The notes beneath the pieces were generated by a model that was not told where the DNA came from, searched no databases, and saw only the letters and a list, made by a program, of their open reading frames with translations. Positions 1-40,096 of a stretch of 40,096 bases of DNA are shown here, in pieces. The translations under genes were made by a program, and so were the position numbers. Within the stretch, counting starts at the first letter, position 1. Each line of letters starts with the position of its first letter. Where the stretch lies: positions 1 to 40,096 of the forward strand of contig JAJXUE010000029.1 of assembly GCA_021783135.1 (NCBI GenBank). The letters are read 5' to 3'. The DNA comes from Bacillota bacterium. Lineage in GTDB: Bacteria > Bacillota > Desulfitobacteriia > Desulfitobacteriales > JAJXUE01.

Positions 1-132
1 GGCAAAACGCACATGGGGTTGGGCCTTACCATTGTCAAACGGATTGTGGAGGCACACGGTGGCAACGTAAGTGCTAGTAGCGAGCTTGGAAAAGGCACTA
101 CTTTTTGGATCAGGCTGCCCTTAATTGCATAA
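1..132 (+). CDS. Sensor histidine kinase, C-terminal end (partial)
   Basis: Only the last 43 residues are present; the gene starts before the window. The frame opens at base 1 and stops with TAA at 130-132. The residues contain the G2 box of a GHKL ATPase domain ([16 protein letters not shown]) followed by the usual closing strands ([12 protein letters not shown]). This is the ATP-binding end of a two-component sensor kinase, which passes phosphate from a histidine to a partner response regulator. The sensing domain and the partner lie outside the window, so the signal cannot be named. A strong hairpin follows about 80 bases downstream, so this is the last gene of its transcript. Confidence 0.88.
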
Positions 133-212
133 TTAAGTAATTGTTTAATCATCGAGTAATGTTCAAACGATCAGATTAGAAACGGCCTTGATATTGCAAT
201 ATTTAAGCTGTT

Positions 213-257
213 AATAGAGCAGACCTCACGGCATAAAGCTGTGAGGTCTGCTCTATT
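213..257. terminator. Bidirectional hairpin terminator
   Basis: Bases 213-229 pair perfectly with 241-257 (17 bp, core AGAGCAGACCTCAC), with an 11-base loop. It sits between the end of the plus-strand kinase gene and the end of the minus-strand DUF2680 gene, so it probably ends both transcripts. The T-tract is short. Confidence 0.75.
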
Positions 258-292
258 GTACCCGATGGTGTAGGGTTGCAGGGGCGCAGCAG

Positions 293-637
293 CTAAAAGC
301 TGTTAAAGGATTGTGGCACTGCACCGGGACCTCGCCCTCCCATGCGACCACAACCGCCGCCACAGATGCCGCCTAAACCTGGGCCCGGTTGGAAGCCATT
401 TTGTTCCGCATACTTATACACATCATCCATCCGCTGTTCGGCCAATTTGCCTTGATCTGCTGTAAGTTGCCCATTTTCCACATATTTTTGGACCAGTTGT
501 TTTTTAAGATCAAGGAGTTGTTGCTGCAATTGAGCAATTTGGGGGTTGCTAGGCGCCGTGGTCGCCCCTAAGACAATAGGAACCGCAATCAGCATAATTG
601 CTAGTGCCAGTACGCCTGCCAAGATTCTTTTGCGCAT
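293..637 (-). CDS. Secreted DUF2680-family protein with Gly/Cys-rich tail
   Basis: A 114-residue protein. It starts at ATG 637 after a near-perfect ribosome binding site (AAGGAGGTGATTC directly before the start). The N-terminus is a signal peptide: MRKR, then a hydrophobic run ending near Ala25. Residues 33-80 form a Gln/Leu/Lys-rich helical segment (QLQQQLLDLKKQLVQKY, then the NGQLTADQG and RMDDVYKYAEQNGF signatures) that matches the DUF2680 family of small exported Bacillota proteins. The end is rich in Gly with two Cys (residues about 86-106), which might bind metal; this is a guess. The family has no firm function. It is monocistronic and convergent with the kinase gene. Confidence 0.8.
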   Translation of the reverse strand: MRKRILAGVLALAIMLIAVPIVLGATTAPSNPQIAQLQQQLLDLKKQLVQKYVENGQLTADQGKLAEQRMDDVYKYAEQNGFQPGPGLGGICGGGCGRMGGRGPGAVPQSFNSF

Positions 638-823
638 TGAATCACCTCCTTAATGTAAATTTCTTACCATCTCTAGTTTACCCAGTTTAGTTTAGCAACC
701 TGTGTGCATAATGTGATTATTTTGTAACTATTGTACGCAGCAGGAAGTTTCCAATAATTGTAGAATGAATACTAATTGTGGAAGAATGATATGCTAGTCG
801 CATCAGGGAGGTGGCTTGGTAAA

Positions 824-2185
824 ATGAGCTTAAAGCGCAAAATGATTTTAAGTTTAGTGGTGGGGATAGTTTTGCTTACAATCAGCATTGCTTGGCCTAA
901 GAGCAATTATCTCTCTGGTTATAAGCCGCGGGAACCTCAAGGCTCGGTTACAACAAGCACCCCGGTCTCCCCAACACCAGCCAGTAAACCGCACTGGGTG
1001 GCTGCAAAGGGTGAAGTTGCATTCCCACCCCAAGGTATTCCCATCCTCTATTATCACTCTATTGCCAACTTACCTGGGAATGAACTTGGCGTGCCGCCGG
1101 CTCAATTTGATGCACAAATGCAATATTTGCATACCCAGGGTTACACTACAATTTCCCTTGACCAGCTGTACGCGGCCTTGACTAAAGGGGCTAAAGTCCC
1201 ACGCAAGCCAATCCTGTTAACCTTTGACGATGGGTATCCTGACAATTATTCTGTGGCCTTATCTATCTTGGAACGCTATGGATATACTGCCACTTTTTTT
1301 GTGGTGACAAGTTACATGCAACCAAGACAGGGTATGTTGACTTGGCCCGAGTTAAGCGCAATGTCCGACTACGGTATGACAATCGGTTCGCATACCGTGC
1401 ATCACCTCAACTTGAGCAAACTGCCGCTCGCGCAGCAAAGTGCTGAACTTAGCCAAAGTAAAGCAGAAATTCAACGCCACTTAGGCTTTGCAACTCCCTA
1501 TTTTTGCTACCCATATGGTGGTTATGATCCAGCAACGCTGCAAATGTTGCGGCAGACCGGCTATAAGCTGGCGGTAACAACTGATTCAGGTGTGGTAGAG
1601 CCCGGTGATAATGTGTTGCGATTGAAACGGATCTATGTGAATGGCTTAAAGAATCTTGCCGCCTTTAAAGCTAAGTTAGCACAGCTGACCCAACAGGCGC
1701 AAAGGTTACAAGAAATGTATCAGCAAGGTTATGCGGCTTTTTTTCAGCACAAGTATGCGGACGCAATAGGCTTGGAAAACGCGGTACTCGCACAGGATAG
1801 CGGTTCCGCTCAGGCCTACAATGTCAAAGGGATTGCCCAGTGTTATGCCGGCCAGTTTAGCGCCGGAATGGCCAACATCGATAAAGCGTTGGCAATCAAC
1901 CCTGACTATGGCTATGCTCGATTCAATAAGGCCTTAGCCTACGAGCTTTACGGCCAATACGCTAACGCTTTAAATTGGTATAATCGTGATCTGCAAATCG
2001 AAAACTACGTATGGAGCTACTACGGAATCGCTGCTATCTATGGCAGAAAGGCTGATGTCGCTAACACGGTAAAGTATCTAAAACTGGCCATCAACTTGGA
2101 TCCCGAAGTCAAACAAGTTGCGCGGACTGAAGCAGATTTTGCGCCGGTTCACAATAGCAGTTTATTTCAGGCTTTGCTGCAGTAA
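824..2185 (+). CDS. Membrane-anchored polysaccharide deacetylase with C-terminal TPR repeats
   Basis: The frame is open from a TTG at 776, but ATG 824 is preferred because GGGAGGTGG (806-814) lies about 10 bases upstream; this gives 453 residues. Residues 1-25 are a basic start plus one hydrophobic helix, so a signal anchor. Residues about 70-285 are a NodB/CE4 deacetylase: TFDDG near residue 133 (catalytic Asp and metal-binding Asp), SHTVHH near 190 (metal His pair), and a YPYGGYD motif. CE4 enzymes remove N-acetyl groups from peptidoglycan or related polymers; the substrate here is unknown. Residues about 290-445 hold repeated TPR-like helices (AYNVKGIAQCYAGQF, then YARFNKALAYELYGQYANAL), suggesting a protein partner outside the membrane. 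It is a single gene ending at a hairpin. Confidence 0.85.
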   Translation: MSLKRKMILSLVVGIVLLTISIAWPKSNYLSGYKPREPQGSVTTSTPVSPTPASKPHWVAAKGEVAFPPQGIPILYYHSIANLPGNELGVPPAQFDAQMQYLHTQGYTTISLDQLYAALTKGAKVPRKPILLTFDDGYPDNYSVALSILERYGYTATFFVVTSYMQPRQGMLTWPELSAMSDYGMTIGSHTVHHLNLSKLPLAQQSAELSQSKAEIQRHLGFATPYFCYPYGGYDPATLQMLRQTGYKLAVTTDSGVVEPGDNVLRLKRIYVNGLKNLAAFKAKLAQLTQQAQRLQEMYQQGYAAFFQHKYADAIGLENAVLAQDSGSAQAYNVKGIAQCYAGQFSAGMANIDKALAINPDYGYARFNKALAYELYGQYANALNWYNRDLQIENYVWSYYGIAAIYGRKADVANTVKYLKLAINLDPEVKQVARTEADFAPVHNSSLFQALLQ

Positions 2186-2193
2186 AAATTAAG

Positions 2194-2233
2194 GGCGGCA
2201 AGAAACCCTATGACGCAGGTGGTTCTTGTCGCC
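2194..2233. terminator. Hairpin between convergent genes
   Basis: GGCGGCAAGAA-ACC (2194-2207) pairs with GGTTCTTGTCGCC (2221-2233), with one G-U pair and one bulged A. It lies between the deacetylase stop and the end of the minus-strand UPF0145 gene. The T-run after it is weak on the plus strand. Confidence 0.55.
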
Positions 2234-2266
2234 TCTAATGTTTTGGTCTAGTTTGGGTTATGTTAG

Positions 2267-2593
2267 TTAATCTATTTTTTCCACCACAACACCTGTACCA
2301 TATGCAACAATCTCGCTCATCGTTTGAGCTAATTCGCTGGAATCAAAGCGCATCATCACGATAGCGTTAGAGCCCATGGCCTGAGCGTTTTTTACCAAAC
2401 GGTCTACGGCCTGTTTGCGTGCATCTTCCAACATGGAGGTATATTCATGAATTTCTCCACCGGCTAAACTGCGTAACCCGGCCACTAAGTTCCCGCCAAT
2501 CCCGCGGCTGCGCACGACCAGACCAAATACTTCGCCCTTAACTTCGGTAACCCTGTAGCCTGGGATGTTTTCCGTCGTAACCACTAGCATCAT
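2267..2593 (-). CDS. UPF0145 (YbjQ-like) heavy-metal-binding-domain family protein
   Basis: The 108-residue protein reads MMLVVTTENIPGYRV near its start and contains GEVFGLVVRSRGIGGN, then an EYTSMLEDARKQAVDRL helix and GSNAIVMMRFDSSE. These are hallmarks of the YbjQ/UPF0145 family of small homo-oligomeric proteins with an alpha/beta sandwich fold. The molecular function is not established. The same frame stays open upstream for another 103 codons, but that part looks like random translation, while GGAAGGAAGGG lies a few bases before the ATG pair at 2588-2593. A good promoter (2621-2648) lies just upstream, which also argues against the longer form. It is divergent from mgsA. Confidence 0.85.
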   Translation of the reverse strand: MMLVVTTENIPGYRVTEVKGEVFGLVVRSRGIGGNLVAGLRSLAGGEIHEYTSMLEDARKQAVDRLVKNAQAMGSNAIVMMRFDSSELAQTMSEIVAYGTGVVVEKID

Positions 2594-2620
2594 GCAATCA
2601 CCCTTCCTTCCGTTTGAATA

Positions 2621-2648
2621 ATTATAGCGCACCAATATGGGGTTGTAA
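2621..2648 (-). promoter_or_regulatory. Sigma-A-type promoter for the UPF0145 gene
   Basis: On the minus strand TTACAA (2648-2643) and a consensus TATAAT (2626-2621) are separated by 16 bases, about 30 bases before the start codon. Confidence 0.6.
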
Positions 2649-2798
2649 AAGTTCCCAATGGATGCCAAATAACTACTTTGAATAAAAAATATGTGCGAAA
2701 GAACAAAGCTAGGCAGGAATAATGTAATAACGCACGAAATAATCCGAGATAGGTCGATTCTAATGACTGATTTTAGAGAAAACAAGGAGATGACCTTA

Positions 2799-3176
2799 AT
2801 GATAAAACTTGCGTTGGTGGCGCATGATGCCAGAAAACCGGAAATGGCAGAGTTTGTTAAGCGATATCGTTCAACTCTGGAAAAGTGCGAAATTACTGCC
2901 ACAGGTACAACGGGAAAGATTGTGGAAGAAGTAACCGGCTTAAAAGTTAAAAGGGTTCAGTCAGGACCTCTGGGTGGCGATCAACAAATTGGCAGCCTGA
3001 TTGCCTGCAATAATTTGGATATGGTAATTTTCCTGCGTGATCCTCTGACTGCTCAACCACACGAACCGGATATAACAGCATTACTACGCTTGTGCGATGT
3101 GCATAATATTCCTTTGGCGACTAATTGGAACAGTGCTGAAATACTCATTGAGCATATTGCCAGACTGCAAGGATAA
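2799..3176 (+). CDS. mgsA: Methylglyoxal synthase
   Basis: The enzyme converts dihydroxyacetone phosphate to methylglyoxal and phosphate, a bypass of lower glycolysis used when sugar phosphates build up. The 125-residue protein has the family's features: [11 protein letters not shown] at the start (substrate phosphate site and an active-site Asp), the ATGTTG loop, [10 protein letters not shown] with the catalytic Asp61, FLRDPL, and PHEPD with His88 and Asp91. The start is ATG 2799, because AAGGAG (2784-2789) lies 9 bases upstream; the open frame extends to 2691, but no better start is seen. Usual length is about 120-150, so it is complete. nagA follows after 53 bases and is probably co-transcribed. 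Confidence 0.95.
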
Positions 3177-3229
3177 ATAAAACAGGTAAGGCGTCAAGCA
3201 AGAGTGACAGGCAGCGGGGAGATATAAGC

Positions 3230-4459
3230 TTGGGTACAGGTATAATCGTGCATGCGGCTTTAGTTTTGCCAGAGGGTGTGAGAGCAGATGGCACTCTTTG
3301 CTTTGATGTTGGGAAAATTACCACTCTAGTAACAGGTGATTACGGGTTGGGTGAGCTGCAGCAGCACGCTACGGCGCTTGAACCCGATAATAGTGTTGCC
3401 TGCTGGGATTTGCAGGGAGACTATCTTATCCCCGGCTTGATTGATATGCACGTGCACGGAGCCGGTGGCCACGATGTTATGGATGGCACACCTGCGAGTA
3501 TGCTGGAGATGAGTAAAAACTTACTGCACGCAGGTACGGTGGCCTTCTTGCCTACAACCTTGTCCGGCTCGCCGGATTGTCTGAGCCGGGTCCTCGCTAA
3601 TATCAGTACATATAAGCGCGTCAATTCGCCAACCTGCTCTGATCCGGTGGCCGAGGTCTTAGGTGTACATCTGGAAGGCCCTTTCCTGACGCCCGAATTT
3701 GCCGGTGCCCAGTCGCGCGGGAAAATTTGGCCGCTCACTCGACCGGGAGCACCGGATTACTTGCGCCGGTTGACGCAGACATTTCCAGATTTGATTCGTA
3801 TTTTGACTTTGGCACCTGAACGGCCGGATGCGGCAGCATTGACTCGGTGCTGTTTGGCGACAGGGATAATTCCGGCTGTAGGGCATTCGGGGGCAGACTA
3901 TGAGGTAATGCTGGCAGCCTTGGGGTGGGGTATACAGCGGGTGACCCACGCCTTTAATGCTATGCCCGCATTGCACCAGCGCAACCCCGGCTTGCTCACG
4001 GCTGCCTTAAATGATAAGGCGACAGTAATCGAGCTTATCGCCGACGGAATCCATATCCACCCCGCTGTCTTAGAACTGGCATTAAAGCTTAAAGGTCCAG
4101 ATAGGGTGTGCTTGGTGTCGGATGCCACTCGGGCCATGGGTATGCCGGATGGCTGTTATGAACTAGGCGGCAATACAACGACGGTGTACGGCGGCATACC
4201 CCGTCTAGAGGACGGAACTCTGGCAGGCAGTGCCTGTTCCTTGTTGCAGGGAATACGCAACTTGGTTCACAAGGTGCACTGTCCTCTCGCAACGGCTGTA
4301 AATACAGCAAGCTTGAACCCGGCGCGACAGCTGGGAGTTGAACAACGTTTGGGCAGTTTGACACCTGGTAAAGATGCGACCTTTATCCGTCTTTCGCCTC
4401 AACTGGAGTTAAAACAGATTTGGTATCAAGGTAATCTCGTGCGAGATCAAATGTCATAA
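3230..4459 (+). CDS. nagA: N-acetylglucosamine-6-phosphate deacetylase
   Basis: This amidohydrolase removes acetate from GlcNAc-6-phosphate to give glucosamine-6-phosphate, feeding amino sugars from wall recycling or chitin into glycolysis or new wall precursors. The 409 residues include the metal-binding HxH (DMHVHGAGG), HLEGPFLTPEFAG with the metal-binding Glu, TLAPE, VGHSGA, THAFNAMP, ADGIHIHPA and the catalytic Asp in LVSDATRAMG, in the family order. The start is TTG 3230 after GGGGAG; no ATG fits better. It is slightly longer than the usual 380-395 because of about 20 extra residues near the N-terminus. No nagB or sugar transporter lies beside it. Confidence 0.93.
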   Translation: MGTGIIVHAALVLPEGVRADGTLCFDVGKITTLVTGDYGLGELQQHATALEPDNSVACWDLQGDYLIPGLIDMHVHGAGGHDVMDGTPASMLEMSKNLLHAGTVAFLPTTLSGSPDCLSRVLANISTYKRVNSPTCSDPVAEVLGVHLEGPFLTPEFAGAQSRGKIWPLTRPGAPDYLRRLTQTFPDLIRILTLAPERPDAAALTRCCLATGIIPAVGHSGADYEVMLAALGWGIQRVTHAFNAMPALHQRNPGLLTAALNDKATVIELIADGIHIHPAVLELALKLKGPDRVCLVSDATRAMGMPDGCYELGGNTTTVYGGIPRLEDGTLAGSACSLLQGIRNLVHKVHCPLATAVNTASLNPARQLGVEQRLGSLTPGKDATFIRLSPQLELKQIWYQGNLVRDQMS

Positions 4460-4493
4460 GTTAGTGGAATTTGTTGGATAAATATAGTTGAGC

Positions 4494-4521
4494 TTGGAAC
4501 TGATGTTCGTTAAACTATAAG
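4494..4521 (+). promoter_or_regulatory. Possible promoter for comM
   Basis: TTGGAA (4494-4499) and TATAAG (4516-4521) are spaced by 16 bases, 34 bases before the comM start. The match is moderate and rests on sequence alone. Confidence 0.35.
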
Positions 4522-4554
4522 AGGAGTAGTCGTAGTTGCAAGGAGGCTAGGCAT

Positions 4555-6096
4555 ATGCTTGCTAAAGTACATGCTTTGACATTGAGCGGTTTAGAAGGCC
4601 ATCTGATTGAGGTGGAAGTCGATGTGGCCAATGGCCTACCTGCATTTGAAATTGTCGGACTACCAGCCATAATCGTGCGCGAGGCCAAAGAAAGGGTTCG
4701 TTCCGCTATTCGCAATTCCGGCTTAACCTTTCCTATGCAACGGATTACCGTTAATTTGGCTCCGGCCGATTTAAAAAAGGAAGGACCTGGTTTAGATCTG
4801 GGTATTGCCGTAGGGATATTAGCAGCGACTCAGCAAGTTGGCAATGGCAATGCTCTTGCCCGGACGGTATTTTTGGGCGAACTCTCGCTTGACGGGACCC
4901 TCAAAGGCATTCCTGGCGTCTTGCCGATGGCCTGTACTTTGGGTGCTCAACGCGATTTCAATACCTTGATTTTACCTCAAGCTAATGCCCCGGAAGGTGC
5001 CTTAGTTGAGGAATTGCAGGTCTATGGCGCCGAGCATTTGAGCCAGGTTGTGCGCCATTTAACCAAGGGTACGGAATTGATGAGAAGTGCCTTTGCGCAA
5101 CCGGAGACTGCCCCAGGTAAGTTGCCCGTTGATTTCAGTGATATTAAAGGGCAGGCCAGCGTCAAAAGAGCGTTGGAAGTTGCTGCAGCGGGTAACCATA
5201 ATATCATGTTAATCGGTCCGCCCGGTACGGGTAAAACTATGCTCGCCCGAGCCTTGCCAGGAATTATGCCTGATATGAGCTTCGGAGAAGCCTTAGAAGT
5301 TACAAAAATTTATAGTGTGGCCGGCATGCTTCCTCCGAATCAACCGCTGATGCAGCAACGGCCCTTTCGCTCACCCCACCACAGTACCACCGCCACCGGT
5401 TTGGTCGGCGGTGGCCGCGTGCCCAAACCGGGTGAAATCAGCCTGGCGAATCATGGGGTTTTATTTTTAGATGAGTTGCCGGAATTTAGCCGTGATGCCT
5501 TGGAGGCCTTGCGACAACCTCTAGAGGATCGGACTATTACAGTATCGCGGGTTGCGGCGGCTTTAACCTATCCAGCCCGTATTATGGTGGTAGCTTCACT
5601 TAACCCTTGTCCTTGCGGTTTGGCGAGCGAGAATGGGGGTATGGATTGCACCTGTACCCCTCTGCAGATTGCCCGTTATAAGTCGCGTATTTCCGGTCCG
5701 CTCTTAGACAGGATGGACATTCAAATTGAGGTACCGAAGATTCCCTTTGACCAGTTGACCGATGACGCAGAGGGGGAAAAATCGACCGCACTTAAGCGAA
5801 GAGTGGAGCAAGCCCGCAGAATTCAGGCTGCCAGGATGGACGGTATATATGCGGCTAATGCCGAAATGAGCGCACGTCAAGTCAGGTTATTTGCTCCCTT
5901 GGACCGTGAGAGCCGTGAACTGCTCCAAAAGGCCTATCAGTACTTAAATCTCAGTGCCCGAGCGCATGCGAAAATTTTAAAGGTCGCGAGAACGATTGCG
6001 GATTTGGCGGGCGAACCAGACATTAACGTCAACCACTTGGCGGAAGCTATCCGGTACCGCTCGTTTGATAGGGGCAGTCGAGGCGTAGCGGGATAG
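4555..6096 (+). CDS. comM: YifB/ComM family Mg-chelatase-like AAA+ ATPase
   Basis: ComM proteins are hexameric DNA helicases that help integrate incoming DNA by branch migration during natural transformation. The start at ATG 4555 follows AAGGAGG. The 513 residues show an N-terminal Lon-protease-like (ChlI) domain (residues about 1-170, ANGLPAFEIVGLP), Walker A GPPGTGKT (about 221-228), the PFRSPHHS motif, Walker B LFLDELPEF (about 303), then a CPCG...C-T-C cluster and the Mg_chelatase_C domain (about 400-505, SARAHAKILKVARTIADL). Length is typical. In many Bacillota comM lies next to dprA; here dprA begins about 6.6 kb downstream with repair and spore genes between them. Confidence 0.93.
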   Translation: MLAKVHALTLSGLEGHLIEVEVDVANGLPAFEIVGLPAIIVREAKERVRSAIRNSGLTFPMQRITVNLAPADLKKEGPGLDLGIAVGILAATQQVGNGNALARTVFLGELSLDGTLKGIPGVLPMACTLGAQRDFNTLILPQANAPEGALVEELQVYGAEHLSQVVRHLTKGTELMRSAFAQPETAPGKLPVDFSDIKGQASVKRALEVAAAGNHNIMLIGPPGTGKTMLARALPGIMPDMSFGEALEVTKIYSVAGMLPPNQPLMQQRPFRSPHHSTTATGLVGGGRVPKPGEISLANHGVLFLDELPEFSRDALEALRQPLEDRTITVSRVAAALTYPARIMVVASLNPCPCGLASENGGMDCTCTPLQIARYKSRISGPLLDRMDIQIEVPKIPFDQLTDDAEGEKSTALKRRVEQARRIQAARMDGIYAANAEMSARQVRLFAPLDRESRELLQKAYQYLNLSARAHAKILKVARTIADLAGEPDINVNHLAEAIRYRSFDRGSRGVAG

Positions 6097-6256
6097 AAAT
6101 AGAAAATTGCGAATTCTGTGCCGAAGTTTGTTAAATAGTGGAAAAATAAGACCAATAATCCAACCAAGCAAGGAATTCACTTAGTAAATACTGAATAGTA
6201 TTGCAATAGTATCTTTCGTTGCTAAGTATTATTTCAGATTGGTTAGGATGGTGCTA

Positions 6257-7114
6257 GTGCAAAATGCAGGTATAGCGCGAGATAAAAATACTATGGTAGT
6301 GCCCGTTGCAACGGCAATGTTGCTGTCGGGAGCTGTAATGATGGCTGCGCCTAATGCTGTCGGCAGTCAGACCAGTACTCTGGATACGTTTGATGTAAAA
6401 GCAGCATTTCACATAAATAGAGAATCGGTGCTAGCGGTGAACGGCGCAAACGAGGAACTTGCGTGGCAACATGCTCTATGCAGGGAGATTAGAGCCAAAA
6501 TGGCTCGGGCCAAGGAGGCCAAAGTAGCGGCAGCGGCTGAGGAGGCTGCTTTGAAAGTGGCCAAAGCCAAAGCGGATCAAGCCGCTAAAACTGCAGCGGA
6601 GTACGCTAAGAAGCAAATTGTTACAGCAGAACGGAAAAAGGCCGAATTGTTGGCGCAAGCTGAGGTAAAGAAAACTGCGCAGTGGAAATCAGTTAGTATG
6701 GCGCGACCTGCACAAGTATCCCGAAGTGGGGATTTCTCTGCTCAGTTAACTACAAAGGTGGTGGCTTTTGCCTTTAGCTTGCAAGGCGTACAGTATCAGT
6801 ATGGCGGTACTAATCCCCAACAGGGACTGGATTGTTCGGCGCTTACGTTATTGGCCTTTCATCAGGTCGGTATCAATCTGCCCCGCACTTCGAGTCAACA
6901 ATTTCGCATGGGTGTGGGTGTCCCCAGGTCCGCTTTACAACCAGGTGACTTGGTTTTCTTTAGTACTAATGGACCAGGGGCGAGCCATGTCGGAATCTAT
7001 TTGGGTAACGATGATTTTATTTCCACGACAACTAACGGAGTCATGATCCAAAAATTGACCAGCGTGTACTGGAACAAGTATTATCGCGGTGCGCGTCGGA
7101 TTAGCGCTGATTAA
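6257..7114 (+). CDS. Exported NlpC/P60 cell-wall hydrolase with coiled-coil stalk
   Basis: The frame is open from TTG 6239; ATG 6248 and GTG 6257 are also possible, and GTG 6257 is chosen because AGGATGG lies just upstream (low certainty). With this start there are 285 residues. A hydrophobic segment at about 13-35 acts as signal peptide or anchor. Residues about 78-140 are an Ala/Lys/Glu-rich helix, probably a coiled coil. Residues about 165-285 are an NlpC/P60 domain, which cleaves peptide stems of peptidoglycan: Cys193 in GLDCSAL and His244 in ASHVGIYLG are in place. The third triad position, commonly His, appears to be Ser256 (FISTTTNG). It is monocistronic and ends at a strong terminator. 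Confidence 0.85.
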   Translation: MQNAGIARDKNTMVVPVATAMLLSGAVMMAAPNAVGSQTSTLDTFDVKAAFHINRESVLAVNGANEELAWQHALCREIRAKMARAKEAKVAAAAEEAALKVAKAKADQAAKTAAEYAKKQIVTAERKKAELLAQAEVKKTAQWKSVSMARPAQVSRSGDFSAQLTTKVVAFAFSLQGVQYQYGGTNPQQGLDCSALTLLAFHQVGINLPRTSSQQFRMGVGVPRSALQPGDLVFFSTNGPGASHVGIYLGNDDFISTTTNGVMIQKLTSVYWNKYYRGARRISAD

Positions 7115-7135
7115 CCGTAGCCAATACGTGATTTG

Positions 7136-7161
7136 ATTCCCAGGTATGCCTGGGAATTTTT
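7136..7161 (+). terminator. Rho-independent terminator after the NlpC/P60 gene
   Basis: ATTCCCAGG (7136-7144) pairs with CCTGGGAAT (7149-7157) around a 4-base loop and runs directly into five Ts. Confidence 0.9.
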
Positions 7162-7247
7162 ATGTTTAGCCCTAAAGCAGGAGTTAGTAGGTTATTGCCG
7201 AATAATTCACGAATATCAGAAGCAAAAAGGCGGAAAAGTAAAAACAG

Positions 7248-7895
7248 ATGATTTATTGGACGATTTTTGTGGGTAGTTTGCTCATGGGATTTTCAGGCGC
7301 CATCATGCCGGGACCTCTGTTGACTGTCACAATTAATGAAAGTTTGCGCCGGGGAGCTAAAGCCGGGCCGCAGTTAGTCGTTGGGCATGCTTTATTGGAA
7401 TTAACTTTAGTGGGGCTGATTCTGGGCGGTTTAGGCACAGTTATTACTCTGCCTCCAGTCAAAGGGTGCATAGGTGTGGTCGGTGGGGTTTTCTTACTCT
7501 GGATGGCCTACGGTATTTTACGCGATGCGGCGAATAATAAAACCTCGCTTGATCTAGTAGGCAACGCCGGACGCGGCAATTTAAACCCTTTCATCGCCGG
7601 AATTACAACTAGCGCTGCTAATCCGTACTGGTCTATTTGGTGGGCATCGGTGGGGGCCGGCTCGCTGTTATTGGCGGGAGTTTATGGATTTGCGGGGCTG
7701 GTAGTATTCTATTTTGGCCACATATTGGCCGATTTTACTTGGTACTCGGTAGTTTCTCTGGCTGTAGCCGGCGGTAAACGCTTGTTTACAGCGCGAATAT
7801 ATCGCCTTATTCTGGCGGTTTGCGGTGTTTTCTTGTTGGGCTTGGCCGGCTATTTCATCCACTCCGGGTTGAACTTTTTTTATCAAGCAATGTAA
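7248..7895 (+). CDS. LysE/RhtB-family membrane exporter
   Basis: A 215-residue hydrophobic protein with about six membrane helices. Near the N-terminus it has GFSGAIMPGPLLTVTINESLRRGAKAG split over two helices; this MPGPL-type motif followed by RRG is typical of the LysE superfamily of amino-acid and metabolite exporters. Later features are NPYWSIWWASVG and a C-terminal helix ending VFLLGLAGYFI. The substrate cannot be read from the sequence. The start is ATG 7248; the ribosome binding site (AAAGGCGG near 7226-7233) is rather far. It is separated from the gene before it by a terminator and converges with the SASP gene, with which it shares a hairpin. Confidence 0.85.
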   Translation: MIYWTIFVGSLLMGFSGAIMPGPLLTVTINESLRRGAKAGPQLVVGHALLELTLVGLILGGLGTVITLPPVKGCIGVVGGVFLLWMAYGILRDAANNKTSLDLVGNAGRGNLNPFIAGITTSAANPYWSIWWASVGAGSLLLAGVYGFAGLVVFYFGHILADFTWYSVVSLAVAGGKRLFTARIYRLILAVCGVFLLGLAGYFIHSGLNFFYQAM

Positions 7896-7901
7896 AACGA
7901 C

Positions 7902-7925
7902 AGCGGGGAGATAAATCTCCCCGCT
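7902..7925. terminator. Bidirectional terminator between the exporter and SASP genes
   Basis: AGCGGGGAGAT (7902-7912) and ATCTCCCCGCT (7915-7925) are perfect inverted repeats, 11 bp. A TTTT follows on the minus strand after a few bases, so it fits best as the SASP terminator. Confidence 0.7.
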
Positions 7926-7929
7926 TGTA

Positions 7930-8109
7930 TCAACGATTTTGCATTAGCTGTCGTTCGGCCCGCTCGATTGCTTGTTTAACTAAAGAGCCGTTAATCCGGG
8001 AGGGAAGGGCGCCAAAACCTTCGCGTTGCGCTACATCGCCATAGCCTAATTCCTTTGCCAGTTCTAGCTTTAAGGAATCCGACATTATAGAACTGCGTCT
8101 TCTGGCCAT
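7930..8109 (-). CDS. Small acid-soluble spore protein, alpha/beta type
   Basis: A 59-residue gene read directly from the minus strand. ATG at 8109-8107 follows a perfect AGGAGG and the stop is TGA at 7932-7930. The protein begins MARRRSSIMSDSLKLELAKE, then has GYGDVAQREGFG and SRINGSLVKQAIERAERQL. This is the short alpha/beta SASP type found in spore-forming Clostridia and Negativicutes. The ELAKELG segment matches the GPR protease recognition region, and SRINGSLVK matches the second conserved DNA-binding motif. SASPs coat spore DNA, shift it toward A-form and protect it from UV, heat and hydrolysis, then supply amino acids on germination. A sigma-G-like promoter lies upstream. Confidence 0.9.
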   Translation of the reverse strand: MARRRSSIMSDSLKLELAKELGYGDVAQREGFGALPSRINGSLVKQAIERAERQLMQNR

Positions 8110-8146
8110 GTTTTTTCCTCCTAAATATAAATTTGGGGGCTAAAAC

Positions 8147-8176
8147 TAGTTTGACTAGATGAATGCGGCTTTATGC
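8147..8176 (-). promoter_or_regulatory. Candidate sigma-G (forespore) promoter of the SASP gene
   Basis: On the minus strand GCATA (8176-8172) fits the -35 consensus GHATR. After exactly 18 bases comes CAAACTA (8153-8147), which matches the -10 consensus CATNHTA except at one position. The start codon is 38 bases further on. Sigma G is the known regulator of SASP genes in Bacillus; the promoter here is inferred by position and match. Confidence 0.5.
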
Positions 8177-8236
8177 GTTCAATAATTAACCATATATGTC
8201 TTTGCTAGACAATAAAGCGAAAAGGGGTAGCCAAAC

Positions 8237-9064
8237 ATGGACAAGTTATATTTTGGTACCGCAGGGGTACCGTTATCCTCGCGTGACAGTTCCAGTGCCG
8301 GTGGTATAGAGCGAGTAAAGGAACTGAATTTAGGTTGTATGGAATTGGAATTTGTCAATGGGGTAAAGATGGGTGAAAAGACAGCGCGCCTTGTGGCCAG
8401 TAAGGCCGCTGATTTCACTGTTAAATTAAGCGTGCACGGACCATATTGGATCAACCTCAACTCGAAGGAACCGGAAAAAATAGTAGCCAGCCGTGAGCGT
8501 ATCCTCCAAGCGGCGCGTATTGGCGAGCTGTGTAGTGCTCAATCTGTAGTCTTTCATGCTGCGTTTTACCATGATGACGAGCCTGCGGTCGTGCTGGAGC
8601 GCGTGGTGGAGAATTTAACTTTAATCCGACAGGAAATGCAGGAACAAGAGTTAAGCATTATATTACGCCCGGAGCTGACGGGCAAAGGGAGTCAGTTCGG
8701 CAGTTTGACCGAGGTCATCGAAGTAAGCCGCAGGGTGGCTGGAGTTCTGCCCTGTATTGACTTTGGCCATTTACATGCGCGCGAAGGAGCGTACAACACT
8801 TACCCTGAATTTTGCAGTGCCTTAAGTCTGATGGAGGCAGGTTTAGGCCGGGCAGCATTGGATAATGTCCATTTCCACGTGTCAGGCATCAACTATGGCG
8901 CTAAAGGTGAACGCAATCACCTCGTCATGGCAGAATCAGACTTTAATTATCAGGCCTTGCTGCAGGCGTTTAAAGATTTTGACCTCAAAGGGCTGGTGAT
9001 TTGTGAAAGTCCTAATATTGAAACGGATGCGCTTTTGTTGCAAGAATTTTACGACTCGCTGTAA
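8237..9064 (+). CDS. Endonuclease IV-like AP endonuclease family 2 (TIM barrel)
   Basis: The 275-residue protein resembles endonuclease IV (Nfo), which cuts DNA 5' to abasic sites in base-excision repair. The metal ligands expected for the three-zinc site are visible in order: His67 (SVHGPY), His107 (VFHAAF), Glu146 (RPELTGK), Asp175 and His178 (IDFGHLH), His212 or His214 (HFHVSG), His228 and Glu257 (CESP). The N-terminus (LYFGTAGVP) fits the family's first strand. It is a divergent member, so the exact substrate is less certain than the fold. The start is ATG 8237 after AAAGGGG. It is divergent from the SASP gene and followed closely by the DUF3786 gene. In Bacillus subtilis, nfo is made in the forespore. 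Confidence 0.82.
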   Translation: MDKLYFGTAGVPLSSRDSSSAGGIERVKELNLGCMELEFVNGVKMGEKTARLVASKAADFTVKLSVHGPYWINLNSKEPEKIVASRERILQAARIGELCSAQSVVFHAAFYHDDEPAVVLERVVENLTLIRQEMQEQELSIILRPELTGKGSQFGSLTEVIEVSRRVAGVLPCIDFGHLHAREGAYNTYPEFCSALSLMEAGLGRAALDNVHFHVSGINYGAKGERNHLVMAESDFNYQALLQAFKDFDLKGLVICESPNIETDALLLQEFYDSL

Positions 9065-9113
9065 GTGGATAACGACATCGGCTTAAACGGCGAAAGAGAG
9101 GGGACGGAAAGAT

Positions 9114-9746
9114 ATGAGCGATGGTACGGAAAATAAGTTTAACTATCAGGTTACCCTGCAAGATGCGAAAGTGCGATTTACCCAGCTTGACCTCCCTGCT
9201 ATAGCTCTAAGAGCAGGTGCAGAGCAGGTGTCCGGTACAACGTTGCGGATAAAGTTTCTGGGGCGGGATTATCTTGTCAGCGCGGACGGGGAGGTAGCAA
9301 CCGGCGTAGAGGTGGGTGAAGCTACAATTGCGGAGCAGATTTTACTCCTCCACTATTTGGCACAGGCAGAAGGGGTGCCGGTGCAGCACAAACTGATATC
9401 GTTTAAGGAACTCCCGGGTGGTGCTATCTATATAAATCCTTTTACTAATCGTGCCATTAAACCACTCGTAGCCGCATTTGGTGCTGACCCGGAGCAGTTG
9501 CTGGCACACGGTACGGTGCTTGGCGGGAGTAAAGCATCACCAGGAGATGTAAGCGTGTGTGTTGATGTATTTCCTTATGTACCTATTACCCTGGTGTTAT
9601 GGGCGGGCGACGATGAGTTCCCCGCGACCGGCAATATCCTGTTTGATATTTCAGCACCGCATTACCTGCCGACCGAAGACTATGCGGTGTTAGCCAGTAT
9701 GCTTGTGGCCCGGCTTAAACAACTGCAAGCTGCCAGCGCTAACTAA
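9114..9746 (+). CDS. DUF3786 domain protein
   Basis: A soluble 210-residue protein without signal peptide or membrane helix. It carries the DUF3786 pattern seen in strict anaerobes: EQILLLHYLAQAEG (about residues 77-90), the ISFKELPGGAIYINPFTNRAIKPL segment (split here across about 100-123) and later VFPYVPITLVLWAGDDEFPATGNILFD, then a C-terminal helix. The function of the family is unknown. The start is ATG 9114 after GAGAGGGGACGG. It follows the endonuclease-IV-like gene by 49 bases, so the two probably share a transcript that ends at the strong terminator at 9763. Confidence 0.75.
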   Translation: MSDGTENKFNYQVTLQDAKVRFTQLDLPAIALRAGAEQVSGTTLRIKFLGRDYLVSADGEVATGVEVGEATIAEQILLLHYLAQAEGVPVQHKLISFKELPGGAIYINPFTNRAIKPLVAAFGADPEQLLAHGTVLGGSKASPGDVSVCVDVFPYVPITLVLWAGDDEFPATGNILFDISAPHYLPTEDYAVLASMLVARLKQLQAASAN

Positions 9747-9762
9747 AACCAACTCCGAAACC

Positions 9763-9798
9763 AACTCCGAAACATGGTCCGAAATGTTTCGGAGTTTT
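9763..9798 (+). terminator. Rho-independent terminator before ku
   Basis: AACTCCGAAACA (9763-9774) pairs perfectly with TGTTTCGGAGTT (9785-9796), 12 bp, ending in TTTT then CTTT. A second copy of AACCAACTCCGA sits just before it, making a 15-base-spaced direct repeat. Confidence 0.88.
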
Positions 9799-9804
9799 CT
9801 TTGC

Positions 9805-9833
9805 GTATTTTTTCGTGCCCAGCGGTCACAATA
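9805..9833 (+). promoter_or_regulatory. Weak candidate sigma-G-like promoter for the ku operon
   Basis: GTATT (9805-9809) and CACAATA (9827-9833) are 17 bases apart, each one mismatch from the sigma-G consensus GHATR and CATNHTA. No convincing sigma-A pair lies in the short space between the terminator and ku, which makes it worth listing. Confidence 0.25.
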
Positions 9834-9859
9834 GAAAAAAAGATGCTGGAGGCAATGGG

Positions 9860-10720
9860 ATGCGAACACTTTGGAAGGGAGCGCTTAGCTTTGGCCTGGT
9901 GAATATCCCGGTAAAATTATACACCTCGACGGAGAGCGCTGATGTGAAGTTTAATTTCTTGCATACTGTATGTCACTCCCCAATCAAGTACGAAAAACAT
10001 TGCCCGGTTTGTGATGTGGTTGTACCGGCTGAAGAAATAGTACGAGGCTATGAATATGAAAAAGGAAAATATGTAATACTTGACGCGGCAGACTTCGAGG
10101 GGATTGCTATTGAACAAACCAGGACAGTCAATATTATTGACTTTGTCGACTTGGTTCAAATTGATCCAATTTATTACGTTAAAACCTACTATATGACGCC
10201 CGGCGATGGAGGGAAAAAGGCTTATGCCCTGCTGCGACAAGCTATGTCAGATACCGGCAAAATTGCTATTGCTAAAGTAGTGCTGCGTAATAAACAACAC
10301 CTTGCTGCCGTGCGGGTATACCAAAATTGCTTGGCCTTAGAAACGATGTTTTTTCCGGCAGAAATACGCTCCACTGCCTTACTCCCGGAGTTGGATGCGG
10401 CAACAAAAATCAATGACAAAGAACTCGATATGGCAGTTGAACTGATTGCACGCTTGTCGACAGATTTTGATCCCGCTAAGTATACGGACGACTACAACCA
10501 AGCGTTACAAGCAGTGCTTGAGGCTAAGGTCCAGGGTGCAGATGTCGCCTTAGCGCCCAGTCTGCCGGAGACGGATAAGGTTATTGACTTAATGGCAGCC
10601 TTGCGGGCCAGCATTCAGCAGGCTCAACAGGAAAAAGGCAGCGAGCCCAGTCCCAATGTTCGCGGCGCAAGATCGACACCGAACTCGCGTCAGCGTAAAC
10701 GCAAAACAAGTGGGGAATAG
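9860..10720 (+). CDS. ku: Ku, NHEJ DNA end-binding protein
   Basis: Bacterial Ku is a homodimeric ring that binds double-strand break ends and recruits the ligase and polymerase for non-homologous end joining. The 286-residue protein starts MRTLWKGALSFGLVNIPVKLY, the standard Ku opening, and has CPVCDVVVPAEEIVRGYEYEKGKYV and DPIYYVKTYYMTPGDGG typical of the core beta barrel and bridge. The tail (about 255-286) is basic and Ser/Arg/Lys-rich, as in Ku proteins whose C-terminus touches DNA. The frame is open from 9815, but CTGGAGG (9846-9852) places the start at ATG 9860. It is the first gene of a tight operon with the ligase and polymerase. Confidence 0.95.
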   Translation: MRTLWKGALSFGLVNIPVKLYTSTESADVKFNFLHTVCHSPIKYEKHCPVCDVVVPAEEIVRGYEYEKGKYVILDAADFEGIAIEQTRTVNIIDFVDLVQIDPIYYVKTYYMTPGDGGKKAYALLRQAMSDTGKIAIAKVVLRNKQHLAAVRVYQNCLALETMFFPAEIRSTALLPELDAATKINDKELDMAVELIARLSTDFDPAKYTDDYNQALQAVLEAKVQGADVALAPSLPETDKVIDLMAALRASIQQAQQEKGSEPSPNVRGARSTPNSRQRKRKTSGE

Positions 10721-10723
10721 CTT

Positions 10724-11662
10724 ATGGTTTGGCAGGATATTGCGCCGATGTTGGCGACAGCAGGCACCCCGTTTGACAGTCCCGACTTCTTATTTGAAAT
10801 CAAATGGGATGGTGTACGGGCTATAGCGGTAATTGATGCTCAAAATACGACATTGTTTAGCCGAAACGGCTTAGATATAACACCACGCTATCCGGAATTA
10901 CAGTTTTCCGGACAGTTTCAACATATTCCGGTAGTCCTGGATGGTGAAATAATTGCTTTGCGCGATGGGATGCCCGACTTTTACACCTTGCAAACACGCG
11001 ATCGGCTGCAAGACCAACGAAAAATTGCCGCAGCTGTCCGAACTACGCCTGTAATCTTTATGGCTTTTGATTTATTGCGGATGGAGGGAAAAGACGTAAC
11101 CGCATTACCCTTGCGGCAGAGGAAAGAATTGCTGCAGTTGGTTGCCAAGGCAGGGAAGAATCTGCTGCTGTCGGAATTTGTGGTTGGGGCAGGTATGGAA
11201 CTGGTTGAGTTCACACGGGCCAAGGGGTTGGAGGGGGTTGTGGCTAAGCGCTTAGACAGCCCCTACTTACGTGGACAACGCTCGGGCAATTGGGTTAAGG
11301 TCCGTAACACGCGCAGTATGAGCTGTGTGGTGTGCGGCTACTTAGCGGGACGAGGCAGCCGTAAGGAGTTGGGCTCCCTGATATTGGGAGCGTACACAGC
11401 AGATGGCTTGGCCTACATAGGCTGCGTTGGCAGCGGTATAAGCCGAAGGGCCATTACTTTATTGCATGAACCGTTGCGCCGTTTGACCAGAGTAGATTGT
11501 CCCTTTCAGGTAGTTCCTGACCTTAAAGGCGCGGTGTGGCTTGAACCGAGGTTGGTATGTGAAATACACTACCTGGAAAAACGCAAGGTACTGCGTCACC
11601 CGGTATTTGTGGGTTGGCGGGGGGATAAAAGCCCAAAGCAGTGTGGATGGGAGCAGGCGTGA
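10724..11662 (+). CDS. ligD: ATP-dependent DNA ligase (LigD ligase-domain type)
   Basis: It seals nicks and breaks by an ATP-driven adenylate transfer, here probably for NHEJ with Ku. Of the 312 residues, 1-205 form the adenylation domain: motif I EIKWDGVR with nucleophile Lys27, motif III VLDGEI, FMAFDLLR, motif IV EGVVAKR and motif V WVKVRN. Residues about 210-300 form the OB-fold domain (CVVCGYLAGRGSRKELGSLILGAY). No polymerase or phosphoesterase domain is fused, so LigD is split: ligase and polymerase are separate neighbouring genes. The gene starts 3 bases after the ku stop and its TGA overlaps the ATG of the next gene. Confidence 0.93.
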   Translation: MVWQDIAPMLATAGTPFDSPDFLFEIKWDGVRAIAVIDAQNTTLFSRNGLDITPRYPELQFSGQFQHIPVVLDGEIIALRDGMPDFYTLQTRDRLQDQRKIAAAVRTTPVIFMAFDLLRMEGKDVTALPLRQRKELLQLVAKAGKNLLLSEFVVGAGMELVEFTRAKGLEGVVAKRLDSPYLRGQRSGNWVKVRNTRSMSCVVCGYLAGRGSRKELGSLILGAYTADGLAYIGCVGSGISRRAITLLHEPLRRLTRVDCPFQVVPDLKGAVWLEPRLVCEIHYLEKRKVLRHPVFVGWRGDKSPKQCGWEQA

Positions 11663-12570
11663 TGGCGGGTAAGACCATAATCAGCCGTATCAACGATACG
11701 GATGTCCGATTAAGTAATTTGGCCAAGGTATTTTGGCCTGAGCAAGGTTGGTGCAAGCGTGATTTGCTTGCCTATTACCAGGCGGTGGCGCCTTACCTCT
11801 TGCCCCATTTGCGCAACCGTCCTTTTACACTTGTGCGCTACCCGGATGGGATTAATGGTAAATTCTTCTTTCAAAAGGAATGCCCCGCGTCTGCCCCGGC
11901 TTGGGTCAAGCGTTACGCCACCCTAGGTGATTCCGGTCGCAAAATAATTCATTATGTGTTGTGCAATGACTTACCGACCCTGATTTGGTTAGCTAATTTG
12001 GGGTGTATAGAACTGCATGCTTGGGCTTCGAGCACGGACCGAATCGAAAGGCCCGACTTTGCGGTATTTGATCTGGATCCAGAGCCGCCGGCCGGTTTTG
12101 CGGATGCCTTGGAAGTCGCCCTGCTGATTCGGGGTGTTTTGGCGGAATTTGGTCTCCAAGGTTTCCCGAAAACATCTGGGGCCAGTGGGTTGCACATCAA
12201 TGTACCGCTAAGACCGGAGTATAGTTGGGAACAAGTACGTAGCGCAGTTCAATACGTAGCAACGCTTTTGGTGCGGATTTATCCGCAGCGTTGCACGGTG
12301 GAAAGAATGGTGGGAAAACGCACGGGTAAAGTTTATATTGACTACTTGCAAAATGGGCGGGGCAAAACAATGGCCTGTGTTTATAGTGTACGCCCTCGCC
12401 CCGGTGCGCCTGTCTCGACCCCGCTGACCTGGGCTGAAGTGGAGCGGAGCCCAGACCCAGCAGACTTTAATTTAGTAACACTCATCCAACGGCTGCAAGC
12501 AGTCGGTGATCTTTATGCCCCTGTACTTACTTTGCCGCAAAAGCTGGAACCTATTTTGCAACTTGTGTAA
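11662..12570 (+). CDS. LigD-type primase-polymerase (NHEJ polymerase)
   Basis: This archaeo-eukaryotic primase-like polymerase fills gaps at broken ends, often with ribonucleotides. The 302 residues show DVRLSNLAKVFWPEQGWCKRDLLAYY, RPFTLVRYPDGINGKFFFQKECP, the catalytic FDLDPEP with Asp137 and Asp139, TSGASGLHINVPL with the nucleotide-binding His, and DYLQNGRGKTMACVYSVRPRPGAPVSTPLTW, each a known block of this domain (runs given here only in part). The frame opens at 11641, but ATG 11662 overlaps the ligase stop in a TGATG arrangement and has GGATGGGAG upstream, so translational coupling is likely. The order Ku, ligase, polymerase makes a complete minimal NHEJ operon. Confidence 0.92.
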   Translation: MAGKTIISRINDTDVRLSNLAKVFWPEQGWCKRDLLAYYQAVAPYLLPHLRNRPFTLVRYPDGINGKFFFQKECPASAPAWVKRYATLGDSGRKIIHYVLCNDLPTLIWLANLGCIELHAWASSTDRIERPDFAVFDLDPEPPAGFADALEVALLIRGVLAEFGLQGFPKTSGASGLHINVPLRPEYSWEQVRSAVQYVATLLVRIYPQRCTVERMVGKRTGKVYIDYLQNGRGKTMACVYSVRPRPGAPVSTPLTWAEVERSPDPADFNLVTLIQRLQAVGDLYAPVLTLPQKLEPILQLV

Positions 12571-12694
12571 TGTGTAATATTGTAATAATTTGGCGATGAA
12601 ATAATTGGGCGTAGGGAAGGATTCACCCTGTCCGGGCAAGAAACAGAATTGAACACTAGGGGTTGAACAGGAATTTAAGGGCAGGGGATTGGAT

Positions 12695-13777
12695 GTGGAC
12701 GAATTGATGTATCTAAACGCTTTGAAGATGGTTCAAGGCGTTGGAGCCGCCAGGTTATACCGTCTGGTGGCGTTTTTTCGCAGCTCCAAGCGCGCTTGGG
12801 AAGCAAACAGAGATGAATTGAACCGCTGTCTAGGCCAGGAAAAAGTCGCTGAAGCGATCGTGTGTGCACGTCGCAGTATTGATCCGGGGCGAGAATGGGG
12901 CAGAATAGCAGCGGAAGGAATTAACGTGACTGCGCCGGGCTTGGCTGATTACCCGCAAAATTTGGCTAACACTTATGCCCCGCCGCCCCTTTTGTTCTAC
13001 CGCGGGGGTTTGCAGGGTGGGGACCTATCCGTAGCTATAGTAGGCTCGAGGAGCTCTTCCCCATATGGACAGGCCTTGGCCAACAGTCTGGCTAAGGATT
13101 TGGCTAGCGCCGGAATGCTGGTGGTTAGTGGTCTGGCCCGCGGCATTGATGCAGTAGCACATCGGGGCGCACTCAGTGCTGGAGGGAGGACCATTGCAGT
13201 ATTGGGTAGCGGACTAGATCTTATCTACCCGCGCGAGCATCGTCGTCTTGCTCAGCAAATTATGGATTCCGGGGCAGTTGTGACGGAATTCCCCCTGGGC
13301 TCGGTACCCTTAAGCAGTAACTTTCCTGTGCGCAATAGGACTATTGCAGGCATTAGTTTGGGTACATTAGTGGTGGAAGGTAAGGAAAAAAGCGGATCTT
13401 TGATTACCGCGGATTTTGCGCTGGAACACGGGCGGGACGTTTTTGCTTTACCGGGGCCGGTAAATGCCGCTAACAGCCGCGGTCCGCATAAGCTGCTAAA
13501 ACAAGGGGCCAAGCTTGTTGAGGTGGCGGCAGATATCTTAGAGGAGTATGTTCACTTATTGCCTGAGCAGAGCAAAACTGAACACGTGGAGTCAAATTAT
13601 GCGGGAGAGTGCAGGCAATTAATAGATTTGCTCAGTTTGGAGCCGATGCACATTGATATTATTTGCCGAAAACTGGCAATAACGCCCGATAAAATAGCGG
13701 GGCTTCTGATTCATTTGGAGCTGGCAGGACTGATCTGTCAAGTGAGTAGCGGTTACTATGTTATAAATATTTCGTAA
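12695..13777 (+). CDS. dprA: DNA processing protein DprA (Smf)
   Basis: DprA binds incoming single-stranded DNA and loads RecA during transformation; in non-competent bacteria its role is less clear. Residues about 1-75 are an N-terminal helix-hairpin-helix/SAM-like region. The Rossmann-fold core (about 80-285) has VAIVGSRSSSPYG, SGLARGIDAVAHRGAL, TIAVLGSGLDLIYPREH, FPVRNRTIAGIS, VVEGKEKSGSLITADFALE and FALPGPVN. The C-terminal 60 residues form a winged-helix domain. The start is uncertain: TTG 12689, GTG 12695 and ATG 12707 are all in frame, and GTG 12695 has the best spacing from AGGGG. topA follows, the usual Bacillota order. Confidence 0.94.
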   Translation: MDELMYLNALKMVQGVGAARLYRLVAFFRSSKRAWEANRDELNRCLGQEKVAEAIVCARRSIDPGREWGRIAAEGINVTAPGLADYPQNLANTYAPPPLLFYRGGLQGGDLSVAIVGSRSSSPYGQALANSLAKDLASAGMLVVSGLARGIDAVAHRGALSAGGRTIAVLGSGLDLIYPREHRRLAQQIMDSGAVVTEFPLGSVPLSSNFPVRNRTIAGISLGTLVVEGKEKSGSLITADFALEHGRDVFALPGPVNAANSRGPHKLLKQGAKLVEVAADILEEYVHLLPEQSKTEHVESNYAGECRQLIDLLSLEPMHIDIICRKLAITPDKIAGLLIHLELAGLICQVSSGYYVINIS

Positions 13778-13779
13778 AA

Positions 13780-13812
13780 TTGCTGGACAAAGAACCATAA
13801 ACATAATAATAT
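13780..13812 (+). promoter_or_regulatory. Possible promoter upstream of topA
   Basis: TTGCTG (13780-13785) and TAATAA/TAATAT (13804-13812) are spaced by about 18 bases in an AT-rich stretch between dprA and topA. A perfect AGGAGG follows at 13814-13819 without any start codon in range. Confidence 0.38.
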
Positions 13813-13871
13813 AGGAGGCGATATCCATTTAGCAGTATATTCCATTTTTTGTGGTATTGAGGTGAAGAAAA

Positions 13872-16013
13872 GTGCCTAAGACGTTAGTTATTGTCGAATC
13901 TCCAGCTAAAGCTAAAACAATAAGCAAATTTTTGGGGAAGAATTACACAGTTAAGGCTTCTATCGGGCATGTACGTGACTTACCTAAAAGCCAATTCGGG
14001 GTAGATATAGAACATGATTTTGAACCGAAATATATAACCATTCGTGGAAAGGGAGATATAATCAAGGAACTGCGCAGTGCAGCCAAGGCAGCAGATAAAG
14101 TCCTTTTGGCCTCTGACCCGGACCGCGAAGGAGAAGCAATAGCCTGGCATCTGCAAAAACTGCTGGCGCTGGGAGACTGTGACTCGTGTCGGATTGAATT
14201 TAATGAAATTACTAAGCCGGCAATTCAAAATGCGGTCAAGCATCCGCGGATGATAGATGAACCACGGGTGGATGCCCAACAAGCCCGCCGCGTTCTAGAC
14301 CGGCTGGTAGGGTATAACCTAAGCCCTTTGTTATGGCGCAAGGTACGTAAAGGACTAAGCGCGGGGCGGGTGCAATCAGTTGCGGTGCGGATTATCGTGG
14401 AACGCGAAGAAGAAATCAGGGAATTTAAACCGGTGGAGTACTGGACTTTAACCGCGTTTTTTAGCCATGAACGGGGCCAGTTTAGTGCAAAACTAGTTAA
14501 ACATGACGGAAAAAAAGTTGAAATAAGTACGAAGGCGCAAATGGACCAAGTGTTAAGTGACTTGACTAACGCTAAGTTCTCGATTGCCGAGATCAATAAA
14601 AAGGAGAAAAAGCGCTATCCGTCCGCCCCTTTCACCACCAGTAGTTTGCAGCAAGAAGCGTATCGCAAGCTTAACTTCACAGCACGCAAAACGATGATGG
14701 TGGCCCAGCAACTGTATGAAGGTCTCGATCTGGGTAAGGAGTTGGGTACGGTTGGTTTGGTTACTTACATCCGTACGGACTCAACGCGTATTTCGGAGGT
14801 CGCCGTAGAAGAGGCGCGTGAATTAATCAAAGCCAAGTATGGTCCGGATTATTATCCTGCTCAGGCGCGTATTCTGCAGAGTAAGGGCAGAATTCAAAAT
14901 GCGCATGAGGCCATCCGACCAACTTATGTGCAAATAATGCCGGAAGCCATTAAGGAAAAACTCTCACGTGACCAGTTCAAACTGTATAAATTGATTTGGG
15001 ATCGGTTTGTTGCCAGCCAAATGAGTGCGGCAATTTTGGACATTACGACAGTGAATATAGCTGCGGGGGCCTATACGTTTCGGACTACCGGTTCGCTCGT
15101 GCGCTTCCCCGGGTTTATGAAAGTATATATTGAAGGAATCGATGAAGGGGGACAGGAAGACAATACGGAACTTCTGCCTGATCTTGGTGAAAGCACAGAG
15201 CTAACCCGCCAAAAGCTTGAGCCAAAACAGCATTTTACTGAACCGCCGCCGCGTTTCACTGAGGCGAGTTTGGTCAAAAGAATGGAAGAGGTAGGCATTG
15301 GCCGACCCAGCACCTATGCGCCGACAATCGAGACAATTCATGCCCGCGGCTATGTTGTGCGTGAGGATAAACACCTGTATCCAACCGAATTAGGTGAAAT
15401 AGTCGTTGATTTACTGCTCAAACATTTTCCGAATATTATTGATACCGATTTTACTGCCGGCATGGAAAAACAACTTGATGCAATTGAAGAAGGTGGGTTA
15501 CGCTGGAAGGAGGTCATCCGTGACTTCTACGCCAACTTTAAACCAACGCTGGATAAGGCAGAAGAAGAAATTGGTCAGGTGGAAATTGAAGATGAAGTTA
15601 CGGACCAGCCGTGTGAACTGTGTGGTCGTTTAATGGTTAAAAAAATAGGCAGATTCGGTAAGTTTTTGGCCTGTCCCGGTTTTCCTGACTGTCGTAATAC
15701 CAAGCCGCTTTTAGAGGAAATTGGGGTGGCTTGCCCGAAATGCGGCGCACCAGTGGTCGCGCGGCGCTCGAAAAAGGGACGTAAGTTCTTTGGGTGCAGT
15801 AGCTATCCCGAATGTGACTATATTTCGTGGGAACGGCCTGCCGGTAAGGACTGTCCTGATTGCGGGCAGCCAATGGTAATTAAGTTTGCCAAAAAAGGCA
15901 ATAAGATAGTGTGTACCAATAAGGATTGCCGGCATGAAGAATTGGCAGTTAATGCCGGTACTACTAAAGAGGATGTACTGGCCACAGGCACCTATCAAGA
16001 TTCCCTAAATTAA
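13872..16013 (+). CDS. topA: DNA topoisomerase I
   Basis: This type IA topoisomerase relaxes negative supercoils behind the transcription machinery. The start is GTG 13872 after GAGGTGA. The 713 residues hold the TOPRIM domain (about 1-115, KTLVIVESPAKAKTI and ASDPDREGEAIAWH with the metal-binding acids), the catalytic core with Tyr299 in VTYIRTDST, NAHEAIRPT and VGIGRPSTYAPTI. The C-terminus has three four-cysteine zinc-binding modules at about 580-695: CELCG...CPGFPDC, CPKCG...CSSYPEC and CPDCG...CTNKDC. Length is typical. trmFO follows almost at once. Confidence 0.96.
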   Translation: MPKTLVIVESPAKAKTISKFLGKNYTVKASIGHVRDLPKSQFGVDIEHDFEPKYITIRGKGDIIKELRSAAKAADKVLLASDPDREGEAIAWHLQKLLALGDCDSCRIEFNEITKPAIQNAVKHPRMIDEPRVDAQQARRVLDRLVGYNLSPLLWRKVRKGLSAGRVQSVAVRIIVEREEEIREFKPVEYWTLTAFFSHERGQFSAKLVKHDGKKVEISTKAQMDQVLSDLTNAKFSIAEINKKEKKRYPSAPFTTSSLQQEAYRKLNFTARKTMMVAQQLYEGLDLGKELGTVGLVTYIRTDSTRISEVAVEEARELIKAKYGPDYYPAQARILQSKGRIQNAHEAIRPTYVQIMPEAIKEKLSRDQFKLYKLIWDRFVASQMSAAILDITTVNIAAGAYTFRTTGSLVRFPGFMKVYIEGIDEGGQEDNTELLPDLGESTELTRQKLEPKQHFTEPPPRFTEASLVKRMEEVGIGRPSTYAPTIETIHARGYVVREDKHLYPTELGEIVVDLLLKHFPNIIDTDFTAGMEKQLDAIEEGGLRWKEVIRDFYANFKPTLDKAEEEIGQVEIEDEVTDQPCELCGRLMVKKIGRFGKFLACPGFPDCRNTKPLLEEIGVACPKCGAPVVARRSKKGRKFFGCSSYPECDYISWERPAGKDCPDCGQPMVIKFAKKGNKIVCTNKDCRHEELAVNAGTTKEDVLATGTYQDSLN

Positions 16014-16040
16014 ATTTAGATGAGTGAGGGTATTACCAGC

Positions 16041-17375
16041 ATGATGCCAGATGTTACGATAATCGGCGCTGGTTTGGCCGGAGCGGAGGCTGCCTGGCAA
16101 GCGGCTCGTCTGGGCAGCCGTGTCCGACTCTATGAAATGCGCCCGGTAAATACCGATCCTGCACATCATTCCGCGTTGTTGGCGGAGTTGGTGTGCAGTA
16201 ACTCTTTGCGCGCCGCAGGTCCGGAAAATGCGGTGGGTTTATTGAAAGAGGAAATGCGCCGTCTCGATTCGTTGATTATGGCGGCGGCAGATGCGGCTAG
16301 AGTTCCTGCCGGTGGTGCGTTAGCGGTTGACCGGAATATTTTTGCGCAAATCGTCACCGATCGTCTGACAAGCTATCCCGATGTGGAAATTATCCGGCAA
16401 GAAGTGCAGGAGATACCGCAAACCGGTGTGGTGATTGTGGCCAGCGGGCCTTTAACGTCCGGAGCTTTGGCAGATTCGATAGCACAGCGCACAGGCAGCC
16501 AATATCTGCATTTTTTTGACGCAGCAGCACCGATTGTGACGCGGGAATCGATTGATTTTGCTAAGGCTTTTTGGGCATCTCGCTACGACAAGGGAGATGC
16601 CGATTATGTGAATTGTCCTATGACCTTGCCGGAGTATGAAGCCTTTTACCAAGCTTTGGTTGAGGCTGAAGTGCAGGTGACCAAAGATGTTGACAAAACT
16701 GTGGTGTTCGAAGGGTGTATGCCGATTGAAGTTATGGCTAAACGCGGACCCAAAACATTGACTTTTGGACCGCTTAAACCTGTCGGTCTAACTGACCCGC
16801 GTACGAATCAACGTTCCTGGGCCGTAGTTCAACTGCGCAAGGAAAACCAGGCAGGCACACTTTTCAATTTGGTAGGCTTTCAAACCAACCTCAAGTGGGG
16901 TGAACAGCAGCGTGTTTTTCGGCTGATCCCCGGGTTGGAACAGGCCGAATTTGTCAGATTCGGAGTAATGCATCGCAACTCTTTTCTGAATGGTCCGAAG
17001 GTTTTGCGACCAACCTTTCAAATGCAAGATCAGGAACTTAGTAACATCTTGTTTGCTGGACAAATTACTGGTGTCGAAGGTTATTTGGAATCTGCCGCGA
17101 GCGGCTTAATAGCAGGGATTAACGCGACTCAAATTGTGCAAAACCATAACCCGATTCAGTTTCCGGTCGAGACTGCGTTAGGGGCCTTGAGCCACCATGT
17201 GGGGTGTTCGACGTCAGCTGACTTTCAACCGATGAACGTCAATTGGGGACTTTTCCCGCCGCTGTCCGAACGCGTCAAGGCCAAGCGTGAACGCGGTCTC
17301 AAACTGGCGGAACGGGCCTTGGATAGTTTGGAACAAAGCCTTACGCAGAACCCCGATTTACGTCCAAAGGTATAA
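16041..17375 (+). CDS. trmFO: Methylenetetrahydrofolate-tRNA-(uracil-5-)-methyltransferase TrmFO
   Basis: TrmFO makes 5-methyluridine at position 54 of tRNA using FAD and methylenetetrahydrofolate, the folate-based route common in Bacillota. It has the FAD dinucleotide fold [15 protein letters not shown], then [23 protein letters not shown] with the active-site Cys, [40 protein letters not shown] and [18 protein letters not shown], all family blocks. The frame opens at ATG 16020, but the GAGGG at 16026-16030 and family alignment favour ATG 16041 (444 residues). It lies between topA and xerC, as in Bacillus. Confidence 0.95.
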
Positions 17376-17423
17376 GGTCAGTCAACCGGTTTCTTAACGC
17401 TGCGGTAGCCAAGGGAGGACGCT

Positions 17424-18344
17424 ATGAAGTTTGACCAGGCCTTGGAACAATTAATCATCTACCTCCAAGTAGAACGTAATGCCTCCCCCCTAACCATAGC
17501 TGCTTACCAGACGGATTTAGTGCAATTCCAACTATTTCTGGCGCAGCAAATAGGTCAAGCAGCGGAGGATTTATCTGTCGCAGCCATTCATCCCAAGCAA
17601 GTGCGCGATTTTTTGGCCGTATTAATGGAGGCGGGAATTAAACGCAGCAGCATGGCTCGCAAACTGGCTGCCCTGAGAACCCTATGCAAATTTTTGTGTC
17701 GAGAGCAGGTTCTGGAACAAAACCCTTTAAGCAAGGTAGCATCACCAAAATTGGCCAAAGCACTACCTGCTTTCTTGTACCAAGAGCAAGTCGCCCTGTT
17801 ACTCCAAGCGCCGGATCAAGTTGCGCCAACCGGTTTGCGCGACAGGGCAATTTTGGAGACTATGTACTCCTCCGGTTTGCGGGTGAGCGAGTTGGTCGGC
17901 TTAAATGTAGTTGATGCAGAGCTTCCCCTCGGGCTAATTAGGGTCTTAGGGAAAGGGGCCAAGGAAAGGATTGTACCTTTAGGCTCTATGGCAGTAGGTG
18001 CAATCAACAACTACTTAGCAGTGCGGGGTACTTTTAAACCTCAATTATCCGAACATGCTTTGTTTCTTAACCGTTGGGGGACAAGATTGACAGCGCGCAG
18101 CGTGCGACGCATGTTGGACAAATATGTCGAAGCCGTCGCCTTGCACGGGAAGATTAGTCCGCACACCTTGCGACATTCCTTTGCGACCCATTTATTGGAT
18201 AATGGTGCTGATTTGCGTAGCGTGCAAGAGTTGTTAGGTCATGTCAAGTTGTCGTCAACGCAGATTTACACCCATGTTACCAAGGAACGCTTAAAAGAGG
18301 TATACCATCATTCGCACCCTAGAGAACTAGGGGATAACAAATGA
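17424..18344 (+). CDS. xerC: Tyrosine recombinase XerC (CodV type)
   Basis: Xer recombinases resolve chromosome dimers at dif with a partner recombinase. The 306-residue protein has the N-terminal SAM-like core-binding domain (about 1-105) and the catalytic domain with the full set of active residues: Arg153 (SSGLRVSEL), Lys177 (GKGAKER), His247 and Arg250 (HTLRHSFATHLL), His273 (LLGHVKLSSTQIY) and nucleophile Tyr282. Its place directly before hslV-hslU-codY is that of codV in Bacillus subtilis, so it is a housekeeping Xer and not a phage integrase. The start is ATG 17424 after GGGAGG. Confidence 0.95.
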   Translation: MKFDQALEQLIIYLQVERNASPLTIAAYQTDLVQFQLFLAQQIGQAAEDLSVAAIHPKQVRDFLAVLMEAGIKRSSMARKLAALRTLCKFLCREQVLEQNPLSKVASPKLAKALPAFLYQEQVALLLQAPDQVAPTGLRDRAILETMYSSGLRVSELVGLNVVDAELPLGLIRVLGKGAKERIVPLGSMAVGAINNYLAVRGTFKPQLSEHALFLNRWGTRLTARSVRRMLDKYVEAVALHGKISPHTLRHSFATHLLDNGADLRSVQELLGHVKLSSTQIYTHVTKERLKEVYHHSHPRELGDNK

Positions 18345-18401
18345 TGGCGGCGATTGTTGCCAGTTTTTATCTATGCATACTACACTAAGAGGGGGTGCCC
18401 C

Positions 18402-18932
18402 ATGTTTCACGCTACTACTATTGTGGCCGTAAAAAAGGGAGATAAGGTTGCGATTGCCGGAGATGGCCAGGTTACTTTTGGCCAAGCCACGATCATGAAG
18501 CAGACGGCCAAAAAGATTCGGCGGCTATATCATGGGCAGGTGTTAGTCGGCTTTGCGGGGTCAGTTGCTGATGCATTTACCCTGGAGGAAAGATTTGAGA
18601 CTAAACTGGAAGAATACAGAGGCAATTTACAGCGCGCTGCCGTAGAGTTAGCTAAAGAATGGCGTACCGATAAAATGCTGCAGAAACTTGAGGCCTTGTT
18701 AATAGTTGCCAACCGCGACAATCTCCTGATTGTTTCGGGCGGCGGCGAGGTAATCGAACCGGATGACGGAATTGCTGCTATCGGTTCGGGCGGCAACTAC
18801 GCGCTTGCCGGTGCCCGGGCTTTACTCGCGCACACCAAGATGGAGCCGAAAGAAATAGTGCTGGAGGCAATGAAAGTTGCTGCCGGCATTTGCGTATATA
18901 CTAATGAAAACGTCAGTGTAGAAGAAATCTAA
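18402..18932 (+). CDS. hslV: HslV (ClpQ), peptidase subunit of the HslUV protease
   Basis: HslV is the proteasome-like threonine peptidase that forms a double hexamer capped by HslU and degrades unfolded or regulatory proteins. The 176 residues begin [20 protein letters not shown], followed by [40 protein letters not shown] and [14 protein letters not shown]. By homology the mature N-terminus should be Thr5, after removal of MFHA; Bacillus subtilis ClpQ has a longer start with serine. The frame is open from 18354, but GAGGGGG fixes ATG 18402. It has 12 bases to hslU. Confidence 0.95.
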
Positions 18933-18944
18933 GGGGGCCTTGAG

Positions 18945-20342
18945 ATGGAAAACCTGACACCCCGTCAAATTGTTGCAGAGTTAGATAAATATATCGTGGG
19001 CCAGGCAGTTGCCAAACGTTCTGTTGCAGTAGCCTTACGCAACCGCTATCGCCGCAGCAAGCTGCCACCTGAATTACAAGAGGAAATAGTACCAAAAAAT
19101 ATTATCATGATCGGCCCTACAGGGGTAGGAAAAACGGAAATAGCGCGGCGCCTTGCCAAACTGGTTAGTGCTCCGTTTGTGAAAGTAGAAGCGACAAAGT
19201 TTACCGAGGTCGGGTATGTTGGGCGTGATGTGGAGTCAATAGTGCGCGATTTGGTGGAGATTTCGGTGCGCATGGTAAAAGCGGATAAAATGCACGAGGT
19301 GGAGACAAAGGCCGCTGTTGCCGCGGAAGAACGCTTGTTGGAGCTGCTTGCGCCGTCGCACGGCAAAGAACGCAATATGAAAAATCCGTTCGAATTTCTC
19401 TTTGGCGGCCAAACGGAGGATGATGAACCGGAAGAACCTGATAATGCCGAGCAGGAAGCAAAGGCCAGGCGGCGCGATTTGCAACAACGCCTGACCCGAG
19501 GTGAACTGGAGCGGCTTCTGGTTGAATTGGAAATTGAGGAAAATGGTAATCCCGTACTCGATATGTTTTCAGGTGCAGGAGTTGAAGACGTTGGCGCCAA
19601 TCTCCAGGATATGTTGGGGGGTATGTTCCCCAAAAAAAAGAAGAAGCGCAAGGTTACGGTAGCCGAAGCGCGCAAGCTCCTGACGCAGGAAGAAGCACAA
19701 AAGCTTATCGATATGGACGAGGTCACAAGTACTGCAGTTAAAGTCGCGGAACAGGCCGGCATTGTCTTTCTGGATGAGATTGACAAGATCGCAGGCAGAG
19801 ATGGCAGCCATGGCCCGGATGTGTCACGGGGTGGAGTACAACGGGATATTTTGCCTATTGTTGAAGGCTCAACCGTAGTGACAAAATACGGACCGGTTCG
19901 CACGGACCATATCCTGTTCATCGCAGCCGGAGCCTTTCATGTCAGCAAACCATCCGATCTGATTCCTGAATTACAGGGTAGGTTTCCGATTCGAGTGGAA
20001 TTGGATAGTCTGACAGTGGAAGATTTTAAGCTAATTTTAACCGAACCAACGAACTCATTGATCAAACAGTATATAGCTCTACTGGCAACAGAGGGGATAA
20101 AGCTCGAATTTTACGAGAATGCTATTGATGAAATTGCCAGTATGGCTTATACTGTTAATGCAACAACGGAAAATATAGGTGCGCGGCGATTACACACTAT
20201 CCTTGAGAAATTATTAGAAGATTTGTCTTTTGAGGCATCTGACTTAGCTACTGACGCAGTAGTAATTATCGATAGGAACTATGTGCAAAGTAAACTTGGC
20301 CCTGTTGTCAAAGACGATGACTTGTCGAGATATATTTTGTAG
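18945..20342 (+). CDS. hslU: HslU (ClpY), ATPase subunit of the HslUV protease
   Basis: HslU is the AAA+ unfoldase that feeds substrates into HslV. The 465 residues show the family N-terminus ([17 protein letters not shown]), Walker [10 protein letters not shown] at about 57-65, the pore-loop GYVGRDVES, the inserted I domain (about 105-245, acidic and Lys-rich, with a KKKKKRKV run), Walker [11 protein letters not shown], the sensor FIAAGAFH and the C-terminal domain ending in the tail that docks into HslV (SRYIL). The start is ATG 18945 after AGGGGGCC. It is co-transcribed with hslV and probably codY. Confidence 0.96.
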
Positions 20343-20372
20343 GCAAAGCGTGTCCCCTGGGAGGTATTTGGA

Positions 20373-21161
20373 ATGCGAACACTTTTAGAAAAGTGTAGAT
20401 TGATCGGAAAAATGATTCAAAAAGCAGCTGGTAAGCCGGTTGACTTTGAAGACATGGCTCGAGTATTAAGCGATAATATTGAGTGCAATTGCTATATTGT
20501 GGGTAGGCGTGGCAAGTTGCTGGGTTACCACTTTATGCAGGATTTTAATTGCAGCATTATGGAAGAAATCGTAATCCAATCGGAGCGGTTTCCGGAAAGC
20601 TATAACGAAGGCCTGTTAAGAATGAATGAGACAGTCGCAAATGTGTCTCAACCGTCAAATGCCTGCGTTTTTAGTGTCGAAGAAGGTTGCGAATTTTGTG
20701 GTAAAATCTCCACGATTGTGCCTATCTTTGGTGGTGGCGTCAGGGTAGGAACTCTAGTATTGGCTAAATTCAACAAGGAATTTAACGATGCCGACTTGGT
20801 CTTGGCTGAATATGGCGGCAATGTCGTCGGTATGGAAATAATGAGACTTAAAGCGGAAAAGGCGGAAGAAATAGCGAGAAAGAAAGCTGCCGTACAAATT
20901 GCGGTGGGTACCCTCTCTTATTCCGAGTTGGAAGCCGTAGAGCACATTTTTGCGGAATTGGGTGGCACAGAAGGCCTGTTAGTGGCGAGCAAAATAGCGG
21001 ATAGGGTAGGAATTACTCGATCTGTGATTGTAAACGCACTGCGCAAATTTGAATCAGCCGGTGTGATCGAATCCAAGTCGTTAGGCATGAAAGGTACCTT
21101 TATTAGGGTGCTTAATGATTACCTTCTTGACGAATTAGAAAAGATCAAGGTAAAAGGTTAA
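20373..21161 (+). CDS. codY: GTP- and branched-chain-amino-acid-sensing repressor CodY
   Basis: CodY represses nutrient-acquisition, amino-acid and sporulation-related genes when GTP and isoleucine, leucine or valine are plentiful. The 262-residue protein has the GAF-like ligand domain (about 1-155, with [16 protein letters not shown] and the [11 protein letters not shown] and [16 protein letters not shown] stretches) and the C-terminal winged helix-turn-helix: [20 protein letters not shown] is the recognition region and [11 protein letters not shown] follows it. Length is normal (259 in Bacillus subtilis). The start is ATG 20373 after GGGAGG. It ends the xerC-hslVU-codY operon at the terminator at 21181. 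Confidence 0.96.
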
Positions 21162-21180
21162 GGTTTGTTACTAACTACGG

Positions 21181-21211
21181 GCAGCGGGTTTTACTCGCTG
21201 CTTTTCTGTTT
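21181..21211 (+). terminator. Terminator after codY
   Basis: GCAGCG (21181-21186) pairs with CGCTGC (21196-21201); inner bases can extend the stem. TTTTCTGTTTT follows. Confidence 0.8.
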
Positions 21212-21216
21212 TCCTT

Positions 21217-21249
21217 GCTAGCCTCTCGCTAGCCTCTTGCTAGCCCATG
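21217..21249. repeat. Three tandem 11-bp repeats
   Basis: Three consecutive copies of GCTAGCCTCTC, GCTAGCCTCTT and the start of GCTAGCCCATG lie between the codY terminator and the next gene. Each carries the palindrome GCTAGC. Slippage is the simplest cause; a binding site is possible. Confidence 0.6.
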
Positions 21250-21283
21250 GCGGGCGTGGTAACATTAAAATGGAGGTTTTAAT

Positions 21284-21727
21284 ATGCGTCACAATAAATA
21301 TAAGTATGAGTCCAAAGGGTTATTGCGGGATGGACTATTATTCTTAATCCTTTTTCCACTAGTGATGGGCGGGGGCGCTTGGGCGCTAGGTTTGACTAAC
21401 CATAGCGTTGTTTTCGGTTTGTCGGCTATTTATCTGGTGGATTTGCTCCTGTTAGCCTGGTTGTTTCTGGTTACCTGGGACAAAACGGTTATGATTGGGG
21501 ACAAGGCGATGGGATTTAGCAGCCGGCTGTTTTATCAAGAGTATATCCCTCGCGATATCACGCAAATAACCCTTTTAGCTAACCAAAAGGGACGCGAGTT
21601 TCTCCGCATCCGTACCAATAATAAATATTATTACTTGGATGATCAATATCAGCCTTGGGAAAGTTTATTGACTGATGTGGAAAGGTTTGCGAAGGAATGC
21701 AACATAGCAAGTAACTTGGTAGATTAA
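21284..21727 (+). CDS. Small membrane protein of unknown function
   Basis: A 147-residue protein that I do not recognise. It starts at ATG 21284 after TGGAGG. Residues 1-16 are basic and Tyr-rich, then two hydrophobic helices follow (about 17-35 and 43-65, with a short linker TNHSV), so both ends are predicted on the same side of the membrane. Residues 68-147 are a soluble domain with alternating strands (KTVMIGDKAMGFSSRLFYQ, REFLRIRTNNKYYYLDDQY) ending in a helix, suggestive of a small PH-like or YcxB-like beta domain; this is a guess from pattern only. It stands alone between the codY terminator and the rpsB promoter. Confidence 0.7.
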   Translation: MRHNKYKYESKGLLRDGLLFLILFPLVMGGGAWALGLTNHSVVFGLSAIYLVDLLLLAWLFLVTWDKTVMIGDKAMGFSSRLFYQEYIPRDITQITLLANQKGREFLRIRTNNKYYYLDDQYQPWESLLTDVERFAKECNIASNLVD

Positions 21728-21738
21728 GACATTGTTTC

Positions 21739-21767
21739 TTGCTATACAGGTTCATTTGTGCTATATT
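21739..21767 (+). promoter_or_regulatory. Sigma-A-type promoter for rpsB
   Basis: TTGCTA (21739-21744) and TATATT (21762-21767) are exactly 17 bases apart. Transcription would start near 21774, giving an rpsB leader of about 105 bases. Confidence 0.7.
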
Positions 21768-21800
21768 ATTTAGGGTGTATTACACACGCTTAGCTGATTT

Positions 21801-21841
21801 GCTTCGGTGTTGCCGTTTTACGGTCCGAACGGAGATGAAGC
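21801..21841 (+). promoter_or_regulatory. Structured rpsB leader, possible S2 autoregulatory element
   Basis: In the leader, GCTTC (21801-21805) pairs with GAAGC (21837-21841), and inside it CCGTT (21813-21817) pairs with AACGG (21828-21832), forming a two-part stem with internal loops. Ribosomal protein operons often have such leaders that bind the product; that S2 binds here is inference. Confidence 0.4.
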
Positions 21842-21880
21842 GGGCGGAGGAACAAACAATCGGGAGAGGAGGTGCAAATT

Positions 21881-22597
21881 GTGGCAGTAATTTCTATGAA
21901 GCAACTTTTGGAAGCGGGAGTTCATTTCGGACATCAAACCCGCCGTTGGAACCCTAAAATGGCTCGTTATATCTTTACCGAGCGCAATGGCATCTACATT
22001 ATTGACTTGCAAAAAACTGTCAAGAAGGTAGATGAAGCCTATAATTATGTACGTGATGTAGCGGCTAACGGGGGTACAATCCTGTTTGTCGGTACTAAAA
22101 AACAGGCGCAGGAATCTGTCAAGGAAGAAGCTGAACGTTGTGGCATGTACTTCGTCAACATGCGTTGGCTTGGTGGTATGTTAACTAACTTCCAGACTAT
22201 CCAGAAACGGATTGACCGTCTGCGTCAACTGGAAAAAATGGAACAAGAAGGTACTTTCGAAGTCCTGCCGAAAAAAGAAGTAGCACAGCTTAAACATGAA
22301 ATGGAAAAGCTGGAACGCTTTTTAGGCGGCATCAAAGACATGAAGAAGCTTCCTTCAGCCATTTTCATTGTCGATCCGCGTAAAGAGCGGATTGCGGTGG
22401 CCGAAGCTCGCAAGCTCAACATTCCCTTGGTTGGTATAGTTGATACCAATTGCGACCCAGATGAAATCGATGTTGTTATCCCGGGCAATGATGATGCTAT
22501 TCGTGCGGTGAAACTGTTAACTGCGAAAATGGCTGATGCCGTAATCGAAGGCGTTCATGGCGCCGAAGAGGAAACAATGGAAATTGTTGCGGAATAA
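21881..22597 (+). CDS. rpsB: 30S ribosomal protein S2
   Basis: S2 binds the small-subunit platform near the 16S 3' end and S1 and is needed for translation initiation. The 238-residue protein has the family signature blocks: [68 protein letters not shown], and [22 protein letters not shown] (each partially quoted). The start is GTG 21881 after AGAGGAGGTG; a few upstream codons are also open. A hairpin terminator separates it from tsf, so readthrough or a further promoter sets tsf expression. Confidence 0.97.
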
Positions 22598-22603
22598 TTA
22601 GAC

Positions 22604-22662
22604 AAAGGTAGGGTGACCGGTTGGGTAGCAAATGGTACCCGACGCTCATCCTACCTTTTTTT
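22604..22662 (+). terminator. Long hairpin terminator or attenuator between rpsB and tsf
   Basis: AAAGGTAGGGTGA (22604-22616) pairs with TCATCCTACCTTT (22646-22658), with one G-U pair. An inner stem, GGGTA with TACCC, extends it. Seven Ts (22656-22662) follow. It probably reduces tsf transcription relative to rpsB. Confidence 0.85.
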
Positions 22663-22726
22663 CATGAATAATTTGCCTGAAATATGGTTAGGAATAATTT
22701 GATATGCTTTGAGGGAGGTAAATTTA

Positions 22727-23380
22727 ATGGCTGAAATTAGTGCCGCTATGGTTAAAGAGTTGCGGGAATGTACAGGTGTCGGCATGATGGACTGCAAGAA
22801 GGCTTTGGTCTCCACTGAAGGTGATATGCAAAAGGCAATCGATTTCTTGCGTGAAAAGGGCCTGGCTGCTGCTGCCAAAAAAGAGGGACGTATTGCCGCA
22901 GAAGGAATAGTTGAAGCATACATTCATGGCGGCGGACGCATCGGTGTCTTAATTGAAGTTAACTGTGAAACAGACTTCGTTGCTAAAGGTGACGAGTTTA
23001 GAATGCTGGTTAAGGATTTGGCAATGCAAGTGGCTGCCGCTAAACCTGAGTATGTAGCTAAAGAAGAAGTTCCAGCTGAAGTGCTCCAACATGAGAGAGA
23101 TATTTTAAGAGCGCAAGCACTTAATGAAGGAAAACCGGAAAAGATCATCGATAAGATGGTTGAAGGCCGCGTTGAAAAATATTATAAAGAAGTTTGTCTG
23201 TTAGAGCAGAGCTATGTCAAAGACTCTGACAAAACAGTCAAGGACTTAATTACGGAGAAGACGATCAAAATCGGCGAAAAGATCTCAATTAGACGTTTTG
23301 TCCGTTGGGAGATGGGTGCCGGCTTAGAAAAACGTGAAGATGACTTTGCTGCCGAAGTAGCCAAGGAAATGAAACGTTAG
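22727..23380 (+). CDS. tsf: Elongation factor Ts (short form)
   Basis: EF-Ts is the nucleotide exchange factor that regenerates EF-Tu-GTP. The 217 residues contain the N-terminal UBA-like domain ([19 protein letters not shown]) and [24 protein letters not shown] (quoted from a longer block), the core TDFVAK motif that contacts EF-Tu, and the end [19 protein letters not shown]. It is shorter than the 280-295 residues of Bacillus or Escherichia coli, having one core repeat, as in several Clostridia and Thermus. The start is ATG 22727 after GGGAGG; the earlier in-frame codon at 22709 lacks a site. Confidence 0.96.
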
Positions 23381-23388
23381 GCTGATGA

Positions 23389-24781
<1,393 letters not shown>

Positions 24782-24802
24782 ACGTGTTCGGAAAGGTTTG
24801 GC

Positions 24803-25021
24803 ATGCTCCCAATGTGTTTAGGTTTTGAGTTAGAACGGGCAGAAGAAATATTAACTTCGGCCGGACTTACGGTGCAAGTGACAGTAACCCGACCACCGCG
24901 CGGAGGTGAACCGCAAGGCGTTGCCAGAGTGGTGCGGCAGAGGTTAGACCCACAAGGTTGCTGTCAGCTTGTTGTGGCGTATAGGGATTATACCGGTTCA
25001 CGTGCTGCCCATGCTGATTGA
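24803..25021 (+). CDS. Small PASTA-like protein
   Basis: A 72-residue protein with ATG 24803 after GGAAAGG. Residues 8-60 (ELERAEEILTSAGLTVQV, then GVARVVRQRLDPQGCCQLVVAY) follow the PASTA pattern: helix, AGL turn, strand, and a VxRQxPxxG-like ending. PASTA domains usually bind wall fragments on the outside of Ser/Thr kinases and penicillin-binding proteins, yet this one has no signal peptide or membrane helix, so it should be cytoplasmic. Its function is unknown. It starts 21 bases after frr and overlaps the following ferredoxin gene by 11 bases, so the three are probably one transcript. Confidence 0.65.
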   Translation: MLPMCLGFELERAEEILTSAGLTVQVTVTRPPRGGEPQGVARVVRQRLDPQGCCQLVVAYRDYTGSRAAHAD

Positions 25022-25184
25022 TGCGACGTGTATCCAGTGTGGTATTTGTACAGACTCTTGTCTGCTTGGAGCAATTGTTTGGCAAGAGAAATACCTGATA
25101 ACAGAAGAGTGTACCGAATGCCGGATATGTATAACTGCGTGCCCAGTGGGAGCTATTCAGGCCCAGACTAAATTAACCCCCTGA
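25011..25184 (+). CDS. 2[4Fe-4S] ferredoxin, 57 residues
   Basis: The protein starts MLIDATCIQCGICTDSC and has two complete clostridial cluster motifs: CxxCxxCxxxC at residues 7-17 and CxxCxxCxxxCP starting in EECTECRICITACP. This is the standard small electron carrier of anaerobes. ATG 25011 lies within the end of the PASTA-like gene; no separate ribosome binding site is evident, so translation is probably coupled. A longer in-frame reading from 24969 would overlap further. The TGA stop at 25182-25184 lies within a strong terminator hairpin. Its partner enzyme is not evident; the nearby IspG, an iron-sulfur enzyme that needs electrons, is a possible user. Confidence 0.82.
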   Translation: MLIDATCIQCGICTDSCLLGAIVWQEKYLITEECTECRICITACPVGAIQAQTKLTP

Positions 25185-25197
25185 AGAGGGGGTTTTT
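25175..25197 (+). terminator. Terminator ending the frr-ferredoxin transcript
   Basis: AACCCCCT (25175-25182) pairs with AGGGGGTT (25187-25194) around a 4-base loop, running into TTTTT. The ferredoxin stop codon overlaps the stem and loop. Confidence 0.92.
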
Positions 25198-25237
25198 GCT
25201 AATCGCAGCGTTGCTAGGGCTTGTTGGAGGTATAACT

Positions 25238-26035
25238 TTGCTCGATATTAAGCAGTTCTGGTCAAAATTAACGAAAAGCAAACCTGTGGGAGTCCATACT
25301 GAGGGTGAGTTGCTTGAGGCGCTTGATCGGAGCAAACTACCCCAACACCTGGCAATAATTATGGATGGTAACGGGCGTTGGGCCAGACGTAGAGGCATGC
25401 CCCGGGGTTTAGGTCATCGCGCCGGAGTAGAAGCTCTGCGTTCTACGGTTAAAGCCTGTTCTAATTTGGGTGTCAAGGTGCTCACTGTGTATGCCTTTTC
25501 AACCGAGAATTGGAAACGTCCCCGGGATGAAGTGAATATTTTGATGAACCTCCTCATTGAATATTTACAAAAAGAAGTTGACGATTTGCATCGCAACAAG
25601 GTTCACATCCAAGCTATTGGCTGTATACATGATCTCCCTCAGGAAGCGCAAGTAGAATTAAAACGGGCGACCGAATTAACTTGTAAGAATAATGGGTTGA
25701 TTTTAAATCTAGCCTTGAACTATGGCGGGCGCGTAGAAATCTTAGATGCAACCCGCAAGATTGCTGCGCTGTTAAAGCAAGGTGAATGTCGTTTAGAAGA
25801 TATCAATGAAGAATTTTTCGGCAGATTCCTCTACACAGGCGGGATGCCTGACCCAGACTTGCTGATTCGCACCTCGGGTGAGATGAGGGTAAGTAACTTT
25901 TTGTTGTGGCAGTCGGCCTACACGGAATTTTATGTTACGGAAACTTTATGGCCTGATTTTAGTAAGGCACAACTGTTTAAGGCTCTACTGGTTTATCAAC
26001 AACGTGAACGTAGGTATGGAGCCCTCAAATCTTAA
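25238..26035 (+). CDS. uppS: Isoprenyl transferase (undecaprenyl diphosphate synthase)
   Basis: UppS extends farnesyl diphosphate with isopentenyl units in cis to make the C55 lipid carrier for peptidoglycan. The 265 residues have HLAIIMDGNGRWARRRG (catalytic Asp, Asn and Arg), GHRAGVEALR, YAFSTENWKRP, LNLALNYGGR, PDPDLLIRTSGEMRVSNFLLW and TEFYVTETLWPDF. About 40 residues precede the usual start of the fold. TTG 25238 is preferred since TTGGAGG lies 7 bases upstream; the frame opens at 25196 within the preceding terminator. cdsA follows 15 bases later. Confidence 0.95.
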   Translation: MLDIKQFWSKLTKSKPVGVHTEGELLEALDRSKLPQHLAIIMDGNGRWARRRGMPRGLGHRAGVEALRSTVKACSNLGVKVLTVYAFSTENWKRPRDEVNILMNLLIEYLQKEVDDLHRNKVHIQAIGCIHDLPQEAQVELKRATELTCKNNGLILNLALNYGGRVEILDATRKIAALLKQGECRLEDINEEFFGRFLYTGGMPDPDLLIRTSGEMRVSNFLLWQSAYTEFYVTETLWPDFSKAQLFKALLVYQQRERRYGALKS

Positions 26036-26050
26036 TTGGCGGTGAACTTG

Positions 26051-26848
26051 ATGCTCCTTACGCGGATTATTACTTCGTTAGTCGGAGCTCCAATCTTATT
26101 ATATCTTATTTATCGTGGCGGTGTGTCAATCCTGGGTGTTACCGTTATCTTAACTCTAATCGGTTTACATGAATTGTTCGCAATGGCGGGAGCACTGGGG
26201 GTGCGAGCCTGGCGAATTTCCGGCTATGTAGCTGCTTTGAGTCTGACAGTCGGCGCATTTGTGCATCACGGTGAAGACTTACCCTTAGTGTTAGTCCTGT
26301 GGTTGATGTACTGTCTAACTTATTTTGTATTTAAGTATCCAAATGTGAGCTTAGCGGAGTTAGCGTTTAACTTTTTGGCTATAAGCTATGTCGGTTTTTT
26401 ATTTGCCCATATTGTATTGCTGCGCAACCTGAGTCAAGGTATGTACCTGACGTTTCTGACCGTAGGGGTCACCTGGGCAACCGATATTGGGGCCTTTTTC
26501 AGTGGTAAAACTTTGGGGAAGCACAAATTAGCCCCTCAAATCAGCCCGAATAAAACAGTGGAAGGTGCCGTGGGCGGTTTGCTGTTTGCTGTGCTGACGG
26601 CAGTGATTATCGGTTATCTGGCGCCAAATCAAAGCCTCACTGTAACGTTTATGGGAGTGTTGGGCTTGGCAGTTGGCTTTACAGGTCAAATTGGCGATTT
26701 GGTAGAGTCTGCAATTAAGCGTTTCGCAGGGATAAAGGATTCGGGTAAAATAATTCCCGGTCATGGCGGAGTATTAGACCGCTTTGACAGCATCTTGTTC
26801 ACTATCCCCATAGCATATTACCTTTTTTTGGTGATAATAATAAGATGA
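26051..26848 (+). CDS. cdsA: Phosphatidate cytidylyltransferase (CDP-diglyceride synthase)
   Basis: CdsA makes CDP-diacylglycerol from phosphatidic acid and CTP, the branch point for membrane phospholipids. The 265-residue protein is highly hydrophobic, with about eight membrane helices. Its end has the family signature KDSGKIIPGHGGVLDRFDS, and TWATDIGAFFSGKTLGKHK and SPNKTVEGAVGG precede it. ATG 26051 with GGCGGTG just upstream is preferred to TTG 26036, which would abut the uppS stop. The following gene starts 10 bases later. Confidence 0.94.
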   Translation: MLLTRIITSLVGAPILLYLIYRGGVSILGVTVILTLIGLHELFAMAGALGVRAWRISGYVAALSLTVGAFVHHGEDLPLVLVLWLMYCLTYFVFKYPNVSLAELAFNFLAISYVGFLFAHIVLLRNLSQGMYLTFLTVGVTWATDIGAFFSGKTLGKHKLAPQISPNKTVEGAVGGLLFAVLTAVIIGYLAPNQSLTVTFMGVLGLAVGFTGQIGDLVESAIKRFAGIKDSGKIIPGHGGVLDRFDSILFTIPIAYYLFLVIIIR

Positions 26849-26858
26849 GGTGTTGGAA

Positions 26859-27965
26859 TTGTCGCCCAAACGCAAGTATTCTCTCGCTGCAAATTTGAAT
26901 CGACTAGCCGTGGTAACCTTGGTCCTAGTGATTCTCAAGACGTTCACTTATTTTTTTGATTCATTTCTTCCAGTTTTCGGACGCATTGTTAGCTCGTTGG
27001 CGGGTGCGCTGCTCCCATTCATCTTGGCTTTATTTTTGGCTTTTTTACTGGAACCGGTGGTTATTCGCGTTTCTAACTTGATTCGCATCAAGCGAGGTTA
27101 CGCATCACTCCTGTCGTTATTGTTAGTTTACGGGGTGCTGGGGTTAGCCTTGTTTGCTTTGATTAATCGCTTACACACGGAATTGTCATATTTGTCTGTT
27201 TCCTTTCCTTCCTACACGGAAATAGTTGCGTACATGTCTGGCAAGATTCAGCTGTTACAGCATTACATAAATCTCAATCCACAGATTAAAACCTCTGTTT
27301 TAAGCACCACGCAAGACTTCTTTAACTATTTGCAAACGTGGGCTTCATCAGCTAGTTTGATACTGCTGAAAGTGCTTGCCGCTTTGCCTGGAACGTTTGC
27401 AGTTGTATTGGTGGCAATCGTAGCCACTTACCTTGTTAGTTCCGATTTCCCGCGGGTAAAATCATTTCTGCACTCTGTCTTTCCGAAGAGTTGGAAGCCC
27501 AACGTACATGTAGTTTCGGGTGATTTAGGCAGTGCGATATACGGATTTCTCCGCGCGGAAGCAACCCTAATCGGTATTACGATGCTTCTGACCACGGTGG
27601 GTCTGGCGATTTTAGGTTTGGACTACGCCTTTACGGTTGGTGTATTGACGGGGTTATTGGACATTGTACCGGTTGTAGGTACCGGAATTTTATTCGTGCC
27701 TTGGATTTTATGGAATCTGGTAATTGGTAATGTGGCCTTTGGGCTGAAATTATTGCTAGTGTGGGGTATTGGTGTAGCTATGCGCCAATTTCTTGAGCCT
27801 AAAATCATGTCCAAAAATATCGGCTTACATCCGTTACCCACTCTTATTTCTATGTATGTAGGCTTAAAACTATTGGGCGGCTGGGGAGTGATCCTGGGTC
27901 CAACCCTGATCATCGTCTACCAGGCGTTGGTTAAGACTGGTTTAATCAATTTCCCCCGGGAGTAG
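26859..27965 (+). CDS. AI-2E family (TqsA/PerM-like, UPF0118) membrane protein
   Basis: A 368-residue protein with about seven or eight membrane helices. It has the UPF0118 layout: two or three N-terminal helices (LVLVILKTFTYF, then LAGALLPFILALFLAFLLEP), a soluble stretch at about 105-165 in a SFPSYTEIVAYM context, and the C-terminal conserved block GLLDIVPVVGTGI, then EPKIMSKNIGLHPLPTLISMY and GWGVILGPTLIIV. Members have been linked to AI-2 or ion export and to sporulation (YtvI); which applies is not clear. TTG 26859 after GAGGTG is preferred to GTG 26850. The gene sits between cdsA and dxr, which are often adjacent in other Bacillota. Confidence 0.85.
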   Translation: MSPKRKYSLAANLNRLAVVTLVLVILKTFTYFFDSFLPVFGRIVSSLAGALLPFILALFLAFLLEPVVIRVSNLIRIKRGYASLLSLLLVYGVLGLALFALINRLHTELSYLSVSFPSYTEIVAYMSGKIQLLQHYINLNPQIKTSVLSTTQDFFNYLQTWASSASLILLKVLAALPGTFAVVLVAIVATYLVSSDFPRVKSFLHSVFPKSWKPNVHVVSGDLGSAIYGFLRAEATLIGITMLLTTVGLAILGLDYAFTVGVLTGLLDIVPVVGTGILFVPWILWNLVIGNVAFGLKLLLVWGIGVAMRQFLEPKIMSKNIGLHPLPTLISMYVGLKLLGGWGVILGPTLIIVYQALVKTGLINFPRE

Positions 27966-27973
27966 GAGGCAGC

Positions 27974-29125
27974 ATGAGCAAGAAAATAGCTATTTTAGGC
28001 GCTACAGGATCTATCGGTAGCCAAACCCTCCAGGTGGTTGACATGTTTCCGGCGGACTTCGAAGTTGTAGCCTTGGCAGCCGGTTCAAATGTCCAACTTT
28101 TAGCTGAACAGGTTGTAAAATATAAGCCCAGACTTGTTGCAGTTATGGATGAAACCAAACTAGCTGAATTTAAACGGGCTGTGGCCGGGCTAGATGTTGA
28201 AGTTGTAGTTGGTTCCGATGGTTTGAATGCAGTTGCCACCATGGCTGAAGTAAACTATGTAGTCAGCGCTGTTTCCGGCCGGATTGGCTTAGTGCCTACG
28301 CTGGCCGCCATCAGAGCGGGAAAAGATATTGGCTTGGCGAATAAAGAAACACTTGTGGCGGCAGGCGCGCTGGTCATGGAGGCAGCCCGAGCATACGGGG
28401 TAAGTGTTCTCCCGATTGATAGCGAACATTCGGCTATATTTCAGTGTCTGGAACGTGAGCGACAAGCTGTAGAGCGTTTAATTCTTACCGCATCCGGTGG
28501 CCCTTTCCTGGGGTATACGCGGGCGCAGCTTCAGAATGTGACTAAAACAGCGGCGCTACACCACCCCAATTGGTCGATGGGCGCCAAGATAACTATTGAT
28601 TCCGCTACCTTGATGAATAAAGGACTGGAAGTAATTGAGGCACACTGGTTGTTTGACATGGCTTGGGATAAGATTTGTGTTATCGTGCATCCCCAAAGCA
28701 TCATCCATTCCATGGTTGAGTATGCCGATGGATCCATTCTGGCTCATCTGGGACAGCCTGATATGCGCATTCCGATTCAGTATGCGTTGACTTATCCGCA
28801 GCGCAGAGCCAATCCTTTGACTAAACTTGACTTAGTGGGCAAAACTCTGACCTTTATGGAGCCTGATCGAGAAACCTTTCCGGCCCTGCAACTGGCTGAA
28901 AGTGCCGGTAGGCGGGGTGGTACGATGCCAGCAGTGATGAACGCAGCTAACGAAGCAGCGGTGGAACTATTACTTCAGGATAGGATTACCTTCACAGCAA
29001 TTACTAAGGTGGTTGAGCTTGTGATGGCGCGCCATCAAGTTATCAATCAACCTGACCTAAGTCAAATACTTGACTCTGACGCATGGGCGCGTGAAGAGGT
29101 TTTGCACACGGCGGCCACTATTTGA
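27974..29125 (+). CDS. dxr: 1-deoxy-D-xylulose 5-phosphate reductoisomerase
   Basis: Dxr carries out the second step of the MEP isoprenoid pathway, turning DXP into MEP with NADPH. The 383 residues show the NADPH site ILGATGSIGSQTLQV, IGLANKETLVAAG, LPIDSEHSAIFQCL with the metal-binding acids, LTASGGPFLG, HPNWSMGAKITIDSATLMNKGLE in two overlapping motifs, and VHPQSIIHSMVEY. Length is typical. The start is ATG 27974 after GTAGGAGG. rseP follows 16 bases later and ispG after that, so two MEP genes and uppS are in one cluster. Confidence 0.97.
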   Translation: MSKKIAILGATGSIGSQTLQVVDMFPADFEVVALAAGSNVQLLAEQVVKYKPRLVAVMDETKLAEFKRAVAGLDVEVVVGSDGLNAVATMAEVNYVVSAVSGRIGLVPTLAAIRAGKDIGLANKETLVAAGALVMEAARAYGVSVLPIDSEHSAIFQCLERERQAVERLILTASGGPFLGYTRAQLQNVTKTAALHHPNWSMGAKITIDSATLMNKGLEVIEAHWLFDMAWDKICVIVHPQSIIHSMVEYADGSILAHLGQPDMRIPIQYALTYPQRRANPLTKLDLVGKTLTFMEPDRETFPALQLAESAGRRGGTMPAVMNAANEAAVELLLQDRITFTAITKVVELVMARHQVINQPDLSQILDSDAWAREEVLHTAATI

Positions 29126-29141
29126 GAGGACGGTGATTCAA

Positions 29142-30200
29142 TTGCTGACAGCTCTCGCTTCAATCTTTGTTTTTGGGCTTTTGATACTTTCGCACGAGTT
29201 AGGTCATTTTTTGGTCGCGAAAAAAACAGGGGTAAGGATATTGGAGTTTAGTATGGGTATGGGGCCGAAACTATTGGGTTGGTCCAAAGGGGATACCCTG
29301 TATGCGTTGCGCTTATTGCCCATTGGCGGGTATGTCCGTATGGCTGGGATGGATCCGGAAGAGGGTAAAGATGAGTTGGCGCCCGCGCATGATCCGGGGA
29401 GCTTCATGAATAAGACTGTCTTGCAGCGGATGGCAATAATTTTCGCCGGCCCGTTTATGAACTTTATTTTAGCAATGGTGTTGTTCGTAATTGTATTTAC
29501 TGCAATTGGTGTACCAACTGATTCAACGAATAATCAGATTGGGTCTGTAATTGCCGGGGGTGCGGCAGCCAAAGCGGGAATAGTCGCGGGGGACCAAATC
29601 GTGGCGATAAACGGTCAACAGACGCCGACTTGGGCTGATTTAACCCAAATAATTCATAACAGCTCTGATAAGCAATTATTGCTTACGGTGCGCCATGACG
29701 CTAAACTTAAGGAGCTTAAGGTCACACCCAAGCTTGATCCGCAATATAAGCAAGGCATGATTGGTATAGCTAATTCAGTAACCTTTATGAAGAAGGGTAC
29801 GCTCGATGCGGCAGGGTTTGGCTTGCAGCGCACCTGGGATTTCACCAAATTTATTGTAGTCAGCTTGTTTGAGATGATTACCGGCAAAATGAAGGCCGAA
29901 GTGGGTGGCCCTGTCGCAATCGTGAGTGCCATTGGCCAGGGAGCAGCTCAGGGATTTGCCAATTTATTGGGTTTAACCGGCATGTTGAGCATCCAGTTAG
30001 GCTTGCTTAATTTGTTTCCGATTCCGGCCTTGGATGGGAGTAGGCTGGCTTTTCTGGCTTTAGAAGGGGTTAGGGGCAAACCAGTCGATCCCAATAAGGA
30101 AAATGTAATTCATTTAATTGGTTTTGCTCTGCTGATTTTGTTAATGATTTTTATTACTTATAACGATGTTACTCGCTTAATTGTGGGGAAGGCGGGATAA
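29142..30200 (+). CDS. rseP: Site-2 protease RseP (RasP)
   Basis: This is an intramembrane zinc metalloprotease that cleaves membrane helices of anti-sigma factors, signal-peptide remnants and division proteins. The 352 residues include the zinc motif HELGH (His18, Glu19, His22) in the first helix, GPKLLGW and MAGMDPEEGKDE, a PDZ domain (about 120-195, AAKAGIVAGDQIVAINGQ), then GGPVAIVSAIGQGA and the second catalytic motif NLFPIPALDGSR. TTG 29142 is chosen because GGTGATT lies just before it and the family begins there. The frame is open further upstream, into dxr. Confidence 0.95.
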   Translation: MLTALASIFVFGLLILSHELGHFLVAKKTGVRILEFSMGMGPKLLGWSKGDTLYALRLLPIGGYVRMAGMDPEEGKDELAPAHDPGSFMNKTVLQRMAIIFAGPFMNFILAMVLFVIVFTAIGVPTDSTNNQIGSVIAGGAAAKAGIVAGDQIVAINGQQTPTWADLTQIIHNSSDKQLLLTVRHDAKLKELKVTPKLDPQYKQGMIGIANSVTFMKKGTLDAAGFGLQRTWDFTKFIVVSLFEMITGKMKAEVGGPVAIVSAIGQGAAQGFANLLGLTGMLSIQLGLLNLFPIPALDGSRLAFLALEGVRGKPVDPNKENVIHLIGFALLILLMIFITYNDVTRLIVGKAG

Positions 30201-30206
30201 GCGGTT

Positions 30207-31286
30207 ATGGACGCAATTATCCGGAGAAAAACACGCCAAATTATGGTTGGCGCGGTTCCGATCGGCGGAAGTGCACCAATCGTAGTGCAGTCGATGACCA
30301 ATACGGACACCAGAGATATCCAGGGTACCTTGGGGCAAATAAACGCTTTACACCGGGCCGGGTGTGAAATTGTCAGGTTAGCGGTGTTAGACCTAGATGC
30401 TGCCAGGGCGCTGCAGACCATCAAACTCAGTTCTCCCGTGCCCTTGATTGCCGACATTCATTTTGATTATCGGTTGGCCCTAGAGGCTCTAGCCGCCGGT
30501 GTGGAAGGCTTACGCTTAAATCCGGGTAATATCGGTGCGGCGTGGAAAGTCAGAGAGGTGGTTCAGGCCGCTAAAGCAAGCAGGATTCCTATTCGTGTCG
30601 GCGTTAATTCCGGCTCGATTGAAAAAGAAATATTGGCCAAATATGGTGGACCCACTGCCCAAGGGATGGTTGAAAGCGCCTTGAAGCACATTCGAATCCT
30701 GGAAGAATTAGATTTTGCTGCAATTAAGGTTTCGCTGAAAGCCTCGCATGTTCCGTTAATGCTTGCTGCATACAGGCTGCTGGCTGGTGAGGTCGATTAC
30801 CCGCTCCACTTAGGGGTAACTGAAGCAGGTACGGTAACTTCAGGCACGATTAAGTCTGCGGTGGGCATCGGCGCCCTGCTGGCTGAAGGAATCGGCGATA
30901 CCATACGGGTATCCTTGACAGGAGATCCCATTCCTGAGATTAAAGTGGCCTATGCAATTCTCCAATCATTGGGCCTGCGGCAGCGTGGCGCGGAAATAAT
31001 TGCCTGTCCTACGTGCGGCAGAACTCAAATTGACTTGACCCAACTAGCGGAACAAGTCGAAGCCAAATTGGCAAACATTACTAAACCAATTAAAGTTGCC
31101 GTGATGGGGTGTGTTGTTAACGGCCCGGGGGAAGCCAGGGAAGCGGACATCGGTGTGGCTGGCGGTCAGGGTGAGGGACTTATCTTTCGCAAAGGTGAGA
31201 TTGTCGCTAAAGTCCCGGAAGATCAGCTGCTTCAAGTTCTATGTCAGTACATTGATCAGCTTAACGACGAGTCCGATACTCTTTAA
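30207..31286 (+). CDS. ispG: 4-hydroxy-3-methylbut-2-enyl diphosphate synthase (IspG)
   Basis: IspG is the [4Fe-4S] enzyme of the MEP pathway that converts MEcPP to HMBPP and needs a ferredoxin or flavodoxin. The 359 residues have a TIM-barrel part (VQSMTNTDTRDI, ADIHFDYRLAL, RLNPGNIG, RVGVNSGSIEKE, HLGVTEAGT) and the iron-sulfur part with Cys267 and Cys270 (CPTCGRTQIDL), Cys302 and Glu309 (GCVVNGPGEAREADIGVAGG). All cluster ligands are present. It is the two-domain bacterial form. The start is ATG 30207, 6 bases after rseP. Confidence 0.97.
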   Translation: MDAIIRRKTRQIMVGAVPIGGSAPIVVQSMTNTDTRDIQGTLGQINALHRAGCEIVRLAVLDLDAARALQTIKLSSPVPLIADIHFDYRLALEALAAGVEGLRLNPGNIGAAWKVREVVQAAKASRIPIRVGVNSGSIEKEILAKYGGPTAQGMVESALKHIRILEELDFAAIKVSLKASHVPLMLAAYRLLAGEVDYPLHLGVTEAGTVTSGTIKSAVGIGALLAEGIGDTIRVSLTGDPIPEIKVAYAILQSLGLRQRGAEIIACPTCGRTQIDLTQLAEQVEAKLANITKPIKVAVMGCVVNGPGEAREADIGVAGGQGEGLIFRKGEIVAKVPEDQLLQVLCQYIDQLNDESDTL

Positions 31287-31332
31287 CTTTAAGTCACATT
31301 ATCTAAATTAGACAGAGAAAGGGTCAATTATT

Positions 31333-33060
31333 ATGCGCGTAAGTCAACTTCTCATACCAACTCTACGAGAAACACCTGCTGAAGCAGAAGTTATAAGCCA
31401 TCAACTCATGTATCGCGCGGGCTTTATACGTAAAACTGCGGCGGGAGTATATACCTATCTGCCCCTGGCCCACCGGGTGATTCAAAAGATATCCCGCATT
31501 GTGCGTGAGGAAATGGACGCCAAAGGCGGTCAGGAAATAATGCTCCCGATAATCCAACCGGCAGAACTCTGGCAAGAAAGCGGGCGTTGGGCTGTGTATG
31601 GGGATGAAATGTTTCGACTTAAAGACAGGCATCAACGTGAATTTTGTCTGGGGCCGACGCACGAAGAAGTGGTTACCGATTTAGTACGCGGTGAAGTGCG
31701 TTCTTACAAACAGTTACCTCTCTTGCTGTATCAAATCCAAAACAAATATCGCGACGAGCGCAGACCGCGTTTTGGTCTGATGCGTGGCCGTGAGTTTATC
31801 ATGAAAGACCTGTATTCTTTTGACCGTGATGCTGCTAATTGCAAACAAAGCTATGCCAAGATGTATGATGCTTATCAGCGCATCTTTAGTCGGTGTGGAC
31901 TGAGTTTTCGCCCGGTTGAGGCTGATGCCGGCGCGATTGGCGGCACAGGTGGTACGCACGAATTTATGGTTTTGGCCGATTCGGGCGAGGCTGGCATCGT
32001 ATATTGTCCTCAATGTGATTATGCCGCAAACGTGGAAAAGGCTGAGTGTAAACCTCAGGTCAAAGCTATTGACGCGACCCCTTCCGCCAAGGAACTTGTG
32101 GCGACACCCGGCGCCAAAACAATAGAAGCGGTAACAAAGTTTTTGCACACCGAGCCAGAATGCTTAATCAAAACGCTGATCTACAGGATTGACGCCAAGT
32201 TGGTTGTGGTGCTGGTGCGCGGGGATCGTGAAGTTAACGAAATTAAATTAAACAATGTCTTTGGCGCCATGACTGTCGAACTGGCTTCCGCGCAAGAGGT
32301 AAACCAACTTTGCAAGTGTGAGACGGGGTATGTGGGTCCGGTGGGACTTACTGAGGTAGAAATAGTGGCAGATGCCGAAGTCCCGCTCATGGTTAATGCA
32401 GTGTGTGGTGCAAACGACAATGGCTATCACTTCAAGGGTATCAAGCCCGGACGTGACTTCACAATCAATCAGGTCGTAGATTTGCGTACCATAGAAGCTG
32501 GTGAACCCTGCCCCAAATGTGGCGAGCCACTGGCAACGGCGCGGGGAATTGAAGTAGGACAGGTGTTTAACCTGGGCACTACGTATAGCGAAAAATTGAA
32601 CGCTAAGGTTCTGGGCGAAAATGGTAAGGAGCAAACGCTTTATATGGGTTGTTACGGTATAGGCGTTACCAGAACCATGGCTGCGGCGATTGAACAAAAT
32701 TATGATCAAGACGGCATAAAATGGCCAATGCCCTTAGCACCCTTTCAAGTCGTGATCGTACCGGTAAATCTCAAGGAGCAAGCAGTCGTGGATGCGGCGG
32801 AAAAACTTTATGCCGAGCTGCTTAAACAGCGCGTTGAGGTGTTAATTGATGACCGTGACGAGCGGCCCGGGGTTAAATTTAAAGACGCTGACCTTGTCGG
32901 TTATCCTCTGCGGGTAACGATTGGAGCCAAAACATTACAAGACGGCAACGTCGAGGTAAAATTCCGCGCTACGGGTCAGGTTGAATTCGTCCCGGTAGAA
33001 GCAGTAGTGGATTTCCTCCAAGTGCAGATTGCCGCTCAACTTGCCAGCTGTGGCAACTAA
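31333..33060 (+). CDS. proS: Prolyl-tRNA synthetase (bacterial type with editing domain)
   Basis: ProS charges tRNA-Pro. The 575-residue protein is the bacterial architecture: class II catalytic core ([17 protein letters not shown], motif 2 [24 protein letters not shown] in part, [14 protein letters not shown]), then the INS editing domain (about 225-390, hydrolyses Ala-tRNA-Pro, [15 protein letters not shown] and [14 protein letters not shown]), motif 3 [14 protein letters not shown] and the anticodon-binding domain (about 465-565, [29 protein letters not shown]). A small CPQC...CPKCG pair is present. The start is ATG 31333, preceded by GAAAGGG. Confidence 0.97.
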
Positions 33061-33094
33061 TTTAGGTGCTAACTAATAGTGCCGCAAGGCTATA

Positions 33095-33139
33095 CTTGAC
33101 TCTAAGAATTTGGGATATGCCAAAATTCTTAGAGTCAAG
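33095..33139. repeat. Long near-perfect inverted repeat between proS and polC
   Basis: CTTGACTCTAAGAATTT (33095-33111) pairs with AAATTCTTAGAGTCAAG (33123-33139), 17 bp without mismatch, and two GG/CC pairs extend it past one bulge. There is no T-tract on the plus strand. It may be a terminator of the proS transcript or a protein-binding palindrome. Confidence 0.65.
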
Positions 33140-33211
33140 ACTTTAATAACACCAATTTTCCAGTTAAACTAATGGTATGAGTACTTGGTAACGGCTGGAC
33201 GGAGGGAAAAA

Positions 33212-36200
33212 GTGAGCGAAACGAGCTTAGCCTTACTTGATGCCATCGACTGGCAAGATTTTGACCCTGCGATTGCCGGGATTTTGCGGCAGGCCAATAT
33301 TAAAAAGGTGCAGCTGCTAAAGAGTCAGGGAAAGTGGATTGTATATCTCGACTTGGCCGAAATAGTGGACAGGGCGGAATTGTCACGCCTGGCGGATGAT
33401 CTGCGTTCGCTGGTGCCTGGAATTAAATATGTCGAAGTTATCCCCAGCTATCATGCGTGGGGTGGGACCCTGACGGAGCTATACCACAATCATTGGTCAC
33501 AGGTTGTTGCCGCTTTAGCTGAGCGGCTAGCTGCCCTGGCTTCTGTGCAATACCAGATTGATGGGTCAAAGCTGCGTATTGCCACGGCTAATGAGGTTAG
33601 TCTGCAGTTTTTGCAAGCGAAGGGCTGTACCAATTTGGTACCACAATACTTGCGCGAAACCTTTGGTCTAGACGTTCAAGTTGAATTAGTTGTCAATCCT
33701 GACGCGTCAAGGCCGGAAGACATCTTATTGCAGGCGACGGCCACGGAACAAGCTATGTTGGCCCAAATCAGACGTGAAGAAAATGTTCCTGCTACGAAGG
33801 AAAAGCCGCCCGGCGAGGCTATTTTTGGCCGCACTTTTACCAGTGATGCTATACCCTTGCAAGAGGTGCAAGACGAAGAGAGATCAGTTATTCTGCAGGG
33901 TCAGGTATTCGGTTTTGAGTCCCGCTTACTTAAGAGCGGCAGATCGTTAGTGATCTTTAATATTTCCGACAACACCGATTCCATCAGTGTGAAGATATTC
34001 GATGCAGAAAAGGGTACCCTAGCTCAATCTGGCCTTATTCACGACGGTATGTGGGTAAAAGTCCGTGGCCCGGTCCAATATGATAAGTTTTCCCAGGAAC
34101 TTACGCTTATGGCGCGCGATATCATGCCGCATTCGCCGCAGCAACGCCAAGATTTAGCAGCAGAAAAGCGCGTAGAACTGCACCTGCACACCAAGATGTC
34201 CACGATGGATGCCATCGGTGGCGTAACGGATTTGGTTAAGCGGGCGGCCAAGTGGGGGCATCCTGCCGTGGCCATAACTGATCATGGGGTGGTTCAAGCC
34301 TTTCCTGAGGCTGTAGAAGCCGCACAAAAGGCCGGTATTAAGCTGATTTATGGCGTAGAAGCGTACCTGGTAGACGATGATCCGGCCCTAAGCATACCCA
34401 TAGAAAAACGCAAGTCGCGCCACTGTATTTTGCTGGCAAAAAATTCAGTGGGCTTATATAACTTATATCAGTTGATTACTGCATCACATCTCCAGCATTT
34501 TCATCGCACACCGCGTATGCCGAGGAGCTTAATTCAGGCTCACCGTGAGGGATTAATTATTGGTTCGGCTTGTGAGGCCGGTGAACTGATTCGGGCTTAT
34601 TTGGATGGTGCAGACCGGGAAAAACTTAAGCAAATTGCTGGTTTTTATGACTATTTCGAACTTCAACCGGTCGGCAATAATAAATTTCTCGTGAAAAACG
34701 GTACTTTTCATAGCATGGAGCAATTGCGAGATATTAACCGCACCGTGGTAAGCCTAGGGGAGGATCTCGGCCTTCCGGTTGTAGCCACAGGGGATGTCCA
34801 CTTTTTAGATCCTGAGGACGAAGTATACCGCCGCATCCTTATGGCGGGCAAAGGGTTCGAGGATGCTGATGATCAGGCGCCCTTATATTTTAAGACTACC
34901 CAGGAGATGCTGGAAGAGTTTAGCTACTTAGGGGAGGCTAAGGCTACGGAGGTAGTAATAGCTAATCCGCGTGGGATTGCGGACCAGATCGAACAATTAA
35001 AGCCGTTTCCTGACGAGCTGTTTTCACCGGTTATTCCCGGTGCCGAGCAGCAAATTCAGGACATGACCTTGAGCAAGGCGGCAGAATTGTATGGCAATCC
35101 TTTGCCCATAGTCGTGCAAAAGAGAATAGATAAAGAGTTAAATTCGATTATCCATAACGGCTTTTCCGTGCTCTATCTAATTGCCCATCTACTAGTAAAG
35201 AAGTCGAACGAAGACGGCTATTTGGTCGGTTCACGTGGTTCAGTAGGTTCATCACTTGTAGCAACATTTACCGGCATCACGGAAGTTAATCCATTGCCAC
35301 CCCATTATCGTTGCCTCAACTGTAAACATAATGAGTTCATTGAAGACGGCACGTACGGTTCCGGTGCGGATATGCCGGATAAAAATTGTCCTTCCTGCGG
35401 TGGGGTATTAGCTAAGGATGGGCATGACATTCCGTTTGAAACTTTCTTGGGGTTTAAGGGGGACAAAGTACCTGATATTGACCTTAATTTTTCCGGCGAC
35501 TATCAAGGCCGGGCCCATAAGTTTACGGAGGAGTTATTCGGCAAAGAAAATGTTTTTCGCGCCGGAACGATTGCCACAATTGCCGACAAAACCGCATTTG
35601 GATTTGTGAAGAATTATCTGGAGGAGCGGGGAATTAAGGTTAGAACGGCTCATATGACTCGCTTGGTGAATGGTTGTACAGGTGTTAAACGGACTACAGG
35701 CCAACATCCAGGTGGGCTGATGGTTATTCCCAAGGAATGCCGCGTACACGACTTTACACCTTTGCAAAGACCTGCTGATGATGTGAAGTCAGATACGATT
35801 ACGACCCATTTTGATTATCACTCCATTTCAGGACGATTGGTTAAGTTGGACATCCTGGGACATGACGATCCAACGGTAATAAAAATGTTAGAGGATTTGA
35901 CTGGGGTTGATGCCAAGCAAATTCCTCTTGATGAGCCCCAGGTAATGTCGTTGTTTTCTTCGCCCCAAGCCCTCGGTGTTTTGCCGGAAGACATTAACTC
36001 TGTCACAGGAACGTTTGGTATTCCGGAATTTGGTACTAAGTTTGTCAGGCAGATGTTAGAGGATACCCAGCCGCGAACATTTTCCGATTTGGTGCGAATA
36101 TCCGGTTTGTCGCATGGAACGGATGTCTGGTTAGGGAATGCTCAGGATTTAGTACGGAGCGGTACCGCGAATATTGCGGATATTATTGCCTGTCGTGACG

Positions 36201-36892
36201 ATATTATGGTTTATCTCATTTATAAAGGGCTTGAGCCCAGTAAAGCGTTTAAGATCATGGAGGGTGTGCGCAAAGGCAAGGGAGTTAAAGAAGAGGATAT
36301 TGCTGAGATGCGGGCCAATGCTGTACCGGAATGGTATATCGATTCTTGTCTTAAGATTAAGTATATGTTTCCTAAAGCACATGCCGTAGCTTACGTTACT
36401 ATGGCTTTTCGCATCGCTTGGTTTAAGGTGTATCATCCGGAAGCTTTCTACGCCACCTTTTTTACCGTGCGGGCCGATGAGTTTGATGCTGATTTAATCA
36501 CGCAAGGTTTACACGCGTGCAAACGGCGAATCGAAGAAATTGAGCGGAAAGGTAATGAAGCCTCGGCTAAAGAAAAAAATCTGGTCACTATTTTAGAACT
36601 GGCGGTGGAAATGTACTGCCGTAAAATCAAACTGCTGCGGGTTGATTTGCAGAATTCCGATGCGACTAGTTTCAAAATATGTGCGGATGGTATTCAGCCA
36701 CCGTTCGCGTCGTTGCAAGGTCTTGGGTCAACAGCTGCTGGGAGTATTGTAGCCGCCCGCCAGGACGAGCCCTTTCAGTCTATTGAAGATTTACGCGTCA
36801 GAGCGCGGCTCAGTAAAACCATAATTGATATTATGAACGTACATGGGTGTCTCCAAGGCTTGCCGGATACGAACCAGATGTCCCTATTTTAG
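33212..36892 (+). CDS. polC: DNA polymerase III PolC-type, without the 3'-5' exonuclease domain
   Basis: PolC is the replicative polymerase of low-GC Gram-positive bacteria. GTG 33212 after GGAGGG gives 1226 residues, about 200 fewer than Bacillus PolC. Order: N-terminal region (about 1-210), OB fold (about 225-310, VILQGQVFGFE), PHP domain (VELHLHTKMS with His324 and His326, AITDHG, GDVHF), a zinc module (Cys701, Cys704, Cys726, Cys729), the palm with Asp755 and Asp757 (PDIDLNFSGD), fingers, and C-terminal helix-hairpin-helix region ending in the beta-clamp-type QMSLF. The exonuclease normally inserted in PHP is missing: GVEAYLVDDD at 381-390 goes straight to RKSRHCILLAKN from 400. Confidence 0.95.
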   Translation: MSETSLALLDAIDWQDFDPAIAGILRQANIKKVQLLKSQGKWIVYLDLAEIVDRAELSRLADDLRSLVPGIKYVEVIPSYHAWGGTLTELYHNHWSQVVAALAERLAALASVQYQIDGSKLRIATANEVSLQFLQAKGCTNLVPQYLRETFGLDVQVELVVNPDASRPEDILLQATATEQAMLAQIRREENVPATKEKPPGEAIFGRTFTSDAIPLQEVQDEERSVILQGQVFGFESRLLKSGRSLVIFNISDNTDSISVKIFDAEKGTLAQSGLIHDGMWVKVRGPVQYDKFSQELTLMARDIMPHSPQQRQDLAAEKRVELHLHTKMSTMDAIGGVTDLVKRAAKWGHPAVAITDHGVVQAFPEAVEAAQKAGIKLIYGVEAYLVDDDPALSIPIEKRKSRHCILLAKNSVGLYNLYQLITASHLQHFHRTPRMPRSLIQAHREGLIIGSACEAGELIRAYLDGADREKLKQIAGFYDYFELQPVGNNKFLVKNGTFHSMEQLRDINRTVVSLGEDLGLPVVATGDVHFLDPEDEVYRRILMAGKGFEDADDQAPLYFKTTQEMLEEFSYLGEAKATEVVIANPRGIADQIEQLKPFPDELFSPVIPGAEQQIQDMTLSKAAELYGNPLPIVVQKRIDKELNSIIHNGFSVLYLIAHLLVKKSNEDGYLVGSRGSVGSSLVATFTGITEVNPLPPHYRCLNCKHNEFIEDGTYGSGADMPDKNCPSCGGVLAKDGHDIPFETFLGFKGDKVPDIDLNFSGDYQGRAHKFTEELFGKENVFRAGTIATIADKTAFGFVKNYLEERGIKVRTAHMTRLVNGCTGVKRTTGQHPGGLMVIPKECRVHDFTPLQRPADDVKSDTITTHFDYHSISGRLVKLDILGHDDPTVIKMLEDLTGVDAKQIPLDEPQVMSLFSSPQALGVLPEDINSVTGTFGIPEFGTKFVRQMLEDTQPRTFSDLVRISGLSHGTDVWLGNAQDLVRSGTANIADIIACRDDIMVYLIYKGLEPSKAFKIMEGVRKGKGVKEEDIAEMRANAVPEWYIDSCLKIKYMFPKAHAVAYVTMAFRIAWFKVYHPEAFYATFFTVRADEFDADLITQGLHACKRRIEEIERKGNEASAKEKNLVTILELAVEMYCRKIKLLRVDLQNSDATSFKICADGIQPPFASLQGLGSTAAGSIVAARQDEPFQSIEDLRVRARLSKTIIDIMNVHGCLQGLPDTNQMSLF

Positions 36893-36901
36893 AAGTAAAG
36901 G

Positions 36902-36930
36902 TTGATTCGCTTTTGGCACTGTGTTATACT
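36902..36930 (+). promoter_or_regulatory. Sigma-A-type promoter for the rimP-nusA-infB operon
   Basis: TTGATT (36902-36907) and TATACT (36925-36930) are 17 bases apart, just after the polC stop. This is the best promoter match in the window. Confidence 0.8.
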
Positions 36931-36972
36931 AAAAGCGGTTAATTTTGTGCGGCATATTCATGGTATTGCGTG

Positions 36973-37042
36973 AAAGAGTGGGTAAAAGCCCACTCTTTAG
37001 TGTTACCTGAGCATTTACCCGAGGTATATTTTGGCAATATAC
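36973..37042 (+). promoter_or_regulatory. Two hairpins in the rimP leader, candidate attenuator
   Basis: AAAGAGTGGG (36973-36982) pairs with CCCACTCTTT (36989-36998), 10 bp with a 6-base loop. A second hairpin, GTATATT (37024-37030) with AATATAC (37036-37042), follows. Neither has a clear T-tract, so they may be a pause or binding site and not a simple terminator. Control by NusA is a natural idea but is not shown. Confidence 0.5.
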
Positions 37043-37107
37043 AATCTAAACTACTAAAGATAGCGTAGAAGCTGCAATGTTTTTGTAACAGAAAGGTGGT
37101 TGCTGAT

Positions 37108-37566
37108 TTGAAAAGCAAAGTGGAAGAACAGGTAACGACCTTAGTCGAGCCTTACATACGGCAACAGGGATTAGAATTGGTAGATGTTGAATATGTAAAG
37201 GAAGGTGCCCATTGGTATCTAAGAATTTTTATCGACAAAGCAGGTGGGGTGGAGCTGAGCGACTGCCAGGCAGTGAGTATCTTGGTAAGCGAAAAACTCG
37301 ACCAGGCTGATCCGGTTAATCAGGCGTATCTTTTGGAAGTATCTTCGCCTGGCTTGGAACGCCCGTTAAAAAAAGACGAGGATTTCGCCACGTATAAGGG
37401 AAGTTTGGTTACAGTGCATACCTATGCACCTTATCAGGGCTACAAAGAATTTACAGGTAATTTAGTGGGGCTGGAAGAAGGACAAATTGTGTTGGAACAT
37501 GCTGGGACCAAAGTTGCCATTCCTCAACAACAGGTCAGCAAGACACATTTAGCGGTCGAGTTTTAA
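37108..37566 (+). CDS. rimP: Ribosome maturation factor RimP
   Basis: RimP assists 30S assembly. The 152-residue protein shows the family pattern LVEPYIRQQGLELVDVEYVKEG (quoted in part), WYLRIFIDKAGGV, SDCQAVSILVSEKLD, YLLEVSSPGLERPLKKDEDF and, in the C-terminal SH3-like domain, FTGNLVGLEEGQIVLE. The frame opens at GTG 37096 within the ribosome binding site GAAAGGTGG; TTG 37108 is the better start. It is the first gene of the rimP-nusA-ylxR-L7Ae-infB operon. Confidence 0.95.
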   Translation: MKSKVEEQVTTLVEPYIRQQGLELVDVEYVKEGAHWYLRIFIDKAGGVELSDCQAVSILVSEKLDQADPVNQAYLLEVSSPGLERPLKKDEDFATYKGSLVTVHTYAPYQGYKEFTGNLVGLEEGQIVLEHAGTKVAIPQQQVSKTHLAVEF

Positions 37567-37617
37567 GCTAGGCCTTATAGTTTATCCTGCACAATAAAAT
37601 AGGGAGGCAAGTTAAAA

Positions 37618-38934
37618 ATGAATCTGGAATTTATCGAAGCTTTGCAGGAACTGGAAAAGCAGAAGGGTATTGCAGCTGAAGTGCTACTTGAAGCGATTGA
37701 GGCAGCATTGATTTCCGCTTACAAGAAAAACTTTGGTTCACTGCAAAATGTGCGCGTACATATTGAAAGGTCTACGGGTGAAATTAAGGTTTATGCGCGT
37801 AAATCAGTGGTGGTAGATGTTGACGATGAGCGGGCAGAAGTAAGTCTTGAGGATGCGCGTAAAATAGATCTCAACTATGAACTTGATGATGTAGTGGAAT
37901 ATGAAGTTACCCCGCGTGATTTCGGTCGTATTGCGGCGCAAACCGCAAAGCAAGTCGTAGTGCAACGTATCCGTGAGGCTGAACGCGGCCTTATTTTTGA
38001 TGAATTTATTAACCGTGAAGGTGATATAGTTACTGGGGTGGTCCAACGGATCGAACAAAAAAATGTGTTGATTGATTTGGGCAAAGTTGAGGCCGCGCTC
38101 GGTCCGCAGGAACAAATTCCGGGCGAAATCTATCACTTTAATGACCGGGTAAAAACCTATATTGTAGAAGTGAAGAAAACTACCAAGGGACCGCAAATTC
38201 TGGTGTCGCGAACTCATCCTGGCTTGCTTAAGCGCTTGTTTGAGTTGGAAGTGCCGGAAATCTTTGACGGAGTTGTGGAAATCAAGGCCGTGGCGCGTGA
38301 AGCCGGGGCCCGCTCCAAAATTGCCGTGCACTCGAGGGATGAAAACGTAGATCCCGTTGGAGCTTGTGTCGGACCTAAGGGTATGCGGGTCCAAACCATT
38401 GTCACGGAACTTAAAGGTGAAAAAATTGACATCGTACGTTGGTCGCCGGAGCCGGAAAAATTCGTGGCCAATGCGTTGTCACCGGCTAAAGTGCTTTCTG
38501 TCAGTATAATCGAAAATCATAAAGTGGCTCAAGTTGTTGTACCTGACTACCAGCTCTCTTTGGCCATCGGTAAAGAAGGTCAAAATGCCCGTCTGGCAGC
38601 CAAATTAACCGGTTGGAAAATTGATATTAAGAGTGAAAGTCAAGTGGGCAATTATCAGGATCAGTATGACGCCAATTATTATGACGAATATGACGGCGAA
38701 GAAGAGTACTATGATGAGAACTCCGAATATAATGGCGATGGGTACGAGTACACAGAAGAACAAGCCGCTAATGGGGACTACCTGGAATACAGTGATGAGG
38801 GATATGAGCAAGCTGAATATGCGGGAGCTGAGTTAAATCAAGCACCGCCCGTTTCAGTTCCGAATGAAGTGTCGGAACCAGCTGTTGCTGTGGATACAGA
38901 GGCAAGTCCGAAGAAGAAGAAACGTGGTAGGTGA
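37618..38934 (+). CDS. nusA: Transcription termination/antitermination factor NusA with a Tyr/acid-rich tail
   Basis: NusA binds RNA polymerase and nascent RNA and controls pausing and termination. The start is ATG 37618 after AGGGAGG. Residues 1-125 are the polymerase-binding NTD, about 130-200 the S1 domain (GDIVTGVVQRIEQKNVLIDLG in part), and about 205-340 two KH domains (ARSKIAVHSRDENVDPVGAC in part and AIGKEGQNARLAAKLTGWKID). Typical Bacillota NusA ends near residue 345-370. Here residues 342-438 form an added tail with about 14 tyrosines among Asp, Glu and Asn, then a Pro/Val/Glu part, ending in the basic KKKKRGR. The gene overlaps or abuts ylxR. Confidence 0.95.
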   Translation: MNLEFIEALQELEKQKGIAAEVLLEAIEAALISAYKKNFGSLQNVRVHIERSTGEIKVYARKSVVVDVDDERAEVSLEDARKIDLNYELDDVVEYEVTPRDFGRIAAQTAKQVVVQRIREAERGLIFDEFINREGDIVTGVVQRIEQKNVLIDLGKVEAALGPQEQIPGEIYHFNDRVKTYIVEVKKTTKGPQILVSRTHPGLLKRLFELEVPEIFDGVVEIKAVAREAGARSKIAVHSRDENVDPVGACVGPKGMRVQTIVTELKGEKIDIVRWSPEPEKFVANALSPAKVLSVSIIENHKVAQVVVPDYQLSLAIGKEGQNARLAAKLTGWKIDIKSESQVGNYQDQYDANYYDEYDGEEEYYDENSEYNGDGYEYTEEQAANGDYLEYSDEGYEQAEYAGAELNQAPPVSVPNEVSEPAVAVDTEASPKKKKRGR

Positions 38935-38939
38935 GCCGG

Positions 38940-39203
38940 GTGAAAGTTAAGAAAATTCCGCTGCGCATGTGTCTTGGTTGTCAGCAAATGAAACCAAAAC
39001 GTGAACTGATTCGGGTTGTAAAAAGTTCTGAAGGTGAGATCTCACTGGACACTACGGGTAAACGCAATGGGCGCGGAGCTTATGTATGCCCTCAACTCGA
39101 CTGCTTTGACAAGGCGGTTAAGGCGAAGCGGTTTGAGCGTGCCTTTGAGCACGCTATTCCGCCGGAAGTCTACGCCGCGCTGCGTTCGCGTCTGGAGGAA
39201 TAA
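38940..39203 (+). CDS. ylxR: YlxR family RNA-binding protein (RnpM)
   Basis: The 87-residue protein begins MKVKKIPLRMCLGCQQMKPK and continues RELIRVVKSSEG, then GRGAYVCPQLDCFDKAVKAKRFERAF, the standard YlxR fold with a conserved GRGAYVC motif. It has been described as an RNA-binding modulator of RNase P in Bacillota. The GTG at 38931 overlaps the nusA stop, but GTG 38940 matches the family start and has AGGTGA upstream. It has 2 bases to the L7Ae-like gene. Confidence 0.93.
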   Translation: MKVKKIPLRMCLGCQQMKPKRELIRVVKSSEGEISLDTTGKRNGRGAYVCPQLDCFDKAVKAKRFERAFEHAIPPEVYAALRSRLEE

Positions 39204-39205
39204 GG

Positions 39206-39520
39206 GTGCAAGCAAAGGTAGCTGCTCTATTGGGCTTTGCCAGTAAGTCCAAAAAACTAGTTTCAGGGGAATCTGCCGCAGAAGCGATGTTGAAAAAGGG
39301 TAAGGCCAAGTTGGTCATTCTGGCTGCTGATTTAGCTGTTAACAGCCAGGTTAAATATAGACAGTGGTGTACAGACTTGGGAGTTCCCGTCTTAATTATG
39401 GGTACAAAACAAGTTTTAGGAATTAGCATCGGCCTATCGCCGCGCAGCATAGTAGTGGTCACGGATGGGAAATTTGCGCAAAGTATTTTGCAAGTGGAGG
39501 GATCTTTGGCGAAAGAATAG
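39206..39520 (+). CDS. L7Ae/L30e/S12e-family RNA-binding protein (YlxQ type)
   Basis: The 104-residue protein has the L7Ae-like fold: KVAALLGFASKSKKLVSGESAAEAMLKKGKAKLVILAADLA (quoted discontinuously in the family order), then VPVLIMGTKQVLGISIG and SIVVVTDGKFA. Relatives bind kink-turn RNAs. The position between ylxR and infB is the one typical of ylxQ. The start is GTG 39206 with GAGGAATAAGG before it. Confidence 0.92.
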   Translation: MQAKVAALLGFASKSKKLVSGESAAEAMLKKGKAKLVILAADLAVNSQVKYRQWCTDLGVPVLIMGTKQVLGISIGLSPRSIVVVTDGKFAQSILQVEGSLAKE

Positions 39521-39547
39521 GGTTTGAAATAATATGGGGGTGGTTGC

Positions 39548-40096
39548 ATGGCAAAAATCAGAATACACGAATTAGCAAAGGAATTGGATATCAGTAGTAA
39601 AGATATAATAACGCGGTTGGCGACACTGGGAGTGGAAGTTAAAAATCACATGAGTACAGTAGAACCTGAAGATATAGACCGTCTAAAATCAACACTCAGG
39701 GTTAAACCCCAAACGGAGAATGCCAATCCGGAAACAAGGCGACCGGCTGGACCGGTAAATACCGCTGGGAGAACCGAAGGACAGCGCCCGGAAAGCTTCC
39801 AAGGCCAACGCCCGCAGGGACCGCGTCCGGAAGGCTTCCAAGGCCAACGCCCGCAGGGGCCGCGTCCGGAGGGCTTCCAAGGCCAACGTCCGCAGGGACC
39901 GCGCCCGGAAGGCTTCCAAGGTCAACGTCCGCAGGGACCGCGTCCGGAAGGTTTCCAAGGCCAACGCCCGCAGGGGCCGCGTCCGGAAGGTTTCCAAGGC
40001 CAACGCCCGCAGGGGCCGCGTCCGGAGGGCTTCCAAGGTCAACGCCCGCAGGGGCCGCGTCCGGAAGGCTTCCAAGGTCAACGCCAGCAGGGACCG
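39548..40096 (+). CDS. infB: Translation initiation factor IF-2, N-terminal part (runs off the window)
   Basis: The start is ATG 39548 after GGGGGTGG. The first 183 residues are seen. Residues 1-50 are the IF2_N module ([34 protein letters not shown]). Residues about 57-80 are a linker and from residue 80 a Pro/Gln/Gly/Arg repeat of 13 residues ([13 protein letters not shown]) runs to the window edge. The GTPase domain and C-terminal domains lie beyond base 40096. IF-2 brings initiator tRNA to the 30S. The linker between IF2_N and the G domain is variable in all bacteria, but a regular minisatellite-coded repeat is unusual. Confidence 0.95.
39806..40096 (+). repeat. 39-bp in-frame minisatellite in infB
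   Basis: Units begin at 39806, 39845, 39884, 39923, 39962, 40001, 40040 and 40079, so 39 bp apart without exception: seven complete copies and the start of an eighth cut by the window edge. A partial degenerate copy precedes them at about 39784. Units differ only by a few synonymous third-position changes, except the last, where CCG becomes CAG. Confidence 0.95.

Follow-up and report, generated by a model that had tools for sequence, protein, structure and literature searches.

The small gene that follows frr in the DNA analysed here (the window, 40,096 nt of contig JAJXUE010000029.1) belongs to what sequence comparison indicates to be a real, widely conserved and apparently unstudied gene family in a core neighbourhood, namely a family of predicted cytoplasmic single-PASTA proteins that we place in the frr unit and that has a ferredoxin cistron as an optional companion. 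At least 130 of the 398 sampled genomes of the phylum have a PASTA-like gene following frr, and the presence of a stand-alone cytoplasmic PASTA-like family on this scale suggests that it performs a core job. Because its place and its signature are so constant, the family should be recognizable in other genomes and directly testable.

We found no study of this family among open-licence PubMed Central papers, and none of those searched dealt with more than two of PASTA domain, ferredoxin, frr and uppS, or brought ferredoxin, pyrH, frr and uppS together. In the same papers, PASTA domain together with ribosome recycling factor led only to a kinase phosphoproteome, and single or cytoplasmic PASTA only to work on kinases and their phosphatase.

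In the window, pyrH, frr, an ORF of 72 aa, a ferredoxin ORF of 57 aa and uppS follow one another on the same strand (Table 1), and uppS is followed by cdsA, dxr, rseP and ispG. An earlier note on this DNA had described a PASTA-like ORF overlapping a complete ferredoxin ORF by 11 bases, the pair being seated between frr and uppS with ispG about 5 kb downstream, and this description was borne out by the coordinates, by the Fer4 match of the second ORF, by the RRF and Prenyltransf matches on either side and by the GcpE match downstream. The gap between frr and the PASTA-like gene is 21 bases, and the start codon of uppS is uncertain (TTG at 25196, 25211 or 25238). A hairpin resembling a terminator carries the ferredoxin stop codon at its tip, and its stem encodes the last residues of the protein, Thr-Pro. 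The arrangement is also seen in loci L003 and L004, from the two other genomes of the same family that were searched. In both of these loci, inverted repeats made up of GAATTC/GACTCC-like units lengthen the gap behind frr (1151-1263 in L003 and 1934-2082 in L004).

Table 1. Features of the frr-uppS region and ispG in the window
Feature	Coordinates	Strand	Remarks
pyrH, UMP kinase	23503..24240	+	Amino acid kinase family match; putative member of the frr unit
frr, ribosome recycling factor	24224..24781	+	Pfam RRF 3.4e-72; start within pyrH
Likely ribosome binding site GGAAAGG of PASTA-like gene	24790..24796	+	Read directly from sequence
PASTA-like (predicted cytoplasmic) protein gene, 72 aa, ATG start, TGA stop	24803..25021	+	
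2[4Fe-4S] ferredoxin gene, 57 aa, ATG at 25011, TGA stop	25011..25184	+	
Intrinsic-terminator-like hairpin	25175..25194	+	8 pairs, loop 4, then T run
uppS, undecaprenyl diphosphate synthase	25238..26035	+	Pfam Prenyltransf; putative next transcription unit
ispG (GcpE)	30207-31286		~5 kb downstream of the pair

The two genomes of the same family that were searched (G001 and G002) both carry the two genes in the same order and place, with 52-55 % identity to the window for the PASTA-like protein and 61-63 % for the ferredoxin. A profile built from these three PASTA-like proteins found relatives in 97 of the 398 sampled genomes, and a profile built from 31 members matched 243/398 at E<=0.01, a total to which long frames, probably PASTA kinases, contribute. 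The 131 loci examined further comprise all listed matches to the 31-member profile down to E 7.0e-7 (130 genomes) and G002, and were selected by similarity of the small protein alone, not by neighbourhood. Outside this set are 113 genomes with matches of E 7e-7 to 0.01, including frames of 607-654 aa that are probably PASTA kinases, and an actinobacterial record (L173), which was left out of the counts as its match spans only 22 residues. In all 131 loci frr precedes the small gene and shares its strand, a pyrH match was found in 130, and uppS lies downstream in 129, the exceptions being L111, at a contig end, and L114 (genome G114). As the pair recurs in both same-family genomes and the PASTA-like gene is behind frr in every locus, the gene pair is not due to chance. 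The ten named frr-linked loci come from Thermincola ferriacetica (three MAGs), Thermincola sp. (one), Desulforudis (one), Syntrophomonadaceae (one MAG) and Firmicutes/Bacillota MAGs without a genus name (four). No relative of the window protein was found in viral contigs, and no gene fusion naming a partner was found; inspected by eye, frames of at least 100 aa around the domain resemble read-through from upstream within the frr region.

Twenty genomes without a profile match were viewed via frr, with small ORFs judged by eye, and uppS was in reach in 19. It had been supposed that frr and uppS are usually adjacent in Bacillota, and this holds for part of the phylum, since in nine of the 19 the two genes are 46-197 bases apart and no ORF between them reaches 40 aa. 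A PASTA-like ORF behind frr was seen in two others (L174 and L180) and a PASTA-like ORF together with a ferredoxin in L185; in L192 the ORF is of unclear type.

The window protein, taken alone, gave no Pfam or NCBIfam match at E up to 10, as might be expected of a spurious ORF or a functionless remnant. However, its recurrence behind frr in 130 of the 398 sampled genomes with a conserved signature already refutes this explanation, the probability of which we regard as practically nil. The family as a whole was more informative. PF03793, the PASTA domain, was matched at E<=1 by 22 of 31 members (best 1e-6) and at E<=0.1 by all four further homologs scanned, of which only L172 (27.4 bits) exceeds the gathering score of 23.2. 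In the other direction, the family profile matches PknB PASTA chains, the best at 2.2e-10 for the whole chain.

The prediction obtained with AlphaFold2 from 11 sequences has the order helix-strand-strand-strand, i.e. one helix on a three-stranded sheet (mean pLDDT 82.7, pTM 0.66). Foldseek placed PonA2 first, through its PASTA domain (E 0.074, probability 0.95), and no match reached E<=0.001. With VIA-align, 24 of the best 25 rows were PASTA kinases or PASTA-bearing PBPs with Z of 3.5-6.3, and the next unrelated rows were at 3.3; the program warns that a Z under 8 may reflect only a common arrangement, and the highest Z here is 6.3. Structural support for a PASTA fold is hence moderate, and the PASTA-like fold of the earlier note is supported to this extent. 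We take the protein to be PASTA by descent because the PASTA-like predicted fold coincides with the PF03793 matches and with the matches of the profile to PknB chains. The exception among the best 25 rows was chain J of 8s7v, from a methyl-coenzyme M reductase activation complex, in which residues 310-369 were matched with Z 5.7 and an rmsd of 2.4 over 51 residues. The matched region is part of a chain of 499 residues and, with a Z under 8, is a lead only; it is possibly another intracellular use of a PASTA-like fold. No open-licence PubMed Central paper searched linked PASTA to the MCR activation complex.

The established role of PASTA modules is to sense peptidoglycan outside the cell. The proteins described here share with the PASTA domains of PknB/PrkC kinases and PBP2x a helix followed by three strands and the N-terminal PDVxGxxLxEA motif, but differ in consisting of a single stand-alone module without a membrane segment or signal. 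In none of the 131 members does the mean hydropathy of any 19-residue stretch exceed 1.6, in accord with the earlier statement that the PASTA-like protein lacks an export signal, and at most 11 residues precede the domain in 124/131, a figure that depends on a rough choice of start codons by rule. They also have a signature of their own, T-x-P-P (residues 29-32 in the window protein) and R-V-V-R (residues 42-45). The T is present in 77 % of members and the two R in 81-93 %, with or without a ferredoxin, and R[VIL][VILA]R is kept in 101/131. When the PASTA-bearing kinase and PBP frames of the same genome as the window were searched for [RK]V[VIL]R, the pattern turned up only near the kinase N-terminus and in none of the PASTA regions. 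What is new for a protein of the PASTA kind is thus its predicted place in the cell, the cytoplasm, and the signature.

The ferredoxin of the window includes two CX2CX2CX3C motifs (C7-C10-C13-C17 and C34-C37-C40-C44) and gives a Fer4 match of 5.4e-10, with both Fer4 and Fer4_7 above the Pfam cut-off, so the earlier description of it as a complete 2[4Fe-4S] ferredoxin stands. Its score against the NCBIfam FdxA_fam equivalog is 51.1 bits, under the curated cut-off of 65 bits. Its length and motifs mark it as an electron carrier of the clostridial 2[4Fe-4S] type, with cluster binding and electron transfer predicted, and it differs from others of this type in being encoded behind frr and a PASTA-like gene and, in the window copy, in having Leu rather than the usual Pro after the first motif. 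It also differs from the other clostridial-type ferredoxin of the window genome, which is on C35; further small ferredoxins are present in this genome.

A 2[4Fe-4S] ferredoxin lies between the PASTA-like gene and uppS in 77 of the 131 loci and is thus optional. Re-examination of the remaining 54 revealed no missed intact ferredoxin and a single decayed remnant (L100), which has lost most of the first-cluster cysteines and lies behind an intact PASTA-like gene. On a tree of the 131 loci built from pyrH and frr (FastTree, two proteins, without a support test), at least 20 changes in ferredoxin presence are required, compared to 34-47 in 100 label shuffles. The ferredoxin therefore appears to have been inherited but repeatedly lost or gained, and these changes, together with the remnant in L100, argue that the PASTA protein is independent of it.

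This bears on the possibility that the PASTA-like protein and the ferredoxin constitute one redox device, in which the former docks or regulates the latter and genomes with only the PASTA-like gene use a ferredoxin encoded elsewhere. The coupling of the two genes is tight: 60 of the 77 locus ferredoxins start with ATG (a rough choice), and of these 29 share bases with the PASTA gene and three abut it, while 53/60 are 54-57 aa long; the locus ferredoxins are also acidic, with a mean charge of -9.7. However, the PASTA proteins encoded next to a ferredoxin are no more basic than the rest (mean charge -0.4 vs +0.8) and have an unchanged signature, and charge complementarity between the two proteins was dropped as it found no support. 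Two of the genomes without a profile match (L175 and L191) have a 2[4Fe-4S] ferredoxin alone between frr and uppS, with no PASTA-like ORF, and in L100 it is the ferredoxin that decayed while the PASTA-like gene remained intact. We consider a device of this kind improbable, though the close ferredoxin in 77/131 loci could point to a joint redox role.

Terminator-like sites were counted in 129 loci, the two without uppS being dropped, and compared to single-base shuffles (one per locus for the gap between frr and the PASTA gene, three for the other gaps). No such site was found between frr and the PASTA gene in any of the 129 loci, where the gap has a median of 7 bases (range -11 to 203). In 76 of 77 loci (vs 3.0 in shuffles) a terminator-like hairpin separates the ferredoxin from uppS. 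Where there is no ferredoxin, such a hairpin separates the PASTA gene from uppS in 34 of 52 loci (vs 2.0 in shuffles), leaving 18/52 in which no terminator was found before uppS. Genome G114 is the single genome seen in which frr and uppS are apart. It has tsf-pyrH-frr-PASTA on one contig, with an aspartokinase-like ORF after the PASTA gene by our own reading, and uppS-cdsA-dxr on another; there is one profile match at E<=1e-4, and the PASTA gene stays with frr. As the hairpin pattern, the short gap behind frr and the arrangement in G114 all fit it, we propose two adjacent units, the frr unit also comprising the PASTA gene and the ferredoxin, and on this evidence the PASTA-like gene is better assigned to frr than to uppS and ispG. 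Nevertheless, the order frr-PASTA-uppS is kept in 129/131 loci and, given the 18 loci without a terminator, there may be a link to uppS.

The earlier note had suggested that the ferredoxin could serve IspG, and in the fuller form of this idea it is a dedicated donor for IspG (and IspH), docked by the PASTA-like protein, with the pair serving the downstream isoprenoid genes. IspG and IspH do need an electron transfer protein, e.g. ferredoxin or flavodoxin, according to PMC8617995, and uppS-cdsA-dxr-rseP-ispG lie downstream both in the window and in ten of ten named frr-linked loci. The same paper states that IspG orthologs work with several electron transfer proteins. The ten named loci include one from Desulforudis (L171) that has no ferredoxin, and ispG was present in all of 24 genomes lacking an intact ferredoxin at the locus. 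These were hand-picked and comprise 21 of the 54 PASTA loci without a ferredoxin and three genomes without a profile match. In 20 of them ispG is 3.8-7.1 kb downstream, and in the remaining four it is on another contig (two) or far away (two). Hence, proximity to ispG, which is also seen where the ferredoxin is missing, is hardly informative about the ferredoxin. A ferredoxin belonging to an isoprenoid (uppS-ispG) unit should have no terminator between it and uppS, but a terminator-like hairpin is seen there in the window and in almost all of the 77 loci. The second clostridial-type ferredoxin on C35 and the 54 loci with a PASTA protein and no ferredoxin also weigh against the proposal. An IspG partnership was dropped as the leading idea on the evidence of the hairpin, the second ferredoxin and the distribution of ispG; in its dedicated form it is unlikely to be correct, though IspG may be one client of the ferredoxin among others.

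A different role would be to sense cell-wall precursors in the cytoplasm, in lipid-linked form or e.g. as UDP-MurNAc-pentapeptide, and so to couple wall synthesis to uppS or translation. The PASTA-like predicted fold and the presence of uppS downstream in nearly every locus are compatible with it. In PrkC, whose PASTA region is extracellular, this region binds muropeptides by means of Arg500, according to PMC3601408, and the two strongly conserved arginines found here may correspond to it, though their positional equivalence is putative. Against this, the terminator-like sites mostly part the PASTA gene from uppS, and in G114 uppS is elsewhere while the PASTA gene is with frr. A sensor of this type is a possibility to which we give a minor share of the probability.

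The interpretation that we favour, tentatively and at a little under an even chance, is that the PASTA-like gene is an accessory cistron of the tsf-pyrH-frr unit that encodes a soluble cytoplasmic adaptor or sensor acting near translation, and that the ferredoxin is a general carrier. The PASTA-like gene would be co-transcribed with frr, and its small product would be soluble, stay in the cytoplasm and have only one PASTA-like fold in a stripped-down form. The T-x-P-P/R-V-V-R signature would form a binding site for a partner, protein or RNA, in or near the translation machinery, such that the adaptor or sensor is produced in step with the ribosome recycling factor. The ferredoxin encoded behind it probably takes part in general low-potential electron transfer rather than serving one dedicated client. 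Operon position alone is no proof of a function in translation. Small uncharacterised cistrons in a translation operon have a precedent in ylxQ and ylxR of the nusA-infB operon, which likewise encode short conserved proteins, though the operon is a different one. A more ambitious version, which we regard as highly speculative, would be a separate intracellular PASTA system of Bacillota, in which a one-module protein made with the ribosome recycling factor uses its pair of arginines to read a cytoplasmic wall precursor or the ribosomal state. In many genomes it would also pass a redox signal to the coupled ferredoxin or receive one from it, so that growth, wall supply and electron state would be tied together.

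Four further genomes of the same order (L177, L178, L179 and L182), all among those without a profile match, have a strongly diverged small ORF behind frr, at approximately 2057-2255 in frr-oriented coordinates. The PDVxG part has been lost and a GDLRVARI-like (RVxR-like) part is kept, and this ORF is perhaps a re-shaped member of the family.
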